Positions 1 through 64,000 of a stretch of DNA of 64,000 nucleotides are shown here, piece after piece. Numbering within the stretch: position 1 is the first letter of the stretch; each line of letters begins with the position of its first letter. The stretch spans positions 4,852,001 to 4,916,000 of the forward strand of contig JABAKD010000002.1 of the NCBI GenBank assembly GCA_012845835.1. Reading direction: 5' to 3'. Under the pieces are notes generated by a model. The model saw nothing but the letters and a program-made list of their open reading frames with translations. It was not told where the DNA came from and searched no databases. This DNA comes from Undaria pinnatifida (Eukaryota > Sar > Phaeophyceae > Laminariales > Alariaceae). The translations under genes and the position numbers were made by a program.

Positions 1-204
1 TCCAGCCGGGTGAGAATGTCTTCATTTACTCATCAGAGGTGCTGCTGCTGTGCATTGGTCCTGAAACTATGATATTGTCCGTTCCGTTTGATCGCTTTGG
101 TTTACCTTTTGGTCCTGGATGTTCCCTAGCACCGTTGCTCGAACACCACCCACGTTTTTGGGGACTTATTATTGAATTTTGTGTGGGACATTTGGAGGAC
201 TTTT
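1..204. other. no recognised feature (window edge)
   Basis: No gene or repeat is recognised. Short open frames cross it but carry no motif. Confidence 0.4.
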
Positions 205-445
205 CACGGGTCGTGACCCGTCCCGGGAGTCAGGTCAGGAGGTTTCCGGAAATATCGCTGTTCGGGTCGGGCCGGGTCAGGACGTGTCCGAATCCTCACG
301 GGTCGGGTCGGGTCGGGTCGGGTCGGGTCGGGCCTGGTCAGGAGTTTTTCCAATCTCACGGGTCACCCTGATCCGATCCGTGAGAAATGACCTGACCCGC
401 GAAAAGCCGTGGACATTTGTTGAAGGGGTAAACAAGGGGTAAGGT
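205..445 (+). repeat. GGGTC-rich degenerate repeat
   Basis: Degenerate GGGTC pentamers with phrases such as GGTCAGGAGGTTT and TCTCACGGGTC, plus a perfect run of GGGTC units near 301-331. The same vocabulary returns at 7.27-7.67, 8.26-8.44 and 9.6-9.75 kb, so this is one dispersed family. Open frames across it are Gly/Arg/Ser-rich by-products of the pentamer. Confidence 0.8.
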
Positions 446-540
446 CGCGGGTGGGGGCAGGGAAGGTTTTAAACGTCGGATGGATGATCTGTCCCCACTT
501 TATGATCCAGATACTCGAAGGAAGATCTGTAGTCTAGCTC

Positions 541-708
541 ATGTTACTGTGTGGGAGCCGTACGATGGGCATGATTCAACACCTGTTTGGTGAGTTGGAT
601 CCGTGCTGGATAGATTCAGATCCTGTACAACAGCTCATAACGGAAAATGCAGGATCTACCGTAGATATTATGGGTCATGATCTGGATGATGCTCTGTCTG
701 AGATGTAG
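541..708 (+). CDS. short coding-like ORF or exon remnant (55 aa)
   Basis: An open frame from ATG 541 to TAG 708; a second ATG lies at 565. The translation has a mixed, non-repetitive composition (HLFGELDPCWIDSDPVQQL, then a C-terminus ending HDLDDALSEM), unlike the repeat-derived frames around it. An overlapping frame upstream (about 478-590) also looks protein-like, which would fit a decayed gene fragment with a frameshift. No family is recognised. It could be chance. Confidence 0.2.
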   Translation: MLLCGSRTMGMIQHLFGELDPCWIDSDPVQQLITENAGSTVDIMGHDLDDALSEM

Positions 709-1554
709 AAGGTTTTGCAGTGCCGAGGCTTGTTTCATACTCGGGAGTTTCCTGCAACCATGCTTGGGGACAGTGCCTTAGCCTTGTACGGTTTGTACGC
801 TGCGACTCGTTCGAGCTGCTGCTACTGGGCACTGATTGGGATGATGTGTTCGCGCTGGCAGCAAGCGCGTCATGTGCATTGGTTCTGAAAAACAACACTT
901 TAATTTCTCGTTTGTTTTGTTGATTGCTTTGTTTTCACGCTTGGTCCCCGCTGTTGACTTACTCATTGTAGAACGGCGCAAACTATCCCACACTAGGTAC
1001 AATTACTTCCCAAAACGTGCGTGCAGATCTAAAGGAGTTTAGACCGTGGGTAGGAGCGGGGAAGTTCTGCAATGCCGTGGCGTATTTTATGTTATGGGAA
1101 GTTCCTCTGGTAAAAGATATCCCGGGGTAAACTAAATTTGCTAAGTTTGGGACTGTCCCTTAGCCTGGTGAGATTTTGTAGGGAACTCGTTTTGGTGAAA
1201 TGGATGAGAAATCTTCAACGGTGAGACCAAGGGATTCGTCGAGACTCTTCTTTGCAAGCTGTGTGTTGCTTCGGCCGCGCGTGTTACGGGGTGTGTATGA
1301 GCTGCTGCTGCATGTTCCTTCATTTTTATGATTTTTGTTTTTTGTTTGTACCGTCTGTGGTGCTTCAATTTCGTCTACATGAGTGTCGGCATCGTGCTTG
1401 TGCTGTACTCGTGCTTCACCTTTACATCAGTATCAATAGCATCGACATTTTTTTCGAAACACATAAACTACGAAAAATGGCAAATTTCGATTTTTGGTAA
1501 TGGTCACCTTTCGTAGTAGTTATTTTTTTCAGGCTACAAATTGAACGTACCCCG
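709..1554. other. no gene recognised; weak family-E trace
   Basis: Unassigned DNA. Around 1253-1310 the phrase TTGCAAGCTGTGTGTTGC followed by CGCGCGTGTTACGGGGTGTG resembles the core of family E (see 37.9 kb) and may be a very old fragment. Confidence 0.35.
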
Positions 1555-1800
1555 CAGCTGTGAAATCGAGTATTTGGCCGAAACCTATATTTGCAAGCTG
1601 TGGGTGATACTCTGATCGTGCGTGTTCCGGCGTGTGGATATCCTCAAGAAGGGTACTAGTCGGCGAATCCCCGAAGCGCTAGCTATTATTAGTACCAGGA
1701 TAAAAATGGTGATACAAAGACGTTTCAGTCTTCAATCACTCTGCGCACGGAAACAGCTAAATCCGTTTTGAGGCGGACAAAATCTGACGGTTTTTGTGGC
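1555..1800 (+). repeat. family E, diverged copy
   Basis: Colinear with the family-E head: an AGCTGTGAAATCGAGTATTT block, then TTGCAAGCTGTGGGTGATAC, TCGGCGAATCCCC, and a distal block with GGAAACAGCTAAATCCGTTT and GACAAAATCTGACGG. It is clearly older than the copies at 38-59 kb. Confidence 0.6.
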
Positions 1801-2170
1801 GGCTTTTATGATACCCCCTTATGGCACTCATGCATACCGACCCAATAAAGCCTCGAGCGCGAGGTAATCAAGCATTGGGTAGTTGGAAGGGCGTGCAGCA
1901 GCGCGAGTACAGTATCGCCATGGTGCTTTGCCTATCTTGCATGTCCTTACACTTCAGTTCGGACGCCTCTCTTACCTCATCGGAAAGGGCTGCTTCGTGT
2001 GGCCGATGCCGATGCCGTAATCGTAATTAAATTTCGATTTTTTTCGCTCCAGCCTCAAGCGGGGTAATTTATTTTCGAAATTCGTTTCCCTCTTGAGCAT
2101 CAAAGGGGGGTAAGCGCTCCATTCGAAGGAGTATTGATGCTCAACGATCTACTTGCTGGACGAGGCGGAG
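1801..2170. other. no recognised feature
   Basis: Open DNA with no confident gene or repeat. Confidence 0.35.
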
Positions 2171-2174
2171 GTAA

Positions 2175-2345
2175 TTGCTGCCCCCCCCCCCCCCCCCGCA
2201 GCCCCCGCTCTTTCCTGCCTGGTCGGTCGAAACCCGACGTGCTCCGCGGCGGCATTATAGGGATGCTAGGGTCTACGGTTCTAAGACTACTGTTATGCGT
2301 GATGTGACTGTACCCCCGCACATTCTGATGGTTGTTCGCGCGCAT
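2175..2345 (-). repeat. family D unit (inverse of the 10.0-10.4 kb units)
   Basis: Read on the minus strand, it matches the 225-bp units at 10.04 kb: GGGGTACAGTCACATCACGC, then a rightward block ending in CCCTAGCATCCC and CACGTCGGGTTT. Read on the plus strand, the peptide DARVYGSKTTVMRDVTVP resembles DARVNGLKTTAMHEMSTP from the minus strand of the 10-kb unit. A 17-C run at 2181-2197 interrupts it. Confidence 0.6.
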
Positions 2346-2520
2346 GGGGTTCACTGTTCGCGTATCTCTTGTCGTTTTTCGTCGATTTTGCTAGCTCGCG
2401 CTTTCGCGCTTTCAGGAACGGAAGAAGACCCAGGATAAGAGTCTTGTTGTTGTTGTACCCGACATGTGAATACATCGTTTGCGTTGAATCACGAACGCTA
2501 GTTTCTCGGTATTTTATTGG

Positions 2521-2557
2521 CATACAGGCGATACAGGCGATACAGGCGATACAGGCG
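2521..2557 (+). repeat. 9-bp tandem repeat ATACAGGCG x4
   Basis: Four uninterrupted ATACAGGCG units. In one frame they read Ile-Gln-Ala repeats, but no convincing gene surrounds them. Confidence 0.85.
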
Positions 2558-4044
2558 CCGGTCGGAGGGCATTTTCTTTGCCGATATTTTTGAGTAACTG
2601 ATTGGATAAAAAGTGTTGATCCTGAATGCTACTATTCTTTCATGCCAACAAGAAAAGTACAACATATGCACATTGCAAATTCAGCGGGGTGATGTGACGG
2701 TGCAATGCCAACCACTTTGAACACATTTGGGCAAAGCATAAGTAAGACCAGACTGCAGCACGCGACAGATGTTTATGATTGGAGAGTCAAGTTGTGGCCA
2801 TGGCGTTATTATAACCTCTTGTATATAAGGTGGCACGTGGCGTGTATCAGCTCGTAGCTGGTGTACGCTTGCGTTGGCTCGCTTTCGGATCACCCGATAA
2901 AGACACAGCCTATAGGATTTGAGAGACAAACGCAGGTCACGGTCAGGTGAGCCTGTGGAAGAACTTCGAAGAAAAGAGAAGATGATGGTCGGCAACCCCA
3001 AGCCGATGTTGATTGATTGATTTGCTTTGGTCAGCAGATGAAAGCGGATGGTGACGCAGGGTGAAGATGTGGAGCGGCCACATGAGGGCGGGCACGTGAT
3101 GCGCTGTTTGTAGCTCAAAAACAAAAACAATCTATTACCCCAAGAAAGCAAGACCCCAATGCGAGACCCTACAGCGTAATTTTTCAAGCAACTAGTAGTA
3201 TCTCAGGGTACGTAACCATGACCCCATGTAGCCTGTATTGTTACTTCAGCAACAACTCTCGTCTTGAATATCTTGCTACTGGTTTCCGGAGGGATGCTGA
3301 AGAGGATGCTGACGACTGTCCTCTCACTGTGTACGAGTACGTACTGCATGTACCAGGTATTGGATATTTTAGCCTGTGAACTACTGCTGTGTACAATATA
3401 TCCAAGATACTGCTGCTGAGACTTCTGCTTGATAATTACTGCTTCGATAAACGACAGCTGATAGCTGAAATCGTCTGTCGTGCTAGCGACTCGCAATGTA
3501 TACCAGAGGGCGTTTACTGTTGTCAAGTAACGATATGACGGTTGTCAACAAGTACCATCTCTAATAGGCTTATCCGCAAGGATTTTGATTTTGTTATCCC
3601 CCGCGAGTTGAGCTAGAAAGTACAGACGGATACACATGAAAAGTCTAACACAAACGAACTATCTAAAAAACAAGCTAGACGAGAACATCGGTGCCCCAAA
3701 GACAGAGCTCCTAACAACATCCGAGGGCGCCTGTTCGCACACCGTAGGGGTGTGGGCAGACGCGGCGTTTTTTGAGAGGGGTGGGGGGGGGGGGTTACTT
3801 GTGATGTTCGTAATTTCAACAGCATACCATTTTCGCAGAAACTGTACCCACGTTTTTTGGGACAGCTTACTCCGAAGTAGAGTTGGACTCATTTTTTGCA
3901 CTCAGAAAAGGGTTAGGTAAAGAAATTTATTGCAACAAACCCGGCGCTAACCCCGAGAGTGTTTTGAATGACTTGCGCTAGCTTGGGAAGCGCACGAAGA
4001 GGAAGTCGAATACCCTCGTTGTTGTTGTTGTGATCGACGGGGAA
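2558..4044. other. no gene recognised
   Basis: About 1.5 kb of unassigned DNA. The longest open frame (2681-3187, minus, 168 codons) has no motif and is within chance. A block near 2670-2715 shares GGGGTGATGTGACGGTGCAATG with 50.28 and 50.64 kb and is probably an old repeat. A G11 run lies at 3783-3795. Confidence 0.35.
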
Positions 4045-4309
4045 CCAAGGCTGCGGTAGGGAGGTCACTTTTGAGACCACTTTTTACAGTAGCTCGGGGT
4101 CACTCGCGTGAGGGACACCCCTGTTTCGTTGGGGTAGTAAGCTTTCGTGCTGAAATAATTTTATGGTACGAATCTGCAATGAATTGGGTAGCTACGCTGA
4201 TCCAAGCCAATCGCCTAAACTCTTTTCGTCAGCGAGGAACGGAGTCACCCGTACGAGTGGCTCGAATCAAGTAGTGAAAACGTGGGCATCCCCCCGACAT
4301 TAGCCTTGG
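4045..4309. mobile_element. MITE-like element, copy 1
   Basis: About 265 bp bounded by inverted ends: left CCAAGGCTGCGGTAGGGAGG, right ending CCCCCGACATTAGCCTTGG. Inside is the family's subterminal palindrome zone, GGGTCACTCGCGTGAGGG near the left end and CGTACGAGTGGCT near the right. It encodes nothing. Related copies lie at 21,830-22,051 and 28,967-29,214. No clear target-site duplication is visible. Inference: a non-autonomous DNA transposon. Confidence 0.65.
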
Positions 4310-6203
4310 TCGGGGCTCCTAAATTGGGGACGTGCACAGCATCGCAGGAGCATCGTTGTGTTTCTCGACAGTATTCTTTGTATTCCAAGGTAATGTGTTT
4401 CTTTTGTCGCGTCGAATATTCCAGTTTTCTCTCTCCAAAGGCGGCTTTTGAACGAGGAATTAGCGCTGTTCAAGCGTGCAGCCTCATAATCGTTTGATGC
4501 ACTCCTGTATGATGTACATAGCGGTGCACAATTCATTCCGATATATGATCGAACACTCGGATGTCGTGTCGTGTCTCCGAGCGTTTCTGACTGGTCGTAC
4601 GTAGTTCCGAGTGCTGTGCTTCCTTCGTTCTCTGTTGATATTTTTTTGTACGTGATTGGTGGTGTTTTTGATTTTCATGCAACCTCTGTTGGGTTGGCTT
4701 AATATGAAACTTCGGGTTGAAAGCGACCAGTGTCATATAACCCAAGGCCAACCAACCCACGAGAAAATTTGGTTGGAAAATAAATAGTGTTAGGAAAATG
4801 TAATTATAACCTAACTTTTCGATGATTATTGGTGGGTTGAGTTGAGGTGGATTTTGAGTGTGACGTTTAACAGTTTCAGTATTATTAATAGTTTAATATG
4901 TTTTCTTACCCAGCTATTACCCAACCAAGGTTGGTGCATCGCAAACACGCTATTGCTTTATGGCCATTTACCTGTTTGGTGGTGGAGCAAAGACCAGCTA
5001 CTGCTGTGACTGATTTACCAGTCAATATTTTCGTACACTATGAAACACCACGCATTTGAGCCGCACACGCGCTATAATAGTCAGATGCAAGAAAGCAGGA
5101 CCCGTCGATTTTTCCGCTCAAAACTATCAATAACTGAAATGCCCAGCCAAATAATATATAGGCCAAGAGTATATTTTTTAGCCAACTCACAGCCCATCAT
5201 TTTTCTGGTTTCCGGTGTTAAACTTGATGACAACAAATGACGAGCACAGCATGGACTGATAGGTGTGGTGTTTGCACTGCAATACAAGAAATCGTATAGC
5301 ACGGGGGCACGACATGATCCTGCGCGCGCTGCTGCGTGCCCACACTACGTTTCCGTACGTGGTTAATTGCTAGGAAAGGCCAAACTCGTCGTTTTTCGGC
5401 CGCGATCTCTCCCCCCCCCCCCCCGGCAGTAGTCCTGTCAACGACTTAGGACAGAATTTTCCAGGAATGATCCACTTTTTCCAGGATTTTTTTGGTTCGC
5501 TACTAGTGTCAGCAAGAAAAACTGATGTGCTGCAGTTTGCTAAATCGTGATCCACAGCTAGAAATAATTCATATTTTTCGAAAGCGGCCGGCGGCCACGT
5601 TTTTGGCCACTTTTGTTGGCTCGCTTTGGACCCGGGTTGGTTGTAGTGTCAGGGTCAGTGTTAGGGGTTGGGTTGGGTCTACGCCTGTGAACCCAGCGAG
5701 ACCTGACCTAATGAAGTGTTGGGAAAAACTCCGCCCGCGAAAGGTTTTATTATTGGCTGTTACCCCGTCCTCTCCTAAATGCCTGGTTCGTTTTCGTGGA
5801 CGAAGTCTGCGCGCCACGCTATTGCCAGTCTAATGCGGCGCTATCGTTATCCTACACTAACACTACGCTATTGTCACGCCAACATTACGTGAGCGAGATC
5901 GTACTCAAATCCTAGCGTTCTACAAGAGCTGAAAAATACAGTGAGACCTTCTTTTACAAGCTGAGGGTGTCTGCATAGATGTGGAGGCCTCAACTGCCCT
6001 CAACAAGGCGGTAGACCGCTCTAGTGAGAACCAATCGTGAACAAGGTGGTCATTGCCGTAGTGCGGGTTTCGGTAGTCTCAGGACGGTTTTGACCGCCGT
6101 ATGTATGTATGGCGGTTTATAGGTAACGTCCTATTCAGAGGCCATGCTTTGCAAGCTGCTGGTGCTGCTGGTGCTGGCCGCTGCTAGTTGCTGCTACTAG
6201 CTC
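4310..6203. other. no gene recognised
   Basis: Partly AT-rich (4.7-5.3 kb), with an imperfect hairpin around 4687-4760 (TTGGGTTGGC versus GGCCAACCAACCCA) and a C-run at 5410-5425. Open frames here are short and overlap on both strands. None is supported. Confidence 0.35.
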
Positions 6204-6265
6204 ATCCACCAACGCAGACAGGTTGACGGCAGTAATCCACCAACGCAGACAAGTTGACGGCATCA
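6204..6265 (+). repeat. 31-bp tandem duplication
   Basis: ATCCACCAACGCAGACAGG begins a 31-bp unit that is repeated once with two substitutions. Confidence 0.8.
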
Positions 6266-7268
6266 ACACATATCCTGCTGCGCGGGTTCCTAACGGCAGC
6301 CATGCTACCGTAAATCTTTCGGACTAAATCTGTCCTCCAACGGCTCACAAGACTCACTGACCAATAATTAAATGTGGTTTAAAGCCTTTACCCCCCGGGA
6401 CTCATACATCATCCCCCCATTTGGCTATGGTACGACTATCGCCAACAACGTATATAGCACAGTTTGACGCGAGTCGACGAGGGTAGAAAAAGCTGAGTTA
6501 TTCTCGCGACAAGAAATGAAGGCACGTGCCGTAGTTGGGAGGGGGGAGGAGGGCCCGCTATGTGCCCCCGGATCGGAGTTAACGCTGGGAGGGAGCGCGG
6601 CAGAAGTGCGACGATACTACATGGGAGGAGGGAAAAAGAAATAGCATGTACTGCTGTATGATACCCCGTTGATCTCTTTTTTTTTATTTGGTCAAAATTT
6701 GGATCCCCCCGCCATTGGGGCGGAAGGGCCAGCCGTATTCTGTACTACTAAAGACAACGCAATGGTAGTGGTAGCACATTTTGGCCGATATACTTTTGTC
6801 TGACGGGACCCCTTGGCTGAGGAACGCCATCCAATATCGTTGGAACACCATGCAGCGGATAATACCCCGATACAAGAGCACCCGAGTCGAGAGCAGTCGC
6901 GAGTTAAGAGCGGTCAACTCGGCGTGTCCCGCCACACTAAAGGCTACGTATTTCTCGCTAAAGATAAGTGCAATGTGTCGTTAAGAGCCTTCGTTTGGGC
7001 TCGTCACGGGGCGCTCTTTAGTCGGGGTAACCCACCGTAAGCATTTCATCGCAGTTTCCGATATTTTTTTTGGTCGTGGGTCTTTTCGTAATTTTCATTT
7101 GTTGCTCAAGTGAGGTGCCTCAGGAAATTGAACCCTCGTTCCTACTGCGATACACAACACCCAGCAATTTCAAGCATGAATAGTGTTTTCCCCCAACACC
7201 TGGTTGGCAAGGTGCTAGCGGTACCTATTGTATTTTGCGGGGCTTTCCACCGTCCACGATCGGACCCG
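6266..7268. other. no gene recognised
   Basis: Unassigned. Near 7107-7125, AAGTGAGGTGCCTCAGG resembles the hairpin-bearing phrase seen at 14.82, 23.80 and 24.11 kb. Confidence 0.3.
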
Positions 7269-7665
7269 CGGGCCGGGTCAGGAGGTTTGTAATTTCTCGC
7301 GGGTCGAGGCGGTTCGGGTCAGGAGGTCTCACGGGTCGTGTCGGGTCGATAAGTTTTCAACTATCACGGGTCAGGTGAGGTCAGGTTGGGTCGGGACCCA
7401 CGGGCCGGGCCAGGAGGTTTCTAAACACTCGCGAATCGAGTCGTTTCGGGTCAGGAGGTCTCACGAGTTGAGTCGGGTTGAAAGGTTTTCAAATATCATG
7501 GGTCAGGTTAGGTCATGTCGGATCGGGACCTGCGGGCCGGGTCGGGAGGTTTATAAACACTCGCGGGTCGAGTCGGTTCGGCTCAGGAGGTCTCACGAGT
7601 CGGGTCGAAAAGTGTGCAAATATTACGGGTTAGGTCAGGTAATGTCGGGTCGGGACACCCTGACC
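7269..7665 (+). repeat. three tandem 132-bp units of the GGGTC family
   Basis: Units start at 7269, 7401 and 7533, each at CGGGCCGGG, giving a period of exactly 132 bp. Each contains a CAGGAGGTTT phrase, a GTCAGGAGGTCTCACG phrase and a GTCAGGT..GTCGG..GGGACC end. Because 132 is a multiple of three, one plus frame stays open through all three units as 44-residue repeats rich in Gly, Arg, Ser and Val. I regard this as a noncoding array. Confidence 0.85.
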
Positions 7666-7764
7666 TGAAAGTTCAACCAGATAAAAAAATCCCATGGCCT
7701 ACTTGCTGTGGATATATTGACCAACATGTATTGAAACGTATACGTCATGTATTTCAACCATTCC
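7666..7764. other. spacer between array and foldback
   Basis: No feature recognised. Confidence 0.3.
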
Positions 7765-8240
7765 GAGTAGTTCCTCATGTGTGAAGCCCCAGAAACGCTG
7801 AGGTGTTACCCTTATCGAGCATGCGTCATGATCACGTGTGTCCAGCTCCTGAAGGACCCCCACCTTCATGGCCGGATGTGCAATGAGTACGTGAACACCG
7901 TTGCCTTCTTCAACAGCGGGTCGGGGGACCCTCGAATGTTCATGACCTTTAGCATTCCTGGCTTGGAGGAGGGCGGAGCGGGCGAGCGACAGTACCGACA
8001 CATCACCGACGACTTGGCACTGATGAAACAGCTCTTGTCGCTGTCGCTGGTCATTTTGTTCCCTGTCGCCCCACTCCTCTCCTCCACCACCACTGACACC
8101 CGGAACGCTAAACGCCAAGAACGCTCGAAGGCCGTTCGACCCGCCCTAGATGGTAAGGGTGTTCACGCTGTCGTTGCACGTCTGCCAGTGAACTTCGGCG
8201 TCCTTCAGGAGCAGGTGCATGTTCGTCAGGGTTTTTGACA
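7765..8240. mobile_element. foldback element 1 made of inverted gene fragments
   Basis: Two arms in opposite orientation, about 7826-7995 (+) and 8065-8232 (-), with a spacer of roughly 70 bp. Both arms translate to the N-terminal module of the protein encoded at 15,469-16,875: the left arm reads VQLLKD..CNEYVNTV..FSIPG, the right arm (minus) LLLKDAEVHWQTCNDSVNTL, a stop, then FSVPG. The gene reads VQLLEDSTFHCQLCND..FGVPG. At the DNA level GTCCAGCTCCTGAAGGAC (left) pairs with CTCCTGAAGGACGCC (right, reversed). The element is not itself a plausible gene, since arms are interrupted and opposed. A transcript crossing it could fold into a hairpin. Origin by capture or inverted duplication of a gene 5' end is inferred. 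Confidence 0.7.
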
Positions 8241-8259
8241 GCTCATAACCTGTCCTTCG

Positions 8260-8450
8260 GGTCACGTCGGGGGGCTTTCAAAATCTCACGGGTCGGGTCG
8301 GGTTGGGTCGAGTCAAGAGTGTGTTCAACATCTCACGTGTCAGGAGTTTTTTTAATATCTCACTCGGGTCGGATCGGGACATGTGCTACGATAGAGGTTG
8401 CGCTCGTGGGCGAAAAAGTCTTTAGTTGACTACGGGGCTCCTTTACCGGG
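8260..8450 (+). repeat. GGGTC-rich tract
   Basis: Degenerate GGGTC units, including CACGGGTCGGGTCGGGTTGG and TCTCACTCGGGTCGGATCGG, directly downstream of foldback element 1. Confidence 0.75.
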
Positions 8451-8637
8451 AAGTGACCAATACCGTCGGGAGGCCATTGTATTTTTCATGCGTTTTTGTT
8501 GGCCATGGGATTGTTCTTCAGGTTGCACCTTTTTTTTCTTTCTACTCTAGATCAGTTTTTGGGTGAGGTGTAGAGTTACAGACGAAGTTATTTTCAGAAA
8601 GTGTAGGCTCTACCTCTATAGTTACATGCGTCTCGGG

Positions 8638-8900
8638 TTACCCTGACCCGACCCGACCCGACCCGTGAAAACCCGTGATGTCCATGACTTGGGCTACGAT
8701 ACGGGCAGCACCCTGATGTTTGTGGAGCTTCTCACTTGATCGAGGAGCAGTGAATCTCACCCAAACCCTCACTTCGAGAACTTACTAAATGCGCAACCGA
8801 TGATGAACCTTGAGGATCCTTGTCGGTAAGGTATAGTCTAGGCAAAAGACGCTGCCCCCCTCGTAGCACGCGTAGTATTTGCTGTAGGTGTATGTGCAAT
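8638..8900 (+). repeat. ACCCG tract plus spacer unit, copy 1
   Basis: Begins with CCTGACCCGACCCGACCCG and continues with GCAGCACCCTGATGTTTGTG, a GAGGAGC...TTCGAGAAC stretch and TCGTAGCACGCG. The same order is found at 9,700-9,990. Together with the preceding foldback and GGGTC tract this forms a composite duplicated in tandem. Confidence 0.65.
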
Positions 8901-9085
8901 GTGAAGGAGCGGGACCCATGGTACGGTGGGGGGTGCACCGACTTTTTTCGCGGGGTCCTCACTTGAGTGAGGACCTCTGCGTTTACTGAGTGGTACCCTC
9001 AACTAATTTTGCAGAAGATGGAAGCACATACCGGTGAGGCTAGATACGTTCGAATGATACTGAAAACACAACAAATGATATCCTA
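8901..9085. other. spacer with 10-bp-stem hairpin
   Basis: Contains a perfect hairpin at 8954-8975, GGTCCTCACT / AGTGAGGACC with a 2-base loop. Otherwise nothing is recognised. Confidence 0.5.
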
Positions 9086-9089
9086 AGGT

Positions 9090-9560
9090 AATACTGATAT
9101 CGAGTACTTCCTCAAGCAAGGAGACCCAGAAACAACAGAATGCTGCTCCCCTATGGAAGCACGCGCCATGATCCCTTGTGTCAGGAGTCCAACTGTTATT
9201 GGCAGATGTGTAACGATTGCGTGGAGACCATTGTTTCCAAGGGCTGGTCGGGCGTCATTCGAATGTTCATGGCGTTTAGCGTTCTTGGCTTGGAGGAGGT
9301 AGGAGCGGGCGGGTGGCAGTACCGACACATCACCGACAAGTTGACACCGACGAGACAACTCTTGTCGCTGTCGCCGGTCGTGTTCTATGTCCCCCCACCC
9401 CTCCCCTTCACCACCACTGACACCCGGAAAGCTAAACGCCATGAACCCGCGAATGCCGTTGGACACGCCCTAGACGGGAAGGGTGTTCACGCAGTCGCTG
9501 CACGTCTGCCAGTGGAGCTTGGCGTCCTCCAGGAGCTGCGTACGTGTGAATCCGTTTTTT
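9090..9560. mobile_element. foldback element 2 made of inverted gene fragments
   Basis: Second copy of the structure at 7.8-8.2 kb. The left arm (+) reads WQMCNDCVETI..FMAFSVLG. The right arm, on the minus strand, reads QLLEDAKLHWQTCSDCVNTL, a TAG stop, then GFMAFSFPG. Its right arm has the same in-frame stop position as element 1, so the two elements share a common ancestor already carrying the stop. Outer flanks also match (GAGTACTTCCTCA..ACCCAGAAAC versus GAGTAGTTCCTCA..CCCAGAAAC at 7761). Confidence 0.7.
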
Positions 9561-9599
9561 TCACTGGTCAAGACCGGAACCGTGGGTCAAGTTAAAGGG

Positions 9600-9990
9600 C
9601 TTTAATAATATCGCAACTCGAGTTTGGTCGAGCCCGAGGCGTACTCGAAATCAAACACAGGTCGAGCCGGGTCGGGCCAGGAGTGCTTGTATAGCTCATG
9701 GGTCACCCCCGACCTGACCCGACCCGACCCGACCCGATCCGACCCGCGAGAGTTTACCGGCCCCGTGATATGAAAGCCCATGATATTTATGGCGTACGAT
9801 TCGATAGCCGTAGCACCCTGATGTTTCTGGAGTTCCTCGCTAGATTGAGGAGCTGTGCATTTGACCCAATCACTCTCTTTGAGAACGCGTTGAACGTGCA
9901 ACCCCACGAACAACGAGAAGCCCCGCCAGTCGAGAACATTTTGGACAGAGTGTGCCTCGTGCCTCTTTCGTAGCACGTCTCATCTAGGCG
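9600..9990. repeat. GGGTC/ACCCG tracts plus spacer unit, copy 2
   Basis: GTCGAGCCGGGTCGGGCC on one side, then an inverted run CCTGACCCGACCCGACCCG (9714 onward), then the unit shared with 8.65-8.90 kb (GTAGCACCCTGATGTTTCTG, GAGGAGCTGTG, TTTGAGAACGCG, TCGTAGCACGTC). Confidence 0.7.
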
Positions 9991-10041
9991 TGTTTGGCTA
10001 CGTGAGGGGGCGGGATACACGCTGCAACAGGGACGGTGGAG

Positions 10042-10490
10042 GGTGTACTCATTTCATGCATAGCCGTGGTCTTAAGACCGTTGACCCTCGCATCCCCACA
10101 ATGCTGGGGCGGAGAAGGTCGGGTTTTCACCGACAAGGCAGGCATTGCGCGCACCAAGCGCGAAGCGCCTTGAGGTGTTCGGCGAGTCGCGTGAAGGACG
10201 AGCTGCATCCTGCTGAGAACCAGTTGTACGGCGGACGTCCGCACCTTCTGCGTTGCTGCGGCAAGGGGTGTACTCAGTTTGTGCATGGCCGTAGTCGTAT
10301 GACCATAGGCCCTCGCATTCCTACTATGCTGGGATGGAGCACGTCGGGTTTGACATTGCTTGCACCAAGCGCGAAGCGCCGTGAGGTGTTCGGCGAATCC
10401 CATGAACGATAAACTGCATCCTTCCAAGGACCGCTCGGAAGACGGACTTCGACACCTTGTACCTACTTTCTTGCTTATAGATGACAGCGC
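10042..10490 (+). repeat. family D: two tandem units, period 225 bp
   Basis: Units begin at 10042 and 10267 with GGTGTACTCA, followed by a conserved CCCTCGCAT block and CACCAAGCGCGAAGCGCC. Read on the minus strand, both keep a conserved peptide ending in TTAMHEMSTP or TTAMHKLSTP. Their outer 55 bp resemble the end of the LINE remnant at 10.88 kb. Confidence 0.75.
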
Positions 10491-10882
10491 GAACGAGTTT
10501 CTTTGTTTTCTGCTGTGGCCACTCTAGAGACAGCAATGGATATTACTATGTGACTGCCTCGTGGGTGCCTTACTATTTTTCACAGTGCGTGATGCGACCG
10601 TTCCCCTTGTGCGGAGTTAGCGTTCACCACCCCACACAACATGATCTAACTCGATAACCATCGTGGTGACCGCCAAAATAATGACAAACCCCCCCGGTAC
10701 CCTGGTTGTCTAGCTCACGCAGTGATTGGCATGTTTTTTACAGCGTCGTTGCCAACCAACGCCATCCCCAACATACCTGGTACATAAAATTGTTTTTAGC
10801 GTCGGTGCCAACCGAGAAGGGGGAAACTTCCTGCGGCAAGGGGGGGGGCATGTTAAGGGGGGCATGTTAAGGGGGGGCGTAC
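10491..10882. other. no gene recognised
   Basis: Contains a short direct repeat GGGGGGCATGTTAAGGGGGG (10843-10875). Otherwise unassigned. Confidence 0.4.
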
Positions 10883-11254
10883 TCATTTGTTGCTTGCCTT
10901 AGTCATTTTACCATTGACCGCGCATCCCTTTCGAGACGGAATACCGTTCCTGCTCCTAGTAGAGACCTCTCCAACATTTGGGCGCTCATTACGCTCCTTC
11001 CATAGGTATACTCCGTATTACACCCTATCCCCGTCCGGTTTCACCGTCTGTGGCCACCATCAATCTCCTAGGATATCGGTCGTTTTCTCGCTGCTCTCCA
11101 GCCTACCAAACTCTTCCATGTTACATACGTCTGATTTCCTCATCTCCTCTAACGCATCCCGTTCCTCCTGGTATTTTTCATATTCACCTACTATGTAGGC
11201 CCTACTCTCAATTGTTGTGCCACACGGGCACATACTTGTACGGCAGGGTTGCAT
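10883..11254 (-). pseudogene. non-LTR retrotransposon ORF2 C-terminal remnant
   Basis: On the minus strand a coding-like frame runs from about 11254 to a TGA at 10883-10885. It begins with a Cys motif (MCPCGTTIESRAYIVGEYEKY), continues EERDALEEMRK and SSEKTTDILGD, then an in-frame TGA where Arg is expected before WWPQTVKPDGDRV, a second stop, and WKERNERPNVGEVSTRSRNG ending MTKASNK. From memory this is the C-terminal region after the reverse transcriptase in some LINE ORF2 proteins. Two stops make it a pseudogene, and no RT domain is present, so it is a 5'-truncated copy. It is distinct from the two LINEs at 40 and 47 kb. Confidence 0.6.
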
Positions 11255-12029
11255 CTAAGGGGCTTCTCACTCGGAGACCGCTGTATCTCTTCCGAAGACT
11301 GACGCGAAGAAACCACGAAAGCGCGAGCCGACGAACCCTCCCATGGCCAAAGAGCTCTGCAAAACATGTGATGTAGTATGATTACATCGGGCAGTTCCCC
11401 ATTGAGGGGCATTGTGCAGCAGAAATATCTCGGTAAAAAGTGCCACCTCTCTTCTAATGTCCGTCTGTAAAAGCGCGGACGCGGTTTGAAGGGTAAAGGA
11501 ACGACAGGGAGAAAATGAGGTTTGGGTTACATGGGCGTATCAATATTGTAGCGTTAACGTAGCGATGGCGTAGCGTTAGCGCAACAGAGGCGCGGTCTTG
11601 GTTTAGGAACAGCGTAGCAGTGGTGCAGCGCACGGTGGTTGCTAGCGAGGCAAACCAGGCACCTGGCGGCGGAGGAATGGGTGGCAGCTACTGTAGGATT
11701 TACCGCTTGTGAGTAGAACCCAGAGACGTATGCTACACGACGGAAGTAGCACTTTTTGAACGAAATCTTGCCGACTGACGGGGCTGTTTGGTTACATCAG
11801 CACGTCGTTGTTGCTTGGTGTATGGCCGCAACTGCTCTGTTGATATAACGCTGTTCTGTGCCTGGTACTTCGTACATCATAACTCACATTACACATGCCA
11901 ATGATCTCACCTCTCACCGCATTTTGGTCAAACCCAAACAGTGCACGTGGTGTTCGCCGGAAGGTCTTTAATGGTTAAAAATCATCTCGTTTTTTTTTGT
12001 TGGCAGCCCGACAGTCGAGCTGGGATTTT
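11255..12029. other. no gene recognised
   Basis: Short GCGTTA/GCGTAGC-type repeats occur around 11540-11600. Nothing else is recognised. Confidence 0.35.
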
Positions 12030-12745
12030 TTTGGAAAATGGTCAAAGGGGGGTACACCCAAGGGTGTTTTAGTCATGCGGGGGTACAGAGAAAACACGGG
12101 CGCGGACCGTGCCCGCGCTTCCCCCAAACGGCGTAATTTTTTTTCTCAATCCTGACGCGCTGGCATGACGCCCGCAGCCCGCAGCCCATGCCGAGCACGC
12201 ACACCGTTTTGTTTTTTTTCGGGTACGGTATTGGGGCAAACGGTGCCGCGGCGAAGGAGGGGGCAACCTCTTCACCCCTTTTGACTAGAACGTGGGGGGG
12301 TATACCCCAAAAAATCTACTAATTTTATCCTGTACTCCCGTTTAGCTGCATTTGTCCCCCATTTGACTGAAAACATTACCGGCGATTGACCGATTCTGAC
12401 GCCTTCAAGAGCAAGTACAGCGGGCAGCTGCACGTCACCGCTCAACGGCTCGAATAGACCACGAGCGGAACATCCAGTAATTGCTAATAGCTGCGATCGT
12501 TTATCCCCGAGAAAATGACGGAACAGGAAACAAACTAAACAAAACAAATATTAAACGGTTACGACGAAGACAAGCGGCAAGTACCATATATCTGCTTCTT
12601 ACCGTTGAGGTATTGAATATCAACAAGAGACGATAATAAACAAATGCGAAATTTACTCGGGGAGCCACAACACAGAATCCTACTCTTCATACGGCTACGG
12701 CCATACGTGGGCACGTCCCGCCCGACGAAACAAACAAACAAAACA
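12030..12745 (+). repeat. long inverted repeat, left arm
   Basis: Pairs with 12,797-13,462 in reverse complement: GTGGGCACGTCCCGCCCGAC (12708) against its complement near 12815-12835, GCGATCGTTTATCCCCGAG against CTCGGGGATAAACGATCG, and GCGTCAGAATCGGTCAATCG on the other arm. The minus strand of this arm keeps a 91-codon frame (12272-12547) with mixed composition (TGCSARGLFEPLSGDVQLPA). The other arm lacks about 10 bp inside this frame. Confidence 0.85.
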
Positions 12746-12796
12746 AAGCCCGACGATACAAAATGGTATTTGCCGCTTGTCTTGTGGTTTCCGTTA
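12746..12796. other. loop of the long inverted repeat
   Basis: About 50 bp of spacer. It contains ATGGTATTTGCCGCTTGTCT, which recurs in the right arm at 12923, so the centre is itself internally duplicated. Confidence 0.7.
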
Positions 12797-13462
12797 ATAT
12801 TTGTTTTGTTTAGTTTGTTTCGTCGGGCGGGACGTGCCCACGTATGGCCGTAGTCGCATGACGATGAGGATTCTGTGTTTTGGCTCCCTGATTCACTTCG
12901 CATTTATTAAGAAGCAGATATATGGTATTTGCCGCTTGTCTTCGTCGTTACCGTTAAGTATTTGTTTTGTTTAGTTTGTTTCTTGTTCCGTCATTTTCTC
13001 GGGGATAAACGATCGTAGCTATTAGCGATTACTGGATGTTCCGCTCGTGGTCTATTCGAGCCGTTGAGCGGTGACGTGCAGCCGCCCGCTGTACAGGCGT
13101 CAGAATCGGTCAATCGGGGGTACCGTTTTCAGTCAAATGGGGGATAAATGCAATCAAACGGGGGTACAGGATAAAAATAGTAGATTTCTTGGGGTATACC
13201 CCCCCACGTTTCTTCAAAAGGGGGGAACAGGTTGCCCCCTCCTTCGCCGCGGCCCCGTTTGCCCCAATACCGAACCCGAACAAAAGCAAAAACGGTGTTT
13301 ATGCTCGGCATGGGCTGCGGGTGTCATGCCAGCGCGTCAGAATTCAATTTTACGCCGTTTGGGGGAAGCACAGGCACGTTCCGCGCCCGTGTTTTCTCTG
13401 CACCCCCACACGACCAAGCAACCGCGGGGTGTAATCCCCTTTGACCGTTTCCTTCTTTTTAT
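12797..13462 (-). repeat. long inverted repeat, right arm
   Basis: Reverse complement of 12,030-12,745 with scattered substitutions and small indels. Similarity fades around CCCTTTGACCGTTTCC. Neither arm shows an obvious transposase or target-site duplication. Confidence 0.85.
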
Positions 13463-13600
13463 CTGATACTTATCTCCCATTGTATCTACACAATGGAAAG
13501 GCCCGGAAGGGCATACGAGGATATGCGCGATTATCGCCGATACGGACCTTCGTTCGTTATTACAAGCTCAGCAATAGTCGACAGCGACACAGTTAGGCCT

Positions 13601-13711
13601 ATGCCGCGGACCTTGTTGCTTGCGGTGCTCTGTGTCGCTCTCGCGCGGGGTGTGCAACTGCAGACTAAATCCGAGCTAAACACATCGGAAAAATTGGACT
13701 TATTTTTTTGA
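13601..13711 (+). CDS. possible secreted peptide or signal-peptide exon (36 aa)
   Basis: ATG at 13601 opens MPRTLLLAVLCVALARGVQL, a textbook signal-peptide shape (basic n-region, Leu/Ala/Val core, small residues before a cut near ALA), then 16 polar residues to TGA at 13709. An in-frame upstream extension to 13493 exists but would place the hydrophobic stretch internally. It may be the first exon of a gene whose rest I cannot find. Chance is a real alternative. Confidence 0.22.
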   Translation: MPRTLLLAVLCVALARGVQLQTKSELNTSEKLDLFF

Positions 13712-15067
13712 AAACCACGAGTTATACATATTTGATGGTTGCCTTCTTTCTGTCACTTTTTCTGGAACAAAATTTTTTTTTTTTAGTCACGAACCGCGAC
13801 ATAAACGTTTATAGAATGTTTCCAGTCGTTTCGATGTCACAATTGTTGAAAGAAAAATACGATTCGCGGAGACTATCATTTCTGATTTTACACGATCCGT
13901 GACATGTATTTTGGTCGTTAAGAACGACCCAAACAAACGGTCGTGGGCTGGTAAGACTTCACGTGTCGTGTTCAGCGGCTTTCGTGGGATATCTCCTGCA
14001 AGGTTCCATTGTGCCTGGCGCCGCCATGCTGACGAATCCGGCACGCCACATAATTGCGTCGCTGTTGCTGCGCTGTACGGTTGCCCTGTTTAGAGTCCCA
14101 TGCGCAGCAACCAAAACAATGACGATTAAAAAATTGTACACCTGTCACAGATCACGATCTGAATTACTGTATCTACAATATATCCTGTGTCTGCCGTTAT
14201 GAAACGTTGTGCAGGATCTGTAAAAAAAGAGAGAAGTAAAAAGAGAACATATCCAATCCTGGAAGTATTTGCTAGATCGTGCAGATCGCACGACACACTT
14301 TTTACCATTTTTTTCTGGCCTACACGGCTCCCGAAGCGATGAATGATCTATTATCGTTGAAGTGCTTATTGTGTTTTTACACTATTAGTATTATTCGTCC
14401 TACATTTAGGCCGTGGGATAATTTGTTGGGGAAGTATGCTACGTATATGATAGGGGTGGGTTTAATGCTGTTTGGCGTTTTTTTTTTGTTTGCCGTTTTC
14501 GTTTTTGGAGGCACACCACTCTCACCTTATAGTGACTATTGAGGTTCCACCCGACCAATAGCGCCATGGGCCTTGCTGCAGAACGTATAACGCGTGCCAG
14601 GCACCAAAACGCGAAGGTTTTCCCAACGATATTTCGGCAGTTGTGATGGGTTCTACAAGAAACGTAGCGCGGTTTGGCGCAAGTACTATTTTTTGGTTGA
14701 CGGGGCTCATCAAATGATGAGTCACCCAACTATCGGTGTGTGTGACGATGTCTTAAAGCTTAAGCTTAGGCCGTGAGAATTTTTCGTCTGGCTGCATTTT
14801 CATTTTGTCAAAGCCGTTTTTTTGGGTGAGGTATATAGAGCCCCTCAAGTAATGGTGCTACTACGCTTGGTCCTTGCTCGCCTGAGGAATCGTCCCTGCC
14901 AGAAGTATTTCGGCGAAAAAGCGCCGGCCCTACTGTAGCACGTGTTTGGGATACACTTTTTTTTTTCTTTCGAAGATTGTTTCGGGCTGAACAAGTGGAC
15001 AGATCCTGACGTTAAGGGCCTCCTAAAAGTGCGAGTTCACCGCTACCGTAGAATGCCTCCACCCTGA
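13712..15067. other. no gene recognised
   Basis: Partly AT-rich. Near 14823-14900, TTTGGGTGAGGTATATAGAG with GCCCCTCAAG and a CTGAGGAATCG phrase resembles sequences at 8.56, 23.80 and 24.10 kb and may be a decayed small element. No gene is supported. Confidence 0.35.
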
Positions 15068-15113
15068 TGCTGGTTCCCACGCTAATGCTGGTTCCCACGC
15101 TAATGCTGTGGTA
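15068..15113 (+). repeat. 18-bp tandem repeat
   Basis: CTGGTTCCCACGCTAATG is repeated about 2.4 times. Confidence 0.85.
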
Positions 15114-15468
15114 AGTATTTTCCGCGCCAACTCTATGCCAGCCCTACCGCACGCATCCCTTACGCAAATACAAATGTGATCACGATGGCATCGCTTTCCC
15201 CGGTTTTTTTGTTCGTTGCATTGGCTCGCACCCGCCTTCTCTCGTTTTGCCTGTATGCGTATTCGTCTGCTTGAGAGCAACACGTTTCGCTGGGAGGTGT
15301 GGAAAGGCTGCCCATTTATTACTTCGCCATCACCGTGCTAACGCTACCCCACGCTGACATATTTTACGCTAAGGCGGAGCTACTCCTCCCCTATGATTTG
15401 TGCTGACGCCTTCCCCGCTTGTTCGTTTTTCCCACCAAACCGCGCCGGCCCTCCCTCATTTTCACTGT

Positions 15469-16875
15469 ATGTCTGTCCAGCTGCTGGAAGACAGCACATT
15501 CCACTGCCAATTGTGCAACGACTGTGTTGCCACCCTCACGTACGAGAGCCCGTCGGGAGGCCCTCGCACGTTTAAGAAGTTCGGTGTCCCAGGCAGGGGG
15601 AAGGGTGGCGCAAACGACGCTACGGGTGACAATAATAACGACAAAGGTATCCCGGTCGCCCTCGGGAACGGAGTAGTGGTCACGACGAAGACGGTGGAAG
15701 TGGAGGATGCTGGGGATGGCGAGGGAGGTACGCGAGGGGACCTGCCGGTGCCGCTGGGCTTAGAGGTGTGGAAGGCACGGCGTGAAAAGCGCAAGGCTGC
15801 GTCAATGACGGCGGCATCGGATGCGGCTGCTGCTGTCGCGCCTACGGCGGCCATGGGAGATACGGTGACGGATGCTGACGCTGCTGGGGGTGCTGTGACC
15901 GGTGGTGTTGCTGCGGGTGCTTCGACTAGTCGTGGTGGTGATGCCGCGGCTGCTGCTGCGACTGCGCCGCCAGCCACGGGTGTTCTGGCGCAAGCTTTGA
16001 CGGCGGCAACTGCAGTTATGGCGAAGTTCGTCTCAGCGCCCGCAAATGTGGGCGATATGGGGGCAGGAACTGGGTCGCGGGGCGTGGTGGAGCGGTCATC
16101 TGAGCGTGAAAGCAAGTTGGAAGCCAGCAGCAGCAACGATGGCTGCGAAAACGCGAGCTGCCACGACAACAGCAAAAACAACGTCAGCAAGGACAGCAGC
16201 AGCAGCAGCTGCAGCAAGGGTAAGGACAGCTGTCTCACGAAGTGCACCGGGCCGGGGAGTACCGCCCCGAACTCGCCCGAGGAGCCGATGCAGTTCTTTT
16301 CAGAGGACCAGAACAGCGAAGACAGTGCCAGTCTGACACTCGCGAGTCGCACCAGCAGTGACAGCGACGTCGTGGCCGCTGCGGCCGCGTGTCTTCAAAC
16401 GCTCTCTCCCCCAAAGCCACAGAGGGCAGGGGAGACACTTACCGGAGGAGTGCGGGCGAAAGCGCAAGCCCTGGAACGCAAACTTGCCGGGGTAAACGAG
16501 GACTTACCCAACGAATCGCCAAAGCCCGTTTTTTCCATTGCTTCCCGAGCGGAGAGTTGCGGCAGCGAGACGCTTTTTGGGGGGTTGGTCTCCCATTACT
16601 CTTCCGGCGTCGTCGGGAACTCGGTTGTCGGGGGTAACGGGGGCTTTACGCAGCCGAGAGGTGAGTGGGATCTTGGAGAAGGCAACCGTGAGCACATGGC
16701 GGCCAACTGCAACGGTGGTGGCGGTATTGGCCACGAAGACCAGGGAGAGAGTGAGAAGGAGGCCAAGACTGGCGGCGGCTGGGGCCGATGGGCTTTGTGC
16801 GGGGTAGCTGCGGTCGGGGTGGGAGTCGTAGGCGTAGCGGTGTGGGCCTACGGCGGACGGCCATCGCGCCGCTAA
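15469..16875 (+). CDS. tail-anchored low-complexity protein with N-terminal Cys cluster (468 aa)
   Basis: The first ATG of a long open frame is at 15469 and TAA ends at 16875; no intron is needed. Residues 1-42 form a distinct module (MSVQLLEDSTFHCQLCNDCV, Cys at 13, 16 and 19, then an R..F..FGVPG close). Similarity to the foldback arms begins at this Met, which supports the start. Residues 95-110 are basic (VWKARREKRKAA), about 110-200 are Ala/Gly/Thr-rich, and the middle is Ser/Asn/Lys-rich with Cys (SSSSCSKGKDSC). Residues 441-461 are one hydrophobic segment (WALCGVAAVGVGVVGVAVWA) followed by a short basic tail (GGRPSRR), a tail-anchored layout. Function is unknown. The Cys cluster might bind metal or form disulfides; a place in an intracellular membrane facing the cytosol is inferred. 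The 3' end is partly duplicated at 16,988-17,072. Confidence 0.72.
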   Translation: MSVQLLEDSTFHCQLCNDCVATLTYESPSGGPRTFKKFGVPGRGKGGANDATGDNNNDKGIPVALGNGVVVTTKTVEVEDAGDGEGGTRGDLPVPLGLEVWKARREKRKAASMTAASDAAAAVAPTAAMGDTVTDADAAGGAVTGGVAAGASTSRGGDAAAAAATAPPATGVLAQALTAATAVMAKFVSAPANVGDMGAGTGSRGVVERSSERESKLEASSSNDGCENASCHDNSKNNVSKDSSSSSCSKGKDSCLTKCTGPGSTAPNSPEEPMQFFSEDQNSEDSASLTLASRTSSDSDVVAAAAACLQTLSPPKPQRAGETLTGGVRAKAQALERKLAGVNEDLPNESPKPVFSIASRAESCGSETLFGGLVSHYSSGVVGNSVVGGNGGFTQPRGEWDLGEGNREHMAANCNGGGGIGHEDQGESEKEAKTGGGWGRWALCGVAAVGVGVVGVAVWAYGGRPSRR

Positions 16876-16987
16876 CCCTATGCTACCTTACGTTACGATA
16901 CTCTGCGCAGAGCTAGGGTAGCCGGCTATGGTTTCGGTTTGTTATGTGCCGATTACGAGGAGAGTTGAGATAAGTAGGTGAAGAAGG

Positions 16988-17072
16988 CGGCGGCAGGCCT
17001 CGATGGTTTTTCTGTGGGTTGCCCGCGGTTGGGGTGGGGCTGGTAGGTGTGGCTGTGTGGGCTTCCGGCTGA
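16988..17072 (+). pseudogene. partial copy of the 3' end of the preceding gene
   Basis: From 17025 to TGA 17070-17072 the frame reads AVGVGLVGVAVWASG, matching AVGVGVVGVAVWAYG at the gene's membrane anchor. Weaker similarity extends back to about 16988 (GCGGCGGCAGGCCTCGATGG versus GGCGGCGGCTGGGGCCGATG). No upstream coding part is present. A second gene copy mostly lost, or a local duplication of the last exon, would both fit. Confidence 0.7.
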
Positions 17073-17500
17073 CTGCTTACGTGCTGCTGAAGCCAGGCAG
17101 TGCTACGCGGTGCTAGGCACGCTACACGAACATGTGCGACGCTACGCGGAGCTAGGCTGACAGGTTTGTGTTTGCGTTGGCATTTCCTTATTTTCTATTT
17201 TTATATTTTTTGCTCGGGTTCGTAACTGTATTTGAGTTGATTTTGTGTGTGCATTTTCCCTGGTGTTGTAGTGAGCGGATCAACGGAACGCCTTGCCACA
17301 AAGGCGAATCGCTCGTGAAATCCGGTCGAGGTGGGTCCGCGCAAGCGAAATCAAGAGTAGGATCGTAGAGAGGATTGCAGTCGAACGAGGACAAGGAGAA
17401 GAGGGTAATATTGACATTTAGACAGGTGTACGTAGGGAAGAGTGTGAGCGCAGCGAGTGTTGGGAGCAGGGCGTAGCAGGGGAAGGAGGGGGGGGCGCTG
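17073..17500. other. no gene recognised
   Basis: Short CGCTAC/GCTACGCGG phrases at 17080-17160, then a T-rich stretch. No gene. Confidence 0.35.
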
Positions 17501-20200
17501 AACGGGGGGGGTGGCAACGGAAGACGGGGTTGGAGAGGGAAGGGATTCTGCCAATTTTGTTCCGGTTCCTTTCCCAGCCGTGTTTTGCCTTTTTCCTTGT
17601 TGGACCTTTCTTAGTTCAGCCGTTTGGGAGTGTCTGAAGGAGGAGTAGGAGCGTAGGGAGGGGATGGAGGAGCGTAGGAAGGGGTGGCAGGCATGAGGGC
17701 GGCGCATATAGAGTGACGGGTAGGACTCAGAACCGATGCTGCCACATCTGTTCCGGTTTTTATCCTAGCCTCGTTGTGTCTTTCTCCACTTAAACCTGTT
17801 TCATGATTTTTGAGGGAGGGGAGTAGGGAGGGGTGGGAGGGGAAGGAGGGAATCGATGCCGCCGTGTCTGTCCCGGTCCCTCTCCTGGCGTTATTGTGCC
17901 TTTCTCCCCTCAGGCTTCTTCGTGGGTTTTATGCTAGCCTTGTTGTGCCTTAATCCACTCAATCCTGTTTAGTGCTTTCTGAGGATACAGGGAGGGGCGG
18001 GGAGCGTAGGCAGGAGTGGAGCACGGAGCGAGGGGTGGAAGCTGTAAGTGATGCCGCCAAATCTATTGCGGTTCATATCCTGGTGTTGTTGTGCCTTTCT
18101 CCACTCAACCTGTTTTGAGCATTCACCAGCAGGGGACGGGGCGTAGGAGTGAGTGGGGATGGAGGAAGGGTGGAAGCGAAGTGACGGGTGAGGACGGGAA
18201 TCGATGCAGCCACATCTGTTCCGGTTCCTATCTTGATCTTGTTGGACCTTTCTCCGCACTAGCTTATTTCGAGCTTTCTGAAGGAAGGGTGCGAGCGTAG
18301 GGAGGGATGGGGAACATAGGGAGGGGTGGCAATCGTAGGGAGGGGTGGAGAACGGAGGGAGGGGTGGAAGCTGGATTCGATGCCGCCAAATCTGTTTCGG
18401 TTCCTAGATCCTGGTGTAGTTGTGCCTTTCTCAACTCAGCTTGTTTTGAGCCTCACGAGGAGGGGACGGAGCGTAAGGGTGAGTGGGGATGGAGAGAGGG
18501 GGGGAGCGAAGCGAAGGGTGGGAGCTGGAATCGATGCAGCCACGTCTGTTCCGGTCCCTATCCTGGTCTTGTTGGACCTTTCTCCACTCAGCTTATTTCG
18601 AGCTTTGTCAAGGGAGGGTGCGAGCATAGGGAGGCATGGAGAACGGGGGGAGGGGTGGAAGCTGGAATCGATGCCGCCAAATCTATTCCAGTTCCTATCC
18701 TGGTGTAGTTGGACCTTTCTCCACTCAGCCTGTTTTGAGCTTTTTTCATGAGCAGGGGACGGAGCGTAAAGATCCTGGTGTAGTTGTGCCTTTCTCCACC
18801 CGACCTGTTTCGAGCATTCACGAGCAGGGGACGAAGCGTAGGAGTGAGTGGGGATGGAGGTAGGGTGGGAGCGAAGCGAGGGGTGGGAGCGGGAATCGAT
18901 GCAGCCACATCTGTTCCGGTTCCTATCTTGGTCTTGTTGGACCTTTCTCCACTCAGCTTATTTCGAGCTTTCTCAAGGAAGGATGCGAGCGTAGGGAGGG
19001 ATGGAGAACGGGGGGAGGGGTGGAAGCTGGAATCGATGCCGCCAAATCTTTTCCAGTTCCTATCCTGGTGTAGTTGGACCTTTCTCCACTCAGCTTGTTT
19101 TGAGCTTTCACGAGGAGGGGACGGAGCGTAAGGGTGAGTGGAGATGGAGAGAGGGTGGGAGCGAAGCGAGGGGTGGGAGCGGGAATCGATGCAGCCACAT
19201 CTGTTCCGGTCCCTATCTTGATCTTGTTGGACCTTTCTCCACTCAGCTTATTTCGAGCTTTCTCAAGGAGAGGTGGGGAGCGTATGGAGGGGTGGGAGCT
19301 GTAGTCGATGCCGCCACACCGGTTCCGGTTCCTACCCTGGTGTAGTTGGATCTTTCTCCATGTCGGACCTTTCTTAAGCCTTTTTGCAGATGTCTGCGGG
19401 ACGAGCGTAGGGAGAGGTGGGAGGCGTAAAGGGGAGTGCACAGTGGGGGGGGTGGGAACTAGAATCGATGCTGCCACATCCGTTCCGGTCCCTATCCTAG
19501 CCTTGTTGGGCCCTTCTCCGTTTAGCCTGTTACGGTAGTTTTGATTGAGGGGTGGACAGGTGGGGAGCGGAGAGATGAGTGGGAGCGATGGGAGGGAGGG
19601 GTGGGAGCGAAGAGAGAGATGGGAGCGAAAAGAGGGGTGGGAGCTGGAATCGAAGTCGCCACATCTCTTCTGGTCACTGTCCTGGTATTGGTGTGCTTTT
19701 CTCCGCTCAGCCTGTTTCGATCTTTCTCAGAGAGGAGTAGGAGCGTAGGGAAGCGTAGAGAGCGTGAGGGGGAGGTGTACATGGAAGGAGGGGTGGGAGG
19801 CGAGAGAGGGGTGGACATCGTATGGGGGGGGGGGGGTGCATACATAACGTGGGGAAGGAGCGAGATTCGGTTTTCCCACGTCCATTCCGGTCCTTATACT
19901 GCCCTTGTTGTGCCTTTCTTCACCCAACCTGTGTCAGCCTATTTCGAGCTTCCTGAGGGAGGGGATGGAAAGCAGGGACGGGTGTAGGCAGAACGGGAGG
20001 AAGGAGCGGGAGTCGATGCTCCCACATCGATTGCGGTCTCTATCCTGGCCTTGTTATGCCTCTCTACCATCCAGCCTGTGTCAGCCTATTTCGAGTTGCC
20101 TGCGGAAGGGGTTGGGACATCGATGATAGGGACCGGATGTGTGGGTGGGAACTCAGCCAACGTTGGAAGCGGCAATCGATGCTGTAGGATCCGTTTCACG
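17501..20200 (+). repeat. minisatellite of about 16 units of 120-230 bp with alternating A/B types
   Basis: Each unit has a CGATGC.GCCA..TCT.TTCCGGT block, a CTATCCTGG phrase, TTGTTGGACCTTTCTCCACT, AGCTT.TTTCGAGCTTTC, then a purine-rich G/A stretch. CGATGC landmarks fall at 17733, 17854, 18050, 18202, 18378, 18532, 18669, 18897, 19034, 19187, 19306, 19466, 19651, 20013 and 20176. From 18050 to 19466 the units alternate: type A (GCCGCCAAATCT..CCTGGTGTAGTTG) and type B (GCAGCCACATCT..CTTGTTGGACC). Open frames inside (up to 174 codons, both strands) are repeat translations without a gene. Confidence 0.85.
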
Positions 20201-21829
20201 CAGACGCGACCGTCAAGCTGCCGCGCTTATCGACGTTTTGTCCGTGAGAACAGATTGTTTGAGCCTTCTGTATATGCCTTTTGTAAGTGCAGTATGCCTC
20301 TTATCGCTCTATTGGTTTGGGGCTACGTAGCGTCGGAAGTTACCGATCTGGGGAAAGGTGGCGCCGGAAGTTACCTATACGGAGACAGGCACGATCTAAA
20401 CTTATCGTTGTGAGTTGGACAGGGCGTGGCGTGAATGTTTGCTCTGAGGGTGCCACGGTGGTGGTGGTTTCGCGGCTTCAGAACAACGAAGCTGACACTA
20501 CGTTTCGGTTGGTCGTTGTGGTGTGTGCCATGTCTAGCAGCTCTAGTCAACGACGGGAGGTTTTTGATTTTATCTGCTTCCCCCCCCCCTCCCCCCGTGT
20601 TGGTTTGTATTTTTTTGTACAACAATAGACACCCCAGCTATGCGATAGAGGGTTCGTCTTGAATGATCTTTGCAAGGTTTGAGTTTGTGTTCGCGTTTTT
20701 TTGGTTTTCGTTTAGCTTTTGTTGTTGGTGTTGTAGTGCATTGTACCTGATTGTAGAAATGTATACCTCTGTGGTAATAAATGTCATTGTCATCGAATGT
20801 TATCGTCCAGAATTTGCGCTTCAGAATGCCGCAGTTATAAACATGCGTGTGTGGTCGTGCGTAGTTTTTCCCCCGGATTAACGTTTTGTTCTCCGAAAGA
20901 TCAGATGGGCTATTATACGTTTTACCAGTTACAAAGTATTTGTAGTTTTGTTTTTAGTTGATTTTCTTGCTTTCGTCGAACGCTTCGACGTCTTGTGACC
21001 ATGGGTTGGTACTCTTAACATGCCGTGGGGCACGTTTGCGAAGGGGCAACTGCGACACCAGGCAGTTTGGACTTTGATGTTTTGCGACCATAGGTGGGGT
21101 TTAAACTCTTGCAGGGAGGCCTGTTGGCGTGCGGTAACCACAACATTATCTGGTGTGTTCATGCTGATGGTTGGTTTAGTTGAGGAATCGTTTTTTTGGA
21201 AAGTTTGTTTCGACGATTACGGTGTGTGGAAGCGTTGACTTGCGGTGTTCCGAGAGCGGCGGGCTGAGCGTCATCGTGGAACGTACAGCACGAATGTTTC
21301 ATCCTCTATTGTTTTGTGGTCAAGCGTGAGAAGGTTTACCCGGGGGGCACACTTTTGCGAACGGTAACAGCAACACTAAGCATGCTTAGTTTATGACATT
21401 GATGCTGACAGTTACCGTTTTGGAGATTGATATTTTTCTCGAATACGGCGTGGCCTGCACGGAAGGGTTGCAGCAACAATGGGCATGCTTCGTTTAGCAT
21501 GGTTGTGGAGCAGTTCTTGTTTTTGACAGTTTCGTTCTTTCTCGATTTCGGTTTGCAGAAGGGTTTCGCTTTTTGTCTTCCCTCGGAGGACGGGTTGAGT
21601 ACCATCTTCGTACGGTATGGAACCAGACTGGCCTTGGTAGGCGAAAGCGGTACCGTTTACCCACGCAACGTAGAGCACGGCCACAGCGTCGTTGCTGTTG
21701 TTACAATCGGCCCTGTTTTTGGGTACTTGTATGAGTGAGCTGTGTACCGGAGTGCCACATTGCAGCATGATACATTGGCGTTTACATTGCTGCACTCGTA
21801 ATCTGTAGCGTATGGATTAACTATCGATT
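20201..21829. other. no gene recognised
   Basis: Unassigned, moderately T-rich on the plus strand. Related phrases (AACAGCAACACTAAGCATGC at 21366 and CAGCAACAATGGGCATGCTT at 21470) suggest an old tandem duplication. A minus frame 21412-21795 (127 codons) has no motif. Confidence 0.35.
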
Positions 21830-22051
21830 CAGGCTACGGTAGAGGGGTCACTCCTGGAGGCTTTGTTTTCGGTGTCTCGGGGTCGTTCGCGCGAGTGACC
21901 CCCGTGCTCCTTTGCGATCTCAACCGTTCGTGCCGTTTCAAGTATGCGATCAAAAAAAAAAAAACGCCTTAAATCGTTTTTTTCCGTAAGGTGCAGTCAC
22001 TCGTGCGAGTCGGTAGCGGAAATGAGGGTACGCACCCTATCGCAGCCTTGG
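21830..22051. mobile_element. MITE-like element, copy 2
   Basis: Ends CAGGCTACGGTAGAGGGGTC (left) and CACCCTATCGCAGCCTTGG (right) are inverted. Inside are GTTCGCGCGAGTGACCCC and CACTCGTGCGAGTC, the near-palindromes typical of the family. About 222 bp, noncoding. Confidence 0.7.
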
Positions 22052-22114
22052 TCTATTCTGAACACGGTGAGGCGTACGGTAGCATCATTATCCTGATGCG
22101 TTTTATATGTTGTG

Positions 22115-22610
22115 GGTGGGTGGATGGGTGGGTGGGTGGGAAGGTGGGGCTAGCAAGCGCTGCTAGCGCTTGAGCAAGGCATGCCCGATGACACAAGGTT
22201 GAGGTGGGGGGGTATGGGGCTAGTGCTGCGCTGATGGAGCCTGTTTAAGGCATGACCGAATGCCACAAGGGTATAGGTCGTTGTGGTATGTATGCACACT
22301 GTAACGTCAACATTCAGCACCAACACGTTGTGGGTGGATAGGTGGGTTGGTGGATGGAGGTTTAGCATGCGCTACTAGTAGCGCTTGCTTGAGCTACGAT
22401 CGAATGCTGCCAGGGTATCTTCTGTTGCGATAGCCGTAAGCGTCAACCGCGGAGCGATGGTCGCCCTTCATGATTAATGCGGTAAGGTCCTTGGTTGGGG
22501 TTAACTGTACAGTGTACCACAGTACGGGTGGGTGGGTGGGTGGGTGGGTGGGGCGGTGGTTGGGAGGCTAGCACGCGATGCTAGTGCTTGTGTAAGGTAT
22601 TCCGCCATGT
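22115..22610 (+). repeat. three tandem units of about 205-215 bp with GGGT runs
   Basis: Each unit starts with a GTGGGTGGGTGG run (near 22113, 22330 and 22528), followed by GCTAGCAAGCGCTGCTAGCG or close variants (22150, 22362, 22567) and a GCTTG..AAGGCATG..GATG phrase. The GGGT runs could form G-quadruplexes. Confidence 0.75.
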
Positions 22611-24087
22611 GTACTCATACGGACCTCATTGTGGTAGGCGTAAGCTCGTATCGCAATATCGTGATCGCACAGCATGATAAAGGCGGTGGTCTAAGCTCTA
22701 TCACTACACCAGGAGGGAGAGAGGGGGGGTGTACCCCGATCATACATGCTCATCCATGTACGATTGATGATACCATGGGTGGGCGGGTGGAGTGGGAGCA
22801 TGCGAGGGGCAGAGGGCAGCGACGGGAGAGGGAGGGGGGTTGTTGGGGTTTGCCTTTGGTATTACCGAAGGCTCTGTATTTGAATCCGAGTGATACAGTT
22901 GATATTAATAATAATTAGTACATACAAAAGTATGTCGGGAATGTTCTCTTCGTCCATTTAGTTGCGCGCACGAAATCGCCATTACCAGGGGCGGCGTGTA
23001 ACTTCATCGTAAGCCATGAGCTTTTTGTCGCCAGCACAGGTGAATACCTCCCTATGTTGGCATTCGAGCTTTATGCGGCACTAACCACCAAATATTGCCC
23101 TTAGAGCGTAACGTCTTTACTTCTGACATGGGTGTCGGGCGCCAACTCGGAGATACTACTGTGCGGAATAGCTTATCTTTTGTATCTATCCAGACGAAAG
23201 GGTGGGGACAACATATCCACTTTCGGACCAAGAGGGTCGTCCTGGATAATAGTTCCCGAGTGAGCCGTAAGCCAAATGTTTTCGAGCAATGACCCTAAGC
23301 TCTCGCTTGGAACTCGCGCAACAGGATATTTTAATTGTCATCCACTTGTATGAGGCGGCCGACGTTAATAGAGACAGTAGAGGTGAAAGTGGGTGAGAGA
23401 TCGATGGTGTTTTGATTATCAATGTGCCAATACGCAGAGTTATCAACGGGACTTGACAATCAGGGATTATTCTCCAAATTTAGTCATTTTCATACTCGCC
23501 GGTTCTACCCACAATCCTGCTCATGCGTTCCGGCAGCCGGTAGTATGCCTCGACGCTGCCGTAAACTCCGCGCCTCCGCCCCCGCCGCCACTGCCCTTAC
23601 CCGTGCCCTCCTCGCCGTTCCTTAACGCGTGCTGCAATAGAGGTAGCTATTTTGTCCGAAACGGTTTCTGGACGGCGAGGCTCCTTGACCCATAATCGCC
23701 GGAATTTCGTTCATGTTTCGCATGGTTATCGCTGCACACATACGCCATGAGATTGCTCCTCTAGCAGCATTTTTTTGTTATTGTCCATATCAGTTTCTGG
23801 GAGAGGCCTAGAGGTCCTTGAATGAAGAGCCTCAGAAAAAAGATGGTGAACCTCTACCGTATCATGCGCCCCTTGCTCGCAATCGCCCGGGCGGACGGTT
23901 GCTACCGCTGACGCGTGCCACGATAGCGGCAGCAAGTGTCGGCCAACGTTTTTCTGATATTGCGGGGGTGTTCAACGACTGAAAAAATCTCAGGATCATC
24001 GGAATGCCGTTAGCAGCATTTTGCCATGTTTTTTGTTGAGTGCTTGGGCCACGAGATGTTTCATCTGGATGCACGAAAAGGGTTTGA
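22611..24087. other. no gene recognised
   Basis: Unassigned. Around 23790-23900 a GAGAGGCCTAGAGGTCCTTG..AGAGCCTCAG phrase resembles 24100-24150 and 14.82 kb. Confidence 0.35.
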
Positions 24088-24666
24088 TCAACGACTGCTT
24101 TTGGTGAGGTACAGAGCTCCTGAAGTGAGGAGCCTCAGGAATGCGCCCGCCCGTAGCACTGCGTCTTTGATTCCGCTCCTGACGGCGCCGTTAGCCCTCA
24201 TAGTCTGCTCCAGGTCCGTCGCTGTCGGCAGAGGGTGGCCGGGTCTGGTTTTGCGCCCGGCTTGTTCCCGCGCGCGACGCAGGTCAGATGTTTTCAAGTC
24301 GCCGTGGAAGACATAGTCGCCTTTTACGACGCTCTGGCGGGTTTGAGCGCCACCGCCACCGACGCTGCCGACGTCGCCACCGGCACCACCGCCGCCGCCA
24401 CCTCCGCCGCCGCCACCTCCGCCGCCGCCGTCATCACCGCCATCACCTGTGCCATCGGCGTTACCGCCATCCGTTTCGACAAGACTGGTTGTCGTCGGGC
24501 AGCGAAATGGAGATGGGTAGGCTGGTATCCTGGAGTACCTACAGTTCTCGTGATAGGTATCTATCACCACCGTAATCGTCATAATCACAGTCGTTGCTGT
24601 CGTCAATGTCGACGAACCAGCGGCAGAAGACATAAACGGACACATCGGCGAAGAGTCGCCGATCAT
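24088..24666 (-). CDS. possible Gly-rich protein (192 aa)
   Basis: Minus frame from ATG 24666 to a stop at 24088; the frame stays open to about 24795 but without ATG. It opens MIGDSSPMCPFMSSAAGSS, has a Thr/Ile/Val-rich stretch, a poly-Gly block made by a CCG/GCC trinucleotide run (24345-24430 plus), then a mixed, charged tail (VVKGDYVFHGDLKTSDLRRA, ATDLEQTMRANGAVRSGIKD). The tail looks like real protein and is the main reason to list it. No family is recognised. The plus strand at 24100-24150 also carries a repeat-like hairpin phrase, which weakens the C-terminal part. Confidence 0.3.
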   Translation of the reverse strand: MIGDSSPMCPFMSSAAGSSTLTTATTVIMTITVVIDTYHENCRYSRIPAYPSPFRCPTTTSLVETDGGNADGTGDGGDDGGGGGGGGGGGGGGGAGGDVGSVGGGGAQTRQSVVKGDYVFHGDLKTSDLRRAREQAGRKTRPGHPLPTATDLEQTMRANGAVRSGIKDAVLRAGAFLRLLTSGALYLTKSSR

Positions 24667-25310
24667 TGACCTCCTTCTCTTCTCCCCCCCCCCCCCCCCT
24701 CCCCATTTCCCACAGCCCGCATATCCTCGTCCCCCTTGCCCCTCCCGTTTCTTCCGCTGGACTCGGCGTCTCCTCGGGCACGTACTGGCCGACACATGGT
24801 GGCCTTTTGGCTGCTTGGTCTTTGCCGGCGTAGCTAACGTAGTCGATAACAGGACAGACGTGCCTCGATCGGCCCTTCCCGGCCCCGGTTGTGAAACCTA
24901 GCTAAAGGACAGCGGGCGCGGCAGCGTTGGTGGAAAGCGGGGGAGACATCGGGTTGATTCGACGCAGAATAAGTATTGTAGGCTACTGTTGAAACTGCTG
25001 CCTACCTCTTCTGCTACCGTTTTGCCGGCGTCAATCGCACTTCAACCCCTCGACTACGTTCTGTACAATTTGGAGCTGTGGAATGCTAGCACAGCGTTGC
25101 CGTGGCTACCACCGTCTGCAACAACGGTTGATTATTGTGTCACCACCAACCGCGGAAGGAGGGGGGCTCGCAAATATTGCGTTCTCACCTCTTCTCTTAA
25201 TTCTCGCACTGCCTTTCCTGCGTTTCTCCTCGTCCCCCCTCGGCTATTCTACGTCCTTCCGCTCCCCTTTCAACTCCTTCTTCTCCTCGTCCCTCTCGAT
25301 CCTGTTAACG
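24667..25310. other. no gene recognised
   Basis: Includes a 15-C run at 24684-24699. Plus-strand frames into the following array are not supported. Confidence 0.35.
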
Positions 25311-25319
25311 AGCCCCCGT

Positions 25320-26533
25320 TGTCGTCATGGTCGTGATCGTCGTCATTGTTTTTGCCATCCCCGTCGTCGTCTCCGTCATAATCGTCGTTTTTGTCGTCCT
25401 CGTCCTCGTCATCATCATCGTCTCCGCCGTCCCTATCGTCGTCCCGCTGTCCACATCATCGACCTCACCGTCCCTGTTGTTGTGGTCGTGGTTGCGGTCG
25501 TCGCCGCAATTTTGGTCATCGTGGTCGTCATTGTGGTGATGGTATTGGTGGTGGTGGTGGTGGTGGTGGTCGTCGTCGTCATGGGCATCTTTTCACTCTC
25601 AACTGAATCTACGATAGCCTCCCCCAAAAACAGCGATCTTCTTTAACGAACGTTTCATGGCTGCTCGTCAAGAGGAAGGACGCTACGAAGCAAAACTATT
25701 CGTATTGTTTACTTGTTTTCAAAGGGCTATCGAATGATGACGTCGGGGTGGCAAGGGGCACAGCGCGTTCGAGAAAATACGGCCGGGAGCTGGTTTCAAA
25801 ACCGGCGATTTCATTAAAGAATACTTGGGGGGGCTACCGTAGAACGACTCTCGCCTTCATCGTCATCGTCCTTAGCGCCATCCGCGTCGCTGACGTCGTC
25901 ATCGTCGTTGTCGTCTTCTCCGTCGTCGTCTTCGTCTTCGTCTCCAAAGGCCATTGTTGTCGTCGCCGTCCTCGCTGGCGTCATCGTCGTCGACGGCCAT
26001 CGTCGTGGTCACCGTCGTGGTCGTTGGCGTGGTTGTCGTCGTCTTCGTGGTCATCGTCTTGGTCATCGTCTTGGTCGTCATGTTGATTGTCGTCGTCGTC
26101 ATCGTTGTTGCCCTCGTCGATCCTGTCCCCGCCTTCTCCATCGTGAACGTAAACGTAATCGGACTGATCGCCGTGGGCGTCACGGTCGTCGCAGCGTCGA
26201 CGTGGTTGTCGTTGCGGTCTTGGTCGTCGTCATCGTTGTCGTCGCCCCTGTCGATCCCGTCACGGCGTTGTCACTGCAATAATCCTTGTAGGGATCGACA
26301 TGGTCGTCGTCATCGTGGCCATCGCGCGCGCCATCATTGTCCTCATCGTCGTCATTGTGGTCGTTGTCACCGCCGTGCGTGTCGTCGTTCTCGCCTTCCC
26401 TGTCACCGCCGTCGTTATCGTCGCCGCGGTTGAAGTCGGCAAGGTCGTGCTCATGGTCGTGTTGGTGTTCGTGTTGGTGTTGGTGTTCGTGTTCGTGGTT
26501 GAAGTCGGCAAGGTCGTGGTCATGGTCGTGATG

Positions 26534-26579
<46 letters not shown>

Positions 26580-26686
26580 TCGTCGTCGTCGTCGTCGTCG
26601 TCAGCGGCGTCGTCATCGGCGTCGTCGTAGTCGACCTCGGTGTCGCTGCTATCGTCGTGGTCGTGGTCGTGGTCATTGTCGTCGTT

Positions 26687-26735
<49 letters not shown>

Positions 26736-28965
26736 TCGTCGTCGTCGTCGTCGTCGTCAGCGGCGTCGTCATCGGCGTCGTCGTAGTCGACCTCGGTGTC
26801 GCTGCTATCGTCGTGGTCGTGGTCGTGGTCATTGTCGTCGTCGTCGGCGTGGATATCGTCGTTTTCATGGTTGTTATTGTCGTCATAGATGGGCTCGTCG
26901 TCATCGTCATGCTTGCCGTCTTAGTCGTCGCCTTGGTCGTTGTCGTCGTCAACGTCGTCGCGCCTGTCGATTCCGTACCCGTCCTCCCCATCGCCACCGC
27001 AATCGACGTCGGACATGTCACCGTGGGCGTCGTCGTCGTCGCGTTGTCGACATGGTTGTTTCCGCCATTACCGTCTTCGTCGTCTTGGTCGTAGTGTCAA
27101 TCCCGTCCCCGTTCTCCCTGTTGTCACCGCAATCATCATTGTAGGGGTCATCGTGGTCGACATGTCGCCGTAGTGGTGGTCGTCGCTGGCGTCATCATCG
27201 TCCCCATCGTCGTCATGGTCATCGTCCTCACAGCCATGTGTGTCGTCGCCCTCGCCGTCCCTGTCACCGCCGTCGTTGTCGTCGCTGTGGTCATCATAAT
27301 CTTTGTCACGGTCGTGGTCATGATCGTCGTCTTGGTCTTGGTCGTGGTCGCGGTCGTGGTCGTTGTTGTGGTCGTGATCGTCGTTGTAGATCCGGTTGTC
27401 ATCGTCGTCATGGTGGTCGTCTTGGTCGTGGTCGTGGTTGTGGTCGTAGTCGTCATCGTCGTCACTCCTGTCGATACCGTCCTCGGCCTCCCCGTCGTCA
27501 CCGCAAAATATTCTTCGGAGTTGTCGTCGTGAACATCGTGGTTGTCACCTTGTCGACGTGGTTGTCGCCATCACTGCCGTCATCGTAGTCTTGGCCCTCG
27601 TCGTCGTCACCGCCTTTGTCGATGTCAATCCCGCCCCCATCCTTGTCGGTGTCACCGGAGTAATCCCCGTAGAGGTTGTCGTGGTTGACGCGGCCGTAGT
27701 ACGTCGTCGTCGTCTCTGGCGTGATCGTCGTCGATGTCGTCGTCGTCGTCGGCGTCGTTGTCATCGACCTCGGTGTCACTGTTATCGGCGTGGTCGTGGT
27801 CGTGATCGTGGTTATGGTCGTGGTCGTGGTCGTGGTTGTTGGCGTGATCGTGGTCGTCGTCGTCGTCGCCGACGTGGTTGCCGTCGTCGTCATGGTCTTG
27901 GTCTTGGTCATCGTCTTGATCGTTGTCTCGGTCGTGGTCGTCGTCGTCGTCTTCGTCACCCCTGTCGATTCCACCCCCGTCTTGCCCATCGTCACCACTA
28001 TTTCATCGTCGGAGCGGTCGTCGTCAGCGTCGCGGTCGTCGAGTTGTCGGCGTGATTGTCGTCGTTGCCGTCATCATCGTTTTGGTCGTCGTCGTAGTCA
28101 TCGTTATTGTCTCTGTCAATCCCGTTCCCATCCTTCTCGTTGTCACCGCACTCATCCTTGAAGGGGTCGTCGTGGTCGACGTGGACGTCGTCGTTGTTTT
28201 CGCGGGGGTCATCGCTTTCTCATCGTCTCCATCGTCATCGTCGTAACTGCCGTCCCCGTCGTCATCTTCGCCGTCCCTGTTGCCACCGTCGTTGTCGTCA
28301 CCGTAACCGTGGTGGTCGTCGTCGTGGTCGTCGTGGTCGTCGTGGTCGTCGTGGTCGTCGTGGTCGTTGTGGTCGTCGTGGTCGTCGTGGTCGTCGTGGT
28401 CGTCGTTGTGGTCGTCGTCGTATTCTTTGTGGTTGTCACCGATAGCAGTGACAGTGGCGTCCGTGTTGTCGTAGTCGGCGTCGGTGTCGACGTAGCTGTC
28501 GCAGTCATCGTCATCGTGAACATTGTCGTGGTCATCTTGGACATCGTGGTCGTCGTGGTCATGGACGTGGTTGTGTTGGCAGGTGTTGTTCCCCCGTCGT
28601 TATCGTCGTTTCCGTAGTTCTTATCGTTCTCTTGGTCATCGTCATCCTCTCCACCGTCGTAGTGCCCGTCGTTGACGTCGTCGTCGTCGTCGTCGTGGTC
28701 GTCGTGGTCGTCATCGTCATTGTGGTTGTGGTTGTGGTTGTGGTTGTCGTTGTCGTTCCCGTTTTCGTCGTCTCATTTCGTCGTGATCGAGGTCGTGGTC
28801 ATCGCCATCGTCGTCGCAGTTGGTCTATGTCTTCGTCTTGTCGTAATCGTGGTCATCGTCATCGTCGCCTTCGCCGTCGTCAGTGTCATCGTCATCGTCG
28901 TCATCCCTGTTGTCGTCGTCCCTGTTGTCGTCGTCCCCGCTGTCGTCATAAACGTGGTCTCGACC
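25320..28965 (+). repeat. degenerate GTC trinucleotide array, left part
   Basis: Almost wholly built of GTC/GTG/ATC triplets (GTCGTCATCGTGGTCGTC-like phrases), broken only by a non-repeat stretch at about 25,605-25,850. Long frames on both strands translate as poly-Val/Ile, poly-Ser/Arg or poly-Thr, with no initiation context or other domain. Inside, a 156-bp block is tandemly duplicated (CAGCGGCGTCGTCATCGG at 26602 and 26758). A purer 9-bp GTGGTCGTC run lies at 28315-28410. Confidence 0.9.
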
Positions 28966-28966
28966 C

Positions 28967-29214
28967 AGGCTACGGTAGGGGGGTCCCCTTTTGGGCCTTT
29001 TATTTCAGTGGCCAGGGGTCACTCGCGCGAGTAACCCCTTTGTTCCTATGCGAATTTACGTATTCATCACGTTTTACATTGGCGAAATTAATTTGCAATG
29101 CAAAGGTGATCTAAGCTGCGCCGAAACAAGTGCCTAAACCATCTTCATCCGTGGGGTACAGAGCCACTCGTGCGAGTGGCTTAAACACACCGGGTACCCC
29201 CCCTACCGTAGCCT
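28967..29214. mobile_element. MITE-like element, copy 3, inside the GTC array
   Basis: Terminal inverted repeats AGGCTACGGTAGGGGGG and CCCCCCTACCGTAGCCT are almost perfect. Subterminal GGGTCACTCGCGCGAGTAAC and GCCACTCGTGCGAGTGGC are palindromic cores. 248 bp, noncoding. It interrupts the triplet array cleanly, which fixes its ends. No unambiguous target-site duplication is seen. Confidence 0.85.
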
Positions 29215-30530
29215 CGGTCTCTCGGTCGTGGTCGCGTCTTGGTCGTCGTCCTCGTCCTCGTCATCGCAACTGCCATCGTCGGTGCCGTCCTCGTCGTCGT
29301 CTATTTCCCTGTTGTCGGCGTCGTCGTCATAATTGTCGTCACCATCAACGTCGTTGTCCTCGTAATCATCTTCGCGGTCGCCCCCGCTGTCGTCATTTCC
29401 GTAGTCGTCCATACTCTCGTCGTCTCCGCGGCCATCCCCCGCCGTTGTCGCCTTCGTCGTCGTCTTTGTCGTTTTTTCCATCGTAGTCGTCGTCGTCTTT
29501 GTCGTCGTCGTCGTCGTTTTCGTTGTCGTTAGAACCGTCATCGACGTCAACGTCATCGCCATCGTCGTCGTCGTCGTCGTCATCCTCTTCGCCATCGTCG
29601 CTGTCGCCGCCGCCGTCATCGTCGCCGTTGTCGTAGTTGTCATTGTCATCGTAATCCCCGCCGTCTTTGTCGTCTTCGCCGTCGCTGTCGCCGCCATTGT
29701 TGTCGTCTTCGTCGTCGTGGTCATCGTGGTCGTGGTCACCGTCGTCGTGGTCATCGTGGTCGTGGTCATCGTGGTCGTGGTCATCGTGGTCGCGGTCATC
29801 GTGGTCGAGGTCAACGTAGTCGTCGTGGTCGTCGTCGTCAGCGGCGATGGCAGTGGCGTTGACGTCGCAGTCGACGTCGGTGTCGACGTACCATTCACCG
29901 TCACAAGGTTCCCGTCGTCGTCGTCGTCGTTTTTATTGGGGTCATCGTGGTTGTGGCTGTGGTTGCCTTGGTCGTGGTGGTTCACCCGTCGTTTTCGCCG
30001 TGTCCGTAGTTCTTATCGTTTCCTTTGTCATCGTCATCATCTCCGCCATCGCAGTCTCCATCCCCGTTGTTGCCGTCGTTGTCTCCGAAGTCGTCGTCGT
30101 CGTCCTCCTCGTCGTTGCTGTCGTTGTAGTTGTCGTTGTTGCTGTCGATGTCGCTGTCGCTGACGCGGTTGTCGTCTCTCTTCGTCGCACTCGAGGTCGT
30201 CGTCGTCGCCATCGTCGTCCTCGTCGCAGATTGTCTACATCTTCGTGTTGGTGGTGATCGTCATCGTCGTCATGATCGTCGTCGTCGTCGTCGTCATCGT
30301 CGTCCTCATCATCGTCGCCTTCGCCGTCGTTGTTGTCATCGTCATCGTCGTCGTCGTCGACGTCCCCGCCGTCATCATTATCTTCCTCGTCGTTTTGGTC
30401 GTCGTCCGTCCCCGCCGTCATCATCATCTTCCTCGTCGTTTTGGTGTTGTCGTATTTGTCGTGGTCGTTGTGGCTGTCGTCCTTGTCGTTTTTATGGTCT
30501 TTGTCATCTTTGTCGTCTTTATCTTCGTCT

Positions 30531-30600
<70 letters not shown>

Positions 30601-30715
30601 GTCGTCGTCGTCGTCGCCGTCGCCTTCGTCGTCGTCGTCGCCGTCGCCTTCGTCGTCATCGTCGTCGTCGCCGTTGCCTTCGTCGTCGTCGCCGTCGCCG
30701 TCATCGTTGTTGATA
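29215..30715 (+). repeat. degenerate GTC trinucleotide array, right part
   Basis: Continuation of the triplet array. It includes an almost pure hexamer run of GTCATC (about 12 units, 30528-30600). Translations are homopolymer-like on both strands. Confidence 0.9.
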
Positions 30716-30913
30716 GCAATGACACACTATTCAACAGGCACCATTCCCACGACACAAGGGTCCGCTGCGATAGGCACAGCAGCAAGGCTATGGAGTGTAA
30801 CATTTAGAACGAAGAAGATCATTACACGACGATGGTGTCGCATGGAGTGTCATGAGACCTACCATGGCACTATCATGGGACGTGGTCATGGCAACGCCTT
30901 GTAATTTTGCTTT

Positions 30914-31246
30914 GTGCGAGCCATACCAGTCGGTGCCTTATACATCCGTGGCAATGTCATGAAATCTCATGGCCCCACCATTTTAATCTGGAACGAGGCA
31001 AATATATCGTTAGGCAGCTCGGAAAAATATTTCCGCACGTGTACGGCATCGCCAAGCAAATACTTGGCTCGCTTGCTGGACGACCCCGAGTCTGTCAACA
31101 TCTTGCGGTATTCCGCCAGGTCCACAGCGTCTCTCGTCACGGGTCGTGATTTGTGGTGTCTACAAGTTCATCAAGGAAGCTCCTCGATCGGGTGGTATTG
31201 TGCAAAATGTGGCCAAGCCCCGTGGAGCCGACACATCCCGCTCTGA
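30914..31246 (+). CDS. possible coding fragment (110 codons)
   Basis: The part from about 30960 to 31160 is mixed and protein-like (GPTILIWNEANISLGSSEKY, SKYLARLLDDPESVNILRYS, TGRDLW), between two repeats. The end runs into the 134-bp duplication at 31191 and the start is uncertain. No family is recognised. Confidence 0.2.
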   Translation: MRAIPVGALYIRGNVMKSHGPTILIWNEANISLGSSEKYFRTCTASPSKYLARLLDDPESVNILRYSARSTASLVTGRDLWCLQVHQGSSSIGWYCAKCGQAPWSRHIPL

Positions 31247-31458
31247 GTATTTAGACTCGTCATCGTATTTCTGTTTCGTGTTCGCGCGCTTGTGGTATTG
31301 GGTTCAATGTAGACGATGGTGGCGGGTGGTATTGTGCGAAATGCGGCCGAGCCCCGTGGAGCCGACACATCCCGCTCTGAGTTTTTAGACTCGTCATCGT
31401 AATTCGGTTTCGTGTTCGCGCGCTTGTGGTATTGGGTGCAATGTAGACGAGTCCTTCG
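31191..31458 (+). repeat. 134-bp tandem duplication
   Basis: GGTGGTATTGTGC begins both units (31191 and 31325). They share the stretch around GTGGAGCCGACACATCCCGC and end with GTGGTATTGGGT. A weaker third unit may begin near 31530. Confidence 0.85.
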
Positions 31459-32271
31459 GCCCCAGGCGAGAAAGTCGGTTATGGCACGTTAGGCTCGTTC
31501 TTGGTGCCGAGTTGAGGTTATGAATCATTGCGTAGTATTGGGCACCACGTAGACGAGCCCCACGGAGGCGAAACAGTTGGTCCCGACGCCGCTACGACTC
31601 GTTTCTGCTGCTGGGTTTGATTTTCGAGGTTTCCTTCGAACGGGGTCCTTCACCCCTTCCATGATCAGTGCGATCATTCACACATTTTGTTTTCTTGGTG
31701 CATATAGTCTCTTTGACGTAGTGTAGGGCAAGTACGCGTTAAGCTAGATACGAATACTGCCGTGCGGTTTACGCCTTTGTTTACATCTCACCGCGGCGCA
31801 GCTATCGCGTTCTTTCTCCGCCTTTTTAAGCGGTCTTTTCTCGGCAGAGATTACAGGCTTTGCCCCTCATCGAGCGTTGGCTGATTTCCGCACCGGATAG
31901 ACTGGTCGGCGTACTTGCGTCCCGCCTTTCCGCGCGTTTATGCATTAGTCGTGATGATGTGCGCTATTCTCAATAAGGTTTGTATTCCGAAGTATTAGAT
32001 TTTTGTGCGCTCAATACAGGTCGGAATTTCTCGTTGTTCTCCGTTCCGTTGTCTCGATCGCGTGCAACCGAATGTTTGCCGATTTCCCGCTCTGGGCATA
32101 AACGTTTCTCTCACCGCTAGAGTGACCGGCGGATTGACGCTCAACAACCTTGACCATTTTCGTGGCCTTAGCTCAATATTTTTATTCCCTCTTCGTCGTT
32201 GGTGGGGTATGGCGGGCGATGCACATTATTAATGGACTTTTTTCCCGATGTGCCATTGGACTCTTTACCAT
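31459..32271. other. no gene recognised
   Basis: Unassigned DNA. Confidence 0.35.
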
Positions 32272-32985
32272 GGGCATCCCGCGGGCATCCCATGGGCATC
32301 CCATGAACATTCGATTGTGGGCTTTGGGTGGGCATCCCATGGGCATCCCATGAGATGTCATGTAATACCCCGCGGGCGTCCCATGGGCATCCCGCAGGCA
32401 TCCCGTGGGCATCCCATGGGTATCTCGTAAGCATCTCGTGGGCACCCCGTGGGCATCCTATGGGGGCCCATGGGCATCCCATGAGCATCCCATGGGATAT
32501 CGCGGGCATCCCATGGACATCCCATGGGATATCGCGGGCGTCCCATGAGCGTACTGTGGGCATCGCACGGGTATCCTATGGGCATCCCGTGGGATCCCAT
32601 GGGCATCCCGTATGCACAGCGGATGCCCATGAGATGCCCATTGTTATCCCATGCGCACCCCGTGGGCATCCCGCTGGCATCTCGTGCGCACCCCGTGGGC
32701 ATCCTATGGGAGCCCATGGGCATCCCATGAGCATCCCATGGGATATCGCGGGCGTCCCATGAGCATACTGTGGGCATCCCACGGGTATCCTATGGGCATC
32801 CCATGGGATCCCATGGACATCCCGTATGCACAGCGGATGCCCATGAGATGCCCATTGTTATCCCATGCGCACCCCGTGGGCATCCCGTTGGCATCTCGTA
32901 GGCATTCCACGGGCATCCATGTGGCATACCGCGGGCATGCCATGGGTATTCTGTGGGCAGCCCATGGGCATCCCAAGAATGTAAT
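32272..32985 (+). repeat. 11-bp minisatellite (GGGCATCCCAT) with 214-bp higher-order duplication
   Basis: Dozens of units of GGGCATCCCAT or GGGCATCCCGT. A long block starting GGGATATCGCGGGCGTCC at 32526 is repeated at 32740 (period 214), including the non-unit insert GTATGCACAGCGGATGCCC. Every junction makes the palindrome CCCATGGG. Open frames of up to 144 codons on both strands are period-11 peptides. Confidence 0.9.
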
Positions 32986-33089
32986 GGCAGCACGACACTT
33001 CTATTAGACTATTGGTGGGCAGGATCCCCCATGTATTATACGTTCGTCGACTTCAGCTTTCCGAAGGTGATCTAGTTTCCTGCTCTTTT

Positions 33090-33345
33090 GCCTCCACTTA
33101 CGCATCAGTGTGTGTTTTCTTCACACATCACGTTAAACCGTTCTTTCTACCCAACACGACACATCAGTGCACCCAGACAGAGTCCGTGCTGATTCTTCAT
33201 CGTAGAGAGATACAACTTATTATTATCATGTGGTCACAGACTGTGAAACAGAGTGAACCAAACAGTCGCAGTTCATCAAGCAAGGTAAATGCAGGTGCAA
33301 TGCTAGCGTACCGGGTACGAGAACGCAACAAAACAAGCCAGACGC
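33090..33345 (+). repeat. dispersed family B, copy 1
   Basis: Core: GTGCTGATTCTTCATCGTAG, then GTGGTCACAGACTGTGAAAC, CAAACAGTCGCAGTTCATCA and CTAGCGTACCGGGTACGAGA. Other copies lie at 44.4, 45.9 and 59.8 kb. Confidence 0.8.
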
Positions 33346-33532
33346 CTAAAAAAACGTATGGCATCTTTATCTTCGGACTGCTTTTGGTATATTTCTTTCT
33401 CGGTACGCATTCCCATTGGCTTTTGGCTTTTGCGTACAGGTATTTCAGGCCATTGTGTGTCGTTTTCTGTCCCGCATTATAATAGTGCTCACCAGGGCGT
33501 GAAACAGGCGTCCGGGTCGTGGTGTACCCCCC

Positions 33533-33570
33533 CTAAGGCGCCTCCGGAGGGCCCCCGGAGGTGCTTTTTT
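33533..33570. other. GC-rich hairpin followed by T-run
   Basis: GCGCCTCCGG and CCGGAGGTGC form a 10-bp stem (one G-T pair) followed by T7. It resembles a bacterial terminator, but nothing else here is bacterial, so I only note the structure. Confidence 0.4.
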
Positions 33571-33649
33571 TAACCATGTAGTCTACTAGGTATGCGTTAA
33601 TGTTTAATATACTCAAAATGTGAGTGTAACCCACTCGGGTTATCCTCTC

Positions 33650-33962
33650 TTGTATTTTTTTTGTTTTTTTCTTGTTTTTTTGCATACATATCTACTTTTT
33701 TCCAGTTTTTAAACAAGCCGTGGTCTCAGGTGTCGTCCCTTTCCCCCCCCGGTTTTGGCCTTCAACTTTTATCGCACATATAGGGTTCAGCAATCCCGCT
33801 GCTCGTCGAGGTTTCAACGAGTGTTGCTAACGCACGCTCTCGCGCTTTCCGCAAGTCAATTTGTGCACAAGAAAAGTCCCCACGAATTTATACGAGTGAA
33901 TATGCACTCTGAGGGATTCCAGGCTCGAGGATAATAACTTGATACACCACCGGGGCGACCGA
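33650..33962 (-). mobile_element. tRNA-headed SINE, copy 1 (internally deleted)
   Basis: Reverse complement of the element at 39.56 kb. Head GGTCGCCCCGGTGGTGTATC at 33960-33941, the A-box region and CCTCGAGCCTGG are kept, but the B-box segment is deleted. Body phrases TTTCTTGTGCAC..CTTTCCGC and the A-rich tail match. Confidence 0.75.
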
Positions 33963-35049
33963 ACCAAGCGTGTATTAATACGTGGTGCTAGCTGCCTTAT
34001 AATAATTGTATTTTCCAAGGAACAAGGAGAAAATGACGATCAATACTTGTAAGCATCAGACATAACATAAAAATCAAAATACACTCCATCCAGCTGTGAG
34101 ATCGAATGTTTTGTAATATTGTGAGCAGACGTGAGGTGCTTGCATAGGCGCCACAGGCCGCACCAGCAGTGTCACGGGTCTGGTTTGCCTAGTACTACTG
34201 AACAATTCCTCGTTGCCACCAACCTTCGTGAATCATTGTTATTGAAGAACATCGTCATTATTCAAATCCACTAATTATTGAGTGGAGTGTGTGTGCTACT
34301 ATTATAATAGCCCGGAACCCTCTACAAGCGAGTGGTAGTTTTTGCTTTGTTTTCGTCGATTTCAAATGGGGGGAGCGCGAAAGCGACAAGTAATGACTTG
34401 CTGTCGTCATGTTTTTTTCTTTTTGATCCCTTATTTATCTCCTCACCGACCTTATGCCGGTATCTCTTCTTCCTCTTCTTTGTGTTATTTATGTCCGTGA
34501 AACATCAGTTATCTTTTTTTTTTTTTTTTTTTTTTTATCCTCCGGCGGATGGGGAAAAATAAAGCTTTAGCTCACCACACTTCCGCGTATTTTCATACGC
34601 GTCGTGTGTCGATTTAACTCAGTTGCTTTCGCAGCCCAACGCTAGCTGGCGCACCCTTCGAGTCCCATTGTAGGTATAGCGTAAGCTGTCCCTATCAGTG
34701 GTCTTCGTTACAACCCCGGCAGCGCAAGCTGCCGTTGTTTCGTGAGCACTGCTGTTTTGTCCGTGCAACAGTTGTAATCTTCGTGTTGTTTTGTCCGTGC
34801 AACATAGGGGTACAGCAGTATATGTTCCTCTTCGGCACGTAGTATGTTGTTCTTTCGGTCTTTCCTTTCCGTCCCCCTTGCATCACATCTTTCAGACCCC
34901 ATGCCGCCGTTTGTTTTGCTTTGTTTTCTTTTTTTCTCCTCTTTTTTTCTTTCTTTATTATCTTTCCCTCCCCCAGGCGGTCCTTACATTGCCGGGCGGA
35001 GAGGTACTTATCCGATTCCGCGCCATCTAGTCTCTTGTCCCGGCTGTCC
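33963..35049. other. no gene recognised; small family-E fragment
   Basis: 34080-34130 (TCCAGCTGTGAGATCGAATG) is a short family-E head. 34510-34535 is a T-run. TGTTTTGTCCGTGCAACA occurs twice (34753 and 34785). Confidence 0.45.
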
Positions 35050-37875
35050 CTGCCAAAAAAACTTTATACAAAGTATGAATCTAGTTGCCTCAGACCCCCT
35101 CAAAACATAATATCAACTCCTCTACCCCCCCTGCGAAAACAACTATATATATAAACTCCTCTTCCCTCTCCCCCTCTCGCCCCCCCCGCGGCACCTCCTT
35201 ACCCAGGTCACCGCTGCTTCCTTTTCCGCTCTCGCCAGAATCTCCCTCCCCTCTTCTACCCGCTCTATCCCCCCTTACGTCCACTCACAACGAACGCCGT
35301 CATCGCCATAGTCATTACCTCGAGCACGTTAATCCGCTACTACGGCTCGCCGCCCTTTTACCATTCGGTTCTGAACCTCTTCTCGCCGGTCGAATCTCCA
35401 GGAAGGATACACCGGTCTCCATGCACAACCCCCCAATTGCTGTCAAGGATGCGTCCCAAAACCATGTCCTACTCGGCCGCTGCTTAACGAAGCTAAACGA
35501 CAGTGCTATTGTCCCCCCCCTCCCGTACCCTCCCCCCTTTCCCAAAATCCTCTCCACCCCCCCCACGTCCGCCATGAATTTGCGCGACCGTCGTAAAACC
35601 TGCTTCGCTTCCGTCCGCTTCCTGTACCTACCCCAGCCCCCCGCTGCCTCCCGGCCTGCTCTGCCCCATCAAGATACAGATTACAAAGCTGCATACGCCT
35701 GCGAACGAAGTACCGTCCGGGCCGGATCACAAAGAACGCGTGGTGCAACTTCCTTCCAACAGTAACACTTCCCGCACCGATACCGACTGCTACTCCTCCG
35801 GCCACCCTACAAATCGCCCCCCCCCCCCACTAGAAAACGTTACATAAACTGCTCTACTCCCCATCCCTCCCTCGTCCCCCCGGTCGTCGTCCCTGCCCCC
35901 AAAAACAATAGTCTATATATCAACTTCGCTAATATTAACGCACGGTACTTTATCCTCCCCCCCCTCCCCCCACCGTTACCGACTGGTGCTTCGTCGGCCA
36001 CCGTGCAAATCGCCCCGCTCAGCCACTAGCTCGCCCGCCACCCACCTCTCATCCCCCCCTCCTCCCCCCCCCCCCCCCCCCCCTCCTCTCCCCCCCCCCC
36101 TTTTTAAGAAACTAAATATATATCAGTCTGACAAAGCCCACCCCAAAAACAATATATTATACCAGGTGCGTATTAAATCCTCTCCTCCCTTTCTCCCCCC
36201 TCCTCCTCCCCCCTCCCATGCCAAAAATCTATATGCGTATGTCTGTTTGACCAAGCCCCTCCCAAAACAATATATTATACCAGGTTAATACAAACTCCTC
36301 TCCCCCCCCCCCCCCCCCTTCCCTGCCAAAACCCATAAGTATGTATCAGTTTGACCAACCCCCCCCAAAAACAAAATGGTATATAGGGTTTTATAGTTTC
36401 CGCGCACAGACTGCCTAACATCACCCTTTTGACCCTGATAGCTACACTGTAGTTGCAAGGGGAGTCGCCGACCTATATCCTTAATGAGGACACACGACCC
36501 GTAATCGCGCGATCGGAGTATCACACACAGCTTGCAAAGATGAGTTTCGACAAAATATTCGATCTCACAGCTGGAGTGTATTTTTATTTTTATAATATAT
36601 ATATGAACCCCTCCCCTCCCCCACCTCGCCCCGGCAAAATTATATATATATTAACTCTACCCCCCACCCCCCTCCCCCTCCTCCCCCCGGTCGCCCCCCC
36701 CCCCCCCCCTTCCGCTGCCAAAAATTATATGTATGTATCCATTTGACCAAGCCCCCCCAATAAAACAGTATATTTTACATACGAACTCCTTTCCTCCTCA
36801 CCCCCCCTTCTCCTCCCCTGCCCGCCCCGCCAAAAAAAAATATATGAAGTCATTCTTCCCCCCTCTCCCCTGCCAAAAAATTATGTGTATATATCAGTTT
36901 GATCGAGCCCCCCCCAAAAACAATATAGTATATATATTAACTCCTCTCCTCCCTCCCTCCCCCCCCCTCTCCTCCCCCCTCCTCCGCCAATAATATATGT
37001 ATATATCAGTTTGACCAAGCCCCTCCAAAAACAATATAGTATACCAGCTATATATGAACTCCTCTCCTTCCCCCCCCTGCCTCCCTCCCCCTCCCCCCTC
37101 CCGTTACCCCCCATCCCCTGCCAAAACCTATATGTGTATATCCGTTTGACCAAGTCCCCCCCCCAAAACAGTATATTATATATGTATGAACCCCTCTCCT
37201 CCCCACCCTCATCTCCTCCCCCACCTCGTCCAGCCAAAATAATATATACATGAAATCCTCTCCCCCCCTCAGCCCCCCCCCCCCACCCGTCGCCCTCCCC
37301 CCCTCGCCCTCTCCCCCCTCCTCCACCCTCCCCCTCCCCTGTAAAACATATATGTATGTATCCGTTTGACCAATCCCCCTCAACAAAACAATATATTATA
37401 TTATAGAAATAAAGAAAACACTTCAGCTGTGAGATCGAAGATTTTGTCGAAACTAATCATTGCAACCTCCCCTCCCCCCCCCCTTCCCCCCGGTGGTCGT
37501 CCCCCCCCTCCCCCTGCCCCCGCCCCCCCCTCCCCCCCCCCTCCCCTTGAAAACTATAGGTATATCTCAGTTTGACGAAGCCCCCACACCATAAATTGGA
37601 CTGAATAAATAATATATCAGCTCCTCTACACACCCTATCCTACCCCACCCCCGGCCAAATAATATGTACATACACAAACTCATGTACTCCCCCTCCCCCG
37701 CTTCCCCCGGGCGATCCTCCTCCCCCCCCACCAAACTACTTATATACTCCATATATATCAAAATCTCTAATATTTGCGCCCGGTACATCATCCCCCCCCC
37801 TCCCCCCCTGTCCCCTGCCAAAAACTGTATATATGTATTTGGTTGGCCAAGTCCCTCCCAATATATATATATATA
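35050..37875 (+). repeat. C-rich minisatellite, at least ten units
   Basis: Units of about 105-230 bp: TTTGACCAAGCCCC, AAAACAATATATTATA, GAACTCCTCTCC, a pure pyrimidine/C tract of up to about 25 bases, then CCCTGCCAAAA and TATATGTATGTATCAG. Unit heads lie near 36128, 36245, 36350, 36743, 36898, 37010, 37143, 37367, 37572 and 37840. Between 35.15 and 35.95 kb the C-rich sequence is less regular. Minus frames are Gly-rich translations of the tract. Confidence 0.75.
36395..36590 (-). repeat. family E head, inverted, inside the C-rich array
   Basis: Reverse complement of the E head: GTTTTATAGTTTCCGCGCAC, GACCCTGATAGCTACACTG, GGAGTCGCCGACCTATATCC, ATCACACACAGCTTGCAAAG and CGATCTCACAGCTGGAGTG. Confidence 0.85.
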
Positions 37876-37879
37876 TTAT

Positions 37880-39480
37880 AAAAATAAAAACACACTCCAG
37901 CTGTGAGATCGAATATTTTGTCGAAACTCATCTTTGCAAGCTGCGTGTGATACTCCGATCGCGCGTATTACGGGTTGTGTGTCCTCATTAAGGATATAGG
38001 TCGGCGACTCCCCTTGCAACTACAGTGTAGCTATCAGGGTCAACAGGGTGATGTTAGTCAGTCTGTGCGCGGAAACTATAAAACCCGTTTCTGAGGGGGA
38101 CAAAGTCTGACAGCTGTGGAAGGAAATGCATCAGTTTATCAAGTGAATACTGTAAGTCGAATAACCGGTGAGGGGAGGGCGGAGCTTTTAAGGTTGTGGG
38201 GGCCTGATTTTGATCAAAAGGGGGGCGGGAGGGGGGGAGGGGGGGGAGGGGGGGGAGGGGACGGGTGGGGCAGGTCAATTTGTGCGTGGAAACTACAAAT
38301 CCTTCTTGTGGGAGAGGGGGGGGGAAATGTGCCGGGGGGGGGCGGCGGGCGGGGGGGGAGGGCTTCAGGTCGCATAGATGTAGGGGTTTGCTATACGCGT
38401 GGTGCTAGGTCTAGGCGATGGTGCGGGTGGTGGGGAAGGAGGGGGCGTTGGGGGCGGGGGTGGGTGGGAATTGCAGCAGCGGCATGGACGGCTCTAAAAC
38501 GATAGCGGGGCGATATCCAGGGCGTGGAAGTGTTTATTACTCTGGCGGATTTCGATATTAGGTGGGGCGTTTAAGCAAGAGAAAGCGAGGAGAAGAGAAA
38601 ATATATATATTATAAAAAATGAAAATACACTCCAGCTGTGAGATCGAAGATTTCGTCGAAACTCATCTTTGCAAGCTGTGTGTGATACTCCGATCGCGCG
38701 TATTACGAGTTGTGTGTCCTCATTAAGGATATAGGTCGGCGACTCCCCTTACAACTACAGTGTAGCTATCAGGGTCAACAGGATGATTTTAGTCAGTCTG
38801 TGCGCGGAAACTATAAAACCCGTTTCTGAGGGGGACAAAATCTGACAGCTGTGAAGGGAAATGTAACCTTTGATCAAGTGAATCTTGTAAGTCGAATAAC
38901 CGGTGAGGGGGGTGGGGCGGAGTTTTGAAGGACGTGGGGGCCTGGTTTTGATCAAAAGCGAGCGGGTTTGGAGGGGGGGGGGGGGGGGGGGAAGGGGGCA
39001 ATTTGTGCATGTAATCTATAAATCTTTTCGAGGGGATAAATCTGACGGTTTTGGCATCAGTATATTATTGGGGGCGGGGGGGGGGGGTTGGGGCGGGGGG
39101 GGGGGGGGGGGGGGGCGTGTGGGGCAGCTCAATATGTGCCTGGAAACTATACATTATTTTGAGGGGATACATGTGACGGTTTTGGAAATAATACATATAT
39201 ATCAACTGCTCTACCCCCCCCACCGCCCGTTAAACTTATACATATCAAGCTCTCTTACTTTACACCCAGAATTTTACCCCCCCCCCCCCCAACTCTCCTC
39301 GCCCTCGTCCCCCGCATCCTCCCCCCCCCGTCCCCTCCTGTCCCTCTCTTTTCCCCCGTCCAAAAACTCCACGTATATAATGAAAATAATATGCACTCTA
39401 GCTGTGAGATCGAACTTTTTTTCGAAACTCATATTTGCAAGCTGTGTGTGATACCCTAACCGCGTGTATACTGGGTATAT
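37880..39480 (+). repeat. composite family E, tandem copies
   Basis: Order: head 37890-38200 (CCAGCTGTGAGATCGAATAT, TTTGCAAGCTG.GTGTGATAC, GATATAGGTCGGCGACTCCC, CTATCAGGGTCAACAGG, GGAAACTATAAAACCCG, ATAACCGGTGAGG), G-tract, middle block (TTTGTGCGTGGAAACTAC), G-tract, tail 38370-38580 (TATACGCGTGGTGCTAGGTC, GTGTTTATTACTCTGGCGG), then a second head at 38625, more G-tracts with middle-type blocks at 38999 and 39133, a pyrimidine tract, and a partial head at 39395. No coding capacity is credible. Confidence 0.85.
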
Positions 39481-39560
39481 CGTTTGACCCATCTATCGAC
39501 GACGTAATGTTAAGGAATTAGTGGGTCAAACCAATATATAATAGCTTACCCAAACTAATA

Positions 39561-39878
39561 GCCGGTCGCCCCGGTGGCGTATCAGGTTATCCTCGAGCCT
39601 GGTATAGGTCAGTTTCGTGAGTTCGAATCCCCTCGAGTGCATACTCGTATAAATTCATGGGGACTTTTTCTAGTGCACGATTTGACCTGCGGAAAGCGCG
39701 AGCGCGTGGGTTAGCAACGCTCTTTGAAAAATCGACGAGCAGTGGGATAGCTGAATCCTATGCGCGATAACAATTGAAGGCAAGAACCCGGGGGGGGGGA
39801 AAAGGGACGACATCTGTGACCACGGCTTGGCCAGAAGCTGGAAAGTAGATGTGTGTGAAAAGAAAAGAAAAAACCCAA
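39561..39878 (+). mobile_element. tRNA-headed SINE, copy 2
   Basis: Pol III-type internal promoter: A box TGGCGTATCAGG (39575-39586) and B box GTTCGAATC (39621-39629), 34 bp apart, as in tRNA genes. The body (GGACTTTTTCTAGTGCAC, GGAAAGCGCGAGCGCGTGGG, GGGACGACATCTGTGACCAC) is shared with 56.24 kb (+) and 33.65 kb (-). It ends in an A-rich tail (GAAAAGAAAAGAAAAAA). It is not a tRNA gene, since no acceptor stem closes it. Confidence 0.85.
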
Positions 39879-40109
39879 ACAAGGGGTTATGCCAACCATA
39901 CGTGTCTCCGATGTACGTAGGAAGACTACTACGTCCCACATGGAGCCATTCGATGCACTCCATGAGCATGATAATCTGAAACGTGGCAATGCTGAACCAG
40001 ATGCGTGACAAAATGATGGCCCACTGTAGTTTTTCTGGCGTTAGCTGCATATCGGGGGGAGGAGGAACAAACCAAAGTGGTACGCATATAGTATGTACGA
40101 TAGTAGCTG
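39879..40109. other. no gene recognised
   Basis: A minus frame covers 39670-40164 but spans the SINE and has no motif. Confidence 0.35.
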
Positions 40110-41618
40110 TAAAGCAAGTCAGGCGCCCTCCAACATACGCCGGCAAAGTACTCCTCAAAGTCATCGCGGGTCGCCCGAGTGACTATGGCGAACGCGAGAG
40201 CATTCTGCCGGAGGAACAGTGTGGGTTCAGACCCCAACGCTCGACGGTTGACATGATGTTCGTCGTACGACGACTGCAGGAACTGGCGCGGAAGAAGGAC
40301 ACCCCCTTGTACTTGTACTTTATCGACCTCACAAAAGCGTATGACCCCGTCGACCGAACCCTTCCTTGGGATGTCCTTGCTCGTTTTGGCGTGCCACCGA
40401 GAATGCTCGCCGTCATCCGCCAATTCCACGACGGTATGCAAGCATGCGTGCGGCTGGATGATGGAGAGTGCTCGGATAAGTTCGGCGTGGGGCAAGGTCT
40501 CAGATAAGGATGCGTGCTCGCGCCACTGCTGTTCAACATGTTTTTCACGGCGGTACTGCGTGTGGCCCAAAAACACTTCCTCGCTGATGCAGCCATCACG
40601 GACAACATGGTGAAGCTCCAACGAAAGGAGAAAGGCGACAAGAAAGACACTTCACGAAGAGACAAAGTCGACGGGCGGAGGGGGAAGGAGGGGAGGAGGT
40701 GCAGAGAGTGTGGGGTATGCTGTACGCAGACGATGCGGGCATCGTATCGCGATCACCAGAAGGGCTGGAGAGGATGATGACGGTGATCGTGACAGGGTGC
40801 TCGTCGTTCGGGCTTACGGTCTCGGAGTCGAAAACAGAGATCATGTGCCTGGAAACGAAAGGCGGGGGAAATGTGTCATTCACCATCAATGCAGCCGGCC
40901 AGGTATACAAACAACCGAGTTTGTGTACTTGGGCGGGGCTATCACCGCAGACAGAGACCTTAGCATTGAAATAACGCGGCGTCTTCAGAGGGCCTGGGCG
41001 TGCTTCCAGCGGTGCAAGAGGGGAATCTATGATCGCCCGGGTGTGCCCTTACGGCTGAAGGTGCGGTTGCTGAAAGTTGAGGTGGTCGAGACACTACCCC
41101 ACGGTTGAATGACGTGAAGCCCGAACAAGCCTGACTATGACAGGCTACGACGGGGTCACCACGCCATGTTCCTCCGATTCCTCGGATGGCGGAAACGGAA
41201 GCGCGATCACCACACCCTATCGTACGCCGACGCGCTTACCAAGGCAGCTTCCGAAAGAAAGAGGCGATAATGCTCATACGGAGGGTACAGTTTGCGGGAT
41301 TCGTAGCACGTATGGGGGAGGAGGGTCTGCCACACAGGGTGGTATTTGGGGAGCTTGTTGGGGGTAAGGGCTACTCAGGGGGGCAAGAGCAGGACTAGAT
41401 GGCTCATCTAAAGGATGATATGTCGGTCTTTGAAATGAGATTCGAAGGGTGGTGAAAGGCTGCTCAGAAGGCCGGCAGAGGGTTTCGACGAGTAGAGGAG
41501 GGAGCCGAGTTGTTCATGCGGAAATGGCATGAGGCGGAGAGACGCAGAGCTGCAGAGCGACACGCAAAAGATGGGGCAGCGCCATCCACCGTCGGCATCT
41601 CTATGCGGCCGGGGGGAT
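40110..41618 (+). pseudogene. non-LTR retrotransposon reverse transcriptase, copy 1 (decayed)
   Basis: Reverse transcriptase motifs in order: [30 protein letters not shown] (40318 on), [24 protein letters not shown] then an in-frame TAA (40505-40507) in place of Gln before GCVLAPLLFN, and after a frameshift YADDAGIVSRSPEGLERM (catalytic YADD codons 40723-40734), then LTVSESKTEIMCL. A further shift leads to FVYLGGAITADRDLSIEIT, and a stop at 41106 precedes DYDRLRRGHHAMFLRFLGW. After ASERKRR the frame moves again to FAGFVARMGEEGLP. It lacks its 5' part (no endonuclease seen). At least one nonsense codon and three frame changes make it inactive. Confidence 0.9.
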
Positions 41619-42311
41619 GGGGGAGGGAAGGAGGGGGGAGGGGGAGGGGGGGAGAGGATAAGGGGGGAGGGGGGAGGGGGGGGAGGGGGGGAGGGGGAGA
41701 GGGGGAGAGGATAAGGGGGGAGGGGGGGAGGGGGGGGGAGGGCGGGAGGGGGAGAGGGGGGGGGGGGGAGAGGGGAGGGGGGGAGGGGGGAGGGGGGGAG
41801 AGGGGGGGGGGGGAGGGGGGAGGGAGGGAGGGGAGAGGGGGGGAGGGAGGAGGGGGGGAGGGGGGACGGGGGGAGGGGGAAGGGGGGTGTTATGCCCTAG
41901 AGACTGAAGTCTTGGTCTGGCCATCATCGTCTTGGAATTGGTGTGCCTTTCAATGGCCGTCACACGATAGCGTAAGACCGCCCGGACTATTTCGCCATGG
42001 TGCGTTCCATCTCCAGTGCCATTGATGATGCACTTGATACCCTCTATGAGCCCAATGCCGTCTTTAGTCAGTTGCTAGGGTCCGCTAATATGACATTTTT
42101 TTCTCTTTTTCTTTCCTTGCTTCCTCTTCTTGTCTCGTCTTTTCTTGCTTTTCTTGTCTTTTCTTTTCTTTACTTTCCTGTTTCGCTTTTCCGCTTTCTT
42201 GTCTTTTCTTCCCTTTATCTTCTTTTCTTTTCTTGGTTTCTTTTTTCTAATTGACTTGCGTCTGTCGTGCGTGTGCGTAGTGATATGTACTACGTGCAAT
42301 ATACGCGCCGT
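41619..42311 (+). repeat. LINE copy 1 3' region: G-rich tract, 3' UTR and TC-rich tail
   Basis: A purine tract (GGGGGGAG-like, 41619-41886) is followed by GACTGAAGTCTTGGTCTGGC, ATGAGCCCAATGCCGTCTTT and a long TTTTC/TTCTTG tract to 42248, then TGACTTGCGTCTGTCGTGCG. The same order follows LINE copy 2 at 48.12-48.64 kb, so all of it belongs to the element. Confidence 0.85.
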
Positions 42312-42475
42312 AGTCTTTCTTTGGTGGCGAGCGGTATAGTCGGTTTCTCCAGGCGTGAGTTAATGAGAAGTATGCACCAATATGGACCTGACACATCGTA
42401 GGCTGACTCCCGATTTCACTTTTGTATGTTTCTGGTGGAGGCATGACTTGCGTCAGCTGTGATATATTCGTGTAC
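42312..42475 (+). repeat. dispersed family H, copy 1
   Basis: GGCGAGCGGTATAGTCGG, TATGGACCTGACACATCG, TAGGCTGACTCCCGATTT and GCGTCAGCTGTGATA are shared with 53,178-53,345. It directly adjoins the LINE 3' end. Confidence 0.8.
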
Positions 42476-43054
42476 CACCTTTGGTTTGTTTGCGTTTTTC
42501 TCTGGGGTGTTCCTCAGTTTCAGAGTGACTGGAGCCTGTCCTGCGACCACGGACTTGATAATGCGAGGTAATGTGAGAACAACAACAACATATACCAGGT
42601 ATAATTAATCGGAAGTGAGCGTACATATATATACGTATGCGTGCCTGAAAATACTGACACACACACGCTTCAAGACTCCCAAACCTTTTTTTTACTTCGA
42701 TCCTCCTACCTGGAGATCCGGGTAAAAAAAGCAGACACTTTCGTTTGTGTACCAGTTTTTTTACATCTGCAGAACGCAGACTTGGTGTTAACCTCGCCCC
42801 TTCGGTTTAGTCAGCATCTTGAACTTGCCGGCCTTCTTCTGCTGAACCCTGTATTGTTTGCCCAAGAAGGTGAGATAGCCACCCAAGAATCGACAGCTCT
42901 TTTTGCGCTGTCTTCACCTGGGTAGTGCTGGATTTGCCTGCGCCTGTAAGACTCGCAAACCGACTACCCGCATGCCACCCAGGAAACCAAACCAATGTCC
43001 AGATGAGATAATAAAATGCAAATTCCGGGTTGACCTCCCCGAATTCCTCCTTCT
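42476..43054. other. no gene recognised
   Basis: Unassigned DNA. Confidence 0.35.
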
Positions 43055-44101
43055 CTATTGCTGCTGCTGCTGCTGCTGACTCGACTGCTGTGTAGCTGTT
43101 GCTGATGCTATATGCTCGACTGCTGTCGCTGCTGGTCTGTCATCTTCACTGGAGTGGCCGTTTCTGCCTGCTGTCGCTGCTGGTCTGCCAGCTTTAGTGG
43201 TGTGGCTGTTTCTGCATGTTTGGCTGCTGTTGCTGCCGTCGCAGGCTCCCTGCCCCTCTTCTGCAATGTACCCCCCCCCCTCCCCCCGCCGATTGTGGAC
43301 CCCACCCTTGCTGCGGCTGATGTGGTGCGCCCCCGCTATACTGATGCCCACCAGGGCCGTTGCTGCTGCTGTTATTGTTGTGCTGTACCCCCCCCCCCGC
43401 TATTGCCGCCCCTTGTTGCTGTGGTGCCTCGCCTTGCTGCTGCCTCTGCTGCTGCCCTCTACTGTAGTGCGTCCGTGCCGTGAGGCCGTTGCTGTGCCCA
43501 CCCATGGTGCTGCTGATGCTGCGGCGGCGTGCCTATACCGGGTCCCACGACGCCTGTGATGGCCCGGTAAAAACTGTGAGCTGCCTGTTTTTTCTGTCCC
43601 ACTCATGCCTCCTGCCGATACGAACTCCCTCCTCCCGCCGATGGGGGGGGCCGAGATTCCGCTCGAGGAACAAAAATGGTCGTGATAAAAGGGGCGGGAC
43701 ATGTTGCGTGGAACAGGTCTGCTCGCGGTGCCCATCCTCCCTGGCGACGTACGACTACCCCTAGCGTCTCTGGCTGGTGACATGCGATTACCCCTACCCG
43801 ACCCGTGCCCTCCCCGACCCGACCGCGTGTGAGATCCGTCGCGCTTCTCCTCTTGTCCGACACTTTGCGAGAACTGCGCGCTCCTACTCGACCTACTCAG
43901 GTTAGCGAGCGTATTCCGTCGCACTCTACCGTCGTTTGGTGTTGTCGACCTCTTCTCTGCTTCCTGTTGCCCCGATTCTTGAAAAAACCCCAAAAACCTC
44001 TTGACCCCTGACGTTCCTTGCCCGGTGCCACGGTCCGCTTCAGCTCGCGCAGGCCCTCGCCCTTTAGCTACCTCTTCTTGGCTACTCTGCTGCACCGACA
44101 A
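43055..44101 (-). CDS. possible RG/Gln-rich low-complexity protein, frames broken at G-tracts
   Basis: Reading leftward from 44101, one frame is open for 233 codons to 43400. It is Arg/Gly/Ser-rich (SGVKRFLGFFQESGQQEAEK, NLSRSSRSAQFSQSVGQEEK, RSGRGGHGSGRGNRMSPARD), with a mixed part (MSRPFYHDHFCSSSGISAPP). A second frame 43505-43194 continues as Gln/Gly/Asn-rich (GQQQRQQQGEAPQQQGAAIA). A third 43351-43055 is in the first frame again and ends in poly-Gln. Switches coincide with G9-G10 tracts, so indels or introns are both possible. The first codon is TTG directly after a stop, so 44101 is not a true start; an exon boundary is plausible (AG just upstream). RG-rich segments are common in RNA-binding proteins; no domain proves this. 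Confidence 0.38.
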
Positions 44102-44384
44102 TCCTACGCTTCACACAGAGCTCTACAGTTTCTTGCTGACATGAGGCCCTTCGTTATCCTCTCGGCCTCATATTCACGTGGAACTTCATTTTCTCCATTA
44201 TTAACACGTACCAAACATCCCGCTATCCTACATGGAAAACCCCGCGAAATTTCATCTGGCAGGTCTACTCTGTTACCAGGTATATCTTTCTACCCGTTAC
44301 CCCCAAACGCTCAAACACCAGGTTGCCACAATGACAACCTTGCTGTTTTTTTTTTGAGTCTGGCTTGTATTGTAGTGTTCTCGT
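44102..44384. other. no gene recognised
   Basis: Between the preceding candidate gene and family B. No feature. Confidence 0.3.
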
Positions 44385-44585
44385 ACCCGGTACGCTAGCT
44401 TTTCACCTTGATGAATTGCGACTGTTTGGTTTACTCTGTTTCACAGTCTGTGACCACAGAAATTGTATCTCTCTACGATGAAGAATCAGCACGGACACAA
44501 GGTGTATCGATGATGTCGCTGGGCAGAAAGAGGAGCGGCACAATGTGAAGACAACACACACACACTTCGCGGATGAACTCTGTTC
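44385..44585 (-). repeat. dispersed family B, copy 2
   Basis: Reverse complement of the 33.1-kb copy: TCTCGTACCCGGTACGCTAG, TTTCACAGTCTGTGACCAC, CTCTACGATGAAGAATCAGC. Confidence 0.8.
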
Positions 44586-44714
44586 AGCACTCGGAAGCTT
44601 CGCCCTGGATTCAAAACTAATGACTCGGGCCAAGCCTCGCCCTGAACCTTAAGCAAATCCTTAACCCTGTAGCCTACGTCGTACCACGCTCTCTTCGAAG
44701 CCAAAACCGCGATC

Positions 44715-45068
44715 TCATTCCTGTGTTGGCCACTTATTTGAGCCTCCCGGAGGCACCCTCGAAAATAGCAGCGGCTTCTCGGAGAATTTTATCTGACTTC
44801 GTCCGATCAACGCCATCCTTCCTATGTGCAAAGAAGGCCGCATCAAGAGCTGAGGCGTGCCGTCGCTGGCGGGAGTTTGAATCCTGTTCCGATCCGAGAA
44901 GCCGCGCTCGCACTCGATAGACGAGTGTGGCACGTAGATCTTGGCGAGCTTGTACAGGTTGGGGAATATTTCCTCTCCTTTTTCGAGATGTTCGAGGCCT
45001 GCTTCGTACTGAGGCAGAGAGAGACAAACGGCAACAGTTTCAATCGAATTATCAAAATAAGCATAGGT
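44715..45068 (-). pseudogene. hAT-family transposase C-terminal (dimerisation) fragment
   Basis: On the minus strand a frame runs from about 45068 (after a TAG) to 44715: FDNSIETVAVCLSLPQYEAG, LEHLEKGEEIFPNLYKLAKI, then YVPHSSIECERGFSDRNRIQ and LLMRPSLHIG. FP.L..LA..Y plus P.SS.ECERGFS..NRIQT is the signature of the hAT C-terminal dimerisation domain. The DDE catalytic parts are absent and the upstream frame is closed. A coding-like stretch in another frame continues to about 44540 (ASKRAWYDVGYRVKDLLKVQ), suggesting frameshifts. Confidence 0.65.
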
Positions 45069-45327
45069 CTAGTACTCTACGCTAAAGGAGGAAACCAGAC
45101 CCAAACGAAGCGTCTGAGACGAAATCAACACAAAATAATAGCTAGAAAAAAATCTTTTCGCCTGTGAGACGAAATGAGCGCCAATTTCTTTTCGACTGCG
45201 GCGCAATAGGACGAAAAACCAAATTCACGTGCGGAGAAACAGACAACCCCCCCCCAAAAAAAAATACTTGTTTTGTCTGCGGCGAAAATGATGGGATCCG
45301 CATAATAAAATAAAGTTAATTGTAACG
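45069..45327. other. no gene recognised
   Basis: Unassigned, with an A-run at 45251-45268. Confidence 0.3.
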
Positions 45328-45400
45328 ACGCCGGCTGTGAGTTCGACGAAATTAAGGTCGATGCACACATCTTTGCAAGCTGCGTATTACATCGATTTGT
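45328..45400 (+). repeat. family E fragment
   Basis: CGGCTGTGAGTTCGACGAA and CACATCTTTGCAAGCTGCG match the beginning of the E head. Confidence 0.6.
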
Positions 45401-45884
45401 TACACCTACTACTACGTACGGCGAAAAAAGGTGCGGCACAGGGAAAAAGGGTGGTGCGACAAGGCTGCACCATGCCGTCGGTACGTAGCGAAAGAACAGG
45501 ATTTGCGACAAAAAGGCTCGCCAGCGCAACAGTTCAACATTTCACCTTGTCTCACCACCTGTTTCCTATTTTACGCCCTGAACCAACAGCCGCCGAGTGA
45601 AACAAGACGGCGCGACAAAAAGGCAAAAACAAAAAACAGACAGCCAACAGCTATTTATAGAAACCTAGCAGACGACACCACCCAACCAACCAACGCTGGG
45701 CGCAGCAACCACGTACTACTGAGTTCCGAATCAACGTATTGCAGGAGTAGGGGCATTATTGCCTGGCCTATCATCTGTGCACGTTTCTGACGACAGCAGT
45801 TGTGGCCATACTGCCACATCATTTCCCTCTTACCCAATACGAAAACGAACGTAAAATATAGCAAGCGTGCGTGTTGTCTGCACA
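45401..45884. other. no gene recognised
   Basis: Unassigned DNA. Confidence 0.3.
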
Positions 45885-46085
45885 TTAAACCGTTATTTCT
45901 ACCCAATCAATGACATCATCATCGGTACACCCAGTGTCCATGCTGATTCTTCATCCCCGAGAGATACATACCGATACTAAATATGTGGTCACAGACCGTG
46001 ATACAGAGTAAACCAAACACTCGCAATTCATCAAGCAAGGTGAAGCAAGCGAAGTGCTAGCGTACGGGGTACGAGAACACAGCAA
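45885..46085 (+). repeat. dispersed family B, copy 3
   Basis: ATGCTGATTCTTCATCCCCG, GTGGTCACAGACCGTGATAC, CTCGCAATTCATCAAGCAAG, CTAGCGTACGGGGTACGAGA. Confidence 0.8.
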
Positions 46086-46982
46086 AAAAAACAACCCCCA
46101 CCATAAAACAAAAAAGGAAAAAAGAAAACAAAAAAAGAAAACAAAGCAAAACAAACGACACGTGTTCTGGAGAACGTGACGCAAAAAAAAAAAATATCGG
46201 AAAGGAGAGAAAATGTCGCAAGAAGAACAACAACACGTGCTGAAGAGGAACATGCACAAGCAACAGATATTTTATGGTCAGATAATTTATCGTCCATGCG
46301 ATCCATGCAGGATACGTACATTAATCAACTTTTTCCCAGCAGCAATACCAATGCGAACTTTGCTCAGGGTGTGAGATCTGAATTTCGAAAGTACGTCTGA
46401 AGACCTGATCTCCCAGCTCGGTACTCCGTGAATTGATGGACTCTTATCGCGAATGGTATTTCCTCATGTATCGCCAATAACCAGGAGAAACTTGATAGCT
46501 TTTTGGCGGGGCGTATAATCTATGCTTTTTTCATGTCGATTATGACCACGGAATCGGGACTCTACCAAATTCAATTGTTAGATTTTGCTCTCGTACTAGA
46601 CTAGACTACTGGACTATATTTACACGATTTGACTGAGAAATTGGCATAAAACAAGGCACACCACGCCATCTTCATAGCTTTATTGCGGAGGTCGTGCTTC
46701 ACGATTGAAAAGAATGAAGCGGGAAACGTTTCCTTTTGCTCGTTTCCTTTTGCCGGTGTGCTTTCAATCAGTAAACAATTGGGTTCTTGGGAAACTACCA
46801 TGTAAAGTTCGCGATATAGTCTATACGTGGTTTCTTGGTAGTTTTTTTTAGCCCATTTTAGCTAGATATTCGGTTGCCTTTTTGGTGATCGCCCATGTAC
46901 GACTTGATTTTAGTAAGGTCTATAGGGATACGTTTTTTTTTTCTCGGCGCGGTATTTGATTCCCTTAGCCTTGGCGATCACG
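46086..46982. other. no gene recognised
   Basis: A-rich stretch at 46083-46200, then unassigned DNA. Confidence 0.35.
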
Positions 46983-47245
46983 TGTTAAATTAAAGGTGGG
47001 GGACACAGGGTGCCCCCTGCAGGTCTGTCAATTGAGCAGGTCCTCGGAGAGTACTCACTTTCGTTCCTTCGTAGAGATGTGGCTTTATTCGTTTCCACCA
47101 GAGCCCGGGATAGCTTCTGAGATCGGAAACCTCCGATCTAATTCTTAACTTCCCCAAATATAAACCGCCAACCTTATCATACGAAACCCATCCAAATGAT
47201 CTCAAATTCGGATAATGACAGGCCTTTCGAGGCCGTATCTTAACA
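46983..47245 (-). repeat. family C, copy 1 (263 bp, TGTTAA...TTAACA ends)
   Basis: Bounded by TGTTAA and TTAACA, which are inverted. The minus strand is open for about 85 codons across the whole unit (SFGWVSYDKVGG, SDLRSYPGLWWKRIKPHLYE, GTKVSTLRGPAQLTDLQGAP, CVPHL stop) but has no ATG. The same reading is kept in copies 2 and 3. Confidence 0.75.
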
Positions 47246-47370
47246 CAAGACCAAGCACGGTAGTGTTATTTTTCAATTTGCCATATTTCAAAAGTGATTA
47301 GCTGAAAACAAAGTGGACAAATTGTCCTGCAGCGGACTATACAACGTACGTGCCGGCAAACCAAGGCGGG

Positions 47371-48125
47371 GGGAAGGTGCCCTTCACCATCAATGCAGCC
47401 GGCCAGGTATACAAATACAAAATCGAGTTTGTGTGCTTGGGCGGGGCTATCACCGCAGACAGAAAACTTAGCATTGAAATAACGCGGCGTCTTCAAAGCG
47501 CCTGGGCGTGCTTACAGCGGTACAAGATGGAAATCTATGATCGCCCGGGTGTGCGCTTACGGTTGAAGGTGCGGTTGCTGAAAGCTGAGGTGATCGAGAC
47601 ACTACTCCACGGTTGCATGACGTGGAGCCCGAACAAGCTTGACTATGACAGGCTACGACGGGGTCACCACTCCATGTTCCTCCGGTGCCTCGCATGGCGG
47701 AAACGGAAGCGCGACGACCACACCCAATCGTACGTCGACGCGCTTACCAAGACAGCTTCCGAAAGAAAGAGGCGATAGCGCTCATACGGAGGGTACTGTT
47801 TGCGGGATTCGTAGCACGTATGAGGGAGGAGCGTCTGCCACAGAGGGTGACATTTGCTAAGCTTGTTGGGGAGAAGGGTTGTTCAGGGGGGCAAGAGAAG
47901 GACTGGTTGGTGCATCTGAAGGATGATATGTCGGTCTTTGGAATGAAATTCGAAGGGTGGCGAAAGGCTTCTCAGAAGGCCGGCAGAGGGTTTCGACGAG
48001 TAGAGGAGGGAACCGAGTTGTTCATGCGGAATCGGCCTAAAACGGAGAGGCGCAGAGCTGCAGAGCGACATGCAAAGGCTGGGGCAACGCCATCCACCGT
48101 CGGCATCTCTATGCGGCCGGGGGCA
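47371..48125 (+). pseudogene. non-LTR retrotransposon reverse transcriptase 3' part, copy 2
   Basis: Frame 1 reads VPFTINAAGQVYKYKIEFVC, LGGAITADRKLSIEITRRLQ, MEIYDRPGVRLRLKVRLLKA, CMTWSPNKLDYDRLRRGHHS, ALTKTASERKRR and stops. A shifted frame continues LIRRVLFAGFVARMREERLP, VGEKGCSGGQEKDWLVHLKD to SMRPG. It lacks the catalytic RT motifs (5'-truncated). It is cleaner than copy 1, but the shift after ASERKRR sits at the same place in both. Confidence 0.9.
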
Positions 48126-48640
48126 GGGAGGCAGGGGGGCAGGGGGGAAGGGGGGCAGGGGGTGACTGGGAGGGGGGGAAGGGGAGGAGGGGGGATGGGG
48201 AAGGGGGGGGGGGGGGGGGTAGGGGGGGGCGTCCTGACCCAATCGACTGAAGTCTGGGTCTGGCCATCATCGTCTGTGGTTCCTCCAATGGCCATCACAA
48301 GTTAGCGTAAGGCCGCCCTGACTTCTTCACTTTGTTACGTTCTCTCCCCAGTGCCAATGATTAACTTGATGCTCTCTATGAGCCCAATGCCGTCTTTAGT
48401 CAGTTTCTAGTTCCTAGGGTCTGCTATGAATAGTATGACGTTTTGTCTCTTTTCCTTTCCATGCTTCCTGTGCTTGTCTTGTCTTGTCTTGTCTTTTCTT
48501 TTCTTTTCCTTCCCCTTTCTTTTTTTCGCTTTATTTTCTTTTTTTCCATTTCCGTTCCTTTGTCTTCCTTTCTTTTATCTTTTTTTTGTTTCCTATTGAC
48601 TTCCGTCTGACGTGCGTATGTGTAGTGATAGGTTCTGCGT
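48126..48640 (+). repeat. LINE copy 2 3' region: G-rich tract, 3' UTR, TC-rich tail
   Basis: Same order as 41.62-42.31 kb: G-rich tract, GACTGAAGTCTGGGTCTGGC, ATGAGCCCAATGCCGTCTTT, CTTGTCTTGTC/TTTTC tract, TGACTTCCGTCTGACGTGCG. Confidence 0.85.
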
Positions 48641-48654
48641 GTAATATATTGTAA

Positions 48655-50390
48655 AAATTCAAATACATTCCAGCCGTGAGAGCGAATATTTTGTCGAAAC
48701 TCATCTTTGAAAGCTATGTGTGATACTCCGATCGCGCGTATTACGGGTTGAGTGTCCTCAATAGTCTAATTATATAGGTCGGCGACTCCCCTTACAACTA
48801 CAGTGTAGCTATCAGGGTCAACAGGGTGTTGTTAGGCAGTCTGTGCGCGGAAACTATAAAACCCGTTTCTGAGGGGGACAAAATCTGACAGCTGTGGAAG
48901 GAAATGCATCAGTTTATCAAGTGAATCCTGTAAGTCGTATAGCCGGCGAGGGAAGGGCGGGGTTTCTTAAGGACTTGGGGGGCTGATTTTGAACAAAAGG
49001 GGGGCGGGAGGGGGGGAGGTGGGGAGGAACAGGTGGGGCTGCTCAACTTGTGCGTGGAAACTACAAATCCTTCTCTTGGGGGAGGGGGTGGGGGATGTGT
49101 GTGTGTGGGGGGGGGGGGGGGGGGGAGGGGGGGGGGGGGGGGGAGGGGGGGGGGGGGGGAGGGGGGGGGGGGGGGGGAGGGGGGGGGGGGGGGGGAGGGG
49201 GGGGGGGGGGGGGAGGGCTCTAGGTCGCGCATATGTAGGGGTGTGCAATACGCCTGGTGCTAGGTATAGGCGATGGTGCGGGTGGTGGGGAAGGAGGGGG
49301 CGTTGGGGGCGGGAGGGGGTGGGAATTGCAGCAGCAGCATGGACGGATCTAAAGAACCAAAGAGGTGATATCCAGCGCGTGGAAGTGTTTATTACTCTGG
49401 CGGATTTTGATATTAGGTGAGGCGTTTGAGCAAGAGAGAGGGAGGAAAAAAAAGGCGTCGGGGGTGGGGGGGGGGTCGAGAGGTTAAGGTCACATGTAAT
49501 ATTAAAATACACTCCAGCTATGAGATCAAGCATTTGGTCGAAACTCATATTGGCAACATTGTGTGTGATACTCCGATCGTGCATATTAATCGTATATGTA
49601 GGGGGTTGCTATACGCGCGGTGCTGGGTCTAGGCGATCGTGCGGGGTGTGGGGATGGAGGGGGCGTTGGAGGGGGGGAGGGGAGATGAATGAAAGCTACG
49701 TCATGGATGGCTAGAAAGATAATGACGTGATATCAATTGCGTAGAAGTGTTTATTACTCTGGCCGATTTCGATTGTAAGTGGGGCGTTTGAACGAACTGG
49801 GCGAGGAACAAAAGGGGGGGGGGGGGGGGGAGAGGGCGGAGGGAGTTGGAGCTACGGCATGGATGGCTAGATGAATATTGAGATGATATCAGCTGGCTGG
49901 TAATGTTTACTACTATGGTAGATTTTGGTTTCAGGTGGGGCGTTTGAACAAGAGGGATCGGGGGGGGAGGGGGAGGGCATTTCAATATGTGCGCGGAAAC
50001 TAAACTATAAACCCTTAAAGGGGATGAATGTGACGGTTGTACCAAGAAGACACCCCTTGATATCACCCGCCTGGTAATGCTTTTCTGTCTAGAAGATTTC
50101 ATGTTATATGTAGTATGCAACCCAGTTTTTAGGTGTAGCAAACAACGTGTTGAAAGCTTAATAAGTTGTTACTGTACATGGATCGAAAGATGGAATATTT
50201 CAATCGATAGGTACAATCATGTAGGTACCATTATTTTCTGACATCGCTAATTATAAGAAAGATATACATATTGCCAAATACAACAGGCGAGGTGATGTGG
50301 TCATGCAATGTCACCGCCATTGAGAACGAAAGGAAGAAATGCGAATCGTTAGTGTTTTGAAAGGGACACTTTGTGCACACGCGCTCAATT
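48655..50390 (+). repeat. composite family E, long copy (plus)
   Basis: Head 48660-48950, G-tract 49000-49215 with interrupted runs of up to about 17 G, tail 49230-49450, partial head 49505-49600, tail 49590-49800, a third tail-like block 49860-49960, a middle block 49985-50050, then a non-G-rich end (GTAGGTACCATTATTTTCTG, ATTGAGAACGAAAGG, GTGTTTTGAAAGG). It matches 57.73-59.62 kb in inverse orientation end to end. It begins within 15 bp of the LINE copy 2 tail. Confidence 0.85.
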
Positions 50391-50850
50391 ACGTTACTTC
50401 GTTAGTCATACTTCGCTTGGCATAGGTTAGGAGGCGATCATGCAGACGGTCTGTACGGAATACCTTACGTAATAGGTTGGTAGTGTGGTTTACCGCAACG
50501 TTAACATATCTGTCTGTACCTCCTTTCCACATGATTTTTGTCTCACATATACGATTTTACACCTATGATTTTTACCGTGCAGATGTGGGGCTCTGAGGTC
50601 GCCAACTCTAAGACAGAGATACATCTTACAAAATAAATACACCAAATGAGGTGACGTGGGCATGCGATAACACCACTATTGAACGCGAGGGTGACTTTAC
50701 TTCGTTAGGCATATGCTACTGCGTTTGGTGAAGGTTGTCAGGCGATCATGCAAATGGCCGGAGGCACGAAATACCCTGCGTAATGGATTGGTAGTGTGGT
50801 CTACTGCAGTGTTAACATATCTGTCTGTACTTCTTTTTCACATTGTTATT
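50276..50850 (+). repeat. tandem duplication, period about 355 bp
   Basis: GCGAGGTGATGTGGTCATGC (50288) and TGAGGTGACGTGGGCATGCG (50646) begin corresponding blocks; GGTTGGTAGTGTGGTTTACC and GATTGGTAGTGTGGTCTACT follow in both, then GTTAACATATCTGTCTGTAC. The first copy overlaps the right end of the E composite. Confidence 0.7.
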
Positions 50851-51516
50851 TTCTATTAATAGTGTACGATTATACGCCCTATTTTCTCCCCACGCTGTCA
50901 TCGAAGATGTTGTGGTCCCGTAGATGTCGCGTCCATGTCTGGTGCTCTTGTTAGTGGTGCTCATGAAAACATGTCATAGCGTGTAGTAGATGATCGCAGA
51001 GTGGTGTTCCTTTCCTTTACATCAAGCCAGGTAGTATATGTCAGCGCAACCGCTTGCTTGAAAACGACTAATAAAATTCCTCACACACCTGATACAGAGG
51101 AGACGCGGCCCGAAGATTGTTTAGTATACCGACGGTCAGGGACAGGTTATCCAGCAGCACATTTTATTTTTACTACCGCTCCTCACTCCACCTAAGACAC
51201 TACGGGCGTGCGTTGGACCCAGTTCGCTGATGCCCAAAACCAATTGCAAAAGAGGTGATGTGGTGGGCGAATGCTATAACGATAGGCGCTGCTACGTTCA
51301 CCCCGTCTCTTGTTCTGTTTGTTCTTGCGTTCTTGATGAATCTGTTATTTGGCAACGAGCAGTTTTGACGTATTTTAGGTGTGTAAATACTATATGTAGA
51401 CTATGCGATGTTTCTGAGTCGTAGGGACCTTAACTTGGAATCCCGGGTACATGGGTTCCATCTTTTGACTGGGTTTCGTAGTGACGTGTATGTGGTTTTA
51501 GTGTGTGGACATGATA
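50851..51516. other. no gene recognised
   Basis: Unassigned. AAGAGGTGATGTGGT at 51248 echoes the preceding repeat. Confidence 0.35.
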
Positions 51517-51714
51517 ATTTGTGTTCGCGTGGTTGTTGCTACACGTGTATGTTTTGGTTGATGTTCTATACTTCATTATCGTGTTGTTTCAGAATGGTGT
51601 TTTCGAATACATGCGATTTGTGTTCGCGTAGTTGTTGCTATACGTGTATGTTTTGGGTGATGTTCTAGACTTCGTTATCGTATTGTTTCAGAGTGGTGTT
51701 TTCGAATACATATT
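51517..51714 (+). repeat. 99-bp tandem duplication
   Basis: ATTTGTGTTCGCGTGGTTG (51517) and ATTTGTGTTCGCGTAGTTG (51616) begin units with about 90% identity. The period is a multiple of three, and one frame is open across (51408-51668), but its peptide (CCYTCMFW) has no family. Confidence 0.85.
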
Positions 51715-52150
51715 AATTTACAGTGGTTGGGGGGGGTGGCCTGTTGTGCATATCTGCAAAATGTATCGATGTACACCGAGAAAACAGCTATGGGGGGCTA
51801 AAAACGAAGTTGCGAGGGACGTTTGGGAATCTCAACGTTCCCCCTCGCGGCTTTTGTCAAGTATGGTTAAATGCATATTTATCCCTGGAGATAACCATTC
51901 ATCAACCAACCTTGACAACTATGGGTTGTACTGGTATCGTTATACACTTAAAATACCGTTACTGTTCATAGTTCGACTATGCGTGTATTAATTATTTTGC
52001 TACACTGTGTGGGTTGAATATAAATACTGAGCGAGGCTAGGGTTGAAGCCTTACAAATGAAAGTTTAGAAGAAGGTCTTGTATATGTGATGGGCCTGCTT
52101 ATTGAATACATTGGTGTAGACGAAGTAGTAGGAGGTTTATGGCGACAGAT
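51715..52150. other. no gene recognised
   Basis: Unassigned DNA. Confidence 0.3.
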
Positions 52151-52159
52151 ATTATATAA

Positions 52160-52715
52160 ATACTTCAGCTGTGAGATCGAAGATTTTGTCGCAACTCATC
52201 TTTGGAAGCTGCTTGTGATACTCCGATCGCGCGTATTACGGGTTGTGTTTCCTCATTAAGGATATAGGTCTGCGACTCCCCTTGCATTAATAATGTAGCT
52301 ATCAGGGTCAACAGGGTGATGTAAGTCAGTCAGTGCACGGAAGTAATAGTGGAAGGAAGTGCATCAGTTTATCAGGTGAATCCTGAAAATTGAATCACCG
52401 GTGAGGGAAGGGCGGAGTTTTTAAGGACGTGGGGGTCGGGCTTTGATCAAGAAGGAGCGGGGGTTGGGGGGGGGGGGGCAGCTCAATTTGTGCGTGGAAA
52501 CAATAAATCCTTTAAGGGGATAATTCTGACGGTTATGGGAAGAATGCACCTGTTTTTCATGGGGGGGGGGGGGGGAGCGGGACGGGTGGATCTGCTCAAT
52601 CTGTGCGTTGAAACTATGCATTCTTTAACGGGGAAAAATGTGACGGTTTTGAAAGAAATTCACCTGTGTGTTTACCACGTATATCCTGTAAGTCGTACAA
52701 CCAATTAGTAGGGGG
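52160..52715 (+). repeat. composite family E copy
   Basis: Head 52165-52415 (CAGCTGTGAGATCGAAGATT, GACTCCCCTTGCATTAATAA), then two middle blocks (GTGCGTGGAAACAATAAATC and GTGCGTTGAAACTATGCATT), each preceded by a G-tract and each ending TGACGGTTATGG or TGACGGTTTTGAA. It ends with TATATCCTGTAAGTCGTACA. Confidence 0.85.
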
Positions 52716-53080
52716 GAAGAGGGGGCTGGTTACAATAGTTGGTCGCGAGGGTATACAAGGTCGCAGTGCTATAGCATGCCTTTCGTGTGTGTAAAAACCT
52801 GTGGCCAAGTCATGTTTAATTGGTCAGGCAGCGGGGGAGGGAAAACCTGTACCTTAAGGAGGGGGTGGGGGGCTGATTACGTTTGTCGTGAGGGTATACA
52901 AGGTTGCAGTGTTATATATATGATGCTTTTCATGTGTTTAAACCTGTGGCATGTTTCTTTGCGGCCAGGGAGGATGGCGGTGGGGTAGTGGGGGGGAGAC
53001 AAAGAGTTTAAACCTGTGGCATAGTTATGTTTAATCGGCTAGGAAGGGAGGGAGGGGCGCGGGGGGGGGGGTCCGGTGCT
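52716..53080 (+). repeat. 143-bp tandem repeat with G-rich linkers
   Basis: GAGGGTATACAAGGT occurs at 52747 and 52890, each followed by GCAGTG.TATA and a TTAAACCTGTGGC or AAAACCTGTGGCC phrase. A third partial unit (GTTTAAACCTGTGGCATAG) lies at 53006. Confidence 0.75.
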
Positions 53081-53177
53081 TTGTCTCTTGTCTATCTACT
53101 GGTTCCGAATTTCCTACCAATATGACGGCGCTACATTAGCCTTTCGTAGCATTTGAAGTTTGATACCATCTTTTTAA

Positions 53178-53345
53178 CCTAAGGTATGTACGTGATAGGT
53201 GGCAAGCGGTAATATAGTCGGTTTTTTCCAGCCCCGAATGGTGAGACGTATGCCCAAGTATGGACCTGGCACATCGTAGGCTGACTTCCGATTTAACATT
53301 TTTTACGTTTCTGGCGGAGGCATGAAATGCGTCAGCTGTGATACA
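53178..53345 (+). repeat. dispersed family H, copy 2
   Basis: GGCAAGCGGTAATATAGTCGG, TATGGACCTGGCACATCGTA and GCGTCAGCTGTGATA match 42,312-42,475. It directly adjoins a family-E head. Confidence 0.8.
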
Positions 53346-53810
53346 TGATAAAAATAGAAATACACTCCAGCTGTGAGATCGAAGATTTTGTCGAAACTCA
53401 ACTTTGCAAGCTGTGTGTGATACTTCGATGGAGCGTATTACGGGTTGTGTGCCCTCTCATTAAGGATATAGGTCGGCGACTCCCCTTCGAACTACAGTGT
53501 AGCTATCAGGGTCAACAGGGTGATGTTAGTCAGTCTGTGCGCGGAAACTATAATACCCGTTTGTGAAGGGGAATCTGACAGCTGTGGAAGGAAGTGCATC
53601 AGTTTGTCAAGTGAATCCTGCAAGTCGTATAACCGGTGGGGGTAGGGCGGAGCGTGGGGGCCTGGGTTTGGTCAAGAGGGAGCGGGGGGAGGGGGGGGGG
53701 GGATTGGGTGGGGCAACTCAAAATGTGCGTGGGAACTATAAAATCCTTTGAGGGGATAAATCTGACGGTCTTGGAAGGAATGCACCAGTTTATTAATATA
53801 CAAGGGATCC
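53346..53810 (+). repeat. family E copy
   Basis: Head 53360-53640, G-tract, middle block (ATGTGCGTGGGAACTATAAA, AAATCTGACGGTCTTGGAAG). Confidence 0.85.
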
Positions 53811-53842
53811 GCATGGGTGCCGGCATTCACCGGCACCCATGC
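53811..53842. other. perfect 13-bp hairpin
   Basis: GCATGGGTGCCGG and CCGGCACCCATGC are perfectly complementary around a 6-base loop. It sits exactly where family E similarity ends. Confidence 0.85.
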
Positions 53843-54600
53843 TCCGGGTAGGGCAGGGCAGCAATTTGAATTGTTCGATTCAATACTCGGTAGAGTGAAA
53901 AAGCTCACCACACACAATCATAGTCTGCGCGTGCAGTATGTAACGTAATGCCAAGAGGTCGATAGAGACTATAACAATCATCACGACGTACTACCATTAA
54001 TAGCTACCGTTTTTTAATTGAATCCGATTCCGAGCTTCATTAATCAGGTTTCGATCGGATAAATCCGAGCACACGCCGACTTACCCTTTAGTCTGGCGAC
54101 GAAACGTGTCTAGTGCGTTTCTTATGATATTTTAACTCAATCAAGCATCCGGGGCCAGTAAGCGGACTCCCCATGTCCCCTCCGTGTTTTCTTCGTAGCC
54201 ACTGAGAGACGCGCACTGAACCAGCTTCTGAAATATACAGTGCATGCTAAAATAGTATCATCTTGATCCGAACCTCCCAGATCTCACTGTCTGTGTGTTG
54301 TCTGATCGTGGGGAAACGTGCTGACGTTGTTACAGGCGCGAAACACGGTGGTATGACTGCCTTCGTCATTCAACGTCCCTCGAATGCTAATGCAATGCTG
54401 CTGCTTGTTGCTGGCTGTGTAGATCACTCACTTCCTGTAGGTACAGTTCGCGACTACAGCGCTTACGATTTTGACCGCTAAGTATTTCACACTCGAGTTT
54501 TATTAGACGAGAATAAAACATGACAGATTTTTCTGATCGCACATTGGACAGGATTCACACACAAAGTAGGCGTCACCTGGGCACGATAGGGATCGGAATC
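53843..54600. other. no gene recognised
   Basis: Contains CCGGGGCCAGTAAGCGGACT (54150), which recurs at 55929 on the other side of the following array. Confidence 0.4.
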
Positions 54601-55720
54601 CATCTACACATGATACCTCCCCGCACGTTATGGAAAATCCTAACCCCACCGGCCGATTTTCTGATTGGCTATCGTTAGCATGTTGAGCCAGCTCCACCTC
54701 GGGAGGATATAGGGTCCCATCCCCAGTCCAGAGGTGGTTCCACATCTCTAAAACTTCCATCAGCCGGGGAAGCAAACCGAGATTTCTCGGGTCGACACTA
54801 CCCTGCACGGTGAGAAAACCCCAATCCCGTTGGCTAATCGCTGATTGGTTCGAGCTCCACAGCACTGTCCTTGGCGGATAGAGGCCCATTGTTGAATGCG
54901 GGGGATTTCTGTCGCACACGGGGCAGATAGGGTCCCATCCCCGACTCATGAATCCCCCGAACCTCCACAGCTCCAAAAACGCGGGAGCAATAACGATGAC
55001 CTCCCGCGTCGACACCACTCCGCACAACATGGAAACCCAACCATTTTCGCTTACCGCTGATTGGCTGGGGCTCGGACATAAGGGCAACGCCACCATGGGA
55101 GGATATAGAGCCCTGTGCCCGTTTCAGAAATCCTGACATACCGGGGACGATAACCGATTTCTGCCGCGGGTCGACCCAGCCCCGCACGATTGTGCGGCAA
55201 TCATCTATTATTCACATTGGCTTATCGTTGAGTCGCTGTGCCGCTCGTAGAGCCAGGGACACCCGGGGAGGAGATAGACCAGCAAACGGGCGAGGGGCGT
55301 TTCGACGCACTTGATGAGGATAGGGCCCCATCGCCGTTCCAGAAATCCCTCCATACCCCATCAACGCCAACAAACCGTGGACGAAAACCGACTTCTCCCG
55401 GATCGACACCACACCGCATGGTGTGGAAGCCTTAGCTAGCTGAGGTTAGTATAAGACGCCAGCACCACAGAACAGGGTCCAACCCCACTTCAGAAATCCT
55501 TCAAGGTCTTTTCAACTAGGAAAAAATGGGGCAACTCGTGCTATTGCTGAATTCTTATTCGCATACCCCAACCCCGCGGTACGCGAACATTTCGTTTGAC
55601 CCCCTGCCTCGATACCACCCCGCACAGTGTAACCCAACCTTCGATTGATCGGCTCGGCCGGGGTTCGTGGATAGAGGAAACCACCACTCACTAAGAAGTT
55701 CAGCAAGTTCAATGACTATA
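54601..55720. repeat. degenerate tandem array, six units of about 160-230 bp
   Basis: Landmark CGCAC/CGCAT follows a TCGACAC.AC phrase at 54622, 54805, 55021, 55183, 55414 and 55621. Each unit has ATTGGCT..GAGC, a GGAGGATATAGGGTCCCATC-like phrase and a CAGAAATCC-like phrase. On the minus strand units read as related peptides (NQSAISQRDWGFLTVQGSVD; SQSAVSENGWVSMLCGVVST; LYPPEVELAQ; LYPPRTVLWS), with one frame open for 197 codons (55096-54503), but stops and shifts occur elsewhere. Confidence 0.75.
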
Positions 55721-56204
55721 ATCTCATACTGGGCTGTGGTTGGAGAAGTTGCACATGGACCAGTTGCATAGTATACAGCAGTCGGTCCAGATTGAGTCGA
55801 TCGGTGCAACTTGCTTGGGGTATTGTATTATTACAGCAGCAGTAATAAACTTCACTTCTTTTCTTTTTCCCATCCCATGTATTGTGATGCTCGTACTACT
55901 CTCGCCCTCTCATTAGTATAACTCAGATCCGGGGTCATATAGCGGACTCCCCGCCCATCCCCACTACAGTACATGCCCTAATTTTTATTGCGAGAAGAAT
56001 TTGGCATTTTCTTTCCTCGTCGATTCGCGTCGAATTGTGCCTACCCACGCTGATTCGTAGGCGATTTCAGCAGCGATTTCAGCAGTTAGTTGATCCTTTT
56101 TTTCTCATTTATTTCTCCAAATATATAAAGCCAACAAAGCTCACAGCGCGGCGATTATTCAAATCAAGGACCAACGCTAGTATTTATAGTGTAACCCCAC
56201 TAGA
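55721..56204. other. no gene recognised
   Basis: Includes the second flanking repeat (CCGGGGTCATATAGCGGACT at 55929). Otherwise unassigned. Confidence 0.4.
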
Positions 56205-56235
56205 CCACTGGGGCGACCGGCTCTATACCACTCAC

Positions 56236-56545
56236 CGCCCGGGTGGCGTATCAGGTTATCCTCGAGCCTGATATAGGTCAATTTCGTGAGTTCGAATTCC
56301 CCCGAGTGCGTACTCATATACATTTCGTGGGACTTTTTCTTGTGCACTAATTGACTTGTGGAAAGCGCGAGAGCGTGAGTTAGCAATAACACTCGATGAA
56401 AAATCGACGATCAGTGGGTGCTGAACCCTATGCGCCAGCAATAATGAAGGCAATAACGGGAAGGGGGGGAAAAGGGACGACAACTGTGATCACGGCTTGC
56501 ATGTCCAGAAGCTGGAAAGTAGAAGTAAGTGTGCCGAAAAAGAAA
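56236..56545 (+). mobile_element. tRNA-headed SINE, copy 3
   Basis: A box TGGCGTATCAGG (56244-56255), B box GTTCGAATTCC (56290-56300), body and A-rich tail as in copy 2. Just upstream, CCACTGGGGCGACCGG (56205-56220) is the reverse complement of the SINE's own first bases, so a head fragment in inverse orientation adjoins it. Confidence 0.85.
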
Positions 56546-57727
56546 AATCTCAGTGGAAAAAAGATGATCAATCATCAATCAGCAGCAAGGAGCATGTCAA
56601 GTAAGTACGAAGCAACACAAACTTAAACTTATTTGTCAGTTACGTGCCAACACGACCGCTTGCGCTTGATCGGCAAATGACCACAGCAACGGAGTCAGGG
56701 ACCACAGCAACCGTAAAACACACCGCCCCTCGTATATTTCTCCAAAAAGCCTTCTCGGGAAAAATAACACCAAACGCGTATATACGATGCGGTACGGGAC
56801 GAGTGCATGCCACTCATTGGTTTCTTCCGTAGATACTGTTGTCGACTTACGACGACCTTCGCGTGGCGCAGCTTAACAACAGGAGGAACGATTACTCTTT
56901 CCATTGTTTTTTGTTTCGAAATGTATGGTACACCCTCGCTCCATGCCATAAAATATGTCACTGACAAAAAGCATATTTAATACTTGTGTGTCATGGAGCA
57001 TCGCTGTGTGTGTGGTCGGTATGGTCTTACTCATACGTACCTGTATTGCTTGCATGAGAGTACAAACATACAAACCATGTCGATTTGTCCGAAGTTGTAT
57101 AATAAATACCACCGTCGAGGCCCCGCGGACGCAGCTACTCGCAATGCGGCTGTGTGGATTTTTCTGGGGCAGTAATCGTAACCACTACTACCTCCTCCTC
57201 GTTTTCGTCATGCGTCCTCTTGCCACGTCTATATCCATGTATGTACGCGTACCTACCGAAAATCAACAAATAAATGCGCTACTATGATATACTGTTGTGG
57301 GGATATTTTTACAGTAAATATTGTTTGTTTTTGGACGAACTTTGACACCAATTTGGAAATAATGTCTTGTCAAGTTTTGTTTTATCAACCTCTCTCTTCA
57401 AACATCAAGATCCGAAGAATAACTGGAGATACCGTTCAAAATACATTTTTTTGCGCGCTTCTCGCTTGTCTCGCTCAGCATCCATCCGCGTTCACGTCGA
57501 GGTGCTGAACGGATTGACCCGCAGCAACAAAAGTCAGTAGCCAGCGCAGTTCTTGCAACCACATAACAAAGCGTCCGAAACACTACTACCTTGGTAATCA
57601 CACCTACCTTTAGAAGTGCATCCACGTTTCGTTTGTGGAGATAAATATATATATGGGATATTAGTGTGTGACATTTATTATGCGGTCGTGAAAGAAAGAT
57701 GGATCGTTGAAATTGGGCCAATACCGC
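56546..57727. other. no gene recognised
   Basis: About 1.2 kb of unassigned DNA. Frames up to 115 codons show no motif. Confidence 0.35.
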
Positions 57728-57729
57728 AA

Positions 57730-59620
57730 CTGAGAGCGTGTACACTAAGCGTTCCTTTCAAAACACTAACGATTCGCATTTCTCCCTTTCGTTCTCAATG
57801 GCGGTGACATAGATAGCATGACGACATCACCTCGCCTGTTGTATTTGGCAATATGTATCTCTTTCTTGTAATTAGCGATGTCAGAAAATAATGGTATCTA
57901 CATGATTGTACCTATCGATTGAAATATTCTATATATCGATCCATGTACAAAAACAAATTATGAAGCTTTTAACACGTTGTTTACTACACCTAACTGGGTT
58001 GCATACATGTAACATCAAACCTTCTACAATGAAATCATCCTGTTGACCCTGATAGCTACACTGTAGTCGTAAGGGGAGTCGCCGACCTATATCCTTAATG
58101 AGGACACACAACTCGTAATGCGCGCGATCGGAGTATCACACACAGCTTGCAAAGATGAGTTTCGACGAATTCTTCGATCTCACAGCTGGAGTGTAATTTC
58201 ATTTTTTATAAGAATAAACATTACCAGGCAGGTGATATAAAGGGGTTTCTTCTTGCAGCAACCGTCACATTCGTTCCCTTTGAGGGTTTATAGTTTCCGC
58301 GCACGTATTGAAATGCTCGCCCCCCCCCCGATCCCTCTTGTTTGTCCAAACGCCCCACCTGAAATAAAAATCTATCAGAGTAGTAAACACTACCAGCTAG
58401 CTGATATCATCTCATTCTCCATCAAGCCATCCATGCCGTAGCTCTAACTCATCTCCGCCCTCCGCTCCCCCCCACCCCCCCCCTTTTGTTCCCCGCCCAG
58501 TTCGTTCAAACGCCCCACTTACAATCGAAATCGGCCAGAGTAATAAACACTTCTAAGCAATTGGTATCACGTCAATGTCTTTTTAGCCATCCATGACGTA
58601 GCTTTCATTCATCCCCCCTTTTCCCCCTCCAACGCCCCCTCCTTCCCCACACCCCGCACGATCGCCTAGACCCAGCACCGCGCGTATAGCAACCCCCTAC
58701 ATATATGATCAATACGCGCGATCGGAGGATCACACAAAATTTTACGAAGATCAGTGTCGACCAAATCCTTGATCTCATAGCTAGCTGGAGTGTATTTTAA
58801 TATTATACGTGACCTAAACCTCTTGAAAACCTTTCCCCCCATCTTTTTTTTTTTTTTGTTTATCTTCTTTTCTTCTTGCTTTCTCTTGCTTAAACGCCCC
58901 ATCTAATATTATCGAAATCCGCCAGAGTAATAAACACTTCCACGCCCTGGATATCACCTCGTTATCGTTTTAGAGCCGTCCATGCCGCTGCTGCAATTCC
59001 CACCCACCCCCGCCCCCAACGCCCCCCTCCTTCCCCACCACCCGCACCATCGCCCAGACCTAGCACCACGCGTATAGTAAACCCCTACATATATATGCGA
59101 CTTAAAGCCCCCCCCCCCCCCCCCGCCCCCCGCCCCCCCCCCCCGGCACATCTCCTCCCCCCCCCCCCCCCCCCACAAGAAGGATTTATAGTTTCCACGC
59201 ACAAATTGACCTGCCCCACCCCCCCTCCACTCCTCCCGCCCCCCCCCCCCCCCCCCCTCCCCCCCCTCCCGCCCCTCTTTTGATCAAAATCAGGTCCCCA
59301 CGTCCTTAAAAACTCCGCCCTCCTCTCACCGGTTATTCGACTTACAGTATTCACTTGATAAACTGATGCATTTCCTTCCACAGCTGTCAGATTTTGTCCC
59401 CCTCAGAAACGGGTTTTATAGTTCCCGCGCACAGACTGCCTAACAACACCCTGTTGACCCTGATAGCTACACTGTAGGTGCAAGGGAAGTCGCCGACCTA
59501 TATCCTTAATGAGGACGCACAACCCGTAATACGCGCGACCGGAGTATCACACACAACTTGCAAAGATGAGTTTCGACAAAATCTTCGATCTCCCAGCTGG
59601 AGTGTAATTTAATTTTCATA
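57730..59620 (-). repeat. composite family E, long copy (minus)
   Basis: Mirror of 48.66-50.39 kb: end block CCTTTCAAAACACTAACG (57755), CAGAAAATAATGGTATCTAC, a head 58030-58200, a tail with C-tracts, a partial head 58690-58800, a tail 58900-59095, C-tracts 59108-59270, and a full head 59290-59615 ending CGATCTCCCAGCTGGAGTG. Confidence 0.85.
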
Positions 59621-59754
59621 ATATATACGGAACGACTCCTTGGAGCGGCGACGAAAAAGACTGACAAAACATTGTTTCTCGTACTGCGATTTTTAAAAGC
59701 GACCACCACTCCGTTCGTTGTGTTTATTTTCTCTTTTTTCATGGTCTGGCCTGT

Positions 59755-59910
59755 TTTGTTGTGTACTCGCACCCGGTACGATAGCATTTCACTTGCTACA
59801 TACAGTACCTCGATCAATTGGTATTGTTTTGTTTATTCTGTCTCACAGAGCAGTCTGTGACCACAAAAAAATAAACGGTATACATACGTATCTCTCTAGG
59901 ATGAAGAACT
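59755..59910 (-). repeat. dispersed family B, copy 4
   Basis: TACTCGCACCCGGTACGATA, CAGTCTGTGACCACA and TATCTCTCTAGGATGAAGAA. The most diverged of the four. Confidence 0.7.
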
Positions 59911-59970
59911 ACCGTTTGGAAATCATGCCAATTTGGTAAATCATCCAGGCGCTGCAGACATTAAGATATT

Positions 59971-60238
59971 GGTAAATTAAAGGTGGGGGACACAGAGTGC
60001 CCCCTGCAGGTTTGCCAACTGAGCAGGTCCTCGGAGAGTACTCACTTTCGTTCCTTCGTAGACATGTAGCTTTATTCGTTTCCACCAGAGCCCGGAATAG
60101 CTTCTGAGATCGGAGGCACGTGCCTCCGATCTCCTTCCTAACTTTCCCGAATGTAAAACGCCAACCTTATCATACGAAACCCATCCATCCGATCTCAAAT
60201 TTGAATAATTACAGGCCTGTCGAGGCCGTATCTTAACA
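59971..60238 (-). repeat. family C, copy 2
   Basis: Same unit as 46.98 kb, with a 6-bp in-frame insertion making the palindrome GGCACGTGCC. The minus frame SDGWVSYDKVGV to CVPHL is fully open. Confidence 0.8.
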
Positions 60239-60713
60239 CTAGCCCACCCTGATGAGTCGCATATGCAGAAATATGAGAGATTGGGGGAAACTCCGGTTCT
60301 ACGAACTAGACCATGAGTCGAAGATACGGCTCCTCAAAACCCACTCCCACACCTCTAACCGTCCGGCTATGGAGCCAGGAACACGCGAAGAAAAGCAGTT
60401 GAAAGAAACGCAGACCCTACAACAAGGCAAAAGTCACCCATCAAAAACCTGCCGCGTACCGCCGGTGTGGCGGGGGGGGCAGAGAAGGCTCTAGAACCTG
60501 CCGCATGCCGCCGGTATGGCGGGGGGGGCAGGAAAGGCTCTACGGCAAACCAACCACAGAAAACGTACTATGGCGAGGCGAGTGCTCGTCGATATGGAGG
60601 GGAACACAGGCGCTAACACAAGGGAGAAGTCATGCAACCCCCCCCCCCCGCGGGCCATCGTCAAGGCGGGGAGGTTAGACGATTTTTCTTTCTGTCCTGC
60701 CGTCGACGCCACA
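60239..60713. other. spacer between family C copies; 49-bp tandem duplication
   Basis: AACCTGCCGCGTACCGCC (60446) and AACCTGCCGCATGCCGCC (60495) begin two 49-bp units, each with a G8 run. No gene is recognised. Confidence 0.55.
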
Positions 60714-60929
60714 TGTTAAATTAAAGGTGGGGGACACAGAGTGCCCCCTGCAGGTCTGCCAATTGAGCAGGTCCTCGGAAATTACTCACTTTTGTTCCTT
60801 CGTAGAGATGTAGCATTATTCGTTTCCACCAGAGCCCGGGATAGCTTCTGAGATCGGAGGCACGTGCCTCCCATCTCCTTTCTAACTTACCCGAATGAAT
60901 GTAAAACGCCAACCTCATCATACGAAACT
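60714..60929 (-). repeat. family C, copy 3 (truncated)
   Basis: Starts TGTTAAATTAAAGGTGGGGG like copy 1 and is truncated at CATACGAAAC. A 4-bp insertion (GAATGAATG) shifts the minus frame near its right end, although the rest remains readable. Confidence 0.8.
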
Positions 60930-61368
60930 GTTGATTGTATGCTTGGATATGATGCGGATATGATGACGGTTGAGTATTGTAGGGGTTTCCAGTGATAAGT
61001 TGGCTACATGATGGCGGGATATCGGGATGGTGGAAATACTCCGCCTATTTATCCGCCTTTCTTCCTGGCGAGCGCTCTCCACGCTGCGCCTTGGCTAGGA
61101 GCAACTTAATTTATCTATGTACGTCTTATACTTGTCTTCATACCGGTGACTTCACTACCCCACTATTGTCAGCTCAACGGGTAAGCCCTCTACGCTTCGT
61201 AGGGATCAACAAACACGATAATTATCGTATACCGTACGCGGTACTATCCCTGTTCGAAGAAAAGGGTGTTGAGTGACGTGGGATCTTCTGCGGAAGAGAG
61301 CTAGCTGGAGATACCACAAAAACAGCCCTCCCCGTGAAAGGGAGCGAGCTGGGTGGCTTGTTTGAACC
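60930..61368. other. upstream region of the following gene
   Basis: No promoter motif is recognised with confidence. Confidence 0.3.
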
Positions 61369-62241
61369 ATGCCTGAGGGCGAGGTAAACATGGGCGTTGT
61401 GGACGTGAAGGCGTTGGCAGCGAGAGCGAGGAGCTCTCAGCTGGCAAAGATGCGGGAGCTGGAAGAGCTGCTCGCAATACGGGACCAACTTGAGAAAGAA
61501 ATCGAGGGTGGTTTCCGTTATGGTTTCCGGACCATAGACCAAGTTTCGGCAGGATGGCACGATTTCTACCGAATCGAAGGTCGCATTGAGGAAAGCGAAC
61601 TCATCATTCGCGAGTACTCGCAACTTCTCCTCGAGCTCTCGAGCTTCTCTTTACGACTGGAGCGAATGCGAGGCATTTCTCAGCCGTCTCAGGTACCAGA
61701 GAGGGGAGCGGGCGTGGCCAGATGTGAGTCACAGCTCGTAATTCCAGTACTTGAGACTGGGGATGAGAGCACTGCTCAGCAGCAGCCGCAGCAGCAGCAG
61801 CAGCAGCAGCAGTTCAAGACGGAGAAAAGTTTCATAGTGGAATTAGAGACAAGAAGGAAAGAGCAGGAGGAGCTCTTGCAGCTGCCATTGAAGCAACAGC
61901 AGCAGGAGCTGCAGCCTCCGGTGGCACCATCCCCCGTTTGGACGTCACAGCTCGTATACCCAATGCTTGAGACTGGGAACGAGCGCACTGCACAGCAGCA
62001 GCCGCAGGGGCAGCAGCAGCAGTTTGAGACGGGGGAGAAGGGATTGCTCGCAGAGTTGGTTGTGAAACCAAATTACGAGCAGTATCTGCCGTGCTCCGTG
62101 GGAGCGGCGACTGCTGAGCCCGTTGATGTGTGGGCCCGGGTTGGGGTCGGCACAAGGTGGCTGGTTGCGGTGGAGGACACTGGGTGTGGGAGGCACGGAC
62201 ACCCAGGTGGAGAATCCTTCCCACCGTTTGCACCAGACTGA
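61369..62241 (+). CDS. coiled-coil, poly-Gln protein of unknown function (290 aa)
   Basis: ATG at 61369 lies in a fair context (GAACCATGC); TGA ends at 62241; no intron is needed. Residues 12-105 are a continuous helical, charged region with heptad-like spacing (ARARSSQLAKMRELEELLAI, EGRIEESELIIREYSQLLLE), most likely coiled coil. Residues 120-240 contain a tandem duplication: SQLVIPVLETGDESTAQQQP plus poly-Gln and F.TE..F.VEL, then SQLVYPMLETGNERTAQQQP plus poly-Gln and FETGEKGLLAEL, separated by a Gln/Leu/Glu segment. The last 60 residues are mixed. There is no signal peptide or membrane segment. Composition suggests a cytosolic or nuclear scaffold or regulatory protein, but no named family is recognised. 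The duplication preserved in frame argues that it is a real gene. Confidence 0.7.
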   Translation: MPEGEVNMGVVDVKALAARARSSQLAKMRELEELLAIRDQLEKEIEGGFRYGFRTIDQVSAGWHDFYRIEGRIEESELIIREYSQLLLELSSFSLRLERMRGISQPSQVPERGAGVARCESQLVIPVLETGDESTAQQQPQQQQQQQQFKTEKSFIVELETRRKEQEELLQLPLKQQQQELQPPVAPSPVWTSQLVYPMLETGNERTAQQQPQGQQQQFETGEKGLLAELVVKPNYEQYLPCSVGAATAEPVDVWARVGVGTRWLVAVEDTGCGRHGHPGGESFPPFAPD

Positions 62242-63047
62242 GGCAACAACCACAGGTCATGTCATGAAAAGTTGTTTCTGTCTGGGCTTTGTCTTAATTC
62301 TAGAGTAATACAGCAGCGGTAGTTGACTTACGTAGCGATGCTCGAGCGATGACATGTTATTATTTGAGGCTCTGAGACGATCATTTTCTTTCGCATTATT
62401 TGTTGTCAAGTCTTTGTTTTTCGCGTTAAATCATAGCAAAAGACAGAGTAGTAGCTTGGGCAGAGGGACGGGCAGCATAAATGCTTGTGCCTGCCCCCCA
62501 GCCCCTCTTGCCCCAACCACCGGCGAATGTGACTGCGTGTGGTATGGTAGCTCTGCTGATCAACAGGTTACAAGGCACGGGATGCAGGACGCTTGACGGG
62601 TTGATAATAGATTATGTCCGCAGTAGCTAGCGCTTGCTTGCGACAGCCGTATTTTCTGTCTGTCGTATGTACAGCAGTTTGGTACTTTAGTTCATTTTCA
62701 ATCAACCATTTTTCCTCTCGCACCAAAGAGGGAAGGAATTGAGAACGAACTCGCCATCTCCGAAACACAATATTTGATTTCGGTTGTGTGCCGTGAATTT
62801 TCCCAACAACATCCCTGGTACGATATCGTACGTCATTCGGTTTTACAGATAAATTGGTGACGGCTGGTGGCTGTAGGGGTATGGTCAGTACCAGTAGTAT
62901 GATACAAGGGTGTCCGGACGTGGGGGGCCTGTCGGCCCCCCCGTCCTCCGGGTTACTGTTTACTGTAAAAGATGTGCGGTGATGCTGGTTGGTTCCACAG
63001 CAGGAGTACGCCTGCATACCAAGGGTGGGAGTGTTGAGTGTGGAATG
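62242..63047. other. no gene recognised
   Basis: A minus frame 62568-63017 (149 codons, true ATG) has mixed composition (RYRTRDVVGKIHGTQPKSNI, REEKWLIENELKYQTAVHTT) but no family; listed only as possible. A hairpin GGGGGCCTGTCGGCCCCCC lies at 62923-62941. Confidence 0.35.
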
Positions 63048-63255
63048 ACAGCGGGCCGAGATGGAGGAAAAGGAAATACTCCGTATGTATGATTTGTTGA
63101 TGGGGCGTGATCCCCAGAAGAAACTGAAAATACAGCGGGCCGAAATGGAGGAAAAGGAAATACTACTCGGTATGTATTATTTGTTGATGGGGCGTGATCC
63201 CCAGAACAAACTGAAAATAAGGACGCAGTGGAATATGGAATATGTCCAAAAATAA
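63048..63255 (+). CDS. coding-like fragment with 28-aa tandem repeat
   Basis: Two 84-bp units start at 63048 and 63132. The frame reads QRAEMEEKEILRMYDLLMGR then DPQKKLKI, then a second copy RAEMEEKEILLGMYYLLMGR with DPQNKLKI, and ends NMEYVQK stop. The second copy carries one extra codon, so the frame is kept through an indel, and most differences are conservative. An ATG at 63061 could start it; a stop lies just before the first unit. Each unit looks like an amphipathic helix followed by a basic turn. No family is recognised; it may be an exon of a longer repeat protein. Confidence 0.4.
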
Positions 63256-63437
63256 AGACACCCTCTTTCAGACGATATGGCTATGAAGAGGTTGGCGCAA
63301 ACTGGGCACTGAAAAAATAAGACTTGGTACTGCAATCATGAAGACTCTGTGACCAAATGCGACGTGGCCACTAATACCGGCAATCATGTACAGTATGGCA
63401 GCGAAAAACGGATGTGACTACTTACAAAATGGGGACA
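63256..63437. other. diverged unit of the following array
   Basis: ATGGCTATGAAGAGGTTGGC (63279) shows the array extends leftward in decayed form. Confidence 0.5.
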
Positions 63438-63818
63438 GGGTAGCCAGATGCATTGCAACTCGAACTCTTCACCCACTCAAAGACGTTCGCATAACAGACA
63501 TGGCTATGAAGAGGTTGGCGCAAACTCGGCACCGCAAAAATGAAGACTCCCTACTTACAATTTGATGCTACGAAAGCTGAGACTACATACTTGGCTGACA
63601 CCGGGGAAAAAACAGACAGTATGCCGGGGGTAGCCAGATGCATTGCAACTCGAACTCTTCACCCACTCAAAGACGTTCGCATAACAGACATGGCTATGAA
63701 GAGGTTGGCGCAAACTCGGCACCGCAAAAATGAAGACTCCCTACTTACAATTTGATGCTACGAAAGCTGAGACTACATACTTGGCTGACAACGGGAAAAA
63801 ACAGACAGTATGCCGGCG
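63438..63818 (+). repeat. 190-bp near-identical tandem repeat
   Basis: GGGTAGCCAGATGCATTGC at 63438 and 63628 begins two units that differ at only a few positions, so the duplication is recent. A 71-codon plus frame (63540-63755) spans the junction but stops in the second unit. Confidence 0.9.
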
Positions 63819-64000
63819 CGGCGCACGCGCAAACTCGGCACTGAAAACATGAAGACTCACTATTTAGGGTTAGACAAATGCCACGGTGGCCGCTAATATG
63901 TACTCGCCGGCTACCATGTACAGAATGGCTGAAAAAATGAAGACTTACTACTGACAATGCCGCGGGAAATAATTAGCACGAGACTGAAGCGTGTCCGCGG
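63819..64000. other. partial array unit and window end
   Basis: CGCAAACTCGGCACTGAAAA and ATGAAGACTCACTATTTAGG are remnants of a third unit. The window ends here. Confidence 0.5.

Follow-up and report, generated by a model that had tools for sequence, protein, structure and literature searches.

The window analysed here is a stretch of 64,000 nucleotides (C26:4852001-4916000) in an assembly of 511,146,479 bp and 68 contigs; positions below are those of the window unless a contig is named. It carries two small foldback elements, E1 (7837-8220) and E2 (9164-9544), each formed by two convergent copies of a 5′ coding module. The left arm of E1 (7837-7986, + strand) holds the module in sense orientation with an open frame, as seen by profile search, genome search and translation. 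The right arm (8074-8220, − strand) is the inverted module with its ATG retained and one in-frame TAG, placed by profile search, genome search and the alignment used for the tree. Between them lies a centre with no assigned strand (7987-8073, BLAST). In E2 the left arm (9164-9313, + strand; profile match 9176-9313) has lost about 10 nt near its start, and the right arm (9398-9544, − strand) carries an in-frame TAG at the position of the TAG in E1. Translation reveals a pattern common to the four arms. The module copies are spaced by 84-87 nt inside each element, the BLAST arms of E1 (7842-7961 and 8099-8215) leave 137 nt between them, and the reading direction of every module runs toward the element centre.

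E1 and E2 are one direct tandem duplication, not two separate insertions: they are 75% identical over 529 nt by BLAST and lie in the same orientation. The aligned part of the first unit copy, containing E1, is found at 7764-8287 (+ strand) and that of the second, containing E2, at 9101-9612 (+ strand), both by BLAST and alignment. A downstream part of the unit is recognized by BLAST at 8666-8781 (+ strand) in the first copy and, with 75% identity, at 9771-9886 (+ strand) in the second. Upstream of the unit there is a GGGTCGGG-rich satellite of GGGTCGG type (3 × 132 bp at 7262-7657); sequence related to it occurs at 191-365 and, in the opposite orientation, near 8640 and 9710. A high-copy dispersed repeat starting at about 10030 abuts the second unit. 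The module profile has no match in the satellite or in this repeat.

The sequence-only reading had assigned all four arms to the N-terminal module of the gene at 15469-16875 (+ strand; g15, the 15.5-kb gene). This is borne out by a search of the 511-Mb assembly with the 50-aa module of the gene, which recovers the arms at E = 3.5e-6, 1.1e-5 and 1.6e-5, and the E2 left arm weakly, at E = 0.0146. A profile built from the four arms and the gene, which these therefore match by construction, is placed at 7837-7986 (+), 8220-8074 (−), 9176-9313 (+) and 9544-9398 (−); its other matches in the window are at chance level (E 3 or more). The opposed arms with a short spacer described for each element reappear in a BLAST of the window, where both inverted pairs have E = 3e-11. 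At the DNA level the E1 arms are 72% identical over 120 nt, and the stretch 9200-9511 of E2 is an imperfect palindrome with 67% identity. The proposed DNA-level alignment of arms and gene was also carried out, and 6 of 6 comparisons beat 300 of 300 dinucleotide shuffles: the four arms score 46-67 against the gene, compared with shuffle means of 18-19, and the arm pairs within each element exceed all their shuffles as well. The identity to the 15.5-kb gene is indeed modest, as had been noted, the best BLAST match being 59 nt at 73% (E = 9e-4). The match to the paralogue g17 extends over 123 nt at 71% (E = 1e-8, in a smaller database than that of the g15 comparison).

By eye, g15 consists of the N-terminal module, an Ala-rich middle and a hydrophobic C-terminal segment. 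It has two further intact relatives on C26, g17 (C26:4740498-4741781, + strand) and g18 (C26:4446470-4447777, − strand), which are 92% identical to each other in protein. The genome-wide search for module loci, likewise proposed from the sequence, gives 10 matches, 9 of which fall within C26:4447631-4867618; the only one off C26, at C28:6789361, is set aside as chance (E 0.29). With full-length queries the family gives 17 and 18 matches, none of them off C26. In the 186 kb surrounding the window, a profile search brings up no additional module relics above chance level. Over the full length, dN/dS is 0.30 for g17/g18, and 0.49 and 0.51 for g15 against each of them. In the first 60 codons it is 0.40 for g15 versus g17 and 0.43 for g15 versus g18; the value of 1.47 for g17/g18 rests on about one synonymous change, hence constraint on the module is not demonstrated in this pair.

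Pfam gives no match for g15, g17, g18 or the ORF of E1. The zinc-finger matches of the E2 ORF (5.5e-4 and 0.0016) are under the gathering score and are not relied on, and the single match of a PDB profile search, at E 0.23, is taken as chance. Two long ORFs in mutually opposite orientation share the C-terminal region of the family, as found in g15: one of 930 aa (C26 about 4619300-4622090, + strand) and one of 864 aa (C26 about 4752240-4754830, − strand). The former, the one of the two covered by the Pfam scan, has a weak match to otubain peptidases below the cut-off (E = 0.019). One scan of viral contigs produced 11 pattern matches, none of them confirmed as a relative. Separately, the EsV-1-7 cysteine motif has at least 150 matches over the cut-off genome-wide (150 of 2161 candidates scored), many on contig C30, and was found in 0 of 14 control genomes, the named ones being prokaryotes. 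The EsV-1-7 family is expanded in brown algae, so that the host genome looks brown-algal by this motif.

Foldbacks as such are not rare in this part of the chromosome. When 4976 windows of 396 nt are drawn at random from the 186 kb that include the window, 18 reach the score of E1 (5 loci) and 19 that of E2 (6 loci), and a separate BLAST of the same 186 kb finds 15 inverted pairs. Comparable foldbacks are thus common there, and finding two weighs less. Palindromes detected by BLAST on C26 include those at 4801736, 4931699 and 4959727. Inside the window, a palindrome of 1.4 kb runs almost without interruption over 12036-13450 (C26:4864036-4865450); it is self-complementary at about 81%, with inner arms up to 96%. 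Outside the window, a palindromic stretch of 2.7 kb at C26:4947510-4950199 has arms 79-80% alike. An ORF at 39983-40507 resembles, by eye, a reverse-transcriptase fragment. Rfam at gathering thresholds has no match in the window.

A third foldback made from the same family, F3, is located 0.3 Mb from E1/E2 at C26:4543309-4545842. It spans 2.5 kb, with BLAST arms of 1179 and 1167 nt facing each other across 188 nt. The arms are 97.0% identical by BLAST and 98.0% when counted as 23 mismatches in 1167 aligned positions, none of which falls in the innermost 179. This number of mismatches speaks against an assembly palindrome. Each arm contains upstream sequence of a family member together with roughly its first 39 codons, and the position of the start codon reads CTG in both. 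Leaving gaps out of the count, the corresponding region of g17/g18 is 83-84% identical to the F3 arms along about 1.07 kb; BLAST gives 76-78% along 1.3-1.4 kb. Exact 21-mers are shared with g17 and g18 (29 and 81 of those tested), partly in a dispersed genomic repeat that occupies arm positions of about 56-364. Much of the sequence common to F3 and its paralogues is upstream of the coding region. F3 adjoins a gene body with two TGA and one TAA in frame and with further inverted pieces. This layout suggests that a minus-strand gene was disrupted by an inverted duplicate of its own 5′ part.

The relationships of the nine module copies are seen in a maximum-likelihood tree (150 columns kept, midpoint root for drawing). 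The E arms form a clade apart from g15, g17, g18 and F3 (93/93), within which E1-left groups with E2-left (88/89) and E1-right with E2-right (99/98); E2-left is a long branch, and the supports of 93/93 and 88/89 fall below the star level of the tool, 95/80. Arms of the same side group across the two elements, which makes it most likely that the inverted duplication is older than the tandem one. The three intact relatives fall outside the E branch, so the 15.5-kb gene is apparently a cousin of the arms and not the sequence from which they came. The earlier suggestion of a closer paralogue elsewhere holds in part: pairwise DNA matches are stronger to g17/g18 than to g15, but the tree puts the E arms outside all three. 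We note that the pairwise similarity of the E arms to g17 only slightly exceeds that to g15, which is compatible with a branch outside both. The F3 arms group together (100/100) on the g17/g18 side, so that an origin of F3 separate from that of the E foldback is supported by the tree. If no gene conversion homogenises its arms, F3 would be younger than the g17/g18 split (dS 0.12).

We then consider what constraint, if any, E1 and E2 retain. The + frame is open through both entire elements with two internal gaps of 3 nt each, and E1 and E2 have diverged less in their right arms than in their left ones; both observations count against a neutral relic. The two ORFs (7777-8238 and 9140-9595), each of about 115 codons in the same frame, might encode a short chimeric protein composed of the module and an antisense-derived tail. 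However, the differences between E1 and E2 are spread evenly over the codon positions of the shared + frame (18, 18 and 23; chi-square p 0.65), and dN/dS in this frame is 1.34, with 0.68-1.08 in the other five. In the right arm's own frame it is 0.65, and in single halves 0.63-1.27, each on few sites. The substitution pattern of E1 versus E2 is neutral, lacking the synonymous excess expected of a coding gene, which makes the chimeric protein barely credible.

The inverted arms, together with the high-copy repeat that abuts the second unit, could also point to a non-autonomous foldback transposon with a captured gene fragment. Such an element should occur in multiple dispersed copies; however, E1 used as a query against the whole genome matches E1 and E2 alone (2 candidates, both scored), and a longer query adds no copy of the element core (40 of 5786 candidates scored). 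Nor did terminal repeats or target-site duplications stand out by eye in the E1/E2 alignment. We consider a transposon origin very improbable.

Both elements have self-complementary, gene-derived arms, as a hairpin siRNA locus does, and their predicted folds are far more stable than shuffles (z −11.0 for E1 and −9.3 for E2, with 0 of 100 shuffles as stable in each case). Any inverted duplicate would show the same. In a phase-swap test, where alleles are exchanged between E1 and E2, 32 of 200 swaps on the + strand and 13 of 200 on the − strand are as stable as the real pair; hence there is no significant compensatory pairing, and the − strand result leans toward kept pairing. The 52 pairs shared by E1 and E2 include one two-sided change and five one-sided changes. 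A random-site simulation gave 0 of 150 copies as stable as the real one in four runs (two directions by two strands) and, of all results, is the one that would argue for maintained pairing. We do not take it as proof of selection on pairing, since we judge its null to be biased: one present-day copy is taken as the ancestor of the other, and inherited breaks are counted as new. The phase-swap test is free of this bias and is not significant. As for targets, the fewest 21-mer mismatches of E1 and E2 are 4 and 5 to g15, 2 and 2 to g17, and 3 and 3 to g18, and near-perfect complementarity to an intact relative is absent among these three scanned genes.

Hence, we suggest that E1 and E2 are, with good probability, non-functional, neutral relics of an inverted duplication in a rearranging gene cluster on C26. 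This reading draws on the homology and orientation of the arms, the neutral substitutions between E1 and E2, and another, more recent foldback of this family, F3. Of the two possibilities raised from the sequence at the outset, the data agree better with relics of inverted duplication, and from the same data we infer the absence of function; captured fragments acting on the gene family find no positive support for E1/E2 in the copy search, the substitutions, the pairing or the 21-mers. The source would be a member of the local C26 family whose intact copy is no longer found. Its promoter-proximal coding end would have been duplicated in inverted, convergent arrangement, possibly by template switching or by repair of a folded-back strand, as the layout of F3 suggests. 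The resulting foldback would then have been copied in tandem, giving E1 and E2, which later decayed without visible constraint.

A different reading takes the inverted fragments of the family as a natural silencing locus, in which their transcripts form double-stranded RNA, are processed to small RNAs and dampen the intact paralogues, with E1/E2 as old members and F3 as the active one. It could draw on the long, nearly matched arms of F3 and their resemblance to g17/g18 with exact 21-mers to both, on Piwi-domain exons at one locus on C38 and a partial RNase III match on C22, and, with the reservation about its null, on the simulation beside the fold z-scores of E1/E2. As background, several brown algae have a single Argonaute, and Argonaute-bound RNAs of 21 nt are reported in Ectocarpus, according to the accessible text of PMC12867755. 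Against it stand the 21-mer mismatches of E1/E2, the phase-swap result, the largely upstream and partly repetitive nature of the F3 sequence shared with the paralogues, and the Ectocarpus pre-miRNAs, for which the accessible part of PMC4513859 states no evidence of derivation from protein-coding genes. On balance we regard this reading as unlikely. The idea fits F3, as a predicted hairpin source, better than E1/E2. The bolder proposal, that the family repeatedly turns its own upstream region and 5′ coding end into inverted-repeat loci, that young F3 silences intact paralogues as hairpin RNA via Argonaute, and that E1/E2 are its fossil predecessors, is distinctly unlikely. If true, it would mean gene-derived hairpin silencing in a lineage whose Ectocarpus miRNAs showed no such origin. 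In the open-licence literature searched, no report of gene-derived inverted-repeat silencing in brown algae was found.

On a single segment of the chromosome, one gene family is caught at two ages of inverted duplication, its arms differing by about 2% in one case and by about 28% in the other. Plant MIRNA genes reportedly arise by inverted duplication (Allen et al. 2004). An update of this model is given in PMC3237417, as far as its accessible text goes. E1 and E2 resemble such loci in being close inverted copies of a protein-coding fragment with relatives elsewhere in the genome. Unlike in the plant model, they have no nearly perfect target site left in any of the three intact genes, and the host looks like a brown alga, a group in which the Ectocarpus miRNAs lack evidence of such an origin in the same part of PMC4513859. 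If F3 makes small RNAs, it would offer a direct test of whether the plant model of target-born hairpin silencers holds in brown algae; if it makes none, ordinary decay of inverted duplications is documented.

In its anatomy F3 is like a natural locus of hairpin silencing, for example soybean GmIRCHS (the I locus), where inverted repeats of a broken member lie within a clustered gene family, according to the accessible portions of PMC13051633 and PMC3804491. For GmIRCHS, RNA silencing is reported in soybean (PMC13051633, same portion), whereas the likeness of F3 is one of anatomy. E1/E2 differ from GmIRCHS in that their arms are about 70% alike. With inverted pseudogene fragments in general, E1 and E2 share local rearrangement, stops and neutral drift. 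However, unlike such fragments, this small family has undergone what appear to be two separate events, E and F3, and the younger one, F3, has upstream sequence in both arms.
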